This document shows, in pieces, positions 1-64,000 of a DNA stretch of 64,000 bases. The notes beneath the pieces are model-generated. The model worked only from the letters and a program-made list of their open reading frames with translations. It was not told where the DNA came from and did no database searches. The stretch comes from Mesostigma viride. Lineage: Eukaryota; Streptophyta; Mesostigmatophyceae; Mesostigmatales; Mesostigmataceae. Position numbers and translations under genes: made by a program. Location: assembly GCA_009746045.1 (NCBI GenBank), contig RPFO01000089.1, forward strand, positions 677,958-741,957. The letters are read 5' to 3'. The number at the start of each line of letters is the position of its first letter. The first letter of the stretch is position 1.

Positions 1-1
1 G

Positions 2-207
2 TATATGAAGATCCTAAAAGGGGTAGAAGGTCTGACCAGTAGTCCAGCTATCTGGAGGAAGACATTGGAGCCATTCCTGACAGGATTGGGCTTCACTGTG
101 AGTACATTATGTCCTAGCCTGTTCGTAAGAAAGGCTAAAGGAAATCCTGCAGTGCTAATGCTACATGGGGATGATACCTTCCATATGGGAGAGGCAGACT
201 GGGTTCA
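2..207 (+). pseudogene. Ty1/copia-type reverse transcriptase fragment (LHGDD family)
   Basis: The reading frame entering from the left edge encodes the middle of a copia-type RT: a GLTSSPAIWRKTLEPFL segment, then LGFTVS, CPSLFVRK and the catalytic box LHGDD at about 161-175. The same order and spacing occur in the better preserved plus-strand copy near 48.2-48.4 kb. Copia RTs usually carry YVDD here, so LHGDD marks the family. Similarity stops near position 207 (after GEADWVHTG) and the frame then runs into unrelated DNA up to 265. The 5' part lies outside the window. This is a truncated, non-functional fragment. Confidence 0.7.
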
Positions 208-951
208 CACGGGGTCACGTCTTGTCCGCGCCAAAATTTCGCACGTGACGGAAACAGGAATCTGACCAAACGAATCAGATTTGGATCGGGAAAACCGCTG
301 TCTGACCATGGTCTGACGTATCGAACTAAAAATCCCGACTGATCTGTAATGAAAAACACCTGTCTGTAATTAGTGAAACTAATCTGTAGTTACCGGGCCC
401 CAACTTTACTAATCTGTAAAATTCTCTAGATTCTCTGCTGCTAATAATGTGCGGCCTGGGACACAACAACAACAACAACGATTAAGACGAGCGAAAAAGT
501 TGGTCGAACCGAAACGGTTTGACCGAAAAAGTTGGTCAAACCGAAACGGTTGACCGAAACGGTTTGACCAACTTTTTCGCTGGTCTTAATCGTTAGTTTA
601 GTTATTTAGTTAGTTGAATCCCACGCCGGGCATGGGCAGCAGAGTCTATAGTGCAGCAGCGGAGTAGGGACGGTCTTAATCGTAGTCAGCTGTATCAGCT
701 GTACACCAGTACAACAGTAGTCACTGTATTGTCACTGTAGAAGGGGAGTGGTGCAACAGCGACCCGGCATTTGTGAAGTACAGTATCTTAATGCTAAATC
801 CGACCAAATCCGATCCGAAAGCACTAACGAGCGAATCTTTTTTCTTTTTTGAGAGTTTATTGTGACATGGAAAACGGTTTTGTGCAAGGCACCGTATGGC
901 CTCGTGCAGAAGCTATCGCTGCGACCTCGGCTTGCGCGCCCACAGCGATAC
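208..951. other. Non-coding stretch upstream of the sialyltransferase-like gene
   Basis: No convincing gene is seen. The stretch holds an ACAACA run at about 463-478, the hairpin at 479-592, and a further copy of the CGGTCTTAATCG motif at 671-682. It should contain the promoter of the gene starting at 952, but I can name no specific promoter element. Confidence 0.4.
479..592. repeat. Inverted-repeat hairpin cluster (GACCGAAACGGTTTGACC motifs)
   Basis: The outer arms 479-505 and 566-592 are reverse complements at 26 of 27 positions. An alternative inner pair, 526-543 with 560-577, is perfect over 18 bp. Short palindromic units built on CCGAAACGG repeat between them. It could be a small foldback element or a transcribed hairpin. 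Nothing decides between these. Confidence 0.6.
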
Positions 952-1971
952 ATGCACACCTCCTTTTTCTCGCTGTTTTGGGTCGCGTGGGTCCTCGTCG
1001 CGTGCCAGGCGAGGTTTCCCGTCGCGCAAGAGTTGCCTCAAAGCGAAGCGAACGCACGACCCTGTCCGTGCGTGATCGCCCACGCAACGGCCCTCATCAG
1101 TGGCGAGACCTCGTGTGCTGGCCATTGCTCCGCAGGCAATTATTCATCGGCTCCTGTGGGTAGTTCCGGTGCTGGCAACGTGACGTCCCTGGACAGTATC
1201 TTCCGCTCGGGGCTGTTCAATGTGGGCAGCACCTGCAAAGACGTCCTGAAGTATTTCCCCTACTCTTGGAAAAATGCCACCAACGTTACGGGTGCACACC
1301 CGGCAGAAAAGGGCCAAGCGCTCGCGCGCGCCATCAACGCGCGGTGCCAGCACACGTGCGCTGTGGTAGGGGCCAGCCAGCGCCTGAAGGGGAAGCGCCA
1401 TGGCCCCGAAATAGACGCGGCGGACGTGGTCATCCGCCTGAACGCGGCGCCCGTGAAGGGGTTTGAGGCCGACGTGGGCGCACGTACCAGCCTGCGGTTG
1501 GTGTTTCCAAAGTCTCTCATGGGCGCCCAAACGAATGTGGCCCAAGGCACCATTGCCCACCCTGATTTGTACGTTATGCGCTGCGAGCCTTGGTGCGTGC
1601 CCATGCTACAGCAACTGTCCGAGGGGATGCCCGTGTCCGCCAGGCTTCTGCGCCGCAACCACATCCGCGGCTACTACACTACCGACGTCACCAGCCGACT
1701 GGTCATGGCCACCATGGCCACCTTTGATGTTGTGGGCGCATTCACCAATAGAAAGCCGACGACAGGTTCCCTGGCCGTGTCGCTGGCACTGCTGATCTGT
1801 GAGCACGTGGTGCTCTACGGGTTTGGTCAGCAGGGGGACGTGGGGTACGGCTACTACTACGAGAGGGGTATTACCAGCCTGCATGCGGTGGGGGTCAAAC
1901 ACGACTTCCAGGAAGAATGGAAGACGTGGAAGCGGCTGCATGATGCAGGGCTTCTTGTCAATGTGCCTTGA
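952..1971 (+). CDS. GT29 sialyltransferase-like glycosyltransferase (single exon)
   Basis: The 339-residue protein resembles GT29 sialyltransferases, type II Golgi enzymes that transfer sugars from CMP-activated donors. Residues about 4-20 are a hydrophobic signal anchor (SLFWVAWVLV). Sialylmotif L lies at about 136-178 (CAVVGASQRL, then ADVVIRLNAAP and DVGART). Sialylmotif S lies at about 268-292 (KPTTGS through CEHVVLYGFG). Motif III is YYYE at about 301-304, and motif VS is HDFQEE at about 317-322. Several N-glycosylation sequons (NYS, NVT, NAT) fit a lumenal domain. The frame stays open upstream to a GTG at 862, but ATG 952 is chosen because it puts the anchor right at the N-terminus, as in the family. 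It is intact and GC-rich, unlike its repeat neighbours, and is the best candidate for a host gene. Plant and algal GT29 proteins need not use sialic acid, so the donor and acceptor are unknown. Confidence 0.85.
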   Translation: MHTSFFSLFWVAWVLVACQARFPVAQELPQSEANARPCPCVIAHATALISGETSCAGHCSAGNYSSAPVGSSGAGNVTSLDSIFRSGLFNVGSTCKDVLKYFPYSWKNATNVTGAHPAEKGQALARAINARCQHTCAVVGASQRLKGKRHGPEIDAADVVIRLNAAPVKGFEADVGARTSLRLVFPKSLMGAQTNVAQGTIAHPDLYVMRCEPWCVPMLQQLSEGMPVSARLLRRNHIRGYYTTDVTSRLVMATMATFDVVGAFTNRKPTTGSLAVSLALLICEHVVLYGFGQQGDVGYGYYYERGITSLHAVGVKHDFQEEWKTWKRLHDAGLLVNVP

Positions 1972-2032
1972 CAGCTTGTCGATACTAGTACTTAATTAAC
2001 TAAACTATAAAGTTTTGGGATCGACCACCGGC

Positions 2033-2037
2033 TGTAA
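2033..2037 (+). terminator. Possible TGTAA polyadenylation signal
   Basis: TGTAA lies about 60 nt downstream of the sialyltransferase-like stop codon. TGTAA is the usual poly(A) signal in many chlorophyte algae. The distance is plausible, but a 5-nt motif arises often by chance. Confidence 0.35.
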
Positions 2038-2080
2038 ACTTAAATTCAGGTGTTCAGCTGCAGCAACTCACACAGGAACC

Positions 2081-2482
2081 CCCAAACTGGTGACTCAAAA
2101 TAGTCACCAGCTATTTTTAGTATTATCTTGTGGGTCCCTGGGTGAAACAAGACATGTAAGTGTTTGGATGTAGTGCTTGGGTACAGTTGCAGTCCCCCCT
2201 GAAATACGAGGGTGAAATCCAAGGTATACGTGCTCCATCATGCATGATAAGGTTGTGAACCCCGTACTCGCGGCCCGCGCGTAGTCGTCTCCAACCATAT
2301 CCGGCAGGGACCTGCAGTGGTTATGGCAGGTATTGGTGGCACACAGGTTGGAATAAGTGTTAGCATGCATGTTTGCCAATACTCCATGCTTACCTATCAT
2401 TTCCATGTTCAAAACTGCACTAGGATGCCTATTTTAGCCCCCCCAAAACTCGCGACTCAAAATAGTCACCAATTATTTTTAG
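2081..2482. repeat. Diverged direct repeat pair
   Basis: A C-run followed by AAACT, then GACTCAAAATAGTCACCA and TATTTTTAG, occurs at about 2081-2121 and again at about 2438-2482. Both copies are followed by TGGGTCCCTGGG. The copies are strongly diverged beyond these blocks. Confidence 0.5.
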
Positions 2483-3641
2483 CGCCAGCTGATGGGTCCC
2501 TGGGGGAGTTACAACTTTTAGTGTTTGTATCCCATCCTAACTAAAAAATCTATCTACAAAACCAACCTCAGGGTCAACTCATTGAGGAAAGGGGTCTATC
2601 ATCCATTATAAGGGTGTAACCGCGCACACTCACCGTACCCCCCTGAGGGGGGGGGCTATTTATAGAGCAGGGGGGGCTAGCACTGGGACCACCCACTATA
2701 CCTATGCGAATAGCTAGACCTTTTCAGTGGTTTTCCATTTGCGGGTATTTCCTCGTAAATGGTGGGAGAGCGATCGCAGCAATGGTGCTCACCACTAGAC
2801 ACTCCCGGCCAGTTAGGCTCGAAACACACGCCCTGATCAAGCATGCTGTTTCCGGCCCCACCGTCTAGGTCATCTAGTCGCTCCACACGTAAGCCAGCCA
2901 TAATTTCAATGCACAAGGATACACATTTCCATCACCATTCATCTTCATCATCCTGAACGACTCGAAAACGCGGAAAAGATAGCGGCAGGCTCGAGCTACC
3001 ATGGTCCGGATTCTCCCGATTTCTGGCCTGCGCTGGTTGTCTCTTTGATACCTATGCGAATTACTGGTTTTATTCTGGGGGCTCAGACCCGCTAATTGCG
3101 CCATTACTGTGGGCCATGCCAACTGTCATGCTGGAGCACTGCAGGGGCAGTGAGGCCAGCGGGGGCATGGGGCAGACAGGGAGACAACTGCTGAGGCACA
3201 GATGTAAGTGGCTATTTATTTACTATTCCTGGACGCATGGTGTTCCAACGTCGTGTGAGGACTAGAGTACTCGTCTGAGAGGAGAGGTGCGAAGTCCGCG
3301 GAAGCTGCGTGGCTGTCTGTAGAAACATCCCTACATGGAGTGAGGACGGCGAACACAAAGGGGGCTGACCGCGTGGTGGCCGGATGGAAAGGGATAGCAA
3401 GGTGAGGAATGAAAAACAAACGGATGACAGATAGTAAAAAGGTTTATTATATAATTAACAAGGAAACAAAACAACAGATTACAACCATTGCAGCCACCTC
3501 CGATTGATTACACAACCCAGGATGTATGCTTATTGTGTATCAAATTCAGCCTTTGACGTTTGACTCTGAGCAGAAGCAATGTGATGAGTGTCACATCCGT
3601 GATCATTAATTTACATCCGTGCACAGTCTCGAGAAACGGCT

Positions 3642-4302
3642 GCTCACCCAGGGGGGGTGAAAAAAACAAAAATATCAGACACCATGCTGAAATTTTCCAA
3701 AAGTTGGCCCTTGGACCCTACCTACCTAGCACCTAGGCGCTATACCTAGCAAAACCCTGAGGTCCCAAGGGTTATAGGGGTCGACCTAGGGTGCAAAATG
3801 ATCAGCTCCGCGAGCTCTACCGTTTGAGCATATTGGTGTATGGGAAAATTCCGGTTGTTGGCCGGCGCGACGCGATACTGGCACGGCACGCCGCTGGATA
3901 GCCGAAGGCTTGTAGTGGTGGCAGACGGCAGCATACTTCCGTGCCTAGGGGCAGCACCATCTTGCGGGCAACCCCCCCCCCTCTATGGTACCTGCCAAAA
4001 TTTTGACTGCAGATTTGGGTTCAGCTCGCCAAGTGCTATCAGTTTGTCCGTGAAACCGTTTCAAAATTCCGACCATACAGGGAGCTAGCAGAAAATCCAA
4101 GTGTTTTGTTGTAAAAAACCCATATCGGCCCGGCACCCTACCTACCTACCCTTTAAGTTAACGGTTTTTGAGGCTCTGTAACTTCCAACCTAGAGACCCC
4201 CTGGGGTTGCGACCAGTGGCAAACATGCTTGTTTTGGCGAGATCTACTCGAATCCAGCATGATGTAAATTTTCTTGTTTTTTTCCACCCCCCCTGGCTCA
4301 CC
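3642..4302. mobile_element. hAT-like non-autonomous DNA transposon with flanking duplication
   Basis: The element proper is 3649-4295 (647 bp). Its ends are imperfect inverted repeats of about 50 bp: the left begins CAGGGGGGGTGAAAAAAAC and the right reads GTTTTTTTCCACCCCCCCTG. Both sides carry GCTCACC (3642-3648 and 4296-4302), a 7-bp target duplication. CAGGG-type termini with 7-8 bp duplications suggest the hAT superfamily. No transposase is encoded. A matching right end, without the left end, borders the satellite at 59484-59536. Confidence 0.65.
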
Positions 4303-4521
4303 GAATCATTTACGTCTGGTTCAGTTCAGTTGGTTTGGTTCCACGGCAGCCGTTTGGCTTGGATGTGTTCAAGTCTGGGTGCCGGCCAGCGTGAAGCGCA
4401 GCGCCCGATGCTAGTACCCAACTGTACGACGCATGTGGCTGAATATATACTTTTGCCCTTCGTCACCGCCATCCAGGAGGCCTATGCTGAGATCCAGCAG
4501 GCCTGTTCTCCCGTCCGTGCC

Positions 4522-5235
4522 TGTAACGACTAAAAATGATCATCAGCATCATCCACAGTCCAATATGAAAGATCTTTTACCTGGGTTGCTTTCTTGAGTT
4601 GCAGAACTTCAAGTATCCGAGCAACGTTGAGATGGAAATTCCACAGCACGTGATTTAGGGAATCACAACCCCTTGTAGACACAAAGACAAGCTCGTGTAT
4701 AGACGACCTCTGTGGAACTGAAGGACGTCTATAGCCAAGGGGCTCTTATGAATGGACAACAAAGACAAGCTTTATTATACCATGATGAATCAAAACCAAC
4801 GTAGCAACAATGGCGACCCCACGTCCTTGATATCGACGTGCTTGTCAAGCATGCCTCAACCTTAGCCTGAAGAGAACCAATCAAAATCATGGAATTCTAA
4901 ACAAGATCTTCGTATCCATCCTAGTCACACAAAACAGAACAACAACACCAACAGCCTGGCAGAATCTGTACATGAGATCCTGAATATGTAGTAAGCACTA
5001 AAGTCCCAAAGGAACATTTAAGACTTGGTAGTACCGACCAACAAACTATAACCCCACGTGGATCAGGCCACGACCAATAAGGGCTTCTAACAGTCGGTTG
5101 ACAAAGTACAAGTTTCAAGTACCGCCTTCTTGGAAACCTCATAACTTTCCCAATACTGATCCAAAAGTCCTCGAATAAAAGTCAAACATTCACAAAACAA
5201 AGGATGTAACAACAAAGTCATTTTTTATTGTTACA
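4522..5235 (-). mobile_element. LTR-like block with TGTAAC...GTTACA ends
   Basis: The block begins TGTAACGACTAAAAATGATC, and its right end read on the minus strand is TGTAACAATAAAAAATGAC, so the ends form an imperfect inverted repeat of about 20 bp. Directly outside the right end the minus strand reads GAGGGGGAGATA, which resembles a retrotransposon polypurine tract. This suggests a 3' LTR of a minus-strand element. No second LTR or target duplication was found, so a terminal-inverted-repeat element remains possible. Confidence 0.4.
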
Positions 5236-8200
5236 TATCTCCCCCTCAAGACTGGAACCACCAGTTCCCCAAAATCAACTACTCTTTAAGGAGGAGTGAC
5301 ACTGAACAGAAATCCACCATCTCTTGGGAAAAGCAGATGGGTTTTTACCTCCCTGAAGCCAGGGCTTCCTATCTCATAAACATCTAGTCACAGGTGCTTA
5401 AAGAAGACAAGTCACATCCTTATCCACTACAAGCCCAGATAAACACAGCAATACTGGAAGTCATCCCGTCATCATTCTGGAATTCTGGAACTCTGGACTG
5501 GAACATCAGAACTGGAATGGAGCCCCCCCATCATCCATCCTGGAACCCCCCCCTCACACCACAATCCAAAGCCCCCTTTCCTTCTCAGCCCTGTTCCTCA
5601 CAGGCTATACCAATCTCCATTCAGGCCATCCTTGCCCTTGGGTCCACACATGGGAAACTACTCCACCATGTGGGCCAACTCTGGCCAGTTCCTGCTGACC
5701 TGCAGCACCACGCAAGTCTCAGCAGCCCCTGCCACCATCTGGGCAGCACAGCGAAGGCATGCCCCTGGATAGGAGAGGAGCACCACAGACTGACTCTCAG
5801 GGTCCATCACCCAAGTAGAGGACGTCTTGTGCCTGCTCACCCATGATCTGTACGCCCACCAGAACTGCAGAAAGGTCTTGACCACAGACCACTTAGCACC
5901 TATCAGAGGCACCAGCACCCTTAGTGGCGTCAGACGCACCTTGGGTTCCACAGTGTACTTGGGCAACCCTGGATTGCAAAAGAGGTTAGAAGTCTCCAAA
6001 GGAAAACACCTTCTGGCAGAGCTGGAGGAAGAAGGAACCAAATCAAAGTCACCCTTCTGAACTGAAGACTCCAACAGCTCCATGTAGGAAGCCTCTCCCA
6101 TACTCACTGGCTGCAACTGAGTAAATGCCTCCTTCAAGGCCTCAGGTAAGGCTGCCAGCATGTCCTGCCCCTCAGCACGCCTCATGTCAACCTCAGGTCC
6201 TGGTGACAATGCATACATCCTATGCAGCAGATGAGCCACAAAAAGGGGAGCCACTCTCATACAGGCTTGTGTGCAGCTGAGATAGGACCTCCTCCACATG
6301 GCCTTCAGAGCTCACCTCCCCCTCCTCTCTGTTGAGTGCAGCCAACGCCTTGGCCAAAGTCTCATAGTGGTCACAGGGGCCCGTGCAGTTCCTATGATCC
6401 ACATAGGCCACTCAGCAGCACCAAGGTAGAAACCTCCAGGTATATACTATTGGTCTGGTACACGAAGACGTGCATGCAGGACATGAACCACGTGTCTTAA
6501 TCATACCAGGAATCAAGCCCTAGGTGAACCACTCCATATGTCGAGGGTACAACACAGAAGTCACTCTCCATGTGCCATCCAAGCTCAGATCCCCTCAACC
6601 ATCCTCAGAAACTGGTCACCAAAATCTGGATGTCATCTCAGCTTAGTCCAACCAAACTCCCACCAGAGTCCATCCCACTCAACTCAGATCCCCGTCGGAT
6701 TCAATGAGTCCACATGAATCCAAGAAGGAGTAAACAGGATCAAGGCACCTAAGCCAAACAAGGCGAGGCCACTCCATGTTCTGGGACACCACCCTCCCTC
6801 AGCTAGAGTCCACGGGTGAAAGACAAGCCTGACATTCCCAGGGATAACGGGTCATCCACAGGGATCCATGCCACGAAATACTGACAACTCTCACTGCTTG
6901 ATCAGGGCAGGAAGCAGAGTGTCATGTAGCAAGGCTAACCCTCTATACAGCCAACCCCCCATACATAACTAACTGGGCTGCCAGGGTCCAAGGCTCATCA
7001 AAGCTAGTCACCACAGCACACCCAAAGATTCCAGCCCTTCTCAAGGGAAGAGGTAGTCAGGGACAGATGCTGTATCACCACAACAGAGTGGCAGGTAACC
7101 GAGCCATAATAAATCCCCAATCCATCCCAACTGGGGACCTCCCTCAGATCACCAACAGGTCATAGCAGGCTGGATGGATTCCAAGAATGCTCAATCCTAA
7201 CACAGGGGCTGGCGTGAGCTTCTGCTGCAGCAAGTCCAAGGCCTGCTGACACCCGTCAGTCCACGCAAACTGGAACGAGGAAACGTCAACAGCGCCCATG
7301 ATGAAGTACACCCATGATGAAGAGAGGCCGTGGACAGGGTTGTCACCAGTGGGTACCCGTCAGCAGGTTGGGGAGATGCCACAAAGCACAGCCAAAATAG
7401 CCCACCGATGGCCAGCGAAACCAGGATACCACATAGTCAAGGATCTATGAGGTGAACCCGACAGGATGAACTGAAATCCCAGCCGGTGAATCCACGCTAT
7501 GATCCTCACAGATCTCCTCCCCACCAGAACAAAATTCCCCCCCTCCAGTCGCACCAAAGGAGTGAGAGTGAGGTAAAGCCACATCTCCTTAGTAGCTAGT
7601 ACACTCAAACCCATAGCCAGTGGCCTATGATAATCACAAGGCACACTATTTCTCCATAAGATGCCTGGGAAAACCATCCACAGCCTTGAGAGGGATAGCA
7701 GAAGATCAGTAATGCCTCACCAGCATTATGAACGGTATGCCCCAACTTGTAAATCGTAGCACACGCTACCCCCATGCAAGGGTTAGATGCAGCCCAATCC
7801 CCTGCACGCCCTGCTCCCCACACAAATCCCCCTCAGCATAACTGGTAAACTGGAGACTACCAGCATGCCTAATAATTCCACCCCTCTGCGTAGAATAAGC
7901 TGTAATAATCCTGGTATCAGCTTCCCAAGACTGACAGCATGACCTAGCAGGAACAAACGCCATGGGATACGCATGAAGACAGAGGCCCAGCCAACCCGCA
8001 GAGAAGGGTGGGGGAGGCAAGTCTCTCAGCCCACTAAACCACTGGTGGCCTGCAGGGTCGCTCTATTAAGACGTCATATGCACCTCATGACTAAAGATGG
8101 GGTGGGAACTACAGCAAAGTGTCCAAGATAGAGTTGCATACAAGGCAGCTTGAGAGCAGACTGAAAGCAATCACCAATCAGCCAACTGATGTGCCCAAGC

Positions 8201-11200
8201 TTGGCAGGGCCCCAGCAACAACATCAATCCCCGCAACCATCCAGGTGGCACTACCATGCAAGGTAATGTGGGCATTAGGATCGAAGGAGCCCAAGACAAG
8301 GTTGCACAAGTAGGGCAGCGTAAGGGTATGCTGGATGAGGCCATCAGTCATCAAACAGATACACCCTCAGCTTGGCAGGGCCCTAGCAAGTAAACTGAAC
8401 CATGTCCCCCTAGTCAAAGCATGGAAAGTAGTATCCATGTCCGTGGACCACGTAGACTGCCAAATGGTATTAATGTCAGTGTACCACGGATACTGATGCA
8501 CACGAGGCAGGTTGTAAGGGTGGTAGAGGGCTGAATGGGTCCCCCAACTAACCCACACCTCTAAGCTCATGTGAGCCCCCGCCCAGCACCAAGTAGTCCA
8601 ACGCCTCTTCAACGGAGTGGGCACCATTGTCATCACTGTCATGCCAAAGATTCCAGCCGGCCCCACAGTTGTAGCTCCGTTGATCCCGCCCATCATCCAA
8701 CCCACAAGGACATCCTACCTATGCAAACATGATGCCAGACCCCCCGTGCAAGCAGTCCCATTCATACAACCATCATGCTGTGCAAGCAATCAGCTCAAGG
8801 GCGGATGGTGTACTATCAAGACAACAAGCCATCCTGGCACCATGCAAGCAAGAATAAGTCCATAGCAGGGCAAAGCAAGGGTAGGAGGTTACTCATCTGC
8901 ACAAGGCTGGCTTGATGTCCACCAGCAGGCAGGACCCAGCACTGCGTCAGGAGCAGGCACCAGCATTACAGATACTCGTCACTTGGGCGTCCCCAAGTCA
9001 CCAGAGTCGCCAGCGGCCACCATGCAGTGCTTGCAGTCGCCACCACGAGTGCTCTCAGGCCCCACCATGAGTGCTGGTAGTCGCCACCAGGAGTGCTGGC
9101 ACTCGTCACCATGAGTGCTTGCAGTTGCCACCAACAGCACTAGTCCACTACCAGGGTACTCTCCAACGTAGCCTCCATGCACCATGCCCGCCATAGACAT
9201 GTTCCCAATCCCCCACTGGCCTCAAGCCCCCAAGAGGCTACTGCCACCACGCCCAATCAGCGTTGGACCACCCCCACATGTGGGTATCCAACACAGCTGT
9301 TGCCTGACTGGACAACCAAGACTAGCTGCTTGCGCCGATCACGCTATGGGGAAGTGACTAAGCTGCTTTATGGAGGCCTGGGACGGACACCAATGAGCCT
9401 GGCTCCAGAAGCTGCTTGGAAGAAGGACCACATGCTGTCAACTGCCCGGACTAAACGTCAATCAGGCTGCAGGAAGGAGCCAGCACTCTTCACTATGGCA
9501 CTCAGAAAAACTGCCTAGTAGGCAAGCCACAGACTGCCAACCTATTAAGATAGCAGACTCGAACAGGGCTACTACCAAGTGCCAGGTAGCCAGAACTCCT
9601 AAGCCGGAGGGGCACAAGGGCCTGAGGTGGTCCAACAGCCAGCAGAATTGCCCAAAAGTCGAAAAAATGGGCCTAAAAACGCCTTGACCAGTGTCAAAAA
9701 TTCTGATCTGAGAACTATATCAGATATATTCACAGATAAGAACTATGACAGCAGCCCTGGTGTCCATACTTGCTGTCCTAGTGCACCTCCTAGGCCCAAC
9801 AGGGACCATCTGCCAACAAGCAGTGGTAACCATCATGTCCTGGGAGAAGTAAATGCGTGGTCACAACAATGGTCTGGCGCAGGTAAGGGCCCCAACTGGC
9901 AAGTGACCCACACCCCACTTGTAAAGGGACGTTGTCAAGCAAGTGGTCCACCCCCTCTGGGAACATGTGTCAAAGGACACCGTCTAGCAAGTGGGCAACC
10001 CATGCAAGAGACACCTGGTAACTCATGGGTGCACGTGTGATACCAGTTGTGAGAGAGTGAATGCCCTGAATTCCGCCATGGTTCTTGCAGGAATGTTGCC
10101 TTTATTAAGAATAAGGAACACAGACGTAAGTCACGTCACTTCCAAGACTGCACGCAGCACAGACGACAGGGTCGCAGTGCCAAGAGAACGTGCACGCAAG
10201 AACTAGCGTCCCGGTGCTACCAAGTCACACATATAGGTTGCTAGGGACGCGTCCAAGTATTCAGCTGCACTGTCACAGCTGAACTGTCAATCAATTGATT
10301 ACACAGACTCTGGCACGCCTTTGGCGCGCAGATCTATCAATTGTCCATACGGCTAGTCCTGTGGACCTATCCGTACACTACTCAGCATCAATTGTCTCAT
10401 AGGTCCTGGCGCGCTACAGCACGCCTACCTATCAATTGACCATCAAGTCCTGTACAAGTCCTGTCAACGTCCTGCGGACTATCAAAGTGACACTTGTACA
10501 TCCTGTGTCCGTACGCGCCCACAGTGGCGCGCCGGGTACTGTCGGCACAGCCTAGGAAACGTCATAACTTTTACGTTCCTTAACCAAATGAGGCGTTCAA
10601 GGTGCCGCTGGAAAGAGCGTAACAATCTCTATCCATCTAACGTAAATCCTTTACGTTAACTCCAATCCCTTCTTTTCTTTAGGGATCACATCCCCTGCCA
10701 GGGACCCTTGAAGTAGCTTGAAATGTCCTTCACTCCAGCTTGAAGCTTGAACAGATGTCTTTAATGGCCATTGCCATTCCCCCAGCCTTTTCTTTTAAGG
10801 AACTGGAAAAGAAACAGATCTGCCACAGGGAAAACCATTCCATGAGAAATGGATAAAAACCTATGGAAGTGGCATTACAGAGTACCACCAGATATTAGGA
10901 ACACACAAAATTAAATACATACAGGTTAATTCTATGAGGTCTTCTCCAGGAATTAATCCCATCACCTCGGTAGAGCCTCCAGTACAATGACCTTCTGGCG
11001 GTGAGTTACATTAATCCCAGATACTATAATCCCATAAAACCCAGTACATATTCAATATAAGTACAATAAATCCATGACAATTAAAATACCACTTGACAAA
11101 GTAAGGCGTATTACAATAGTTTGCCTGTCATTCTCTCAACAGGTGTCTATTGGCGCCCGTCTTACGGCGCCCGTCTACTTGCCAGATGGTAAACTGCCAC

Positions 11201-11612
11201 AGCAAACAAATGACAAAATGAAACACATAGGCAACAATTAAATCCTGCCCTGGGGAACTAGGGAAGTCTGAACAGGCAAACACCTGAACAGGCCAGCTTG
11301 TAGAAACATAATACCAGGGAATCGAACCCCGCCCTATAAACCCCAGTATAAAGGTTCCCAGACCATTGTGAGAAGTATGTACAAATATACATTTCTTTTA
11401 AAATAGAATACATGGTCTGTAATGGACCTGTCAACCTTGTGTAGTCAACAGCATGAACCCCAGCCAAAACCTGGCTGTATCCTGATTAAATCAGAGTGAG
11501 TGTACCATGGTCCATGAGCCTTAGTACAGACTAAAATACAGGTATTATGCCAGTCACAATGCTGACACTACCACACAACCTGCTCTCCAATGCCCTATAA
11601 CCAGGCACCAGC
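5236..11612. other. Decayed retroelement-like region without an intact gene
   Basis: About 6.4 kb lacks a recognisable intact gene. On the minus strand around 7280-7200 the translation FAWTDGCQQALDLLQQKL, followed by TPAPVL, resembles the RT/RNase H connection of Ty3/gypsy elements, so part is likely a relic pol gene. A 213-codon frame (6299-5658, minus) and shorter frames have no motif I know. 10230-10530 repeats TCAATTG and CTGGCGCGC. 10.9-11.6 kb resembles, on the minus strand, the 3' untranslated region of the copia element near 50.2-50.6 kb, including a tRNA T-arm-like hairpin (about 11320-11345). Confidence 0.4.
9018..9137. repeat. Imperfect 22-bp tandem repeat
   Basis: Five to six units based on CCACCATGAGTGCTGGCAGT follow each other with several substitutions. 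No coding frame fits them. It is an ordinary minisatellite within decayed DNA. Confidence 0.55.
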
Positions 11613-12518
11613 TTAGACAGCTTGCTGAGATGGGTCCATCAGAGACTGAAGAACCTTGTATTGCACTGCTGCCTTCTGCACTAGCTTGGTCAAAGCATCA
11701 GCAGGATTGTCAACCCCAGGGATATGCTCAATATTGGCCAAGGAGGACAATTCCTTAAGAAGGAGATAATCCAAGTCCCTACTTCTGGCCATCTGCCTGT
11801 GCACAAACTGCACCATCCCCATGGAGTCAGTTTTTAGAAGAGTGGTAACCTGAAGTGGCCAAGGAGTGTTAGAAGTCATCTGATGAAGCAACTCCTTTAG
11901 ATAAAGGCTTGTGTGAATGCCTTCACAAATAGCCCTGCATTCTGCCACATCACTGCTGACAGCCACCCGTTTGTGCAGGCGACTAAACCAGCTCACCAAA
12001 CTCCCCAGGCCTTCCTGTCTGAGCACAAAGAGCCCTGCAGCCCTGCCCCTGACCTTGGAGACCTGCCTGCTGTCCATTGAGCTATCCACATACAGCTCCA
12101 TGCAAATGGGTTGTGATAAATCCACTGCAGACAACAGGATGCCAGATGAAGCCTTGACCTGATCAGCCACCTTGGCAGACCCTATTGGCTGGAATGCAAC
12201 GGGAGGAGCTCTTGTGCGCTCACCTTCCAGCTGCGATTCTGAGGCACCGAGCTCCAACACGCTGTTGCTCGGTGCTTTCCCATCGCAACCACCATCTTGA
12301 CGTGCGCCAGCTTCCAGCACAACATCCTCAACCCGCGCAGAAACCGACCGCTTCTTGCCACGCCGGCCCTTCGGCCTGCCCGGACCCTTCTTTTTGCAGG
12401 AACCTTTCGGCCGACCTCGACCTCTCTTTGGGGCCTCGGGCTCCGCCTGCGGCTGAGCAGCATCCCTAGATGATTCGCGAACCGTGGCCGCCAAAGCACG
12501 TTTGCTTTTGCGACCCAT
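11613..12518 (-). pseudogene. AT-hook segment fused in frame to a copia RNase H domain
   Basis: The open frame is about 301 codons from ATG 12518; the frame also has an upstream GTG at 12521. Residues about 31-57 carry two AT-hooks (GRGRPKG and GPGRPKGRRGKK), which bind the minor groove of AT-rich DNA. From about residue 125 onward the protein is a Ty1/copia RNase H: LYVDSSMD, AECRAICEG, KTDSMGMVQFVHRQ and PGVDNPADALTK give the D-E-D-D set. The RNase H half matches the plus-strand copy at 48.74-49.24 kb closely. It could be a 5'-truncated retrotransposon that landed in an AT-hook exon, or a captured domain. The small ORF ending at 12560 lies 42 bp upstream and may be a preceding exon. Confidence 0.6.
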
Positions 12519-12559
12519 CACGCCATAACTGGGAGACTAACATGCGGCAGCACATTTTG

Positions 12560-12910
12560 CTAACGATCACCGGTCGCGATGAAACCGGTGTATACTGCAT
12601 TAGGACTCGGGAAACGGTCCTTCACAATGTCATCAAACTCGCGAGGCAGTTCCTTGGCAGTGCCATCTGCATTAATCCAGCCCGCACGTGCCGCAAAATG
12701 AGCGTAGGCTGCAGCGCGGAAAACATTTGGGGGTTCACCGACGTCGGCAGGGGGGGTGTGCTTTTTCGAAGCAGCTCCGAGCAATACCAGTTTTTCGCGA
12801 GATAAAAGATCATCTAGCACAATGTGCGCAAAATTTCCTGCCTGCTGCCATGCCAAAAGTGTAGCTTCGCAGCGTCGTTGACGAGCTTTATCGCTTCGCG
12901 TGACCGCCAT
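12560..12910 (-). CDS. Unrecognised 116-residue protein at the end of a TTAA-inserted element
   Basis: The frame from ATG 12910 encodes an ordinary-looking soluble protein, starting MAVTRSDKARQRRCEAT and ending VYTGFIATGD before the stop. It begins 112 bp inside the right end of the TTAA element whose boundary is 13022. The related element at 14210-16489 has a short frame at nearly the same distance from its own end, so both may be first exons of a transposon gene. A GT follows the last codons, so splicing toward the AT-hook frame is possible. No known domain was recognised. Confidence 0.4.
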   Translation of the reverse strand: MAVTRSDKARQRRCEATLLAWQQAGNFAHIVLDDLLSREKLVLLGAASKKHTPPADVGEPPNVFRAAAYAHFAARAGWINADGTAKELPREFDDIVKDRFPSPNAVYTGFIATGDR

Positions 12911-13026
12911 GGCTCTCGGTTGCACGTGCTCGCAGTGCCTCGCACCCACCCCGCCACTTTCACTCGGTCCGACGGTACCGCGAATTTTTTGGCGCGGAAA
13001 AAATTCGGCGCGCCGCGTCCCCTTAA
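12911..13026. mobile_element. Right terminus of a TTAA-type DNA transposon
   Basis: The Ty3 integrase frame is cut exactly at TTAA (13023-13026). The DNA to the left ends in GTCCCC and carries a near-palindrome, CGAATTTTTTGGCGCGG with AAAAAATTCGGCGCG, just inside. The element at 14210-16489 has the same arrangement, so this is the right end of a relative. Its left end was not found, because later rearrangements or insertions cover it. TTAA targets are used by piggyBac and Kolobok elements. Confidence 0.55.
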
Positions 13027-13252
13027 GGGAGAACTCTACCAAGCATAGATAATCCTCCCAATCACTCCCAGAGCCGTTAACATAGTGCCTCAGCGCTTCT
13101 TCCACTACCCTATTAAGACGTTCTACTAGATGAGAGGAGGAGGAGTGGTAGGCAGTACCGAACGTAACCTTGGTACCGATAGCAGCGAAAAACTGCTGCC
13201 AAAAGTCAGAGGTAAATAGCTTATCTTTATCACTAATAAACTGCCTACTCAA
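13027..13252 (-). pseudogene. Ty3/gypsy integrase, distal catalytic part
   Basis: The minus-strand frame encodes RQFISDKDKLFTSDFWQQFF, then TAYHSSSSHLVERLNR, matching the second Asp and the Glu region of a DDE integrase core. It continues the integrase of 13263-14205 after a single-base frame change near 13260, and is cut at its C-terminal side by the TTAA insertion. The chromodomain or C-terminal part is not found in the window. Confidence 0.75.
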
Positions 13253-13262
13253 ACCATGATAT

Positions 13263-14205
13263 CTATAGACGGTATAGGCGTGCGCAATCGCGTGCGGTGA
13301 GTTCTAAGGGACACGGCACGAGATGACACATACGAGTAAAACGATCTACAAAAACAAGGATCTGGGCGTTACCTCTATCATTCTTCCTAAAAGGTCCTAC
13401 AAAATCCATCATAATGGAGTCCCACGGCATGATGGGATCAGGTAGGGTCCTAGGTTCTGCTATCTGTCCTACATTGTTGGGTTTCATCTCCTGGCAAGAT
13501 TGACAGGTTCTAACATACTCATCTACATCTTTTAAAAGGGAAGGCCAGTAGTAAGAGCGGGCTACTAGGTCCCGTACCCGTTTACCACCCTGATGAGCAG
13601 CTAAGTCATGCAACTCAAAGAGCAAGGAGGAGCGACAGATAGGAGGGACATACAGGCGCCATTGAGGGGGAGAATCTGCTATCTGCACATATAAAAACCC
13701 ACCTACAAATTTACAAGGGTGCTTGCCTAATTGTTGGGGATGGGTGGCAATGGCAGCTAAAGCTTCCGGCTCAGTGGCAGTAAATCTACTAATAAGGCGT
13801 TCAAGATCAGAGGTAGGCATCGCTACAGAGGTATCCTGAACAGGTTTAAAGAGGTCTCCTACCGCCTTGCCAAAGAGAAGGGGAGGTCCTAGAGGGACTA
13901 TGTTATCATAAGACTTTCCTGACCTAGTCGCTATATGGCTAAGCGGTATAGAAATTTTATTTTTCCCCTCCCCCCCCACCGAGACCACAGGAAGGGCCTC
14001 ACACGGGAGAGAGAGTCCTACGTGAGAAAGGAGATCAGGCATGCGAACAGCTGTATGAAAGAGATAGGCATAGGATTCATCATCAGGTAGTTCACCATAA
14101 CCCATAGTAGTAGGAACTAGAGTAGTATTGAGAACATCCAAGTCCTCGAAAAAGGAGTAATCTGCGCGACGGGAGAGTGCATCTGGTACTATGTTATCTA
14201 CACCC
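13263..14205 (-). pseudogene. Ty3/gypsy RNase H tail and integrase N-terminal half
   Basis: The frame starts with GVDNIVPDALSRRADYS, the end of the RNase H domain. About 200 residues later comes the integrase zinc-binding HHCC set (HDLAAHQGGKRVRD and CQSCQ), and then the first catalytic Asp in WDSIMMDFVGPF. The frame ends at CARLYRL, where a one-base shift leads into 13252. Its N-terminal side was separated from the rest of RNase H by the 14210-16489 insertion. The plus-strand copy at 32.9-34.5 kb shows the uninterrupted sequence. Confidence 0.8.
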
Positions 14206-14209
14206 TTAA

Positions 14210-16489
14210 GGGGAGGGGACACCCCTAAAGGGCACTTTTCTGGAAACCATACCTATGCATGTACTAAAAATCCAATGATGATTGGGGACCATAAATATGA
14301 TTTAAAAAAAATTTTCCAGCCACTTGGGGGTGGTACTAGCCCCCACCATACACCGGTTACGCGCTAAAAATAGAAAAAGACGCTATTTTAGTCACATTTT
14401 TCCTAGGACAATGGGCAAACATATTGGGACCAAATCACATATTCCCGCATAGTTCCCCCACTTTTGAGAAAGTCTGCCTAATTGGGACCAATACATAAGC
14501 ATGGATGCACAAGTTATTAATTTTCCCGCAAAAAGGGTCCTTTTTTAATGAAAAAAAAAATCAAATCATAAACACTTCAAATGTTGCCATACCATATATT
14601 CCCAAATACTAGAGAGGGGGGGACATGCAGCCCCAAAATTTCAGGTCATTCTGACCACCACAGCTCCAGTTATTAACGTTCTTAGGTTGTCACCAATGCC
14701 GAAGCTAAGGGAGGTTTTAGCCAGTATTTAACCACACTAACACCCCTTTATTCATCCAAGCCACGTGAAAACTGGCCAAACCACACACTACCATCCTCTG
14801 CACATATGGTACCTCCTATGTTCAAGGTTTGACGACATTCTGACAAGAACTGCCCAAGTTACAACCATTCCAAGACGGCCACCCATGTAGACGCTACAAG
14901 GAAATTAGAGTAACCATTTAGCCACACTAGCACGTCCTTCTTCATCAAAGACATCTGCAAACTGACCAAAGCACACATAATTAACTCTTGCACGCTGACG
15001 GCAACGCATGCTCAATGTGGGGGGTCATTGTGACAAGAACTACTCCAGTTGATGGGTTTCCTATATGACCACCTGACAAGGCGCTAAGAACCACTCAGTA
15101 AGTTAGTAACACCACAATGCCACTTCATATGCCATCCAACATGCACCAAATCCATGCTGAATATGTTATGAAGTACGAAGGGGTGGCCACGCACCTCATA
15201 CGTCTTCATCGTCCCTCGAGCATGGCCAGCCTTGTAAATATGTGCATAGCCTTGACGATGGTAGCCCTAACATGCCTAAGCAGCATTTCCTATGTTTCTC
15301 CCAGGTTAGAGTGTAAGGTTGATGCCTACCAAGCTAATCAACACAACAACACCTCCTAAACTGTCCTCCCCAGCATGGATGACAAACTGGGACTATGGAG
15401 GGCAAGGAACCAAGTAGGAACATGGTATATATAGCTTGCATGCAGTCATGCATGTCAACCATGGTTGGCTCAGCACATTGTAGTCTTATCACATCATCAT
15501 AACAAAGGAAAGCTCAAACAACCAATGGTGCCTGCTATCTACATGCAGTCACACAAATGCAATATCTCCAACATCATCATCACTATAACACTTCCATCCC
15601 TGCACGATAAAATGCAAATAAACAATTGGCGGCCCTTCAGCGCATGAGTGCTGTGATGCCGCTGCGGCCTGCGAAGAGAGGGTGCGTCACTCTCACACAA
15701 CAAGAAGCGTCCATACGCACAACATCCTTGCCACAACACGTTTTATGAAATGCCTTATACCTTCCCGACGAGCTATAGGCTGCGACTTAAGCGGCCCTGA
15801 TCACGACATCAACGAAAACAATCTAAAGCTGCCAGTATTCGACAACACAACGGCAAGCGACGGCGAGCTAGCTGGCGGAAACTGCCCAAAAAGAACGCAA
15901 AAAACTTCGAACGATGAGCTCATAGAAGAAAGCACTGATAGCAGATAACATTCGCGACACATCTGTACCTTGCCCTCGTAAATCCCTCGCCCAGGCGCGC
16001 GACAACAGCCGTTCTTCCATGGACAGGTCAGACACGCACTGCGCAGGTCTGAACAATTACTTACCGATAATGGCCGAAAATCTGGCAAATACCACCAGCT
16101 GGGTTTAGAATTCGATGCTACCGGTATTAATGCCTGCTTCACGGTCATAACAACCCCCAAAACCGCGATTTTACTGCCGCTATCATGAATTCTATTTCAT
16201 TCCGCGCGACCAAAAAATTCAGATTACCCCCCATGCCGATGGCATAAAAAAACAACAGCGATATTGTAAACCAGCTGATTTCCGCCACATACTAACATCA
16301 TAAACTCATCGTCTTTTAGATTCGAGTAAAATTTTTGCATTTCGCTTGCCCTATTGTGGTAGTTTCGCCTGAACGCAGTCGCCATGGCCACTTTCGCAAG
16401 GGGTGCGCGCACCGTGCACGTGAAATTTGTGACCTTTGGTTCCGGCGCGAATTTTTTGGCGCCAAAAAATTCGGGGGTGTCCCGTCCCC
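14210..16489. mobile_element. 2.28-kb TTAA-flanked DNA transposon inserted in Ty3 RNase H
   Basis: TTAA is duplicated at 14206-14209 and 16490-16493. Removing the insert restores the reading seen in the plus-strand copy (YVK then GVDN). The ends are short inverted repeats: the left begins GGGGAGGGGACACCCC, and the right read inward begins GGGGACGGGACACCCC. A 24-bp palindrome centred on TTGGCGCCAA sits just inside the right end. The interior is AT-rich and lacks a recognisable transposase, so it is probably non-autonomous or split by introns. The termini do not match the CCC start I expect for piggyBac, so Kolobok or another TTAA family is possible. Confidence 0.75.
16224..16385 (-). CDS. Short ORF at the end of the TTAA transposon
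   Basis: The ORF has 53 codons from ATG 16385 and begins MATAFRRNYHNRASEMQKF. It lies 104 bp inside the element end, like the 116-residue ORF in the relative at 12560-12910, and a GGGGTAAT near its end could be a splice donor. It may be exon 1 of a transposon gene. No domain was recognised. Confidence 0.25.
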   Translation of the reverse strand: MATAFRRNYHNRASEMQKFYSNLKDDEFMMLVCGGNQLVYNIAVVFLCHRHGG

Positions 16490-16493
16490 TTAA

Positions 16494-16857
16494 CATACTG
16501 AAGTTTAAAAGGGGAAAACTGTGCTAAAAACTCCATCCAACGCGCTTGACGAGGGGTAGTAAGGTTGGGTTGGGAGAGAAGATGGGTAAGGGTACGGTGG
16601 TCCGTTTGTATAACTAATCTATAAGGATCTATCTCACAGGGTTCATTCAGGCAAACATCAAATTGGGCACCTTTAAGAAAGTGCTGCCACGCGTGGCAAC
16701 AATACACCACCGCTAAGAGTTCCTGCTGGTGTACGGGATAGTTAGGCTCCGCAGGGAGCATTGTCCTAGAGATATACTCAATTGGCTGTAAGCCCTGACC
16801 CTGATCCTGGAGAAGGACGCCCCCTATAGCTACCTTACTAGCGTCTGTAGCTACCAC
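16494..16857 (-). pseudogene. Ty3/gypsy RNase H domain (5' part)
   Basis: The translation VVATDASKVAIGGVLLQDQG, followed by PVHQQELLAV and IQTDHRTLTHLL, is the RNase HI fold typical of Ty3/gypsy, with D, E and D catalytic positions. It is interrupted downstream by the TTAA insertion and upstream by a short filler that adds a stop near 16978. An extra Thr codon (LTTPRQ) differs from the plus-strand copy. Confidence 0.8.
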
Positions 16858-16977
16858 AAAGGGTTTAGTAGTATCGGGTAGGATGAGTACGGGAGGAGAG
16901 AGAAGTAGGGATTTTAGACACTGAAAAGCCGACTGACACTCACTACTCCAGACAAAGGGGATATCTTTCTTTAACCC

Positions 16978-18165
16978 TTAATAAATTGATAATAAATGAT
17001 TGATAGGGGCTGCTATAGTTGCGAAACGAGGGATAAAACGCCTATAGTAAGAGGCAATCCCTAGGAAACTACGTACACCTTTAACGTCGGTAGGGGTAGG
17101 CCATTCCTGAATTGACTTAGTTTTATCCGGGTCGGTAGCGACCCCGGCATCTGACAAAACGTGTCCTAAAAATGGTACACTCCTACCAGAACGAACTTTA
17201 GCACGGCGAGCCCACAAGGAATTTTCAGCCATTATTTCTAAGACTTTCTTTAAATCACGTAGGTGCGTTTCAAAATCAGGGGAGTAAATAAGGATATCAT
17301 CTAAGTAAGCCTGAGCACAAGAACGATCGTGCTCAGATAGAGAAACAGAGGAGAAGGAAGGATCCTTTAAATCAGATGACGCTTGAGGAAGGTGAGAATT
17401 ACCCATAACAGGTCTAAGCACTTCATTCATTAACATTTGAAAAGAGGCAGGAGAGTTACAGAGTCCCATAGCCGCTACTCTAAACTGGTAATGACCAAAA
17501 GGGGTAGCAAAGGCGGTTTTATGACAATCCTCAGGCGCTATACGCAGTTGCCAAAAACCATCCGCACAATCCAGTACCGTGAAACAGGTAGAACCTTTAA
17601 CCTCATCAATACGAGGTAGAGGGTATTTAGACTTCACAGTAATATCATTTAGCTTCCTATAATCAGTAACTAGGCGAAACTTGCCATTTGGCTTAGGGAC
17701 TAACAGGACACCGGCTGAGTAGGGGGAGTTACTAGGCTCTATCAATCCTGCTTCTAATAGTGACACTAAAATCTGTTTTAGTTCCTTTAACTCGGTAGGG
17801 CCCATTCTATACATCGGAGAGTGCGTAGGAACTGCACCGTCCTTGATAACTACACGGTGTAAAACAGAACGAGGAGGAGGATAAGAAGGAGTCTTTTCTT
17901 CAAAAACTTTTGAGGAATCTATCACAGCCATGTATCTTACTATTTCATTTTCAGTAAATCCCACTCCTATTGTATCCACTGTGTTTACATCTATATCCAC
18001 ACTATTATTAGTGATAGGTATCTCCTGTACTTCTAACTGAAGGAACATACATAATAGGTATCCATATTCCTTTAGTTCAGATCGCAATTCATCATTGGAC
18101 ATTAATACTTCAGGTATAGGTCTTACAGGAGGAACAACAGGTGTAGGAGGAGTAATATCTACCAA
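16978..18165 (-). pseudogene. Ty3/gypsy reverse transcriptase
   Basis: The 395-codon frame has all RT landmarks: LVPKPNGKFRLVTDYRKLN, the FTVLDCADGFWQL motif with the first Asp, FATPFGHYQFRVAAMGL, SPASFQMLMNEVL, and the YLDD box (AYLDDILIYS). FLGHVLSDAGV and RSFLGIASYYRRFIP follow. Between MNEVL and YLDD there are about 38 residues (MGNSHLP through DRSCAQ), some 20-25 more than usual, and they are present in both copies. A 12-bp deletion relative to the plus-strand copy removes residues after PRID. The frame stops at INHLLSIY because of a short insertion. It is a polyprotein segment, so no separate start is expected. Confidence 0.88.
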
Positions 18166-18189
18166 GGATAGTTGAGTAACTCTAGAGCC

Positions 18190-18518
18190 CTAGGATCTGG
18201 CTCTGAGTTCCCCATGTCCGTCCGCACGCCTTCCGCTAGCGTCCGCTCAGCCGCCGGCTATAATCCGGCGGTCCGATGCGGGCGACCGGTCTAAGGGCGG
18301 CGCCTAGGGCCGGCGCCACCTAGGCCCCAGTCCGGGGCCTTATCCGGGTCAGTACGGACGGCTAGCTTGTCCCACGGTTACGGCTAACCGGATAGGGTTG
18401 CTGGCTAAGACATAAACCAGTGGTGGGCCAGCTCCGACAGCAGTTCTCTGTGTTCACCTTATCCCAAGGTCAACGTGACCGACCGCCATAGCTGAGCCGG
18501 TCGGGCTTTAACTAGGAT
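18190..18518. mobile_element. Possible 0.32-kb GC-rich insertion between protease and RT
   Basis: A GC-rich, hairpin-prone stretch (for example GGCGCCTAGGGCCGGCGCC) separates protease and RT and has no open polyprotein frame. CTAGGAT occurs at both edges (18190-18196 and 18512-18518), suggesting a 7-bp target duplication. No terminal inverted repeats are evident. It might instead be divergent native linker. Confidence 0.35.
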
Positions 18519-18919
18519 AAATTTTCTAATCTATAATGACGTTCCGGTACCCAGTAAGAGCTATCTGGAAACCAAATGACCATGGTATCATAATTAATAG
18601 TAATCTTATTATCCTGGTGCCAATCTAATCCTAGTAATACATCAGCGGTAGTGATAGGGCCTATAGTGGCCGTCAGGTTGACAGTACGTCCTTGTATGAC
18701 CAGGGGAAGGGACACCGTACCCGGGGAATGACTGGTGCGACCGTCAGCATAATGGACAGTGACAGTTTTGGTGTGAGGGATAGGGACTAGTCCTAAACGC
18801 CTAACTAGGGCCTCGCTCACAAAGGAGCTAGCCGCACCGCTATCCACTAACACAGAGACATTCAAAAGTTCATCAGCATGCAAGAAGGGGTCTACAACAG
18901 TATGGGGAACGGCCACCAT
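18512..18919 (-). pseudogene. Ty3/gypsy retropepsin-like aspartic protease
   Basis: The frame carries the active-site LVDSGAASSFVSEALVRRLG and, about 70 residues later, DVLLGLDWHQ, which is the retropepsin signature pair. It lies between gag and RT in the usual Ty3 order on the minus strand. In frame, the codon before the first Met is a stop, and the upstream linker is open in another frame (19139-18873). So either a frameshift signal or a mutation separates it from the linker. Confidence 0.85.
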
Positions 18920-19071
18920 TCAAAAACATAAGAGGACGGACACGTAGTGGTAGTGATGATTCAGCTCCTACAGAGGTTATAAAAACAGGCAGGCAAAAAT
19001 TATTATCTGGGGTACTATCTAAGGACCTGTCCAGGTTACCCCCGGCTGACAGGCCTACTGTTCCCCCTCCG

Positions 19072-19124
19072 GGTGGTTTGTTTGGGTTAGGACAGATTTG
19101 TCCATTTAGGACAGTCCTGCAGCC
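19072..19124. repeat. Left arm: 29-bp inverted repeat plus 22-bp direct repeat at the gag/protease insertion
   Basis: 19072-19100 is the exact reverse complement of 29507-29535. Next to it, 19103-19124 (CATTTAGGACAG start, GCAGCC end) recurs in direct orientation at 29482-29503 with one mismatch. The direct repeat looks like a target duplication. The inverted repeat is then either a hairpin native to the gag end or the terminal repeat of the insert. Confidence 0.7.
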
Positions 19125-19556
19125 AAAGCGTGAAAACATTAGCTTATTGGTGCCTTACGCATGCTTGCTTCTGCATGATAATTTTTTGAATGGGATTCAA
19201 CTGTTTTTATGTGTATATAACTGCCGTCTTGTTTCACGTGTATGTATGTGAATACACAAATGTTCTCAGCATTGAGTTATGCACAATGCACATCAATTAA
19301 TTTATTAAAAGTAATTAGTAATCATGTAGACTGCGTCACGTGAGCATAGATTAAGTGAGACAACTATTCCTTGACGCAAGGCGGTCCAACGTCGTGTAAG
19401 TACAAGCCGTTACTAGTTGTCTGAGAAATAAATCGTTGTCCTGATTAGCCAAGATGTTGCACTACCACAATACCCATGATGTTGCTCTTAATAATAATGC
19501 CATGTCCTATAATGCATGAATGGGCGGTGATCTAAGCATGTCATAAAACATCCTAT
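19125..19556. other. Non-coding AT-rich flank inside the 10.4-kb insertion
   Basis: No gene is seen. GGTCCAACGTCGTGT at about 19382-19396 resembles TTCCAACGTCGTGTG near 3244-3258, so this flank shares a short dispersed repeat with the left part of the window. Confidence 0.3.
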
Positions 19557-20269
19557 TCCAGCGAGCAGCGGGCAGCGCGCAGCGGGCAGCGGGCAACGCG
19601 CAGCGGGCAACGCGCAGCGGGCAGCGGGCAGCGGGCAGCGCGCAGCGGGCAGCGGGCAACGCGCAGCGGGCAGCGGGCAGCGGGCAGCGGGCAGCGGGCA
19701 GCGGGCAGCGGGCAACGCGCAGCGGGCAGCGGGCAGCGGGCAGCGGGCAGCGGGCAGCGGGCAGCGGGCAGCGGGCAGCGCGCAGCGGGCAGCGGGCAAC
19801 GCGCAGCGGGCAGCGGGCAGCGGGCAGCGGGCAGCGGGCAGCGGGCAGCGGGCAGTGGGCAGCGGGCAGCGGGCAGCGGGCAACGCGCAGCGGGCAGCGG
19901 GCAGCGGGCAACGCGCAGCGGGCAGCGGGCAGCGGGCAACGCGCAGCGGGCAGCGGGCAGCGGGCAGCGGGCAGCGGGCAGCGGGCAGCGGGCAGCGGGC
20001 AGCGGGCAGCGGGCAGCGGGCAGCGCGCAGCGGGCAGCGGGCAGCGAGCAGCGGGCAGCGGGCAGCGCGCAGCGGGCAGCGGGCAGCGGGCAGCGGGCAG
20101 CGGGCAGCGGGCAGCGGGCAGCGGGCAGCGGGCAGCGGGCAGCGGGCAGCGGGCAGCGGGCAGCGGGCAGCGGGCAGCGGGCAGCGGGCAGCGCGCAGCG
20201 GGCAGCGGGCAGCGGGCAGCGGGCAGCGGGCAGCGGGCAGCGGGCAGCGGGCTGCGGGCAGCGGGACAA
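19557..20269. repeat. GGGCAGC heptanucleotide minisatellite
   Basis: About 100 tandem copies of the 7-bp unit GGGCAGC fill the interval, with scattered GGGCAAC, GCGCAGC and similar variants. Three units make 21 bp, so every frame on a strand reads the same 7-residue peptide. This explains the long overlapping open frames and shows they are not genes. The plus strand carries GGG every 7 nt, a continuous G-quadruplex pattern. The same heptamer forms part of the 52-59 kb satellite. Confidence 0.95.
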
Positions 20270-20338
20270 ATTACTGCCAAAAAAAGGGACCCTGCTTTGG
20301 GCTGGGCGGAGCCAGCGGGTTATTCTAGTAATAATTAG
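20270..20338 (+). repeat. Single copy of the satellite core
   Basis: TACTGCCAAAAAAAGGGACC, then GGGCTGGGCGGAGCCAGCGG, follows the heptamer array exactly as in every unit of the 51.9-59.5 kb satellite. One isolated unit 32 kb from the array suggests that heptamer plus core moves as a module. Confidence 0.85.
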
Positions 20339-20359
20339 TCACAAGGTCCTGTTGGGACG

Positions 20360-21032
20360 CTAACGCGGTGGCGCAAATTCGTATGGCACATACATGCGCG
20401 GCGCCTCGCGTGGCGCAGATTCACATGGCACATACATGCGCGGCGCCTCGCGTGGCGCAGATTCACATGGCACATACATGCGCGGCGCCTCGCGTGGCGC
20501 AGATTCACATGGCACATACATGCGCGGCGCCTCGCGTGGCGCAGATTCGTATTGCACATACATGCGCGGCGCCTCGCGTGGCGTAGATTCGTACGGCACA
20601 TACATGCGCGGTGCCTCGCGTGGCGCAGATTCGCATGGCACATACATGCGCGGTGCCTCGCGTGGCGCAGATTCGCATGGCACATACATGGGCGGCGCCT
20701 CGCGTGGCGCAGATTCACATGGCACATACATGCGCGGCGCCTCGCGTGGCGCAGATTCGTACGGCACATACATGCGCGGTGCCTCGCGTGGCGCAGATTC
20801 GCTTGGCACATACATGCGCGGCGCCTCGCGTGGCGCAGATTCGCATGGCACATACATGCGCGGCGCAGATTCGCATGGCACATACATGCGCGGCGCCTCG
20901 CGTGGCGCAGATTCGTATGGCACATACATGCGCGGCGCCTCGCGTGGCGCAGATTCGCGTGGCACATACATGCGCGGCGCCTCGCGTGGCGCAGATTCGT
21001 ATGGCACATACATGCGCGGCGCCTCGCGTGGC
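20360..21032 (-). repeat. 42-bp tandem repeat coding for SAPREAPRMYVPYE
   Basis: About 16 nearly identical 42-bp units lie at the 3' end of the 917-residue gene. Variation is mostly at one or two positions (Y/C/R/S/Q/T in the VPxES block), and one unit is shortened. The high identity of adjacent units suggests recent unequal exchange. Confidence 0.9.
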
Positions 21033-21240
21033 GCATAGTCTGGTGCCGGCACCGCTGCCGCTGTTGCCGCAGGGGGCGCACTGGCTGCCGGCACCGCTGC
21101 CGCCGCTGCCACCGCTGCCGCCGCTGCCGCCGCTGCCGTGGTGGGCACACCGGCTGCCGCCACCGCTGCTTTGGTGGGTGCGGCGGCTGCCGCCCCCGCT
21201 GCCACTGCCGCCGCCGCCTCTTTATGCTTCTGCAGCAGTC

Positions 21241-21271
<31 letters not shown>

Positions 21272-23113
21272 CTGCTGCAGCTTTGTCATCATGGCATTAA
21301 ATTGCTGCAGTTGCTGTTGCTGTTGCTGCTTCATCATGCTGTCGAATTGCTGCAGCAGCGCTGCCATCCCCTTCGAATTTTCAGCCGGGGCGTCAGGCTG
21401 CTTGGCAGGCGCTGAGCCGTTTTCTGAGCGGCGCTGGCGCTTGACTGGTTTCGTCGCCGCAGCTTCTTTGGCAGGCTGCTTGCTCACGATGCGCTTGCCG
21501 CGCCCATGCAGGTTGGTGACCTCCTGCAACGCGGGCAGCCCTGCAATTTGTGGGTCGGGCATGTCAGAGTCTTGTGTTATGCAAGCTGGCAGACGTGGCA
21601 GCGTAGCCGGGTATTTCGCCAAGAGGGCCGATCCTGGAAACTGCTCAGCGGACATGATGAATGGCGGTGGGCCAGCACTCAATATCTGGGGCAGCAGGTC
21701 CGCCTTGTTCTTGATGGCCCAACTCATCACCGCCTGCATGTCCTCATTCCAAGCGGATGATGGGAGAACGCCCTTGTGCTCCAACCCCAGGGTAGTGGGA
21801 AACGTGGTGGCATTCTTGTCGTTGACAACGATGACCACTGCGTCGAAAAATCCGATCGCGGACGGTCGCCTGGTTGGGCTGCCTTTGAGTCGGTCGAGCA
21901 AGTTTTTAAATTTCTTGTAGCGGCTCTGCCTCACAAAATGCGCGCAGATTGACGAGCTCGCAATTGCCCCCACTACCACCCCCACATGAGGCCATTCGGG
22001 GATTGCAAGGGCCACGATATCATCCTCGCTGTCGCTGGTGGAAGCACCGCCTGGTGTTTTGTGCATCCCCGGCCCTGCCGGTGGAGGAGAAAAAGCTAGT
22101 TCTTTTCTTGTGTCGCCGACATCGAAATGACGCGACGCCGAAGCCCGAAAGGTACCAGCTGCAGGGCCCGGGGTGTTCTCCTTCTTGGAGGCGTCGCGCT
22201 CAACCACGGGAATGTGCGCGCCGCCAACAGCATGCTTGCCAACCGTGGGGCCCATCGCAGCACGCAAAGCTGCATCACCTTGGCCGCTCTTGTCCTGATT
22301 GCCATCACCCATCGCACCCTTGCCGCCTGCGCCGTTCTTTTCCTCCTCGCCATCACCCATCGCACCCTTGCCGCCTGCGCCGTTCTTTTCCTCCTCGCCA
22401 TCACCCATTGCACCATTGCCGCCTGCGCCGTTCTTTTCCTCCTCGCCATCACCCATCGCACCATTGCCGCCTGCGCCGTTCTTTTCCTCCTCGCCATCAC
22501 CCATCGCACCATTGCCGCCTGGGCCGTTCTTCTCCTCCTCGCCATCACCCATCGCACCATTGCCGCCTGCGCCGCTCTCCCCCTCGACGCCACCACCAAG
22601 CGCAACACCGCCTGGGCCGTTCTTCTCCTCGACGCCACCACCCGTTGCATCATCATCGACATGACCCTCGTCAATATTATCTCCAGAACCCAGCTCACCA
22701 TCGTCGACCCTTCCATCCACGACTTTGGCTAGCTTAACGAGTTTCCGTGATGGAACCTTAACGACCTTGCCCTTGCCGCCCAGCGAATAAAGAGCACCAA
22801 GGCCGGCCAGTTGGGCGTCGACCACCTTTTCCTTAAAATCGACAGGCGAGGCCTGCTTGGTGATGGCGGTAGGCGGCCAAGGGCCGCCACACTCCCCGCA
22901 AGTCCACTCTGTGCCATCCTCACCCGCCGATGCATCCCTAAACATCCCGGTGCACAGCCCATGCAAGTGCTTGCCACACTGGCCTGAGCATGGGTGGTTG
23001 GCTCCGCCCAGCAGCTCATTTTTGTCGACACTATCAAATCCGGCTGCATGATCAGCGCCGGGCAATTTCTTGCATCTATTCCCTGCATAGCAGGGGCCGC
23101 TTGACCCCTGCAT
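20360..23113 (-). CDS. PHD-finger-like protein with polyQ and 14-residue tandem repeats
   Basis: The 917-residue frame is intact from ATG 23113. Residues about 8-80 hold a Cys/His cluster (CYAGNRC, HPCSGQCGKHLHGLC, then WTCGECG) like a PHD or related zinc finger, which usually reads chromatin or binds protein. Residues about 180-290 repeat GNGAMGDGEEEKNG, an acidic, Gly-rich segment. A globular stretch follows (AIPEWPHVGVVVGAI through LLPQILSAGPPPF). Then come a basic KPVKRQRR-type nuclear signal, polyQ (LQQQQQQQQ), polyAla, and about 16 copies of a 14-residue unit, SAPREAPRMYVPYE, to the C-terminus. It is divergent from the DDE-like gene at 24292, with about 1.2 kb of palindromes between. 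Its role is unknown. A transposon accessory protein is an inference from context. Confidence 0.65.
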
Positions 23114-23309
23114 TCGCTTGCTACAGATTTAACGACCGGAAAATAGACAAAGATTGCACGCAACCTTCCAATGGTGCCGGCTGCGATTTAACCTTCGTTT
23201 GCTGGGCGCTGCACGCTGCAATGTATCGAGTCAATTTGCGCGGGATCTGGAACTTTGAATATAACTTACGTTTAGGCAAGAGGCTGCGGCGTCATTTGGC
23301 TGCAGCTGG

Positions 23310-23870
23310 GTAACTACTTGCGTCTTGCGGCCAAGATACGCAGCCTGCCTCGAGAGGGCTGCGTATCTTTGCCGCAGCCTGCCTCACCAGCTAAAAACCT
23401 TGCGGCCAAGATACGCAGCCTGCCTCCTCGAGAATCCTCCGAGGAGGATTCTCGAGGAGGCAGGCTGCGTATCTTGGCCTCGAGAATCCTCCGAGGAGGA
23501 TTCTCGAGGAGGCAGGCTGCGTATCTTGGCCGCAAGGTTTTTAGCTGGTCATTTGGCTGCCAGGGTAACTACTTGCGTCTTGCGGCCAAGATACGCAGCC
23601 TGCCTCGAGAGTCGAGGCAGGCTGCGTATCTTGGCCGCAAGACGCAAGTAGTTACTTCCCCAGCTGCCGAGGCAGGCTGCGTATCTTGGCCGCAGCCTGC
23701 CTCACCAGCTAATTCTCAAGGAGGCAGGCTGCGTATCTTGGCCGCAAGGTTTTTAGCTGGTGAGGCAGGCTGCGGCAAAGATACGCAGCCCTCTCGAGGC
23801 AGGCTGCGTATCTTGGCCGCAAGACGCAAGTAGTTACTTCCCCAGCTGCCGAGGCAGGCTGCGTACATTT
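23310..23870. repeat. Palindrome cluster between divergent genes (about 12 copies of a 20-bp motif)
   Basis: GGCCAAGATACGCAGCCTGC occurs about 12 times in both orientations, from about 23327 to 23870, some copies diverged. Pairs form long perfect hairpins: 23404-23440 with 23443-23479 (37-bp arms, 2-nt spacer), 23565-23608 with 23612-23655 (44-bp arms, 3-nt spacer), and 23310-23354 with 23793-23837 (45-bp arms). Spacer blocks TTTTTAGCTGG and TTCCCCAGCTGCC also recur. It lies where the promoters of both genes should be. Binding sites for the transposon's own protein, or a bidirectional promoter, are possible roles. Confidence 0.85.
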
Positions 23871-24291
23871 TGGCGGCAAGTTCCCCAGCTGTTCGCTGCT
23901 TAGGCAAGTTGTTGCAACGACTTCGCCACGTGACTGCCAACAGGGGCGCCTGCGTTCAAGTCTTCAGTGCGTGCCCTGGCGGCACATCATTATTACGTAA
24001 ATAGCCGTGAAGCTTTCGGTACCTTCGCAGTTTATAGTTGGATTTATGGCAGACAAGGCTGACTGCAGGATATTATTTTGTGGTTTAACAAGTGACGCCG
24101 AAATGAATAGGCACGGAGCCGAAAAATAGCCGACGTAGTTGATTTGGAGACGAGTTGTTAGCATTGATGACAAAAATGGGATTAGGTTTACACAGGACAG
24201 TAATAGGCATCCTTTCAGCGCCGGGGGAGTCCTGCTTTTGGTTTAGGTTGAAACTTTTATAAACGTTAGAGATAAAGGCTAGGATAGCAAA

Positions 24292-27200
24292 ATGGCCGAA
24301 CATGTCGAGTGGGACGGAGGTATTGTCTCCGACTCGGACGACGATGATGATTTTGCGTACCATGACGGAGACCCGATGCACCCATCTGCAGACGCGCCAT
24401 CTCGGCCGAAGCGTCCTGGCAAGCAGACGGGAAGCGAGCTTAAAAAGAAGAAGGTGGCTGCCGTTAATGCTGATTGGCACAACGACCGCAGCTGCAAGTG
24501 CAGCAACCACTGCCTCACGACGTACGACAGTCTTCTCGCGAACCCGGACGTGTGGACAGCCGTGCGCGAGGACTTTTACAGTCTCTCAGACAAGGCACGC
24601 ACTCAACGACTTAACAGCATCATCCGCTCTGTAGGTGTGGGCAACATTCGGGTGAAGCCCTCAGAGGTGGGTGGGCACTGCACCATCACGATCACGGGTC
24701 AAGTGCATGTGGACGTCAAGCTCGGCGACGGGCCTCGCCGTCAAACCGTCACCCTCAGTGCGTGCGCAACTGCGATGCGCAAACTCCTTGGCATTGACTC
24801 TTCAGGCTGGAACAAGGTGGTAAAGTGCATCGCACATTCGACCCAGTTTTTCGATGCCCGTGATGACGTCGGCCAATACCAGCTGCTGCGTGCGCGTGCG
24901 GATGCTGAGCGACGTGAGCGGGTCAAGGGGCGCTCCGATGCCACGGAGTATGCAGCAAGGTGGATCAGCAACCTGGTGAGGGATCTAGGTGACTGTGACC
25001 CTGCGCGGCCCGACGTGGTGTACATGGACGCCATGCCGATAACTCACATGCATAGCATGTACGTGGAGGATGCGGAGCGCGACTTCCCTGGGAATGACAA
25101 CGCCGCGCGGTCGATGATCCTGGGCTACCACGGTTTCTACGCCGTGTGGCATCGCTACCGCGAGGGAAATTATTACGAGGGATCGCCCAAGGTGTGTGTA
25201 AATCCACACAGCCGGAACACGGGCGAGTGCGAGACATGCGCCGAGCTGCGACAGCTGTTGAGGTACGCCGCGACTGAAGGTGAGCGTGCGCTGATCAAGC
25301 ATCTCATCCAGCTTCACGTCGCGCTGGTGCGCTTTGCGCGCCAGAATTACTGGACGAGACGGGATCTGGCGCTGGTGTGGGAGTTCATCTCCATGAATAT
25401 TGACAAACTGGACCACGCCAAGACATTCTGGCCGAAGCTCCTCCAAGCCTCGAAGAACTGGGATGGCAAAGACATGGTGCAGTTCTCCCTCTTCTGCGCG
25501 CCCGTGCATGGCTACAAGGCCTTTTGGTTTGTGGTCCTCCCCTGGGTGCTGATGTGCGACAACCTATCCGGAAGCCTGACCGTGACGATGCTCATGCATT
25601 GCTTGGCATGTGTGATGCGTGACCGTCCCTGGAGCAAGTCCGGGAAGCCCAGGCCACGCTGCTTGGTGCTGCAGGCTGACGGTGGCAGTGAGAACAGGAA
25701 TTACACCGTCCTGCTCTTTGCGTGGTACCTCGTCCACATCGGGTCTTCGATGTGGTCGAGATGCACCGGATGCGCCGGGGGCACACCCACGCGGACACCG
25801 ATCAGAAGTTTGGTGTCCTACTCGGGTCCATGTCACATGGTGTCGATGGCGCATCCGGGCAGGCGCACGCGTATGGGACCCTGGAGAGCTGGGTGGACGC
25901 AATCCGCGCCGCATTCCACTCCAGCAGCCTCGCCGGTAGCTGCAATGTCACAGTGCCAATGGGCACGGAGGTCAAGGTGCTCGGGAAGGCATGGGACTGC
26001 CGCCCATTCCTCCTCATCCTAAAAAGCCTCAAGCTGCTGCGATGGTGCAGCTCACGCGACTGGTGCGCCAAGGTGGGGGAGGAGGTGCCTGAGAAGGTCG
26101 GTCAGTCAATGAAGCCGCATCATGTGGCATTTTTCAGGGTGGAGGGCAGCGATGAAGAGTGGTTTGTCTATCGTACCACGGAGGCAACGGTGACGCCGTG
26201 GCTGCCAGAAGGTATGCGAGAGGAGAAGGCGCCACGCAGCGGCAAGGTCAAGGTCGCCCCATACAAACATGATGCTAAGGGGAGGCCTCTGTACGGGGTG
26301 CGTGCTGTCGACCCTGACCTGCTGGCCAAGCATGGCCTGGCCGATGCTCCTCCTCCCGCTCCCATCGACATGCAGTTCATCACCACCAAGCTCATGAAGG
26401 GCATCAAGAAGAAGGTTCTCGACCTACCCAGCGGCCAAGGGCGAATCTTTTTTAAACCTGACGTGCCCGGCTGCGAGGACATGCAGAAGCGCAACGAGGA
26501 GTTCTTTGCAAAGGTCCCGCGCTCCGTGGATGACGTGCCGGAAGAGTGGTGCCCACTGCCGTGGCGGTATGCCATTGAAATGGCGGCAGCCGCTGACCGT
26601 GCCGCCCCTGCAGGGCCGCAGCCTGCCGTGGCGCCGGACAACATGGCGCTCGTCAACGAGGCTGCACTGCGAGTGGTGCCACACGTGGACCCTGTCTGCC
26701 ATGAAGGCCGCACGCTTGATGAGTGGCGGCAGGAAGATGCCGCCTATGCCGCCAAGGTGGCGCATGACCGGCGTATGGAGGGGCTGAAGGAGGGCTCGGT
26801 CGTGCTATACTGGCATCCCACGTGCCAAATGCTCTGCAACACCGACGTCCCCTGGCCCCCCATATTGGTGGGGGTGGTGAAGAAGGTAGAGCAGCCTGCC
26901 GATGAGGGGGGCAGCGAGCCTCACCTGGTCCTCTCTGTATACCGTGCCAGGAGCATGACCGATGCTTGGCATCAGTGGGACCCGAACAGCGCCACATGGC
27001 CTCTGCCGAGCAAGTCGTCCGTAAACTCCCACACAGTCACCATCGCAGCATCCGAGGTCATCCTCACCCATTGGATCCCGGCGAAGAAGCCCGCCTCGCG
27101 CCACTTGGTGTCTTTGGATGCCAAGAAAAAGCTGTCTGCTGCGTGCCTGACCGCGCTCAAGCAGGTGCCAAGGGACGCAGGTCACCCGACGATTGACTGG

Positions 27201-28745
27201 CAACTAGCTTCAACTCCCAAGGGTGTGGTGCGCATGGCTGAACGTTGCTGGCAAACGATCTTGGAGCAGGTGATGGGTGGCAAGCTCTGCCTGGTAGGAC
27301 AACTTGTGTGCAGCTATGAGATTGTGCACGAGTCCGTCGGCGGCCGCACAGTGAACCGTCCTAGAAGATTCCATGGTCAAGTGGCAGCTGTGGACACGGA
27401 ACATGGCAAGGTGGCTATGTTTTGGGGTGCTCAATGGGAAGAGCTGGCGGTGACGTGTGTGGACCTCCCAGAATTGGGGAAGAAAATCTGTGGATGCCCC
27501 GGTGTGTCCGTCCCTCCTCTGCAAGCGTCTGAGATCGCCGTTGCCGAGTCCCGCTTACGTGCGGAGGTGCACGCTGCGCTGACCAGCGCAACTGCGCGCA
27601 GCTCGCCTGAGGCAGCGCGCGGCACGGCCGACACAACTAAGCGCAAGCCGCCTGCGCCTGCAGCAACCGGCACAGCCACGCGCAACCCACGTGCGGTGGC
27701 GACCAACTTGCGCGCAGCAGTGCGCGCCCTGAATGATAAGGCTGCAAGTGACTTGCGTGCGCCCGCGTGTGCGGCCACCGGCGCGGCTGCACCTGCCAAC
27801 TCGCCTGCGCCTGCACTCACGACCACCGGCGCGGCTGCACCTAGCAAGTCGCCTACGCCCGCGCCTGCGGCCACCGGCGCGGCTGCACCTGCCAACTCGC
27901 TTGCGCCTGCGCGCGCGGCAGCACCTGCCAACTCGCCTGCGCCTGCGCGCGCGGCCACCGGCGTGGCTGCACCTGCCAACTCGCCTACGCCCGCGCCTGC
28001 GGCCACCGGCGCGGCTGCACCTGCCAACTCGCTTGCGCCTGCGCGCGCGGCAGCACCTGCCAACTCGCCTGCGCCTGCGCGCGCGGCAGCCGGCGTGGCT
28101 GCACCTGCCAACTCGCTTGCGCCTGCACGCGCGGCAGCACCTGCCAACTCGCCTGCGGCCACCTGCGCGGCTGCACCTGCCAACTCGCTTGCGCCTGCGC
28201 GCGCAGCAGCACCTGCCAACTCGCCTGCGCCTGCGCGCGCGGCAGCCGGCGTGGCTGCACCTGCCAACTCGCCTACGCCCGCGCCTGCGGCCACCGGCGC
28301 GGCTGCACCTGCCAACTCGCTTGCACCTGCGCGCGCGGCGGCACCTGCCAACTCGCCTGCGGCCACCTGCGCGGCTGCACCTGCCAACTCGCTTGCGCCT
28401 GCGCGCGCAGCAGCACCTGCCAACTCGCCTGCGCCTGCGCGCGCGGCCACCGGCGTGGCTGCACCTGCCAACTCGCCTACGCCCGTGCCTGCGGCCACCG
28501 GCGCTGCTGCCGCACCTGCCAACTCGCTTGCGCCTGCGCGCGCGGCAGCACCTGCCAACTCGCCTGCGCCTGCGCGCGCGGCCACCTGCGCGGCTGCACC
28601 TGCCGACTCGCCTGCGCCTGCGCGCGCGGCAGCCGGCGCGGCTGAAGAAGATATGTTGTCTGATTCCCGTCGTCGCCGGGCACGCCGTTACATAGTGTGT
28701 CCGGACAGCGATAGCGATGGAGCCCCGGAGGCTATGGAAACATGA
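24292..28745 (+). CDS. DUF7869-type DDE-like protein with Ala/Pro-rich tail (one frameshift)
   Basis: The first frame runs from ATG 24292, and the second is open to 28745. They join if one base is supplied in the GGG run near 25739-25742; the corrected product would be about 1480 residues. N-terminal features are an acidic patch (DSDDDDD), a lysine-rich signal, and CKCSNHC at about 68-74. The RNase H-like core has NIDKLDHAKTFWP (Asp at about 370), LQADGGSENRN (Asp at about 464) and, after the shift, GHTHADTDQ. This trio is the pattern of the DUF7869 family found near transposons. The tail (27.77-28.64 kb) repeats AAPANSPAPARAA units and ends in an Arg-rich, acidic segment. A transposase role is inferred. 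The frameshift may be a sequencing error. Confidence 0.7.
27770..28640 (+). repeat. GC-rich coding minisatellite (AAPANSPAPARAA)
   Basis: A unit of about 39-54 bp, built on GCTGCACCTGCCAACTCGCC, repeats about 20 times with alternating inserts in the 3' end of the DDE-like gene. Because the repeat is GC-rich and periodic, other frames stay open too; those are shadows. It encodes a low-complexity Ala/Pro tail. Confidence 0.85.
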
Positions 28746-29481
28746 AGTCGCGGTTGCTACCATTGTTGCTACCAATGATTGCTATGTGTGCACCATGGCT
28801 GCCAACATTGCTGCTTCCTTTGCTGCTTCTCCGCTGATATGCCGTGCTTTTGATTCACTCTCTGCCAATTGCATGCCAGTATAGTGCTGCCACCATTGTC
28901 ATGATGTAACTTGTCAACACCAATGCATGTTCTGATTTTGATGTGATTAATTATATTCCTGGCCTGCATGAGTCTGTTGAGGTTGTTTGTCGCTGCTGCG
29001 GCTGCTATGACCATTACTAGTGTGCTCATGTGAGTTTTTTGCCATGTCCATTTGCGCAGTCATGGAGCATTTCAAGGTTTGCCCGAGATTTACGAGACCC
29101 AACCAAGTGTCAGTCATTTTCCGCGAAGCCGCGATATAATCCCTGACAGAAACTGGCAAAAACCACATGGAACATGCGCAGAATCCTCCTTGATAATGTC
29201 TCATGTAGTAGATACATTCCAGCCTTTGCAATTACAATCACGTCACTAAATTTTAAAGTATGCAAAATTACAAGCTGTGAGTGCAATTGTCTCTACTCAT
29301 CATAAGATACCAGCTTGACAATCATGAATGCCCATTTGGTTACAGCATATAAGGCAACTTGTCATTATATAACACAATTATTGACTTGAAACTCCTCGAC
29401 CAATGCAAAAATTTGCCCAAACCTTCTATCAAACTATTTTGGGAAGTCCACAGCATTCAAAAAACACAGATTTCAAATTTT
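28746..29481. other. Non-coding 3' flank of the DDE-like gene
   Basis: No gene is seen. GATTGCTATG and GTTGCTACC short repeats follow the stop codon, and the rest is unique AT-rich sequence up to the right edge of the insertion. A terminator is expected here, but none is obvious. Confidence 0.35.
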
Positions 29482-29535
29482 CATTTAGGACAGACCTGCA
29501 GCCTCCCAAATCTGTCCTAACCCAAACAAACCACC
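29482..29535. repeat. Right arm: 22-bp direct repeat plus 29-bp inverted repeat
   Basis: 29482-29503 repeats 19103-19124 directly, with one mismatch. 29507-29535 is the exact reverse complement of 19072-19100. On the minus strand the inverted arm encodes GLFGLGQI, close to the end of gag, and the gag stop codon falls in the direct repeat. Confidence 0.7.
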
Positions 29536-31225
29536 CTCCCCCCCCAAATCCATAGGAACTAACCCCGAAGAAGACCCTGGCGAAAAAGCCACTGCTGGAG
29601 GATCACGAGGGAGCGAAGAGGGTGCAGGAGCCTGATTATCATAGGGGAACCCTGGGGGTCCTGTCTGCACAGCATCCAGCCTACTAGGGGTAGCTGAGGG
29701 CATGCGTCCTGGAGTGGGACGAATAGGAGCACGCTGAGGGGTACGAGGAGGGCGAGCGTCGGGATGAGGGGGAGCACCCGAAAGGAACTTGGGGCACTCA
29801 CGTTTAAGATGACCTACTTCCTTACAATGATAGCATGTGATATGAGAGACATCCAGAGCTGAAAGGTCAGTAACGCAAATATCTAATTCTTCTACATAGG
29901 AGTTCTCCTCCTCAGGGGTAAGGCTAATGTTACGGGTAGGAAGAGAAGGAGTGGTGAAGAAATCTGCTACTCGTAAGAGATGCTGACGCACATGCTTGAG
30001 GGGTAGATCAGTAAAACGGTAGGCAGAGAACTGGCGCTTTACCTCACGTAATAAGGGTCTACTGAGGCCTTGTAGGAAACGAGCACGTACTTCTGCGCCC
30101 GACAAATCCCTAATTCGTACCATCTGTGCATCAAATTCTTTCATATACTCCTTAAACGATTTAGTACCCTGCTGCAAAGTACCAAAGGCTAATCTATCCT
30201 GCCAATCTGCATCAGGAGGGATTAAATGGTTCTCTAAACAATTCTGCTACTGAGTTAGGGTAGGCATGAGAGGCCAAAGACTCACACTGGATGAGGTTAG
30301 CAAGCTCAGGAGTAATACAGGTAGTAAGATAGTGAGGGACTAGTACCGCATCAGAGAGACGCCATCTATTATGATTTTGCCACGACTCTGTATTCTGGGT
30401 AAGCAACATAATAAAAGTGAAAAACTGTTGAGGGGTAGACTTAACATCCAACTTGGGTAGGTTAGCAAAGAGGGGAAGAGCAGGGGGCTTAGGGGGATTA
30501 GAAGGGTCAGATTTACCCATAGGACCACTGTCTTCCACTGCTACATACGAGGGATAGAAAGAAGGAAGAGGAAAGGTTTTGGATAGGGGTCTAGAAGGGG
30601 CCACTGTTTCAGGATGGTACCCATAGGAGAAGGGAACAGTATATTGCTCACGAAGGGAGGAGTAGGCAAAATGATCATAGTTTCTGTCATCTAGAGGCAT
30701 GGTGCTGAAATCACTATTAACTTCTAAATCAGCCACACGGGTAGGGATCTGGGCAGCCTCGTAGGCCGTCTCAGGGTAGGACCAAGAAGCAGGTGGATAA
30801 AAGGGAACTGCACTAGGGCGACCAGAAGGGCCGACAGGGGCAGAGGTACGACCCGTGTTAAAAGCAGGGATGGAAGGCACAGGGTGGGGAGGAGGCCTAG
30901 AAGCATTGTCAGGGAGTGAGGACCTAATTGAAGGTTGAGCCAAGGTTGCAGGAGGGGCAGGGGCCTGGTTCATAGCAAAAGAGGGTTCATCACTAAATCT
31001 GACACGTTGTTCAAAGGTAGGTGGGGTAAGTGAGGGACGACGGCGACCACCAGTAACAGGAGAAGGAGGTGAGGTACGCAGATTACCTTGAGGAGTGAGA
31101 TGGTGCACCGTTTCCAAGGAGTCCCGTCGGTTACCACGAGTATTGTTATTGTTATTAGTATTATTATTAGTAGTAGTAGTAGTATTGGTAGGTATAGGCG
31201 ACATATCTCCACCCACTGGATCCAT
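29485..31225 (-). pseudogene. Ty3/gypsy gag with CCHC zinc knuckle (one frame change)
   Basis: From ATG 31225 the protein starts with a Thr/Asn-rich tract, a Pro-rich segment, and a capsid-like region (LPLFANLPKLDVKSTPQQFF). The frame shifts near 30235 and continues to 29485 with QQGTKSFKEYMKEFDAQM, typical of gag. The zinc knuckle is CYHCKEVGHLKREC, and a Pro-rich tail ends in GGLFGLGQI. A one-base change is enough to break the frame. It precedes protease and RT on the same strand, now 10 kb away because of the insertion. Confidence 0.85.
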
Positions 31226-31307
31226 CTTTAATTAAGTAAAGGAAAGAAAACAACAAACGTTGCCTTGATAAAGGAATAGGAATCTAAATGGAAGCAATAA
31301 AGGAAAT

Positions 31308-32058
31308 CGGTTTTCTCTGAATATAGTTTAATTAACGCATGCGGGAAAGATAAGGCCGCCATGCCTTGGCCTGGATGTGGAAGGCTGTCTGCGACATGGG
31401 CTGACTAATTCGATCTGTACAAAGGGTTTCCTGCTCGCCCGAATTTTCCTTGGATGACCCGGTTGTTTATAAGGGTCAGTGGCTATTAATTAGCGGTCCG
31501 AGAGAATTAATTGTAGGTTTTATACGACTTCACTTGCAAAGATTCGTGTTTGGTTGCACCAGCTGAGGTTAGGTGGGGACCTGTAGGATCGGCTGGTTGC
31601 TTACCGAATCTTTGGCTGATTTGGGTTATTTAGTGAGTCGTGATTAATTATTGTATAGTGGATTCGGACCGGCCCAAGGGGTCGATGGGCTCGTTTTATG
31701 TTTGTCAGTCTTGGGAACCTTGTACAACTACCTGTACGGTTAACGCACTAGCCTGGGGGTGCGTGGCCACGCTGTTTGTAGTGGCGTTTTCAGCACTGTT
31801 CAGGCCGGTGTGTGACGCATGCCGGTGTTAATTAATTTAGGATGATGTCAGCTTGTGTGTCGGCGGGCCATGCCTTAAGCAAGCTAGGCAGGCAATGATC
31901 CGCAATTGTTTCTTTCCCCTCCCTCTCACCCTGGAGGCTTCTTGCTTCCGCGTGCGGATTGAGAAACCTTAAGGCCACTGTTAACTGCTGCATTTGTGGC
32001 AGGGCTCCACTTATTGTATTCAATCAAATGCTGGTCTTCTTGGGAGCTGAGTGATCTT
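31308..32058 (-). repeat. LTR-like block upstream of the Ty3 gag
   Basis: The block runs from CGGTTTTCTCTGAATATAG to about GGGAGCTGAGTGATC. Both ends and several inner blocks (GCATGCGGGAAAGA, AATTGTTTCTT, TCAATCAAATGCTGGT) match the tandem units at 61.45-64 kb in the same order. Its position just upstream of gag suggests a 5' LTR, but TG...CA ends and a primer binding site were not identified. Confidence 0.5.
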
Positions 32059-32102
32059 AAAAGGAAAAACCTTGAATGTCTTAAGCAAAGAAACAATTAA
32101 AA

Positions 32103-32495
32103 TCAATCCTTTTTAACCACAGTAATGGATAGGGAACCAAACTCTAAGGTGAGAGGAGTATCTGAGCTAGATGAGGATGCAGCCCGTTTAGGGGGAGAAG
32201 AAGGAGGGGTAGCAAAGACTAGAGATTCCACTGGAGGACGACCATGAGGGATAGAGCGTACATGTAGGCCTAAATCTGATTCACTATGGTCTATAAGGAA
32301 CTGCTGAGCTTCTTCAAAGGTCACAAATTTCTTATACCTAATTACGTTGTATACACGGTTCTGAACTATCTTCCTAGCGTCGGACCAAGAAAGGAAAATG
32401 GCGGACCATTGAGGCGTAATCACTACGTAATATTTGGCTAAGCTATTATCGCTGGAAGAATGGGAAGGAGCAGTAAAAGCACGACGCTGGCTCAT
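32103..32495 (-). CDS. RNase H1 hybrid-binding / viroplasmin-like domain protein
   Basis: The 130-residue frame from ATG 32495 contains KYYVVITPQWSAIFLSWSDA, then RYKKFVTFEEAQQFLIDH, the fold signature of the RNase H1 hybrid-binding domain (also called the caulimovirus viroplasmin domain). That domain binds RNA/DNA hybrids. A Ser/Pro-rich tail follows. It lies outside the LTR-like block on the same strand as gag, so it may belong to a neighbouring or larger retroelement. It is intact as far as visible. Confidence 0.6.
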   Translation of the reverse strand: MSQRRAFTAPSHSSSDNSLAKYYVVITPQWSAIFLSWSDARKIVQNRVYNVIRYKKFVTFEEAQQFLIDHSESDLGLHVRSIPHGRPPVESLVFATPPSSPPKRAASSSSSDTPLTLEFGSLSITVVKKD

Positions 32496-32945
32496 GGTAA
32501 CGCACCTGGTGGCGTCACGCTAGCAGTAGGAGGAGTAGGCGACTTATCTGGTTGATCTGGAGCACCGAAAGCAGCACGAGGGCGGCAATAGTCCAGCGCT
32601 CGTCCTAAAATCAGCGACCAGTCCCTCTGCGGGTGCGGCCGTCTAATAAAACAGCAGCACGAAGGAAAAGGTATAGTCTACCACGACGCTACTCGTCTCA
32701 CTGTTGCCGAACCAAACAATTATCCTCTATCTACGACAGGAAGACAATTATCCTCTATCTACGACAGGAAGAAAACATGCGCAGGAAAACAAAGCGAAGG
32801 AGCTATCTAAGAAAGGGTTTATCCGCTACGAGCAGGTCTAGCATCTAGGCAGATCGTGTCCCGAACCGGGCAGCACTACTCTCCCAGCTTGACGGCGACC
32901 CGCCCATTACCTGTCAAGAAAGTGTCGTCTTCGTATCCCTGGACG
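32496..32945. other. Spacer with a 28-bp tandem duplication
   Basis: ACAATTATCCTCTATCTACG followed by ACAGGAAG occurs twice in tandem at about 32717-32772. No gene is seen. Near 32946 the sequence changes abruptly into Ty3 RT, so this marks a truncation junction. Confidence 0.45.
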
Positions 32946-34545
32946 CGGAAGGGCCTCTACCTCGTATTGATGATAAATTTAACAAGGTTAAAGGTTCTAC
33001 CTGCTTCACGGTACTGGATTGTGCAGATGGTTTTTGGCAACTGCGTATAGCGCCTGAGGATTGTCATAAAACCGCCTTTGCTACCCCTTTTGGTCATTAT
33101 CAGTTTAGAGTAGCGGCTATGGGACTCTGTAATTCTCCTGCCTCTTTTCAAATGTTGATGAATGAAGTGCTTAGACCTGTTATGGGTAATTCTCACCTTC
33201 CCCAAGTGTCATCTGATTTAAAGGATCCTTCCTTCTCCTCTGTTTCTTTAGCGGAGCACGATCGTTCTTGTGCTCAGGCTTACTTAGATGACATCCTTAT
33301 TTACTCCCCTGATTGTGAAACGCACCTACGTGATTTGAAGAAAGTCTTAGAAATAATGTCTGAAAATTCCTTGTGGGCTCGCCGTGCTAAAGTTCGTTCT
33401 GGTAGGAGTGTACCATTTTTAGGACATGTTCTGTCAGATGCCGGGGTCGCTACCGACCCGGATAAAACTAAGTCAATTCAGGAATGGCCTACCCCTACCG
33501 ACGTTAAAAGTGTTCGTAGTTTCCTAGGGATTGCCTCTTACTATAGGCGTTTTATCCCTCGTTTCGCAACTATAGCAGCCCCTATCAATCATTTATTAAA
33601 GAAAGATATCCCCTTTGTCTGGAGTAGTGAGTGTCAGTCTGCTTTTCAGTGTTTAAAATCCCTACTCCTCTCTCCTCCCGTACTCATCCTACCCGATACT
33701 ACCAAACCCTTTGTGGTAGCTACAGACGCTAGTAAGGTAGCTATAGGGGGCGTCCTTCTCCAGGATCAGGGTCAGGGCTTACAGCCAATTGAGTATATCT
33801 CTAGGACAATGCTCCCTGCGGAGCGTAACTATCCAGTACATCAGCAGGAACTCTTGGCTGTGGCGTATTGTTGCCACGCGTGGCAGCACTTTCTTAAAGG
33901 TGCCCAATTTGATGTTTGCCTGAATGAACCCTGTGAGATCGATCCTTATAGATTAGTTATACAAACGGACCACCGTACCCTTACCCATTTGCTCTCCCAA
34001 CCCAACCTTACCCCTCGTCAAGCGCGCTGGATGGAGTTTTTAGCACAGTTTTCCCCTTTTAAACTTCAGTATGTTAAGGGTGTAGATAACATAGTACCAG
34101 ATGCACTCTCCCGTCGCGCAGATTACTCCTTTTTCGAGGACTTGGATGTTCTCAATACTACTCTAGTTCCTACTACTATGGGTGTAACCCCTTATGGTGA
34201 ACTACCTGATGATGAATCTTATGCCTATCTCTTTCATAGAGCTGTTCGCATGCCTGATCTCCTTTCTCACGTAGGACTCTCTCTCCCGTGTGAGGCCCTT
34301 CCTGTGGTCTCTGTGGGGGGGGAGGGGAAAAATAAAATTTCTATACCGCTTAGCCATATAGCGACTAGGACAGGAAAGTCTTATGATAACATAGTCCCTC
34401 TAGGACCTCCCCTCCTCTTTGGCAAGGCGGTAGGAGACCTCTTTAAACCTGTTCTGGATACCTCTGTAGCGATGCCTACCTCTGATCTTGAACGCCTTAT
34501 TAGTAGATTTACTGCCACTGAGCCGGAAGCTTTAGCTGCCATTGC
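32946..34545 (+). pseudogene. Ty3/gypsy copy 2: RT, RNase H and start of integrase region
   Basis: The frame is open from GPLPRIDDKFNKVKG onward. It has FTVLDCADGFWQL, the YLDD box (AYLDDILIYS) with the same long spacer before it, the complete RNase H (VVATDASKVAIGG through YVKGVDNIVPDALSRR), and the linker to integrase. It lacks the 5' RT part and ends at ALAAIA, before the HHCC motif. It is nearly identical to copy 1 but opposite in orientation, and free of the TTAA and filler insertions. It shows a 12-bp segment after PRID that copy 1 lost. Confidence 0.88.
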
Positions 34546-34759
34546 AGTTCTTGCAAAGGCGTATGTGACAAAGGACCGTCGTCTCGTTCTCTACCTACGA
34601 AAGTTCCTCCGGAACCATTGTTACGTCCTAAACGTCTACCTCCACCTCTACCGGGCCTGATACTACCTAAATTGGTCAGGCCTCCTCTACTCAAACCCCT
34701 AGCGAAAGACGAACGAGACGGAGCTGATCTCAATGCATTCTCGTATGTGTTGCTATAAT
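34546..34759 (-). pseudogene. Arg/Gly-rich coding fragment (unrecognised)
   Basis: On the minus strand the frame reads YSNTYENALRSAPSRSSF, then RPGRGGGRRLGRNNGSGG, and enters the Ty3 copy 2 junction. An RG-rich tract suggests nucleic-acid binding, perhaps a gag tail. The copia-type element is inserted at 34760, so the upstream part continues at 51462 on the far side. Confidence 0.3.
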
Positions 34760-35404
34760 AGTTAGCATTTTGGGCAACCAATATGCTAAGTGGATGCAGT
34801 TTGGAAAGACCTTTCCAACGCCGTGCTGACCGTCTGAAACAGACAAGGGACGAGAAAGATATCAAGTCCCGAAGTCCTAGCCATCCGTGGCCGACTAGGG
34901 TGCAGTCTTCTGGTGTAGTGGACAGGACACGTGGCAGGCCGTGCCTGCACAGGCTTAGCCTGTCTATCACGTGACTGTGGTCCACGTAGACCAGGAGGAG
35001 CAGCAACCTGTGACTAGTAGGGTACTGGAGCTGGCACAGGGCTGCAAGGATACTAGACCTTGCAGGCCTGTGACAGGTCCTGTACTTCCTAGGTTACAGA
35101 GTCTAGGCAAATCCAGTACGTCCTGGCTCTGCACTGATGCCAGTGGACGTTGTGGATTTGCTTGCACGCCTGCACGTGCCTCGTCATGCCGATGGGAACG
35201 AGGAACAACGCAAAGGATATAGCTTGGTCATGGGGGATGACCAGCTATCTCGGAAAGCACGAACCGTGGGTGCCACCTTGGTCGTGGAAGTGCCCATTGT
35301 GGTCGTGGCCTGGTGAACAGATTTAAGGTTGCTGCCTTGCAACATTGGCTAAGACGCGCTGTGAAAGACCAAGAGCTCACATACGTTGGGAGCTCTTTCT
35401 AACT
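34760..35404 (+). repeat. 5' LTR (645 bp)
   Basis: It starts AGTTAG, ends CTAACT and is nearly identical to 50809-51456. The two differ by a 3-bp indel (TTAAGGTTGC versus TTAAGGTCAGTGC) and a few substitutions, which points to a fairly recent insertion. It is flanked on the left by ATAAT. No clear primer binding site follows. Confidence 0.9.
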
Positions 35405-35429
35405 CGTATTATTGTCTCCTTACTTCTTC

Positions 35430-36272
35430 ATGTCCAACGTGCCGAGGGAACAGGCCATTGAGCCTTCGCAAAGCCAGAGCTCGCAGCCGCAGCTTCGGGT
35501 AGGAGCCCCGGAGCGATCACGACCTTTTCATCCCTACGCTCATCCGAGCACCGCATCAACCTTCGTCCAGGCGGCGTACCTGGCAAGGGGGCTGGCGAAG
35601 AAAGGTTGGGTAGCAGTTTGCGGAACTGCAGCAGGGCCGGCGGCGAGCGACCCCATTGTGATGCAGATTGAGGCTTCGACAGCTCCCGGCGAATTGTCGC
35701 GAGAGGCCGTCGAAAAGTTTGTGTCAATACGGGACGAGCTGTCCTCGACCATTTACGGTCTGGAGGTGGCTCACCAGGGCGGGCACGTGACCGTGTCGCA
35801 GCTGGATTTGGCGCGGGAGGCACTGGGCCAGATCGTGGCCATTGGACTGGGAGCAGCGCGACTGTTCAACCATCAGGTGGCAACGTCTGTGCTGGGCGCG
35901 GGAGTTGAAGTCCCGGACGTGATCAGGCAAGCGCAGGCGCGCGAAGTCGACAACCCCTGGTCGTCGGCAGAGGTGGTTTCACAAACGTGCGAACACCTCG
36001 TGAACATTCTTTTGCAGGAGTCACGGGGCAACGCAGACCGGTGGGTGATAACCACACGACCATTTGGGATTTGGTCAACACTCGACACACCGCGGGCGGC
36101 GGAACCAGACGCACACGATCCAGTGGTCGAGGTCATCACGGGTCGGGAGGTAACGCCAGAAGACTTCCATTACCAATTCGTTGATCAGCCAGAGGGGATC
36201 ATCGAACGTTCATCTCAGCAGATAGATCAAGGCGACGGTACCAGAAGGGTACGCTGCACGACGTCGTGCTGA
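35430..36272 (+). CDS. Unrecognised 280-residue ORF directly after the 5' LTR
   Basis: The frame is open from ATG 35430, 26 bp after the LTR, to a stop at 36272. It begins MSNVPREQAIEPSQSQSSQ. The middle is a helical, Ala-rich segment (LAREALGQIVAIGLGAARLF), and the C-terminal part is acidic (EVTPEDFHYQFVDQPEG). Its position suggests a gag or capsid role, but no known motif is seen. Being intact in an element with many breaks elsewhere is notable. Confidence 0.5.
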   Translation: MSNVPREQAIEPSQSQSSQPQLRVGAPERSRPFHPYAHPSTASTFVQAAYLARGLAKKGWVAVCGTAAGPAASDPIVMQIEASTAPGELSREAVEKFVSIRDELSSTIYGLEVAHQGGHVTVSQLDLAREALGQIVAIGLGAARLFNHQVATSVLGAGVEVPDVIRQAQAREVDNPWSSAEVVSQTCEHLVNILLQESRGNADRWVITTRPFGIWSTLDTPRAAEPDAHDPVVEVITGREVTPEDFHYQFVDQPEGIIERSSQQIDQGDGTRRVRCTTSC

Positions 36273-36667
36273 GCTGCACGTCCCGCAAGAGCCCGAACAC
36301 GACTACGGTGGTCGTGGGGCTTGCAACGACAAGCGGGGTGGTGGAACGCGGTGGGTGAAGAACCTTGAGTGGGATCGCCGAGTGGGAGCGAGCCCCGGAT
36401 CCCAGTGGAGAAATCTGCAGACGGGCGACCCGTTAGCAGAGTGTTTGGACCCTACGCCGACGGGGAGGACGCCGCTGGCAGCGACGAGGAGCGGCCAGAG
36501 ACGCCCATCGCAGCCACTGCTCAAGAGCGAGAGCTGGAGGCAGCGAACCAAGCAGGTGCTGAGTCAGTAGCTGGGACGGTGCCCACGGCATCCCCCAGCG
36601 ACGCCAGTGCTTGAGTCAGTTCTTCCTTTTTCCTTCGCCTTTATTGTTGTGTCCCCACTTGTATATA

Positions 36668-37990
36668 ATGCCTCGTGGCAAACCGGGCGACGGCGACAAG
36701 GGCGAGGGGGGCACCGGCTGGGAGAGCCAGGAGCCTGGGAAGGGCAAGGAGGCGCTGGTGGGAGAGGCGATCCCAGCCAGCGACGGCGATGGGGGAAAGC
36801 GACCAGGGAGCAAGAGGCGACACGAAGACTCGGTGGAGGAGGCGCGCAAGGCGCGGGCGCTGGGCATCTGATGCAATAACGGTGGCGAATGGGCAACCTG
36901 CCGTGGAGAAGCGTAAGAGGGACCCCTCCGCTGACGGCAATGGTAAGAGGCCTCATGTGGATGTGCTCTCCCCTGTGCCTGCTGGACCAAGTGGTGCTGT
37001 TGTTGTGACACCCGCTGTGGTGGAGCCAGTGAAGGCGCTGCCAGGGTCGAGACCTCACATGAGTGCTGTCACTGTTATGAATGGACAAAAGCCTCCCCAC
37101 CACTAGCACAGGAAGCTTTGGACAAGTGGCTAGAGGACATGGAGCTTGTTGTGTTCTCCGTGGACCCCACTGTCAACCTAGTGCAAGTGTTTCACTCGTC
37201 CACGTGCAACAGGGACTCGTCAGAGCGTGTCAGGGAGAAGGCTAGGACTGCTGTCAAGGATAAGCTAACCTGGGCACAGTTCCTGGATGGGTTGAGGGAG
37301 GAGTTCTCTGACAAGGTTCTCAACCTCACCAACTACTACAAGCATCAGTATGACACCTTTGAGATAGTGGGCCCTGTGGCAGAGGAATGGGCTAGGCTCA
37401 ACCGTATCAGGGACAAGGGGGCCAAGTATGGCTTCCTGGTCACAGATAGGGCCTTGGCAGACTATTTCCTGGACCGTATGGGTTTGAGTGTGGATGGGAG
37501 GAACGGTGCCCGCATGTTTCTTAACCAGACTGATGGCTCCTTGCGTGCTCTGGAGCTTGTAATCCTCAGCATAAGGAAGCCAGATCCTGCCTGCAAGGCT
37601 ATCCAGTCCCATGGCAGCAATGCCACCTCCGCTGTGCAGGGCCAAGGTGATGTCCCCGGGTACCCAGCCCGTGATGGGGCAAGGCCCAACAAGCGTAAGC
37701 GCTTCAGGCGCCAGAGGCAGGGGCTCAGGGTGGCAAGGGTGCAGGTCCCAAGGAGGGGTTGGGGGCCAGCAAGCTGGTGGTCAGCAGGGTAAGGGTGGCC
37801 AAGGGCAAGGCAAGGGCCAAGCTCAAGGCAACCAGGGCAAGCAGGGTGGGCAGCCTCAGGGAGGCCAGGGGAAGCCTGGCAAGGGTGGGGCTGGGTCTGG
37901 GAAGAAGGGTGGAGCATGTTTGTGTGTGGCAAGGAAGGTCACTGGCGTCGTGAGTGTCCTGACAGGAAGGCCAAGCCTGCTGGGGCAGGG
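36668..37990 (+). pseudogene. Copia-type gag with broken CCHC knuckle
   Basis: Translation from ATG 36668 (MPRGKPGDGDKGEGG) passes through at least two frame changes into LDKWLEDMELVVFSVDPTV and WAQFLDGLREEFSDKVLNL, a gag-like capsid domain (about 37118-37600). A Gly/Gln-rich stretch (about 37690-37900) is followed by CGKEGHWRRECPDRKAKP at about 37925-37980. This is a CCHC zinc knuckle whose first Cys is out of frame, apparently through loss of one T in a TTT run. Confidence 0.65.
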
Positions 37991-38384
37991 GCCAGTCTGG
38001 GCAGCAGTGACTAGCTACATCATCCCCTGTAAATAGTCAATCACCCCTTGGGGAAGGTGTGCTGGATGTACATAAGGACGGGGGTGTGCCCCTTGTGCAG
38101 CACCAAGGGTGTAAAGATGTTGTTCTTCCACTGGATTGCAATAACAATGCTGCAGCTGAATTCCCTATGCCTCATGCAGGTGGTGGGTCTCCAGCAGGTG
38201 CTGGCCTGGAGGGCCAAGGGACCTTGCTGGAAGGGCCTGGAGCGGTCCAGGGTGCAGGGCCTGACTTGGGGCGTCAGGACGGCCTGCAGGGAAGCCCTGG
38301 AACCTCAGGAGTGGATCATGTGTCCCCACACACGGTTCAGACGTCTCGCCAGGTCAGTACTGAAGAGTGCTGAGCTATGCTGAG

Positions 38385-39330
38385 GCTGGCCATAGATTGC
38401 ATCATATGTTTGGGCATTCTGGGCAGGCAGCAATGTTTGCTTGGAAGCTAGGTAGGGAGCCTTTGTGGGAGGCTTGCCAGGCTGCTGCTGAGAACTGTGG
38501 TTGCCAGGAGAATGCTGTTCACCCACCTCAGTCCCATGCTAGGGAGCCTGCTAGGGAGCGTGGCGACATCCAGATGGATATCCAGCATATCAGGGGCTTG
38601 TATATATTGGTGGGGGTGGACAGGTTCAGCAGATACAGGCTGATAGACGTTCTGCCTGGTATGCAGGAGCACCACTTGTTGTTGGGTATGAAGGCCCTGA
38701 TCCCAGGCTTTGGGGTGTGCAAGAGTGTGCAGGCAGACTTGCAGTTTGACTGTTTGCTCAAGCATCAGGACCAGCTGCCTTGTAAGCTGGTAGTAGTCCC
38801 CAGGGAGAGTCATGGGCAGCAAGGGGCTGTAGAGAGATCCATACGTGAAGTGAAGACAGTGGTGCTAGCAGCAGAGTCAGTGCCACTTGTGGCATCTGCC
38901 TTAGAGAGGGCAGCCTGGTGTAAGGGGATAGAAGAGCAGCTGAACCACAGGGTTAACTATTACTTTGATGGTGTGGCTGTCTCTCCCCTGGCCCTGCAGT
39001 ATAGCTTGTGCCTGAGAACGTGGTGCAGGCCAGTCTTAGGAAGGCAGATAGGTTATTTGCCCAGCTGAGACGTAAGGACAAGAACTGGAATGTGCTGAGG
39101 CCTCAGGTGGGGCTGAAGGTCAGGATGTGGAAGGAACCATCTATTCCAGGCAAGCGGGGGAAGTGGCAGGATGGGGTTGTCACTCGTGTGGAGGAAGCTA
39201 ACAGATCTTGCCTGGTGGCTTTGGAAAAGGATCCAAGGCACGTGTACAGGTTGTCCTGGGCTCATGTCAAGGAAAGAAGGCCACATGCAATCTGGCCTGC
39301 AGACGGGCCAGGCCCTCCCAGCTGGGTTGA
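38385..39330 (+). pseudogene. Copia-type integrase
   Basis: HRLHHMFGHSG and a downstream CGC pair resemble the integrase zinc domain. The core has DIQMDIQHIRGLYILVGVDR (first Asp), VQADLQFD (second Asp) and ESHGQQGAVERSIREVK (Glu). A one-base break near 39006 (loss of G in a GG pair) shifts the frame into VVQASLRKADRLFAQ and the C-terminal domain GLKVRMWKEPSIPGKRGKWQ, ending HVYRLSWAHVKER. It follows gag directly, without a protease between them. Confidence 0.75.
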
Positions 39331-39576
39331 GGAGCCAGGCCAGAGCCAGGCAGCAGCAGCTAACAATCCTCTGGTGGTGGATGATGGTCTGTCCCTGCTG
39401 GAAGATGACGAGCAGGAGGAGGCTGCTGAAGCAACTGTCACAAGGCCAGAGGGGACGGGGCAGCCACCTAAGGCCCGGGGGCCTCTCATGGCGGACGTCA
39501 TCCGAGCACTCATGCGCAGCAAACATGATCCCAAGGTATCCAAGCTCACGGGGTGGGGGTCGTGCTGGGCAGCTAC

Positions 39577-39652
39577 AATGGAGGTAGATACCAACTCACA
39601 GGTGTCTGTCATCAGGGAAGAGGATGCTGTAGGCTTACAGATGTCCCATCCC
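39577..39652 (+). pseudogene. Retropepsin N-terminal half (after integrase)
   Basis: In the same frame as the integrase C-terminal domain, MEVDTNSQVSVIREEDAVGL carries the aspartic protease active-site pattern (usually DTG or DSG; here DTN). It is cut at 39652 by the 7.6-kb inverted-repeat insertion. The second half resumes at 47291. Confidence 0.65.
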
Positions 39653-39697
39653 CATAGCAATACCCCACCACACTCATCGAAAATGGCTGTGTTTGAG

Positions 39698-41150
39698 CCC
39701 CCCCGGAAAATACCGGTTCCATCAACCTATGTTAACTTTGTTCGTCCGATTTCGGCCGTTTTTTCAATCGACGCACCTGGCACTGCGAGATCCACCCTAC
39801 TTCAGATCTGGACTTAAATGCCTCGGAAGAAAACGGGGGGAAAAACGGTAAAAAGCGGTCAACTGACGTATAGAAACGGAAACGTGACCGGGGGTTACTG
39901 ACTGACAGACCGGGGGTTACAGGGGCGGACACGTGACGGTCACTGCCGGTTACGAGCTGGGCATTACAGTGACCGAGAGTCCGAGACTCGGAGGTCGTCA
40001 TCTCGATTTTTCCCGCGACACCAGAGACGAAAACGACGAAAACACCCATGGCGGTCGAGTATCAGCTAGCGTTTTGAAACTTGCGTCACTGCAGCCGCTC
40101 GAGGTGTCAAAACGAAGCTTACATCACGGTTAATCCATGGAATAATTTTGGAATGATAAGAGCTGTGATTGCGACGAGGGAATTGAACGGGACAAATTGT
40201 TTTTTGCAGCGCACCATTTTTTTCGCGAAAACCAGATTTCTCGGCGGTACGTGTCTAAAAGTCCTGGTTACGAGAGGAGATGAAAATCCCGGCACGATAG
40301 CTCAGATTATGCGTTACAATATCCCCGAAAACGTTAGTGTTTTCGTTTTCTGAGTTTCGCTTTTTATTCTCCGGCATTCGCCTGAATAAATATGGGGTGC
40401 GAAATCCGTCTGTTTCTTGCTTCGTACAATACATGTCTTTGTCGTCAGATAATTAGCTCTTTAGGCTATGCCCGACCTTCCTGTACTGCCCAGCCTGCGG
40501 CAATAAGCCAGCAGGACATATGGCGTGCCCAAGATTCCGCGCAAACGTCGCTAATGGTCTTCCGGATGTGCAGTAAGTGCGGTAAAAGCTGCGAAAATTC
40601 AAATTGCTTATTATGCCTGTAGAAAGCTCTTTGCGACCGTGTTTTCCAATCGAGTTCATTGTTCCTTTGACGCTAGATACAAAAGGCAAAGGGGGTCATC
40701 ATTTTTTATTAGTCGGCAATGCGGTTTCGAGATGTGATGGGTCGGGCAGACGACCTCGCCACGACCCGCTGGGCTCACGCTTCGCATCTCCCGGCAGCCA
40801 TAAAGAAGCGCAGATTAAGCGAGGTGAGCGAGCTAGAGGTCCCAGAGTCGTTGCTAAGGCAAGGCAGCTTCTCAAAGGGTAGAGAGCTGGATTAATAAGA
40901 CTTTCTCAAGGGCATTATGCAGTGGTTATTGCCACCTTGTCCAGATATTTGCCCTTGTCTTTCTGATTTATATACTGTTTCAAAGAGGGAAAGGAGAACG
41001 TTTGCGACGTTGTTTCTCATTCATTACTATGAAGAAAATGCCTTTGCAATTGCTTACAACGAGATGGAAGCTGCCTCATGCAAATTAGCCAGGCAATGCA
41101 AGTGATGCAAGGTGAGGCCATGCATGGCTGATATTGCCTTCATGCGTGAG
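39698..41150. other. Left interior of the 7.6-kb element
   Basis: Translation in one frame around 40466-40520 reads YCPACGNKPAGHMACPRF. In another, around 40566-40620, it reads MCSKCGKSCENSNCLLC. Both are Cys-rich and zinc-knuckle-like, but the frames are short and broken by stops. ACCGGGGGTTAC repeats near 39888 and 39922. No defined gene. Confidence 0.3.
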
Positions 41151-41154
41151 TTGA

Positions 41155-42400
41155 GCAGGTGGCTGGCTGGGCGTGTGGCTGGCTAGGTGAGCGGGGCGTT
41201 TATGGGGGGTTGCGATGGTGCGGGCATGCGAGGGCAAATGGGCGGCCTCATGCCTGGCTGGTTTGGGTGTTGGGTAGTTAGGTGGTTCGGTAATTGGGTT
41301 GTCGAGTGGTTAGGTGGTTGTGTTGCTGGGTGACTGGTCGGTTGGTTGCTTGGTTGGTTGGTTGGTTGCCCAGGAAGTCTTGTGTAGGAGGCTTAGGCTA
41401 TAGATGCTTCAAGGGATGCCTAGGCGTAGGTGGGTTCAATGGCAGGTGGCTGGCTGAAAGGTGGATGCCTTGGTAAATGGCTGGCCGAGAAGCTGGGAGC
41501 ACAGGCCGCTGGAAAGGGTGGCTGGCTGGCTGGCTGGTCATGGTGGGTGGATGAGTACAAGGGTGGTCGGTCATAGGTAGATGTCCAGGTGGCTGGGTGA
41601 TTGATAGGCTTTGGGGACTGCGAAGTGAGTGGGTTGTTGGATTCGTGAGTGAAACAATGGCACGGTATTGAGGGTGGTGGGTTGGTGGTTGGTTGGTTAG
41701 GGATGCGTGTGGGTGGGTGGGTTGGTGGGTAGGCCATTGGTGGTTGGTGGCTGGTGGATGTGTAGATGACTATGTGGGTGGGTGGGCGAAGGGACGGGTA
41801 GATGGACGGGTGCGCGCACAGATATGGATGCGTGGATGGGTTTATGGTTGGGACCAACTCACCTATCGCGGGTGAAGGGCTGTGCACGTTGGGGGTGAGG
41901 TAGGTGGCTGGCTGGCTGAGAAAATGCATGTGTGGGTGGGTCAGTGGGTATAAGGGTGTGGGGGCAGTGAGTGGTTGAGTGGGTACTAGGTGCGTGGGTG
42001 GGTCAAGGGTGGGCGGCCGCATGGGTGCATATGGGGCCTGCTGGCTGGATGTTTAGGTGGTTGGGTGATTGGGTGGTTGGCTCATTGGATGGGTGAATGC
42101 CTCCTTATTACCTGATTGGTATGTGGGTTGCGCAGGTGCCTTGGTGGGTGGGTGGATGTCCAAGTGGGTTGGTAGGTGGTTGGGTGCCTAGGTGCACGCG
42201 TGGTTATAAAAGGTGGGTTATAAAAGGTGGGTTAGCACGTGCGCAGCTGGCTGGGTGGGTGGGTCACTGGGTGGGTGGACGGGTGGGTGGACGGGTGGGT
42301 GTCTAGGTGTACCGGCACGCCAGTGTGTGAGTAGTTGTGTGGGTGGGTGGCCAGGTGACTGCATGGGTGGGCGACTGCATGGGTGGCTCGGTGCGCACAA
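41155..42400. repeat. TGG/GGTGGGTG-rich degenerate minisatellite
   Basis: About 1.25 kb is composed of variants of GGTGGGTGGGTGG, GGTTGGTTGG and TGGCTGGCTGG. Frames on both strands are open but low in complexity. The G runs on the plus strand could form quadruplexes. Confidence 0.8.
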
Positions 42401-42457
42401 AGTGTTAGTGATGGAGACATGGGATATCCCAATGCCGTATCATGTGAGCATACGCCC

Positions 42458-42594
42458 GATTTCTGGCCTGCGCTGGTTGTCTCCTTGATAATAATAGTGT
42501 GCTGGTTGTCTCCTTGATATGATTTCTGGCCTGCGCTGGTTGTCTCCTTGATAATAGTAATATATCTGGTTGTCTCCTTGATATAAGGCCTGCA
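42458..42594. repeat. Short tandem repeat TTTCTGGCCTGCGCTGGTTG
   Basis: GATTTCTGGCCTGCGCTGG followed by TTGTCTCCTTGATA occurs at 42458 and 42520, with shortened copies (GCTGGTTGTCTCCTTGATA) at about 42501 and 42565. The same 33-bp unit occurs once at 3018-3050 with one mismatch, linking this element to the left part of the window. Confidence 0.75.
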
Positions 42595-43247
42595 TGCAAT
42601 CTAAGCTCAATTACTAATCTGAATTGACATACATGATTCCAAGTAGTAGTTAGTGTGAGTCGCGAGTTACACTCCTGTGTCAAAGATGCTAACTAATACT
42701 GCTACCACCCATAACATCATTAAATCGGAATAGCCAATGTCCATGAACAAAAAATAAATGAATAAATATAAATGAATCGAGTGGACACGTGTGTAGTACT
42801 CCTACACACAGATCTCGAGTGATTTATCTAGTACCAAATCCGACAGGCTTGCATCACTCCCCGGAAAGGAGAACTTTTGCGGATGACTGTAGGTGTAAGT
42901 TGGCGATGCCATGGTAACCGGAGACGTCCGTCCTATAGTCAGCGAAAGTTGGTGCGAGAGGTCCCCAGTTCGATTACGGTCGGATTCACTTGCAGATCGC
43001 GTTTTTCCGCGTTTTCCGCGGCCCGGCCCTGAACGCAAACGGTTTTCACCTTTGCGGAGTGCCTGATCAGAATAAATGAATGTCCAGGCATAGTTGTCTC
43101 ACTTCATGAATGAACGGCGATATTTTCCAAATTTAATTTTTTAATTTTAATATCAATGACACGGCATATTTTGAAAGCCAACATGAATTGAGAATGAACG
43201 GTTGTACCAATGCATGGTAATGCTAGCTGTCCGCTACTCAACTACTA

Positions 43248-43640
43248 ATGGCCAACCATGACGGTTTTACAAATGGTGATGTTAGACGCCGCAAGGCCCG
43301 CACCTTCAAAGAACAGCTAGTAGAGGACATGGGGGGCCTAGGCCTCTCCGTGATTTGGAAGAAGATGATGGACAAGGCCAAGTGGGCCCAGGTCATAGAG
43401 GATAACGAGCCCCCCCCAGTGGGGAAGCGCCCGCGTGTGCAATCTCGTGGGAGGCACGCCAGATAGCCCCCTAGAGCAGCGTGCGGCTGCCTAGATAGAT
43501 GTTGTAGTTAGAATGTTGTTAGATAGATGTAGTATGTAGCCGATGTAGATAGACTAGACCGGTAGGACTGTTTGCACCCATCCATCCATCCATCGGGGTT
43601 AATGCTCCGTGACTCCCCAACGGGAGCACGAGTCTAATTA
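43248..43640 (+). pseudogene. Possible LINE 3' end (RT C-terminus and tail)
   Basis: The frame to 43466 reads RRRKARTFKEQLVEDMGGLG, then AKWAQVIEDN, resembling the C-terminal tail of non-LTR retrotransposon RTs (basic motif, EDL-like helix, xDRxxW-like end). The following TAGATAGATGTTGTAG repeats, CATCCATCCATCC and a TTAATTAATTAATTAA tail fit a LINE 3' end. A second diverged copy of the tail lies at about 43785-43855. Only the last part of the gene is present. Confidence 0.4.
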
Positions 43641-43855
43641 ATTAATTAATTAATTTACAAATGGCCTGGAAGTTCTGCTAGTCAACCATGAATAGCCTAA
43701 CATTTCCACAATCACTGCATACCACCTAGCTAACTAACTAAATAATACATGAAGAGAGCTAGGGTAGAGAGCTTAGACTAGAGTTGGCTTGATGTCGTAG
43801 ATAGATTAGACCGGTACGATTGTGTGTCCCCACCCATCCATCCATCGGGGTCAGA

Positions 43856-46800
43856 GTTCCATTATACGTAATACGCGGTTATACGCGCAGGGTCCGTATA
43901 AAGTATAATACGGTATAATACGGTATAGTACACGATCGTACGTGACCACTAGATTTGATGGTTTTCAGGGCTGTTTCAACCATTTCTCACTCACTGACAT
44001 GTTTGTGACACTAATAAGCATAGAATACACAGTTGGCTCACTGGCTCACTGCCCTGCAAACAAGGAACATGATTTTACTGCCGTTCAACAAAGTAATCAT
44101 AAACGCATGCCGCATGGAGTCTAGTATCGCTGGACCCATGATAAAACATCGCACACATGCACGTTGAAGACACTTACCATGCAAAGAAATACTCATTCAT
44201 GCAATATATAGGCAAATAATGTATGAGCCAGCTGTGCATCGTGCAAGTTGCTGCCCTTTGCAGTGAAAGCATACCGGCTCTGCCTGACCCCTGCATGCCG
44301 GTTAGCCATACCATATTGCTATACCTACTTTTTGATAGAAAAAGAAGGGCCAAGAAACTGGGGAACAAATCGAGCTTCTACAATGCTGCACAACCATGCC
44401 AATACCTGACTTCCAGAAGGTTTGCACAGCTTTGCTACCATCAAGTAAACAAAGAAAGCTGCAGCGATGATGTCCGCAATTCTCACAGCACAGGTCCGGT
44501 ATGTGCTGCAGTCACGGTGCATTGATAAATCGGCATCAACTTGGCTCATACGAGCTATTCTGAAGACTGCCTGAGCAGCAAAGGTAATCCACAAACTATC
44601 GTGGCGAATGGTTACACGAGCGGCCCTCTTTATGTATATAACAACCAAACCTTGACGGACCACTGGAACCGCGGCCGTCGTGACGCTTTGCAGTTGTAAA
44701 ATATTCGAAGCCTCGGATTCGTGAGTACACGATAAAGAATAGACACCTTCGCACGGGGCACCAGAAGCCATACAGTCTGCAAGCCTACACTAATACTAAC
44801 AAAGACCTGAGAGCCCTACAGCTGGCCTCAATCCGTACCACTAAAGGTGCAAATGAAAGCCTGCCCCATTTTCTGACGCTTCTTAAACTGCGCATCATCG
44901 TCATGACAACCAAGGCTGCGATTCTTGATGAAATTTCAGAGTGCCTGCCGCTTCAAATTTCGATATTCCCATAAGTTTGCTCACCTTCCAGTTAACGCTC
45001 ACCTTCCTGTTAAGTAGTGTCCATATCTGACCATGTCCGAGGCAAGGGCCATCAAATTTTGCACGCCTCCCAGCGCCTCCTAAGTATTTGCACCTTAGGA
45101 ATACATTACACACACAGTACGCCCTGTCGGCTTTGAACAAGCCATGAGGCAAGTATTTTACTCCTTTTAGGTACCCACCGAAAGTCGTATGTGAGCACGC
45201 ACGTTGCACGTTTGGCGACATTTCCCCTTGGAATATTAAAACGAGTGCCTTTTAGCTCTTAAACCGTTCTCGCGCCGTTTTCGTGGTACCAGTTGAAGTC
45301 CTACCACTCTAACGGACTGGGTTTGTGCGCCTACCAGGCGCCGCGCCAATAATAATTTAACGGTCAAACCTGGGGGGATAGAAAGATCTAGACGTCAGCT
45401 TTCCGTAGAGCACTTCAGACCGTACTTTGGACACCTGGCCAGGGAGATATGCTTGAGCAAAGTTAGGGGGGTACCATGGTCCAACGGGACCGACGCGCAG
45501 GAAAAATATTGACGCGCACGGCTATGGCGGTGCAAAGAACTGACTGGTACGAGAGAATGGCTTGACGTATTGGACTCAAATTTTGTAGGCATGATTCTTA
45601 GATCCTAAAAATTGAATATCCCTAGCCATGGAAGGTTCGGAGGTACGTAGATGGGTCTCGGGGTGCTGGTCGGCGCAGCAAATGACGTTAGCGGCCAGGC
45701 AGTGATGGTGCGAGTGCTGCATGTTGCTAGGCCGAATTTTCCCAGACATCTGCGCATCGATCAATTTAGTACGTTGTTCCCAACAAGATTTATTAGCATT
45801 GGCAGCCAGTAAAGGCTCGAGGCTACGTCCATTACTCTGGCGTGCTGGCTCGCGCAAGAAAGGTAATCTGCTGTACCGACCTGGTACGTTCTAGCCTCCA
45901 AGCGTGTTCTATTAGCCGTATATAGTTGTATTATCGTTTAAAGCTAATATCAGAGTTATTACCGAGGGGTTGTGATTGTCTTTTTGTTGTTTTGCTGCCT
46001 CTACGCATCGGCTTGTCATGGTTGGGGAATACCATCAGGTCAAGCAGATTTTGGACCATGTTTGGTCACCGTTAGCTGATGCTGCAACGGAAATAGCGAG
46101 GTAACGATTGTTATCGGTCACTAATATGGTAACGTTGATTACCCAATGCTTTTCCTTGGTCAAGCACCCCGAGACAAGTTCTTTTCTGACCAGTGTTAGG
46201 AGTGGCTTCTTGTTTTGCTGGCCAACGCCCACCTTCTTGTTTTGCATCCATTGCATGTGAAAATCGTGGAGATACCCATAACCTGTTTGCATGGGAGCAT
46301 TATACCAACTTATTCCTATTGTTTTATTCATTGTTTCCAAGAACATAGAGGTGTTTTGTCGTGCATTGGGTGTGTTAGTGATGTAGCTCCTTGCCACCCT
46401 TTGTACGCGCGCTTTAGGCCTTGATATGAGCCTTACACCTATTGTATAGCATGAGCTTGTGTCTTATATGCTGGACATGGTGTTGGCATTGCTTTTGTGG
46501 CCATCTAGTTGTTGTTTTGTGCCACTTTGGGATAGGAAACCTATACGGCAGTTCTAGCAACCGTCCCAAAATAGCTTGCACCGTTATAACGGTCTGAGCT
46601 ATTTTGGGCTGTTTGCTAGCTAGCATGTGCAGTTCTGTGACATTTCATGCTGTGAATGCATTGATGGCATGCCTGTGATTCTAATAAACTGCCTTTAAAA
46701 GGCCAGGGCCACCTGATTTGTGTAAATGGTCTATAATGCATTATATATGTCTCCAACCCCATGTGCACCGTACCCCCCTGGGGGGGATGCTATTTATAGC

Positions 46801-47245
46801 ATGCATGGGGCATAGATATGTGACCAACCAAATTTCCCAAACATTATTTGATATAAAAGCATGCTTGGTTCCAAGGGTGGGCCAGAAAATGTTATTTGGC
46901 TAGTTACTCTCAGGCGCACAAAGATACCCAAACTCAGTCCGTTTCGGTGGTTCCAGTCCAGACGGTTGAAGAGTTAGTCTCCACCTTCCCTGCCTGCCCT
47001 GCCACGGAGGCAGGTGGTCACTATAACTCGCGGTTCCACCGTACGGTTACGGATACGGTCCATGACAACTCCTCGTACGGTGCGTGAAATCCCTCGTACG
47101 GGCGACAAAATTCCTTCATACGGTCCATGACAACATCCTACAGTTTCGGTTCTTTCAGTTTCCGTTACGCGATTTTAGGTACCGCGCTGTGGTTCGACGG
47201 TACTTGGGGACCGAAAAGGACTGAACCGGTCGCGAAAAATATACC
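43856..47245. other. Right interior of the 7.6-kb element without a recognised gene
   Basis: It contains TATACGGTATAATACGG short repeats (about 43865-43935), a minus-strand 148-codon frame from ATG 44771 with no known domain, and a hairpin at 46565-46608. It also has the motif CACCGTACCCCCCTG with CTATTTATAG (46766-46799; also at 2631-2665) and ATACGGTCCATGACAAC twice near 47055 and 47120. Nothing supports a specific gene. Confidence 0.35.
46565..46608. repeat. Nested hairpin CCCAAAATAGCT...AGCTATTTTGGG
   Basis: The 12-bp arms (46565-46576 and 46597-46608) enclose the perfect palindrome ACCGTTATAACGGT (46580-46593). It could be a transcribed hairpin or a protein-binding site. No promoter or gene is close. 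Confidence 0.55.
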
Positions 47246-47290
47246 CTCAAACACAGCCATTTTCGATGAGTGTGGTGGGGTATTGCTATG

Positions 47291-47732
47291 AGTTGCCTTG
47301 CTGTGTCTGATTTCTCAGGAAAGGTGTCCATGAAGATCCTTGCTTGGGGAAGTGAGTGTGCCTATCTTAGGGGTGCCCACCACGTTCTGTGTGGTAGAGG
47401 GCTATCAGGGGCCTGCCATTCTGGGTCAGAACTTCTTGTGCATGCCAGGGGTTACTTTGACCTCTGATGAGTTGGCACTAGAAGGCAGGGGCAGCCTCCC
47501 CCTTGAAAGATATCACTATTCCCAGGGTCTTGCAGTGGCGGTGAAGGCTGTTAAGAGTCAGCCAGCTGAGGGTCCTCAAGGTCAGGAGCCCATAGCTGAG
47601 GACCTGTTGATAATCCCAACCACCTTTGATCCACGGCAGTTAGGGGTAAACAGGTACCAGATAGCTGCTCACAGTCCTATTCCCTGGCGCCAACCAACTA
47701 GTCGAGATGATGCAGAGCCCCAAGATGGCTAA
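47291..47732 (+). pseudogene. Retropepsin C-terminal half and linker to RT
   Basis: After the insertion the frame resumes with SCLAVSDFSGKVSMK, shifts once near 47340, and continues GEVSVPILGVPTTFCVVEGY, then GPAILGQNFLCMPG, the flap and hydrophobic ILG signature of a retropepsin. A linker of about 90 residues leads into RT. Together with 39577-39652 this places the protease between integrase and RT. Confidence 0.65.
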
Positions 47733-47749
47733 GGCATGGACTCTTGGCT

Positions 47750-48540
47750 TAATTGTTGCTTCTGGGCATGAGTGGATAGTTTCCAACTGTGCAGAACCTG
47801 TGGATGAGCTGCCAGAAGTTCACCAGCTGCTCAGATTGATGTTTGTCCTCAAGCTCAAGGAGGTAGATGGTGTCCAGGTGCCACATGTCAGACCAGTTGT
47901 AACCGAGTATCATGGCACTGGCCAGTTGTTAGATGAGGAGCTCTATACTCCAGGGATGCTGCATGACACGTGGAGGATTCTGCTGTGTATATTTCTGTCT
48001 TTTCTGGTTAAGGGTGTGCCCTACAGCTCTGTGCTGATTGATTTCAAGAGGGCTTTCTCAAGGGTGACCAGGATCAGGCTAGACAGACTTGGAGAGATAT
48101 CCCTCCTTTCTTTGTGACTGTACCTGCTGTATGGAGAGCAGAGATAAAGGCCAGGTACCTGAGAATTCTGAAACGGTTGGAAGGTCTCAGGTCCAGTCCC
48201 ATTATCTGGAGAAAGAGCCTAGAGAAATTCTTGAAGAATACTTGTGGGTTTTCTGTGTCTCCAGTGGATCCCTGTTTGTTCCAAGGGTCCCACAATGGCC
48301 TTCCTGTCTTTGCCTCACTGCATGGTGATGACCTGCATCTCATAGGTCCACCAGACTGGGTTGAGGCTGTCTTGGCTAAGATCCAGAAGCGGTTTGAGCT
48401 GGGTAAGATACAGCACATGGTGGAGAATGAGCCTATGGTCTTCTGTGGCATGCAGGCTACGTTGTTCCAAACCAAGGGCTCGTGGTTCATCAGGATGGAC
48501 GGTGGTAAGGACTACCCACAGCAGATTGTAGATGCATTGC
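47750..48540 (+). pseudogene. Copia-type reverse transcriptase with LHGDD
   Basis: RLMFVLKLKEVDGVQVPHV and SVLIDFKRAFS carry the first catalytic Asp in one frame. After a one-base shift near 48095 the second frame gives IPPFFVTVPAVW, RILKRLEGLRSSPIIWRKSL, SVSPVDPCLFQG and the box LHGDD (48319-48333). The last two Asp are kept, but Tyr-Val is replaced by Leu-His-Gly. The fragment at 2-207 has the same box. The connection domain (KIQKRFELGKIQHMVENEP) follows. Confidence 0.8.
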
Positions 48541-49245
48541 AGGAGCCCATCACGCAGGCTAGGTGTGCTACCATCAGGGGCATGCTGGCATGGCTTGCAA
48601 GTATATGTGCCCCTGACTTGCTGGTTTTGAGTCGACTTACTGATTCCCAGCTGGTTGAGGTGGGTGCTGAGAGTGTGGTGCAGGCTGTCATGATGTCTCC
48701 CCCTCTTATACTGGGTCCTGTGGATTTGTACAAGCCCCTTGACATGGTTCTCTATGTGGCCAGTTCTATGGATAATAGGAAGGTCACAGAGGTCAGGGGC
48801 ATTAGTTACCATGGGGAGGTCAGCAGCATTAGTTACCATGGAGCAAGATCACACCTCACTTGTTACCTGGTACAGTCGGTTGCAGAACAGGGTTACACCC
48901 AGCAGTGATATTGCTGAGTGCAGGGCAATCTGTGAAGGGCTGCATACTGCTCTTTACTTGAGGGAGCTCTTCTACCAGCTATGTCAAGTGGCTTCCTGTA
49001 GGTTGCAGCTGCACACACTGGTGAGGACTGATAGCATGGGCATGGTGCAATTTGTGCACAGGCAGCTGGCCAGGAGCAGGGACCTTGACTACTTGTTGCT
49101 CAAGGAGATGTCCTACCTAGCTCACATTGAACATGTGCCTGGTGTGGACAACCCTGCAGATGCCCTCACCAAGCTGGAGGAGAAGGCGGAGAGGCAGTAC
49201 CCCCTGCTCCGTGGGCTCATGGACCCCTTACACGGGCGGCCATAG
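48541..49245 (+). pseudogene. Copia-type RNase H
   Basis: MVLYVASSMDNRKVTEVRG is followed by a tandem duplication of about 25-30 bp (GCATTAGTTACCATGG twice) that shifts the frame. The second frame carries SDIAECRAICEGLHTALYL, RTDSMGMVQFVHRQLARSRD and PGVDNPADALTK, then stops at 49245. The first catalytic Asp is replaced: the text reads YVAS, where the minus-strand copy at 11.6-12.1 kb has YVDS. The domain matches that copy closely elsewhere. Confidence 0.78.
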
Positions 49246-49255
49246 AGACCAGGCC

Positions 49256-49463
49256 TAGTTAGGTTAAATAGTGCCGGAACCTTTTGCCGCCTGAGGCAAA
49301 TCGGGCCGGAACACTATTTTGCCCGGAATAACCACTTCCGAGCACCCAAGTTAATTCGGCCGAATTAACTTGGGTGCTCGGAAGTGGTTATTCCGGGCAA
49401 AATAGTGTTCCGGCCCGATTTGCCTCAGGCGGCAAAAGGTTCCGGCACTATTTAACCTAACTA
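49256..49463. repeat. Perfect 208-bp palindrome, copy 1
   Basis: The two halves are exact reverse complements with no spacer. The centre is TTCGGCCGAA between 49359 and 49360. The 206-bp core is shared with copy 2; one extra flanking T/A pair extends it here. Perfect palindromes of this length are unstable in bacteria and hard to sequence, so its presence implies a reliable assembly or a young insertion. Confidence 0.95.
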
Positions 49464-49600
49464 AAACCTGTGCACCTTGGAGGTCAGGGGTTCGAATCCT
49501 CACTGAGGCAGCTCCGGCGCATTTAGTGGTGCGTGCTCAGTGGCCTAGGCGGATCACATTGTCTCGGGCTCTTCGTCCCCCCTCCACGAGGCCAGGTTTT
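49464..49600 (+). ncRNA. tRNA-like interior with B-box and displaced A-box-like half
   Basis: GGTCAGGGGTTCGAATCC, then TCACTGAGGCA (about 49482-49510), resembles a tRNA 3' half, with an exact pol III B-box (GGTTCGAATCC), an acceptor 3' strand CTGAGGC and a discriminator A. Downstream, GCTCAGTGGCCTAGGCGGA (about 49536-49555) resembles a 5' half with an A-box. The 3' half comes first, as in circularly permuted tRNA genes known from some algae. The interval ends AAAACCTG and CAGGTTTT are complementary, and CCTTGGAGG can pair with CCTCC and GAGG next to them. The outer acceptor pairs and the D-arm do not fold well, so it may be a degraded or chance resemblance. Confidence 0.35.
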
Positions 49601-49806
49601 AGTTAGGTTAAATAGTGCCGGAACCTTTTGCCGCCTGAGGCAAATCGGGCCGGAACACTATTTTGCCCGGAATAACCACTTCCGAGCACCCAAGTTAATT
49701 CGGCCGAATTAACTTGGGTGCTCGGAAGTGGTTATTCCGGGCAAAATAGTGTTCCGGCCCGATTTGCCTCAGGCGGCAAAAGGTTCCGGCACTATTTAAC
49801 CTAACT
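49601..49806. repeat. Perfect 206-bp palindrome, copy 2
   Basis: It is identical base for base to 49257-49462 and centred on TTCGGCCGAA between 49703 and 49704. Because each repeat is palindromic, the pair is both a direct and an inverted repeat. Confidence 0.95.
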
Positions 49807-50255
49807 GGCCTTGCTTCAGCTTGGGTGTCCCCAGTGGGCTGCTTGACCAAAGTACCAAGTGGTGACTGGTGCTTACTGGTTGACAGCCGGTCCTTCAGGG
49901 TTAGGTACACCCTCCTGGACAGGAGTTGGTGTGGAATGTCACTCCTACCAGCTGAGAATCATGCCTGGCCCTCCCCATGGGGTTCAGAAGAGTCGCCAGG
50001 ACTTAAGTCGACGCCTTTGGCCTCAAACAGTTAGGCCATGCAAGGGCAACCCGAATGCTGGTTCTTACAGGTTGCTGTATATATGTTTTCTAGTGCTTGT
50101 TTCCAACCTGTTGCTAATAAAGAACCTGGTTGTGTGACCATGTGGAACATGGTTGCCAGGGAGCCACATTCTGGGTTATATAATGCTTGAATAAAACATA
50201 ATCATGTCTCTCTCATGTTGTTTTCATGGTTGTAATGTATCTCTTGTGTGAAGTT

Positions 50256-50302
50256 CCAGGTCACCTATAAACCTGGAGATTGGGGTGGGGTTCAATTCCC
50301 CA
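50256..50302 (+). ncRNA. tRNA 3'-half-like double hairpin in the retrotransposon 3' region
   Basis: CCAGGT and ACCTGG (50256-50261 and 50271-50276) form an anticodon-like stem-loop. Nine nt later comes TGGGG, loop TTCAATT, CCCCA (50286-50302), a textbook T-arm with 5 bp and a 7-nt loop. The diverged minus-strand relative near 11320-11345 keeps a T-arm (CGGGG, TTCGATT, CCCTG) despite changed sequence. No complete tRNA could be folded. Confidence 0.35.
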
Positions 50303-50790
50303 GCAAAGCCACAGCCTGGCATGAGTGATTCCTGGGCTTAACACCCAGTGAAGACATGGGCTCCCCAATAAGGCAGTATTTGTATAGGTGCTACCTGAGT
50401 CTCTTTGAGCATCCAAGGGAAAGGCTGGCCAAGGCGGGCGCCATAAGAACGGGCGCCTGTGATAACTGTGAAAGATCAGGAACTCACAATAATACGTTCT
50501 TGGCATCCTTTAATCCCAGCCATTGGACTAGGTAATGTGCCTTGACTTTAATCTAACTACCAAGTTCCCAAGGAAAGGTTGGGAGCTGACCAAGGGGTCA
50601 GGGGATAACCTGGGGTGACCTCTGATTCACTGGCCAGTACACCTAGCCTGGTCCAAGGGCGTATATGTTGTTACCCAAAAGGAGGCAGGACCCTGGGCCC
50701 TATCAGGTCTGATCAACCCCAAGGGACCAAGCGGTCTGTGGCTGAGTGGGCACAAGCAAGGTTAGGCTTGTTTCAAGCTGGTCCAGCTCC

Positions 50791-50804
50791 AAAAGAAGAA
50801 AGGG
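50791..50804 (+). promoter_or_regulatory. Polypurine tract
   Basis: AAAAGAAGAAAGGG ends 4 nt before the 3' LTR, where plus-strand DNA synthesis of an LTR retrotransposon is primed. The 4-nt gap (TTGG) is slightly unusual. Confidence 0.6.
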
Positions 50805-50808
50805 TTGG

Positions 50809-51456
50809 AGTTAGCATTTTGGGCAACCAATATGCTAAGTGGATGCAGTTTGGAAAGACCTTTCCAACGCCGTGCTGACCGTCTGAAACAGACAAGGGAC
50901 GAGAAAGATATCAAGTCCCGAAGTCCTAGCCATCCGTGGCCGACTAGGGTGCAGTCTTCTGGTGTAGTGGACAGGACACGTGGCAGGCCGTGCCTGCACA
51001 GGCTTAGCCTGTCTATCACGTGACTGTGGTCCACGTAGACCAGGAGGAGCAGCAACCTGTGACTAGTAGGGTACTGGAGCTGGCACAGGGCTGCAAGGAT
51101 ACTAGACCTTGCAGGCCTGTGACAGGTCCTGTACTTCCTAGGTTACAGAGTCTAGGCAAATCCAGTACGTCCTGGCTCTGCACTGATGCCAGTGGACGTT
51201 GTGGATTTGCTTGCACGCCTGCACGTGCCTCGTCATGCCGATGGGAACGAGGAACAACGCAAAGGATATAGCTTGGTCATGGGGGATGGCCAGCTATCTC
51301 GGAAAGCACGAACCGTGGGTGCCACCTTGGTCGTGGAAGTGCCCATTGTGGTCGTGGCCTGGTGAACAGATTTAAGGTCAGTGCTGCCTTGCAAAATTGG
51401 CTAAGACGCGCTGTGAAAGACCAAGAGCTCACATACGTTGGGAGCTCTTTCTAACT
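50809..51456 (+). repeat. 3' LTR (648 bp)
   Basis: It is nearly identical to 34760-35404, with the same AGTTAG and CTAACT ends, and is followed by ATAAT (51457-51461), matching the 5' flank. The differences are a 3-bp indel and a few base changes. Confidence 0.9.
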
Positions 51457-51892
51457 ATAATACGCCATACAACCATTTACCCGAACCCGTTTATTCCAGG
51501 AATAGAGGAAGGAAACACACTACACTGCCGTGACCCAAGCCTATATGTGTTAATTCATTTAACACACGCCGAGTGACCACACGAGGGGTAGAACGTGCAT
51601 AAATGGTCACCAACGGTCCAGCATGCTCGGGCCGACCTGGCCCTCGCCTACAGATGCACAGACAGATGCACGGATGCACGCTGGTCCACTACATTCTACC
51701 AAAGGATAAGGACCACTAATAAAGTACGCGGCGCGACGCCCAAAAGCACCCAATGTACCACAGTACTGTTACGAGGACAACAGTGTCCCAGTTGGAACTA
51801 CACGTAAACCTAGGAACGACCGAGGCAAAAGACCTAATTTACGTCCGTAACTACAACGAATTGTTACGCGACGTAACAAGTACCCGGCCAAT
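51457..51892. other. Target-site flank without a gene
   Basis: This continues the DNA cut at 34759 by the retrotransposon. GATGCACAGACAGATGCACGG near 51653 is a short repeat. No gene is supported. Confidence 0.35.
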
Positions 51893-54800
51893 CCAAAACA
51901 ACCGGAATCACTGACCACCAATCCGCGCGAAGCAACCAACGAGCGAGCGAAGCGAGCGAGCGGCCGCGCCAGCGGCCTGCGCGCAGCGCACAGCGAGCGC
52001 AGCGAGCTGTGCGCTGCGCGCGGCGAGCGAGCGAAGCGAGCGAGCACCGTACTGCGAGCGAGCGAAGCGAGCGAGCACCGTACTGCGCACCTGAATCCGC
52101 GAGCGAAGCGAGCACCGTACTATTCCGGCAGAGGGCAGCGGGCAGCGTACTGCGCACCAATCCGCGAGCGAAGCGAGCACCGTACTATTCCAGCGGGCAG
52201 CGGGCAGCGGGCAGCGAGCAGCGGGAAGCGGGCAGAGGGCAGCGGGCAGCGGGCAGCGGGCAGCGGGCTGCGGGCTGCGGGCTGCGGGCAGCGGGGCGAA
52301 GTACTGCCAAAAAAAGGGACCCTGTTTTGGGCTGGGCGGAGCCAGCGGGTTACTCTAGTCCTATTTATTAATTTAGCAATGTAGTAGTCATCCCGCACTA
52401 TTCAGGGCATCGCAACTTCCCCGCCAATCCAAAACAACCGGAATCACTGACCACCAATCCCAGCGAGCGAGCGAAGCGAGCGAGCACTGTACTGCGCACC
52501 AATCCGCGAGCGAAGCGAGCACCGTACTATTCCAGCGGGCAGCGGGCAGCGTACTGCGCACCAATCCGCGAGCGAAGCGAGCACCGTACTATTCCAGCGG
52601 GCAGCGGGCAGCGGGCAGCGGGCAGCGGGCAGCGGGCAGCGGGCAGCGGGCAGCGGGCAGCGAGCAGCGGGCTGCGGGCTGCGGGCAGCGGGCAGCGGGG
52701 CGAAGTACTGCCAAAAAAAGGGACCCTGTTTTGGGCTGGGCGGAGCCAGCGGGTTACTCTAGTCCTATTTATTAATTTAGCAATGTAGTAGTCATCCCGC
52801 ATTATCCAAGGCATCGCGGAGTACCCCGCCAATCCAAAACAACCGGAATCACTAACCACCAATCCCAGCAAGCGAGCGAAGCGAGCGAGCACCGTACTGC
52901 GCACCAATCCGCGAGCGAAGCGAGCACCGTACTATTCCAGCGGGCAGCGGGCAGCGTACTGCGCGCCAATCCGCCAGCGAAGCGAGCACCGTACTATTCC
53001 AGCGGGCAGCGGGCAGCGTACTGCGCACCAATCTGCGAGCGAAGCGAGCACCGTATATTCCAGCGGGCAGCGGGCAGCGGGCAGCGGGCAGCGGGCAGCG
53101 GGCAGAGGGCAGCGGGCAGCGGGCAACGGGCAGCGCGCTGCGAGCTGCGGGCCGCCAGCGGGCAGCGGGGCGAAGTACTGCCAAAAAAAGGGACCCTGTT
53201 TTGGGCTGGGCGAAGCCAGCGGGTGACACTAGTCTATATTACTAATTTAGCAATGTCACAGTATCCCGCAGTATCCAAGGCATCGCGGAGTACCCCACCA
53301 ATCCAAAACAACCGGAATCACTGACCACCAATCCGCGCGAAGCAACCAATTAACGAGCGAGCGAAGCGAGCGAGCACCGTACTGCGAGCGAGCGAAGCGA
53401 GCGAGCACCGTACTGCGCACCTGAATCCGCGAGCGAAGCGAGCACCGTACTATTCCGGCAGAGGGCAGCGGGCAGCGTACTGCGCACCAATCCGCGAGCG
53501 AAGCGAGCACCGTACTATTCCAGCGGGCAGCGGGCAGCGGGCAGCGGGCAGCGGGCAGCGGGCTGCGGGCTGCGGGCAGCGGGCAGCGGGCAGCGGGCTG
53601 CGGGCTGCGGGCTGCGGGCAGCGGGGCGAAGTACTGCCAAAAAAAGGGACCCTGTTTTGGGCTGGGCGGAGCCAGCGGGTTACTCTAGTCCTATTTATTA
53701 ATTTAGCAATGTAGTAGTCATCCCGCACTATTCAGGGCATCGCAACTTCCCCGCCAATCCAAAACAACCGGAATCACTGACCACCAATCCCAGCGAGCGA
53801 GCGAAGCGAGCGAGCACTGTACTGCGCACCAATCCGCGAGCGAAGCGAGCACCGTACTATTCCAGCGGGCAGCGGGCAGCGTACTGCGCACCAATCCGCG
53901 AGCGAAGCGAGCACCGTACTATTCCAGCGGGCAGCGGGCAGCGGGCAGCGGGCAGCGGGCAGCGGGCAGCGGGCAGCGGGCAGCGGGCAGCGGGCAGCGA
54001 GCAGCGGGCTGCGGGCTGCGGGCTGCGGGCAGCGGGGCGAAGTACTGCCAAAAAAAGGGACCCTGTTTTGGGCTGGGCGGAGCCAGCGGGTTACTCTAGT
54101 CCTATTTAATAATTTAGCAATGTAGTAGTCATCCCGCATTATCCAAGGCATCGCGGAGTACCCCGCCAATCCAAAACAACCGGAATCACTAACCACCAAT
54201 CCCAGCAAGCGAGCGAAGCGAGCGAGCACCGTACTGCGCACCAACCCGCGAGCGAAGCGAGCACCGTACTATTCCAGCGGGCAGCGGGCAGCGTACTGCG
54301 CGCCAACCCGCCAGCGAAGCGAGCACCGTACTATTCCAGCGGGCAGCGGGCAGCGTACTGCGCACCAATCTGCGAGCGAAGCGAGCACCGTATATTCCAG
54401 CGGGCAGCGGGCAGCGGGCAGCGGGCAGCGGGCAGCGGGCAGAGGGCAGCGGGCAGCGGGCAACGGGCAGCGCGCTGCGAGCTGCGGGCCGCCAGCGGGC
54501 AGCGGGGCGAAGTACTGCCAAAAAAAGGGACCCTGTTTTGGGCTGGGCGAAGCCAGCGGGTGACACTAGTCTATATTACTAATTTAGCAATGTCACAGTA
54601 TCCCGCAGTATCCAAGGCATCGCGGAGTACCCCACCAATCCAAAACAACCGGAATCACTGACCACCAATCCGCGCGAAGCAACCAATTAACGAGCGAGCG
54701 AAGCGAGCGAGCACCGTACTGCGAGCGAGCGAAGCGAGCGAGCACCGTACTGCGCACCTGAATCCGCGAGCGAAGCGAGCACCGTACTATTCCGGCAGAG

Positions 54801-57800
54801 GGCAGCGGGCAGCGTACTGCGCACCAATCCGCGAGCGAAGCGAGCACCGTACTATTCCAGCGGGCAGCGGGCAGCGGGCAGCGGGCAGCGGGCAGCGGGC
54901 TGCGGGCAGCGGGCAGCGGGCAGCGGGCAGCGGGCTGCGGGCTGCGGGCTGCGGGCAGCGGGGCGAAGTACTGCCAAAAAAAGGGACCCTGTTTTGGGCT
55001 GGGCGGAGCCAGCGGGTTACTCTAGTCCTATTTATTAATTTAGCAATGTAGTAGTCATCCCGCATTATCCAAGGCATCGCGGAGTACCCCGCCAATCCAA
55101 AACAACCGGAATCACTAACCACCAATCCCAGCAAGCGAGCGAAGCGAGCGAGCACCGTACTGCGCACCAATCCGCGAGCGAAGCGAGCACCGTACTATTC
55201 CAGCGGGCAGCGGGCAGCGTACTGCGCGCCAATCCGCCAGCGAAGCGAGCACCGTACTATTCCAGCGGGCAGCGGGCAGCGTACTGCGCACCAATCTGCG
55301 AGCGAAGCGAGCACCGTATATTCCAGCGGGCAGCGGGCAGCGGGCAGCGGGCAGCGGGCAGCGGGCAGCGGGCAGAGGGCAGAGGGCAGCGGGCAGCGGG
55401 CAACGGGCAGCGCGCTGCGGGCTGCGGGCTGCCAGCGGGCAGCGGGGCGAAGTACTGCCAAAAAAAGGGACCCTGTTTTGGGCTGGGCGAAGCCAGCGGG
55501 TGACACTAGTCTATATTACTAATTTAGCAATGTCACAGTATCCCGCAGTATCCAAGGCATCGCGGAGTACCCCGCCAATCCAAAACAACCGGAATCACTG
55601 ACCACCAATCCGCGCGAAGCAACCAATTAACGAGCGAGCGAAGCGAGCGAGCACCGTACTGCGAGCGAGCGAAGCGAGCGAGCACCGTACTGCGCACCTG
55701 AATCCGCGAGCGAAGCGAGCACCGTACTATTCCAGCGGGCAGCGGGCAGCGTACTGCGCACCAATCCGCGAGCGAAGCGAGCACCGTACTATTCCAGCGG
55801 GCAGCGGGCAGCGGGCAGCGGGCAGCGGGCAGCGGGCAGCGGGCAGCGGGCAGCGGGCAGCGGGTAGCGGGCTGCGGGCTGCGGGCTGCGGGCAGCGGGG
55901 CGAAGTACTGCCAAAAAAAGGGACCCTGTTTTGGGCTGGGCGGAGCCAGCGGGTTACTCTAGTCCTATTTATTAATTTAGCAATGTAGTAGTCATCCCGC
56001 ACTATTCAGGGCATCGCAACTTCCCCGCCAATCCAAAACAACCGGAATCACTAACCACCAATCCCAGCGAGCGAGCGAAGCGAGCGAGCACCGTACTGCG
56101 CACCAATCCGCGAGCGAAGCGAGCACCGTACTATTCCAGCGGGCAGCGGGCAGCGTACTGCGCACCAATCCGCGAGCGAAGCGAGCACCGTACTATTCCA
56201 GCGGGCAGCGGGCAGCGTACTGCGCACCAATCTGCGAGCGAAGCGAGCACCGTATATTCCAGCGGGCAGCGGGCAGCGTACTGCGCGCCAATCCGCGAGC
56301 GAAGCGAGCACCGTACTATTCCAGCGGGCAGCGGGCAGCGTACTGCGCACCAATCTGCGAGCGAAGCGAGCACCGTATATTCCAGCGGGCAGCGGGCAGC
56401 GGGCAGCGGGCAGCGGGCAGCGGGCAGCGGGCAGAGGGCAGAGGGCAGCGGGCAGCGGGCAACGGGCAGCGCGCTGCGGGCTGCGGGCTGCCAGCGGGCA
56501 GCGGGGCGAAGTACTGCCAAAAAAAGGGACCCTGTTTTGGGCTGGGCGAAGCCAGCGGGTGACACTAGTCTATATTACTAATTTAGCAATGTCACAGTAT
56601 CCCGCAGTATCCAAGGCATCGCGGAGTACCCCGCCAATCCAAAACAACCGGAATCACTGACCACCAATCCGCGCGAAGCAACCAATTAACGAGCGAGCGA
56701 AGCGAGCGAGCACCGTACTGCGAGCGAGCGAAGCGAGCGAGCACCGTACTGCGCACCTCAATCCGCGAGCGAAGCGAGCACCGTACTATTCCAGCGGGCA
56801 GCGGGCAGCGTACTGCGCACCAATCCGCGAGCGAAGCGAGCACCGTACTATTCCAGCGGGCAGCGGGCAGCGGGCAGCGGGCAGCGGGCAGCGGGCAGCG
56901 GGTAGCGGGCTGCGGGCTGCGGGCTGCGGGCAGCGGGGCGAAGTACTGCCAAAAAAAGGGACCCTGTTTTGGGCTGGGCGGAGCCAGCGGGTTACTCTAG
57001 TCCTATTTATTAATTTAGCAATGTAGTAGTCATCCCGCACTATTCAGGGCATCGCAACTTCCCCGCCAATCCAAAACAACCGGAATCACTAACCACCAAT
57101 CCCAGCGAGCGAGCGAAGCGAGCGAGCACCGTACTGCGCACCAATCCGCGAGCGAAGCGAGCACCGTACTATTCCAGCGGGCAGCGGGCAGCGTACTGCG
57201 CACCAATCCGCGAGCGAAGCGAGCACCGTACTATTCCAGCGGGCAGCGGGCAGCGTACTGCGCACCAATCTGCGAGCGAAGCGAGCACCGTATATTCCAG
57301 CGGGCAGCGGGCAGCGTACTGCGCGCCAATCCGCGAGCGAAGCGAGCACCGTACTATTCCAGCGGGCAGCGGGCAGCGTACTGCGCACCAATCTGCGAGC
57401 GAAGCGAGCACCGTATATTCCAGCGGGCAGCGGGCAGCGGGCAGCGGGCAGCGGGCAGCGGGCAGAGGGCAGCGGGCAACGGGCAACGGGCAGCGCGCTG
57501 CGAGCTGCGGGCAGCGGGCAGCGGGGCGAAGTACTGCCAAAAAAAGGGACCCTGTTTTGGGCTGGGCGAAGCCAGCGGGTGACACTAGTCTATATTACTA
57601 ATTTAGCAATGTCACAGTATCCCGCAGTATCCAAGGCATCGCGGAGTACCCCACCAATCCAAAACAACCGGAATCACTGACCACCAATCCGCGCGAAGCA
57701 ACCAATTAACGAGCGAGCGAAGCGAGCGAGCACCGTACTGCGAGCGAGCGAAGCGAGCGAGCACCGTACTGCGCACCTGAATCCGCGAGCGAAGCGAGCA

Positions 57801-59483
57801 CCGTACTATTCCGGCAGAGGGCAGCGGGCAGCGTACTGCGCACCAATCCGCGAGCGAAGCGAGCACCGTACTATTCCAGCGGGCAGCGGGCAGCGGGCAG
57901 CGGGCAGCGGGCTGCGGGCTGCGGGCTGCGGGCAGCGGGCAGCGGGCAGCGGGCTGCGGGCTGCGGGCTGCGGGCAGCGGGGCGAAGTACTGCCAAAAAA
58001 AGGGACCCTGTTTTGGGCTGGGCGGAGCCAGCGGGTTACTCTAGTCCTATTTATTAATTTAGCAATGTAGTAGTCATCCCGCATTATCCAAGGCATCGCG
58101 GAGTACCCCGCCAATCCAAAACAACCGGAATCACTAACCACCAATCCCAGCAAGCGAGCGAAGCGAGCGAGCACCGTACTGCGCACCAATCCGCGAGCGA
58201 AGCGAGCACCGTACTATTCCAGCGGGCAGCGGGCAGCGTACTGCGCGCCAATCCGCCAGCGAAGCGAGCACCGTACTATTCCAGCGGGCAGCGGGCAGCG
58301 TACTGCGCACCAATCTGCGAGCGAAGCGAGCACCGTATATTCCAGCGGGCAGCGGGCAGCGGGCAGCGGGCAGCGGGCAGCGGGCAGCGGGCAGAGGGCA
58401 GAGGGCAGCGGGCAGCGGGCAACGGGCAGCGCGCTGCGGGCTGCGGGCAGCGGGCAGCGGGGCGAAGTACTGCCAAAAAAAGGGACCCTGTTTTGGGCTG
58501 GGCGAAGCCAGCGGGTGACACTAGTCTATATTACTAATTTAGCAATGTCACAGTATCCCGCAGTATCCAAGGCATCGCGGAGTACCCCACCAATCCAAAA
58601 CAACCGGAATCACTGACCACCAATCCGCGCGAAGCAACCAATTAACGAGGGAGCGAAGCGAGCGAGCACCGTACTGCGAGCGAGCGAAGCGAGCGAGCAC
58701 CGTACTGCGCACCTGAATCCGCGAGCGAAGCGAGCACCGTACTATTCCAGCGGGCAGCGGGCAGCGTACTGCGCACCAATCCGCGAGCGAAGCGAGCACC
58801 GTACTATTCCAGCGGGCAGCGGGCAGCGGGCAGCGGGTAGCGGGCTGCGGGCTGCGGGCTGCGGGCAGCGGGGCGAAGTACTGCCAAAAAAAGGGACCCT
58901 GTTTTGGGCTGGGCGGAGCCAGCGGGTTACTCTAGTCCTATTTATTAATTTAGCAATGTAGTAGTCATCCCGCACTATTCAGGGCATCGCAACTTCCCCG
59001 CCAATCCAAAACAACCGGAATCACTAACCACCAATCCCAGCGAGCGAGCGAAGCGAGCGAGCACCGTACTGCGCACCAATCCGCGAGCGAAGCGAGCACC
59101 GTACTATTCCAGCGGGCAGCGGGCAGCGTACTGCGCACCAATCCGCGAGCGAAGCGAGCACCGTACTATTCCAGCGGGCAGCGGGCAGCGTACTGCGCAC
59201 CAATCTGCGAGCGAAGCGAGCACCGTATATTCCAGCGGGCAGCGGGCAGCGTACTGCGCACCAATCCGCGAGCGAAGCGAGCACCGTACTATTCCAGCGG
59301 GCAGCGGGCAGCGTACTGCGCACCAATCCGCCTGCGAAGTGAGCACCGTACTGTTCCCCTCTCCGGAGCGCAGTGAAGGACCACGTACTACGCAGTGAGC
59401 GGGCAGCCGGCGAGCGGGCAGGCCCTGAACCGCCCCAAAGTGCTTTTTTTGGCTGGGCGAAGCCAGCGGGTGACACTAGTCTA
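51893..59483. repeat. Two-type higher-order satellite array (16 units)
   Basis: Each unit has a GGGCAGC heptamer run, the core GTACTGCCAAAAAAAGGGAC, a spacer with CCAATCCAAAACAACCGGAA, and GCGAGCGAAGCGAGC blocks with GCACCGTACTATTCC. Type A reads GGCGGAGCCAGCGGGTTACT after the core; type B reads GGCGAAGCCAGCGGGTGACA. Cores begin at about 52301, 52705, 53175, 53631, 54042, 54512, 54968, 55452, 55905, 56511, 56943, 57531, 57987, 58467 and 58878, with a degenerate one near 59440. The order is A A B, A A B, then A B five times. Unit length varies from about 404 to 606 bp with the heptamer and CACCGTACT block numbers. No gene lies within; the long frames are repeat artefacts. Confidence 0.95.
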
Positions 59484-59536
59484 CTCGAATTCAGCATGGT
59501 GTAAAATATCTTTTTTTTTTCCACCCCCCCTGGCGG
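59484..59536. mobile_element. Solo right end of the hAT-like element
   Basis: CTACTCGAATTCAGCATGGT, then T runs and CCACCCCCCCTGGC, matches the right end of the 3649-4295 element (CTACTCGAATCCAGCATGAT, CCACCCCCCCTGGC). It joins directly to the last satellite unit. No left end is present nearby. Confidence 0.6.
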
Positions 59537-61451
59537 CGCGAAGAAAAATTTTGTGGAGCTAATATTAACTCCTCCCGCCGGTCAGGCGCCTGGTTTTAGG
59601 AAAGGAGTGTGCTCTGGTGATCCCGCTAGCTCGGTCAGGCGTTTGATTTTAAGTGCAGGAGTCCGCTTTGGCCCTGCTGTACTTACAACTTACGCTGAGA
59701 ACTTACCAAGTATTGGTTGATTCTAGGAAGACGTATCAACTTTAAGGCAGGCGTCAGGTTGTTGTTGTTGATTCTGACACCGGACCTGGCGTCAGGCAAC
59801 AGGCATCGAATTTCCGCCGGCTTGACGTCATTCTTTAGTTGCAGACCACCGTTGCACCAAGAACCAGCCTGAAGCCGGAGCACTGCAGTACAAAATCATA
59901 AAAAATTCTTCTACTTGGAGAATATGCGAATACCATCGCTTACTAAGAGCTTCTACTAAGAGATTCTACAAAAAGTGCCACGTGTCGTACAAGCCACGTA
60001 GCACGTAGCACACTCCCAACTCCCAAGTCGGTCCGGCGCAGCCTTTTGACTGACAGAGTGCACTCCACCACGTCTTTTCACTTTGGCTGGCGCCGGGCGG
60101 CGCGGTAGGCCAAACTCTGGAGTACGCTCATGTACGATTTTGGGGGGGGATGTCCCCCCTCATCCTGGTACACCTCCCCCCACGTTTAAGATTGGGATCC
60201 GACCAATCCAGGGCTCATGATCTTAAAGAATCTCACTACTGTGATTCGATTCTACTAAGTTCTACTACATTTTACTACAATTATACTACTAGTAGAGGTC
60301 ACATCCAGGGGCTCATGATCTTAAACCTGAGAATCTTAAACGTGTGGGGGGGGTGTACAGTACAATTATATTTATATGTATGGTAGTTGGGCAAAGTATG
60401 AGCTCTTGAGAAGTTTGAACAGTGATAGACTGCCTACACCGCCCGCATTGGTAGTTTTAATTTTTCGGGGAAATGGGTATATTTTTATTAGCCAATTATT
60501 ATTATTGGTAGTTTTAATTCAGTTCAGCCAAAAGGCCCTTCGGAATTTAGGCGCCTCTCACGCTTGAGCGCCCGGAACCTGTTTTTTTGTCGGATCCGTC
60601 CCGGCCTGTCCCAGGTTTTTTTGGTGCTTGGGACAAGCACCATTTCCGTAGCCTAATTCCAATCCTATTCGCGTCCAGTTTCTTAACTTGTGATCGTGAA
60701 GTTTCGGCACGCACGGGAAAAAATATGTCCAGCTGAACAAAAAAATACTACATCGGATTCGAAACTATGTACTAGGTACGGTACATTGGTCAGGACGCAC
60801 GACTTTCGTTCAGCACACGTTCAGAGCAGCACTATTTACCTTTTCCCGGCCTGTCCCAACGAAAAAACGTGGGACAGGCCGGGACAAGCTTGAGCCTTGC
60901 CCAGCCAAACCGCAGGGCGCCGCGCCGAACCAATTGGAATTTAGGTTCGCGCCGAGGTCAAGCGTGAGAGCCCCGAGCCAGAAAACGACCGGTTTTGGCC
61001 GAGCGTGAGAGGGAACTTTGGGACAGAGGCCGTACCCCTGAAAAAATCAGTTTCGGAACCGAGCGTAGACATTAGCGTTTTATTGGTTGAAAGTGCTACC
61101 GTGTCCGCCCAATTAATTAATTATTAGTTTGTTTGTTTGGTTACCGAACAACCGTTAAACCGGCTGCGAAATTTAATAATTCTTTGTTTGTTTTGTATAA
61201 CCCAGCCGGATGCACTGCTCTTACGGCTAGTAAAAGCACATTTTTCAGCCAGAGATTTAATATTTCTTTGTTTTTTACCGCAAAAGAAGCGCTCTTGGCA
61301 GTCAAACAATTTATTTACACTTTCTTTATTTGTTTGGTAGTTTCAAAAACTACAGGTCAGTACACTCGGGAATTAGTTAATTAAAATTCTTTTGTTTTTT
61401 TTATCGTTTGCAGCTGGCCGGCGCCCAGCCTCATAATTATTTCCGGTGAAT
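59537..61451. other. Non-coding DNA with short repeats
   Basis: GGCTCATGATCTTAAA occurs at about 60209 and 60315. ATTCTACTAAG-type repeats lie near 60245-60290, and TTAATTAATTAATTA at 61110 and 61376. The inverted-repeat element at 60598-60885 lies inside. No gene with a recognisable motif is seen. Confidence 0.4.
60598..60885. mobile_element. MITE-like element with GTCCCGGCCTGTCCCA ends
   Basis: GTCCCGGCCTGTCCCA (60598-60613) and its exact reverse complement (60870-60885) bound 288 bp. A third copy (TCCCGGCCTGTCCCA, about 60844-60858) forms a hairpin with the right end. Outside, CTCTCACGCTTGA (about 60555-60567) and TCAAGCGTGAGAG (about 60958-60970) form a second, larger inverted pair. No target duplication was found. 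Confidence 0.5.
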
Positions 61452-62986
61452 CGGATTTCTCTGAAAATAGTTTATTAAACAGCATGCGGGAAAGAAAGGG
61501 CCGCCACAACCTTGTGGCTGTACATGCAGAAAGGCTTGTTAGACGAATGGGGACGGCTTGTTGTTTACCGGGGAATCCTACTGGCAACTAGCTTTGCCTT
61601 TTGTAAGTCAGGCGCCGTTTGTTTGAACGGCCGGCCATGTGTTGAATGCTGACGGAAGTTGCGTCAAAAAGCTGTAATAAAATCTGATGTAACCAGCACT
61701 CACCAATTGATTGGTGTGCTGCTTGGTTGGGTAGTGTGTTCAGGGTTGCATTCGAAGAGTACACATGGCCTGACAGCTCAGACGTGTGACAGATGAGCTG
61801 GCTGGCTGAATTATTAAATTGTCAGCGTTAGGATATTTCTGGTTTTGCCGTTTTCCATTTTGACGGTAGGCTTGATAAGCATGGTCGGCGGGTTGTGACC
61901 CGTAATTGTTTCTTTGAATGTGCTCACTGAAGCAGTATGCGCGGCCTCGCTGCTATGGCGGCGGGGCTAAAGAAAATTAGGCAAAGACCCCGTCCTTGCC
62001 TGCTATGAAGTCGCGGGCTTTGCGACTTCACGGCAGGTAGGGGCGGTTTGAACGGAACGGAAATTTCGCGTTACCAATGTGCCAAGTGGTTCTGGTTGGC
62101 ACCTTGCTGGGCAGCGTCTCGGTGGTCATAGAAAGTGGGCTGGGCGCCCCGCCCCGGCTGCTGGTAATTCCAGCAGCGGAGCCAATCATGTCGACTAAGA
62201 AGTCCGCAGCTGATGCGGAAACTGTGCGAAGGTCAATAGATTAATTTGGATTCCATGAGACTGCGCTGGTAGTCAGTCAGCGGCCCACCGCCTAGGGCGC
62301 TGCATGGCGCTGCCTTCGGCTTGGTGCGCGGCCCTTTTTTGTTATGGGCCAGCGAGGGATATAAGGGTGACGCGCGGCCGGCTAATTTCTTGCGTTCCGG
62401 AAGAAAATATATTTGCAAAATTCCCACAAAAGGAACCGAGTATCGGAAAGGCGTCTCGGCTGACAGTGGCAGTGTCTGGCCTTGTCGTCTCTCCCTGCTC
62501 AGCACCCGGCAGGTAGCGGTTCAAACCCTGGTGGCGTCGGAATGCGAATTTTCTGGGTTTTTATCCGGAATAATATTTTGCTGAGGCGGCTCCGCGGATT
62601 CGCTAACCTTTTATTGTCGGGCCCCTTAGGGGGTTATTATAGCCTTGTGCGGGCTGAGTCGCCATGAAGGAGATGTTGCGACACGCCCCACTTTGTGGTC
62701 TTTTATGGAAGCGGCTACCCTCGAGGCTGCTCGGAAGAGGGGGGGGGTCTTCTCCTTTTCTTTGTTCACTGTTATTGGGGCAACAGTGATCCTATCAAGT
62801 TTTGTTTCCTGAGCGGCGACAGTGCGGGGGAGGAGGGTAATGGCGCCAGGGACTGGGGTGGATCGGGGGGCTCTTGCTCCTGCATGCGAGGGAGACGAGA
62901 TGACTACTTAAACCTGCCTTTGGCAGGGGCTCTACTCATTGTTTTCAATCAAATGCTGGTTTTCTTGGGAGCTCAAGTGTCATAAT
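61452..62986 (-). repeat. LTR-like tandem unit 1 (with about 0.95 kb extra DNA)
   Basis: It starts CGGATTTCTCTGAAAATAG and ends GGGAGCTCAAGTGTCATAAT. 61452-61914 and about 62866-62986 match unit 2 almost perfectly. The middle (61915-62865) is absent from unit 2. It is related in order and sequence to the block at 31308-32058 upstream of the Ty3 gag, which gives the likely strand. Confidence 0.7.
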
Positions 62987-63588
62987 CGGATTTCTCTGAA
63001 AATAGTTTATTAAACAGCATGCGGGAAAGAAAGGGCCGCCACAACCTTGTGGCTGTACATGCAGAAAGGCTTGTTAGACGAATGGGGACGGCTTGTTGTT
63101 TACCGGGGAATCCTACTGGCAACTAGCTTTGCCTTTTGTAAGTCAGGCGCCGTTTGTTTGAACGGCCGGCCATGTGTTGAATGCTGACGGAAGTTGCGTC
63201 AAAAAGCTGTAATAAAATCTGATGTAACCAGCACTCACCAATTGATTGGTGTGCTGCTTGGTTGGGTAGTGTGTTCAGGGTTGCATTCGAAGAGTACACA
63301 TGGCCTGACAGCTCAGACGTGTGACAGATGAGCTGGCTGGCTGAATTATTAAATTGTCAGCGTTAGGATATTTCTGGTTTTGCCGTTTTCCATTTTGACG
63401 GTAGGCTTGATAAGCATGGTCGGCGGGTTGTGACCCGTAATTGTTTCTTCCCACCCATCCCACCCTTGGGGGCTCTTGCTCCTGCATGCGAGGGAGACGA
63501 GATGACTACTTAAACCTGCCTTTGGCAGGGGCTCTACTCATTGTTTTCAATCAAATGCTGGTTTTCTTGGGAGCTCAAGTGTCATAAT
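62987..63588 (-). repeat. LTR-like tandem unit 2 (602 bp)
   Basis: It is head-to-tail with unit 1 and nearly identical over about 580 bp. In place of the 0.95-kb middle it has about 19 bp (CCCACCCATCCCACCC). Adjacent LTRs without internal DNA can arise by unequal recombination between elements or from LTR circle junctions. Confidence 0.75.
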
Positions 63589-64000
63589 CGGGGTTCTTTG
63601 AACGGAGTTTCTTCTATACGTGAATGCGGGAACAAGAGGCCGCTGGATGAGCGGCTTATAGGTCGTAGTGTTTACTCGTAGCTGTTTGGCTAGAGCTTTT
63701 GTGATTAGTAGATGCAATATAGTGCATGGTTGAAAAATGAATTAAATAAAATGTGCGTTCCGCGCTTGGGTTGATTATACCCGGGCGGAACGGGGCGTGA
63801 GGTGCAGTGCCCCTGAAAAGAACAACCTACGCATTATTTAATACTAGCCGTGCAGATTCGGGATATTCTACCCCGGTCTGTACGGTTAGCGTCTTACTAG
63901 CATCCACTAAACATAAGGGTTTAATGACGTCAGTTAGCTAGGGATAAGGGAGGTTTTGCGACTAAAAGCCGCTCTGGCTGGTTTTGTCGGCCTCTTTCTT
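63589..64000 (-). repeat. LTR-like tandem unit 3 (diverged, cut by window end)
   Basis: CGGGGTTCTTTGAACGGAG, then GAATGCGGGAACAAGAGGCCG, aligns with the start of units 1 and 2 (CGGATTTCTCTGAAAATAG, GCATGCGGGAAAGAAAGGGC) at lower identity. It continues beyond the window. Confidence 0.5.

Follow-up and report, generated by a model that had tools for sequence, protein, structure and literature searches.

A 550-bp, apparently mobile unit with perfectly palindromic terminal repeats around a permuted tRNA-like interior

A 550-bp piece of apparently mobile DNA lies in the stretch of Mesostigma viride sequence that we analysed (64 kb in all, hereafter the window), and it consists of two palindromes (P) around a 138-bp interior (I) in the order P-I-P. 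The structure is real in the sequence and is more specific than the preliminary description had recognised. The interior looks tRNA-derived, judging by its motifs, with its parts in a circularly permuted order. Our leading explanation, which we hold tentatively, is that the P-I-P unit, non-coding and non-autonomous, inserted recently in a TRIM-like manner, its template being a tRNA-like RNA, circular or in tandem, that had a hairpin arm of 103 bp.

Results

Palindromes, direct repeats and target duplication

By direct sequence comparison, positions 49257-49462 and 49601-49806 are identical 206-bp blocks, and direct computation bears out the earlier claim that each block is its own reverse complement, a perfect palindrome without a spacer. 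A repeat finder gives each block arms of 104 and 103 nt at 100% identity with 0 nt between them, and all four 103-bp arms are without any difference. The 5-mer GGCCT stands immediately outside both ends of the 550-bp unit and the inner flanks of the palindromes read AAAAC and GTTTT, which agrees with the preliminary description in that the duplication encloses the whole unit and neither repeat alone; with the boundaries set by the palindromes, simple arithmetic puts the chance of such a 5-bp match at about 1/1024. According to the repeat finder the direct repeat reaches 207 bp, with a T at both 49256 and 49600, and since this T precedes both repeats, a 4-bp GGCC duplication around 207-bp repeats of the form TA...CT fits as well as a 5-bp GGCCT around 206-bp repeats of the form AG...CT (Table 1). 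The same program finds terminal inverted repeats of the unit with 221-nt arms at 99% identity, and among stop-to-stop frames of 100 aa none overlaps the unit.

Table 1. Positions in the window of the parts of the unit and of the neighbouring relic (a dot marks features without a strand)
Position	Strand	Feature	Basis
48042-49245	+	Decayed copia-like reverse transcriptase / RNase H relic, frames broken; stop codon at 49243-49245	RVT_2 match
49252-49256	.	Target duplication GGCCT, left copy (or GGCC plus the first T of the 207-bp repeat)	
49257-49462	.	Left P, a perfect 206-bp palindrome with arms of 103 bp each and its centre (CGG|CCG) at 49359/49360	
49266-49319	+	Sub-hairpin 1 in palindrome arm (AAATAGTGCCGG...CCGGAACACTATTT); in all four arms by identity	Arm folding against shuffles
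49320-49344	+	Sub-hairpin 2 in palindrome arm (TGCCCGGAA-TAACCAC-TTCCGAGCA)	Arm folding
49463-49470	+	Inner end AAAACCTG, extends the stem of the P hairpin; 49593-49600 is its exact inverted repeat	
49463-49510	+	tRNA-like 3' half: junction, variable-region hairpin ACCT-TGG-AGGT (4 bp), T-arm, acceptor strand CTGAGGC, discriminator A	
49489-49499	+	B box GGTTCGAATCC, in T-arm of the tRNA-like 3' half	
49511-49533	+	Intervening sequence, 23 nt, between acceptor 3' and 5' strands	
49534-49600	+	tRNA-like 5' half: acceptor strand TGCTCAG, A box, further intron-like stretch ending CAGGTTTT	
49541-49552	+	A box TGGCCTAGGCGG, in the tRNA-like 5' half	
49597-49600	+	TTTT bordering the right palindrome, possible Pol III terminator	Read from sequence; function inferred
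49601-49806	.	Right 206-bp perfect palindrome, identical to the left	
49807-49811	.	Target duplication GGCCT, right copy	

The unit had been called LTR-like, a description that holds for its bounded form, its identical terminal direct repeats and its 4-5-bp duplication, and fails for the TG...CA ends and the polypurine tract; nor is a primer site evident. Identical direct terminal repeats, a short non-coding interior and a target duplication of 4-5 bp are traits of TRIM elements, the duplication falling within the 4-6 bp expected of LTR retrotransposons, and the long terminal inverted repeats (221-nt arms) are a foldback or MITE trait. The repeats end in AG...CT or TA...CT, not TG...CA; TACT is listed among the motifs that LTR_retriever accepts (PMC8220671), and the term palindromic LTR, as used for LTRharvest, refers to the end dinucleotides only. 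No polypurine tract lies by the right repeat, where the longest purine run in the last 30 nt is 4 in either orientation. Next to the left repeat the first TGG stands at offset 15 on the + strand or 6 on the - strand, and no primer-binding site is evident there.

A tRNA-like interior in permuted order

The ends of the interior, AAAACCTG and CAGGTTTT, are exact inverted 8-mers that pair and extend the palindrome hairpin; self-inversion over the whole interior is chance-like, 194 of 500 shuffles reaching its score. Between these ends a perfect B box (49489) comes before an A-box match (49541), the reverse of the normal tRNA order. Rearranging the halves, 5' then 3', brings the acceptor strands TGCTCAG and CTGAGGC into the exact tRNA register, in which 5 of 7 positions pair, against 2-4 in the registers within 3 nt. 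The combination of B box, A box, 5/7 acceptor pairing and 23-nt spacer has one match in the window, both strands included, and none among 6000 shuffled strands (from 3000 shuffles, each counted on both strands; 7 of these strands had the B box and 105 the A box), a count that is not a formal probability, as the motifs were picked after inspection. The 4-bp variable-region hairpin is a weak signal (1107 of 20,000 shuffles have it). The + strand of the interior folds with a z of -2.9, equalled by 1 of 200 shuffles, and the - strand with a z of -1.7, where 11 of 200 do as well. In the tRNA-like sequence the palindromes occupy the anticodon-loop or intron position, and the class that the interior resembles we take to be class II (Leu/Ser). 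Because the 138-bp interior is asymmetric and tRNA-like on the + strand, the element has an orientation, and the earlier statement that its orientation would be undefined is not supported.

Detectors of tRNA accept the interior only when relaxed. At its default setting ARAGORN reports no tRNA in the 64-kb window and none in the four arrangements of rotated and unrotated pieces that were tried. With introns allowed, the rotated interior is accepted at 90% of the default threshold, as are 5 of 200 shuffles; acceptance of the unrotated interior requires a threshold of 70%, a level that 106 of 200 shuffles reach too. At 90%, 28 of the 138 possible rotations match. They are contiguous (44-71) and bring back the 5'-then-3' order, and some of their placements extend a few bases beyond the end; with the palindrome kept in place, the rotated match is lost and other placements arise. 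ARAGORN with long introns was given little weight, because it also accepted other placements in the linear element. No tRNA family is among the matches listed in Rfam scans of the element, and no ribozyme family is among the 20 Rfam matches listed at E up to 10 in one of these scans, whose listing omits one overlapping match from the same clan. The permuted tmRNA family RF01850 appeared in that scan (12.4 bits, E 0.11) and was absent from three overlapping scans. The cloverleaf is not the minimum-energy fold of the interior, and a bulge-helix-bulge is absent at the junction, where the helix CAGGTTTTAGTTAGG / CCTAACTAAAACCTG runs uninterrupted.

Folding of the palindrome arms

Folded as DNA, a single arm forms two sub-hairpins, with z values of -3.4 and -3.3 on its two strands (0 of 200 and 2 of 200 shuffles, respectively). 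For sub-hairpin 1, the RNA energy is reached by 2 of 300 shuffles and the self-inverted score by 2 of 500. For a 344-nt circle of one P and one I the predicted fold, of -268 kcal/mol, is a single long hairpin that closes on the stem of the interior. Aligned with the interior, the arm scores 16 when the strand is reversed, a value reached by 1 of 500 shuffles, and the forward alignment is matched by 66 of 500. Rfam matches to miRNA families on the palindromes, all below their gathering scores, were judged to be general hairpin effects. A TATA-like TATTTAA can be read at 49449-49455, just upstream of the permuted 3' half, and by palindromy its mirror TTAAATA stands near the start of each palindrome.

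Genomic setting and search for relatives

The unit starts 11 bp behind the stop codon of the decayed copia-like relic, whose RVT_2 match has an E value of 0.0031 and 17.6 bits against a cut-off of 31.6, and whose tail presumably represents RNase H. The three frames of 47665-49251 hold 11, 32 and 15 stops. Reverse transcriptase domains of a second kind (RVT_1) lie at 32849-34657, together with RNase H domains, and at 16981-18189. Four identical arms beside a broken relic suggest that the unit inserted recently, with the reservation that repair templated by the hairpin could also preserve their identity. A copia relic at 11671-11831 was considered as an empty site and set aside, because its alignment with the left flank stops at 49226, which leaves the 30 bp up to the palindrome uncovered.

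Elsewhere in the 64 kb there is neither a solo palindrome nor a half-palindrome, and the other blastn matches to the arm are of at most 19 bases. Exact 20-24-mers of the element have 0 matches in each of five scans of viral contigs, and the element has no match at E up to 1 in 50,697 phage and 72,556 plasmid records. One 20-mer of the element has 11 matches in genome contigs, all of them bacterial, which were taken as coincidences; 8 of the 11 share longer sequence with one another and not with the arm.

Other tRNA-like and repeated sequences occur in the window. Two related copia-like relics are each followed, after a few hundred bases, by a sequence resembling a B box or T-arm, at 50289 (+) and 11318 (-). 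These two regions can be aligned with one another and may represent either a SINE or the tRNA-like tail of the retroelements. Alignment of the interior with 50.18-50.40 kb is matched by 0 of 200 shuffles as it stands and by 1 of 200 when rotated, and its alignment with the 11.3-kb stretch (28 of 200 as it stands, 51 of 200 rotated) is not clear. A further tRNA-like stretch, at 62440-62620, includes a B box (62518) and behind it the sequence CCGGAATAATATTTTGCTGAGGCGGCTCC, in which there are short words also present in the palindrome arm and in the interior; these matches are weak. Against 62.42-62.62 kb the rotated interior is matched by 0 of 300 shuffles but outside the tRNA register, and as it stands by 35 of 300; the corresponding figures are 30 and 34 of 300 for the two strands of the arm and 277 of 300 for the reversed interior. 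None of these shuffle comparisons was counted as evidence.

A nested cluster of palindromes at 23310-23837, whose outer inverted arms measure 126 nt (99% identity) and which encloses perfect inverted repeats with 44-nt (23565-23655) and 37-nt (23404-23479) arms, looks like a multi-copy foldback element and has no clear similarity to the unit. A MITE-like sequence at 60598-60885 has 29-nt inverted ends (90%) and no target duplication by eye; its right end is itself a hairpin (CCCGGCCTGTCCCA...TGGGACAGGCCGGG) and its left end partly so. At 51940-59357, CAGCGGG heptamers and 62-bp units make up a long array that resembles satellite DNA, and an open frame at 853-1971 carries a glycosyltransferase family 29 (sialyltransferase-like) domain.

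Discussion

Origin of the unit

The explanation that we favour proposes a tRNA-derived, permuted I in which P would fill the anticodon-loop or intron position, so that one P and one I would make up a 344-nt circle, folded into a tRNA-like body from which a hairpin of about 110 bp would extend. If a reverse transcriptase copied such a circular or tandem RNA for slightly more than one and a half turns, P-I-P would result. The product may then have been inserted, with a target duplication of 4-5 bp, by an integrase that acted in trans and probably belonged to an LTR retrotransposon of the copia or gypsy kind, relics of which are found in the window. We infer the circular template, the reverse transcription, the helper and the recency of the event, and the mode of movement is drawn from one copy. 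We favour this scheme as one that brings together the permuted order and the short duplication with identical terminal repeats and inner ends that pair. Reverse transcriptase relics of two kinds are present in the window, and identical arms beside a broken host relic are as a young insertion predicts. Reverse transcription of a circular pre-tRNA into the genome is a proposed route to permuted tRNA genes (PMC3978253), and circular RNA templates have been proposed for retrozymes (PMC4918200). Against this scheme stand the lack of TG...CA ends, of a polypurine tract, of a clear primer site and of a bulge-helix-bulge; in addition, the TTTT at 49597, a possible terminator, would halt Pol III before the right palindrome, and the scheme gives no reason why the cDNA should end exactly at the palindrome borders. 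The default ARAGORN result, the absence of tRNA families from the Rfam matches listed and the folds other than cloverleaves likewise count against it.

A more specific proposal, which we consider unlikely, is that the element propagates as a circular permuted tRNA-like RNA with the 103-bp hairpin in its anticodon arm, reverse transcription of the circle giving palindromic terminal repeats that would prime themselves in either direction and need neither a primer tRNA nor a polypurine tract. If true, the element would be a natural instance of the route proposed for the origin of permuted tRNA genes.

The main rival is a composite DNA transposon, a possible if rather doubtful reading in which two copies of a palindromic (foldback) MITE captured a 138-bp tRNA-containing stretch and moved as one unit with a 5-bp duplication; its source may have been a tandem pair of tRNA-like genes with a MITE in the anticodon region of each, which would account for both the permuted order and the inverted inner ends. 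The 99% terminal inverted repeat of 221 nt suits a transposase, the AG...CT ends are not integrase-like, and the second strongly palindromic cluster in the window (23310-23837) indicates that foldback DNA is not rare here. Yet a MITE inserted into a tRNA-like gene would be expected to have a 5-bp duplication of its own, which the inner flanks AAAAC and GTTTT lack, and neither a solo nor a half-palindrome accompanies the unit elsewhere in the 64 kb.

A distinctly unlikely reading holds the unit to be a standard TRIM with unusual ends, its primer site diverged and its interior a captured, scrambled tRNA fragment of no mechanistic meaning. The size, the identical terminal direct repeats, the 4-5-bp duplication and the lack of a long open frame agree with it, as do the ends of the 207-bp repeat, TA...CT, given that LTR_retriever accepts TACT (PMC8220671); the missing polypurine tract, the absence of TGG next to the left repeat and the lack of precedent for palindromic LTRs in open-access PMC text speak against it.

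We regard as very unlikely a small hairpin-ended DNA element with the tRNA-like interior as cargo, whether copied by a self-primed, parvovirus-like rolling-hairpin mechanism or moved as single-stranded DNA by a hairpin-reading transposase, as are IS605-type elements and PATEs. Such an element would need no primer site, and its identical palindromic ends and the sub-hairpins inside the arm would be natural features. Parvovirus telomeres, of 100-550 nt, are described as containing imperfect terminal palindromes (PMC12297876), the ends of B19 as forming hairpins (PMC11860776), and PATEs as non-coding with near-terminal palindromes, which in HqIRS46 are an exact 22-bp duplication (PMC3119063). However, PATEs are described there as being without target duplications, and GGCCT flanks the present unit on both sides. 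The unit contains no long open frame, the known examples are imperfect or near-terminal and archaeal or viral, and nothing related turned up among the 50,697 phage and 72,556 plasmid records. We also know of no parvovirus integration that leaves a 5-bp duplication, which counts against this reading.

Spacer-free perfect palindromes are a known signature of inverted-duplication (template-switch) errors, but an assembly or library artefact is the least probable of the readings considered, as one and the same 206-bp palindrome, centre and borders included, would have to have been produced twice, and with a flanking duplication outside. The arm is no copy of other sequence in the window and has sub-hairpins of its own.

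Comparison with known systems

The preliminary description knew of no element with palindromic LTRs, and to this extent we concur: a long perfect palindrome serving as an LTR was not found in open-access PMC text. Identical palindromic ends as such are not new, being described for the PATE HqIRS46 (PMC3119063), and homotelomeric parvoviruses are described as having palindromic ends that are alike (PMC12297876). With long perfect palindromes as terminal direct repeats, the priming and ending of copying would have to be explained in a different way, and a family of such elements would make an origin of permuted tRNA genes by reverse transcription testable by copy counting.

TRIM and SMART elements are likewise short and non-coding, with identical terminal direct repeats and 4-5-bp target duplications, whereas the repeats here are perfect palindromes and the unit has no TG...CA ends, polypurine tract or clear primer site. 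Helenus and Ajax (TRIMp3; PMC10886601) also have small-RNA-derived sequence within a miniature LTR-like element, and fungal and plant members of Helenus are reported to make 5-bp duplications, as the unit here may do; in Helenus, however, the tRNA-like sequence is described as part of the LTRs, with a primer site and a polypurine tract, whereas here it lies in the interior and is permuted. Retrozymes (PMC4918200) resemble the unit in their direct repeats around a small interior and their 4-bp duplication, and the cycle proposed for them, in which a circular RNA template gives cDNAs of different lengths, resembles the one proposed here; they are described as having hammerhead ribozymes in the repeats, a primer site and a polypurine tract, whereas no ribozyme family is among the Rfam matches listed for this element.

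Foldback elements and MITEs share the long terminal inverted repeats and a short duplication, but the terminal repeats here are both direct and inverted, each of them a full palindrome. PATEs, which are IS605-related elements of archaea, are also short and non-coding with palindromes at both ends; the two palindromes of HqIRS46 are an exact direct repeat of 22 bp near the termini, in contrast to 206 bp at the termini here, and PATEs are described as having no target duplication, unlike the GGCCT-flanked unit (PMC3119063). Parvovirus telomeres provide palindromic, hairpin-forming ends that are alike in homotelomeric viruses, but those palindromes are described as imperfect and belong to a coding genome, whereas this element has 550 bp, no replication gene and a target duplication (PMC12297876, PMC11860776).

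The tRNA-like interior ties the element to the question of how circularly permuted tRNA genes originated (PMC3978253). Unlike those genes, the element has a poor cloverleaf, no bulge-helix-bulge, and 206-bp palindromes and a target duplication flanking it. Its layout is that of type II permuted tRNA genes, in which the 3' half lies upstream of the 5' half and the junction falls in the anticodon region, and its intervening sequence of 23 bp lies within the 1-74 bp reported for them (PMC3978253); in green algae and a nucleomorph the junction is given as 37/38 and the intervening sequences as 5-64 bp (Table 1 of PMC3978253). A T-stretch behind the 5' half, T8, G18G19 and a T-loop TTC, as described for permuted tRNA genes (PMC3978253), are present in this element as well.
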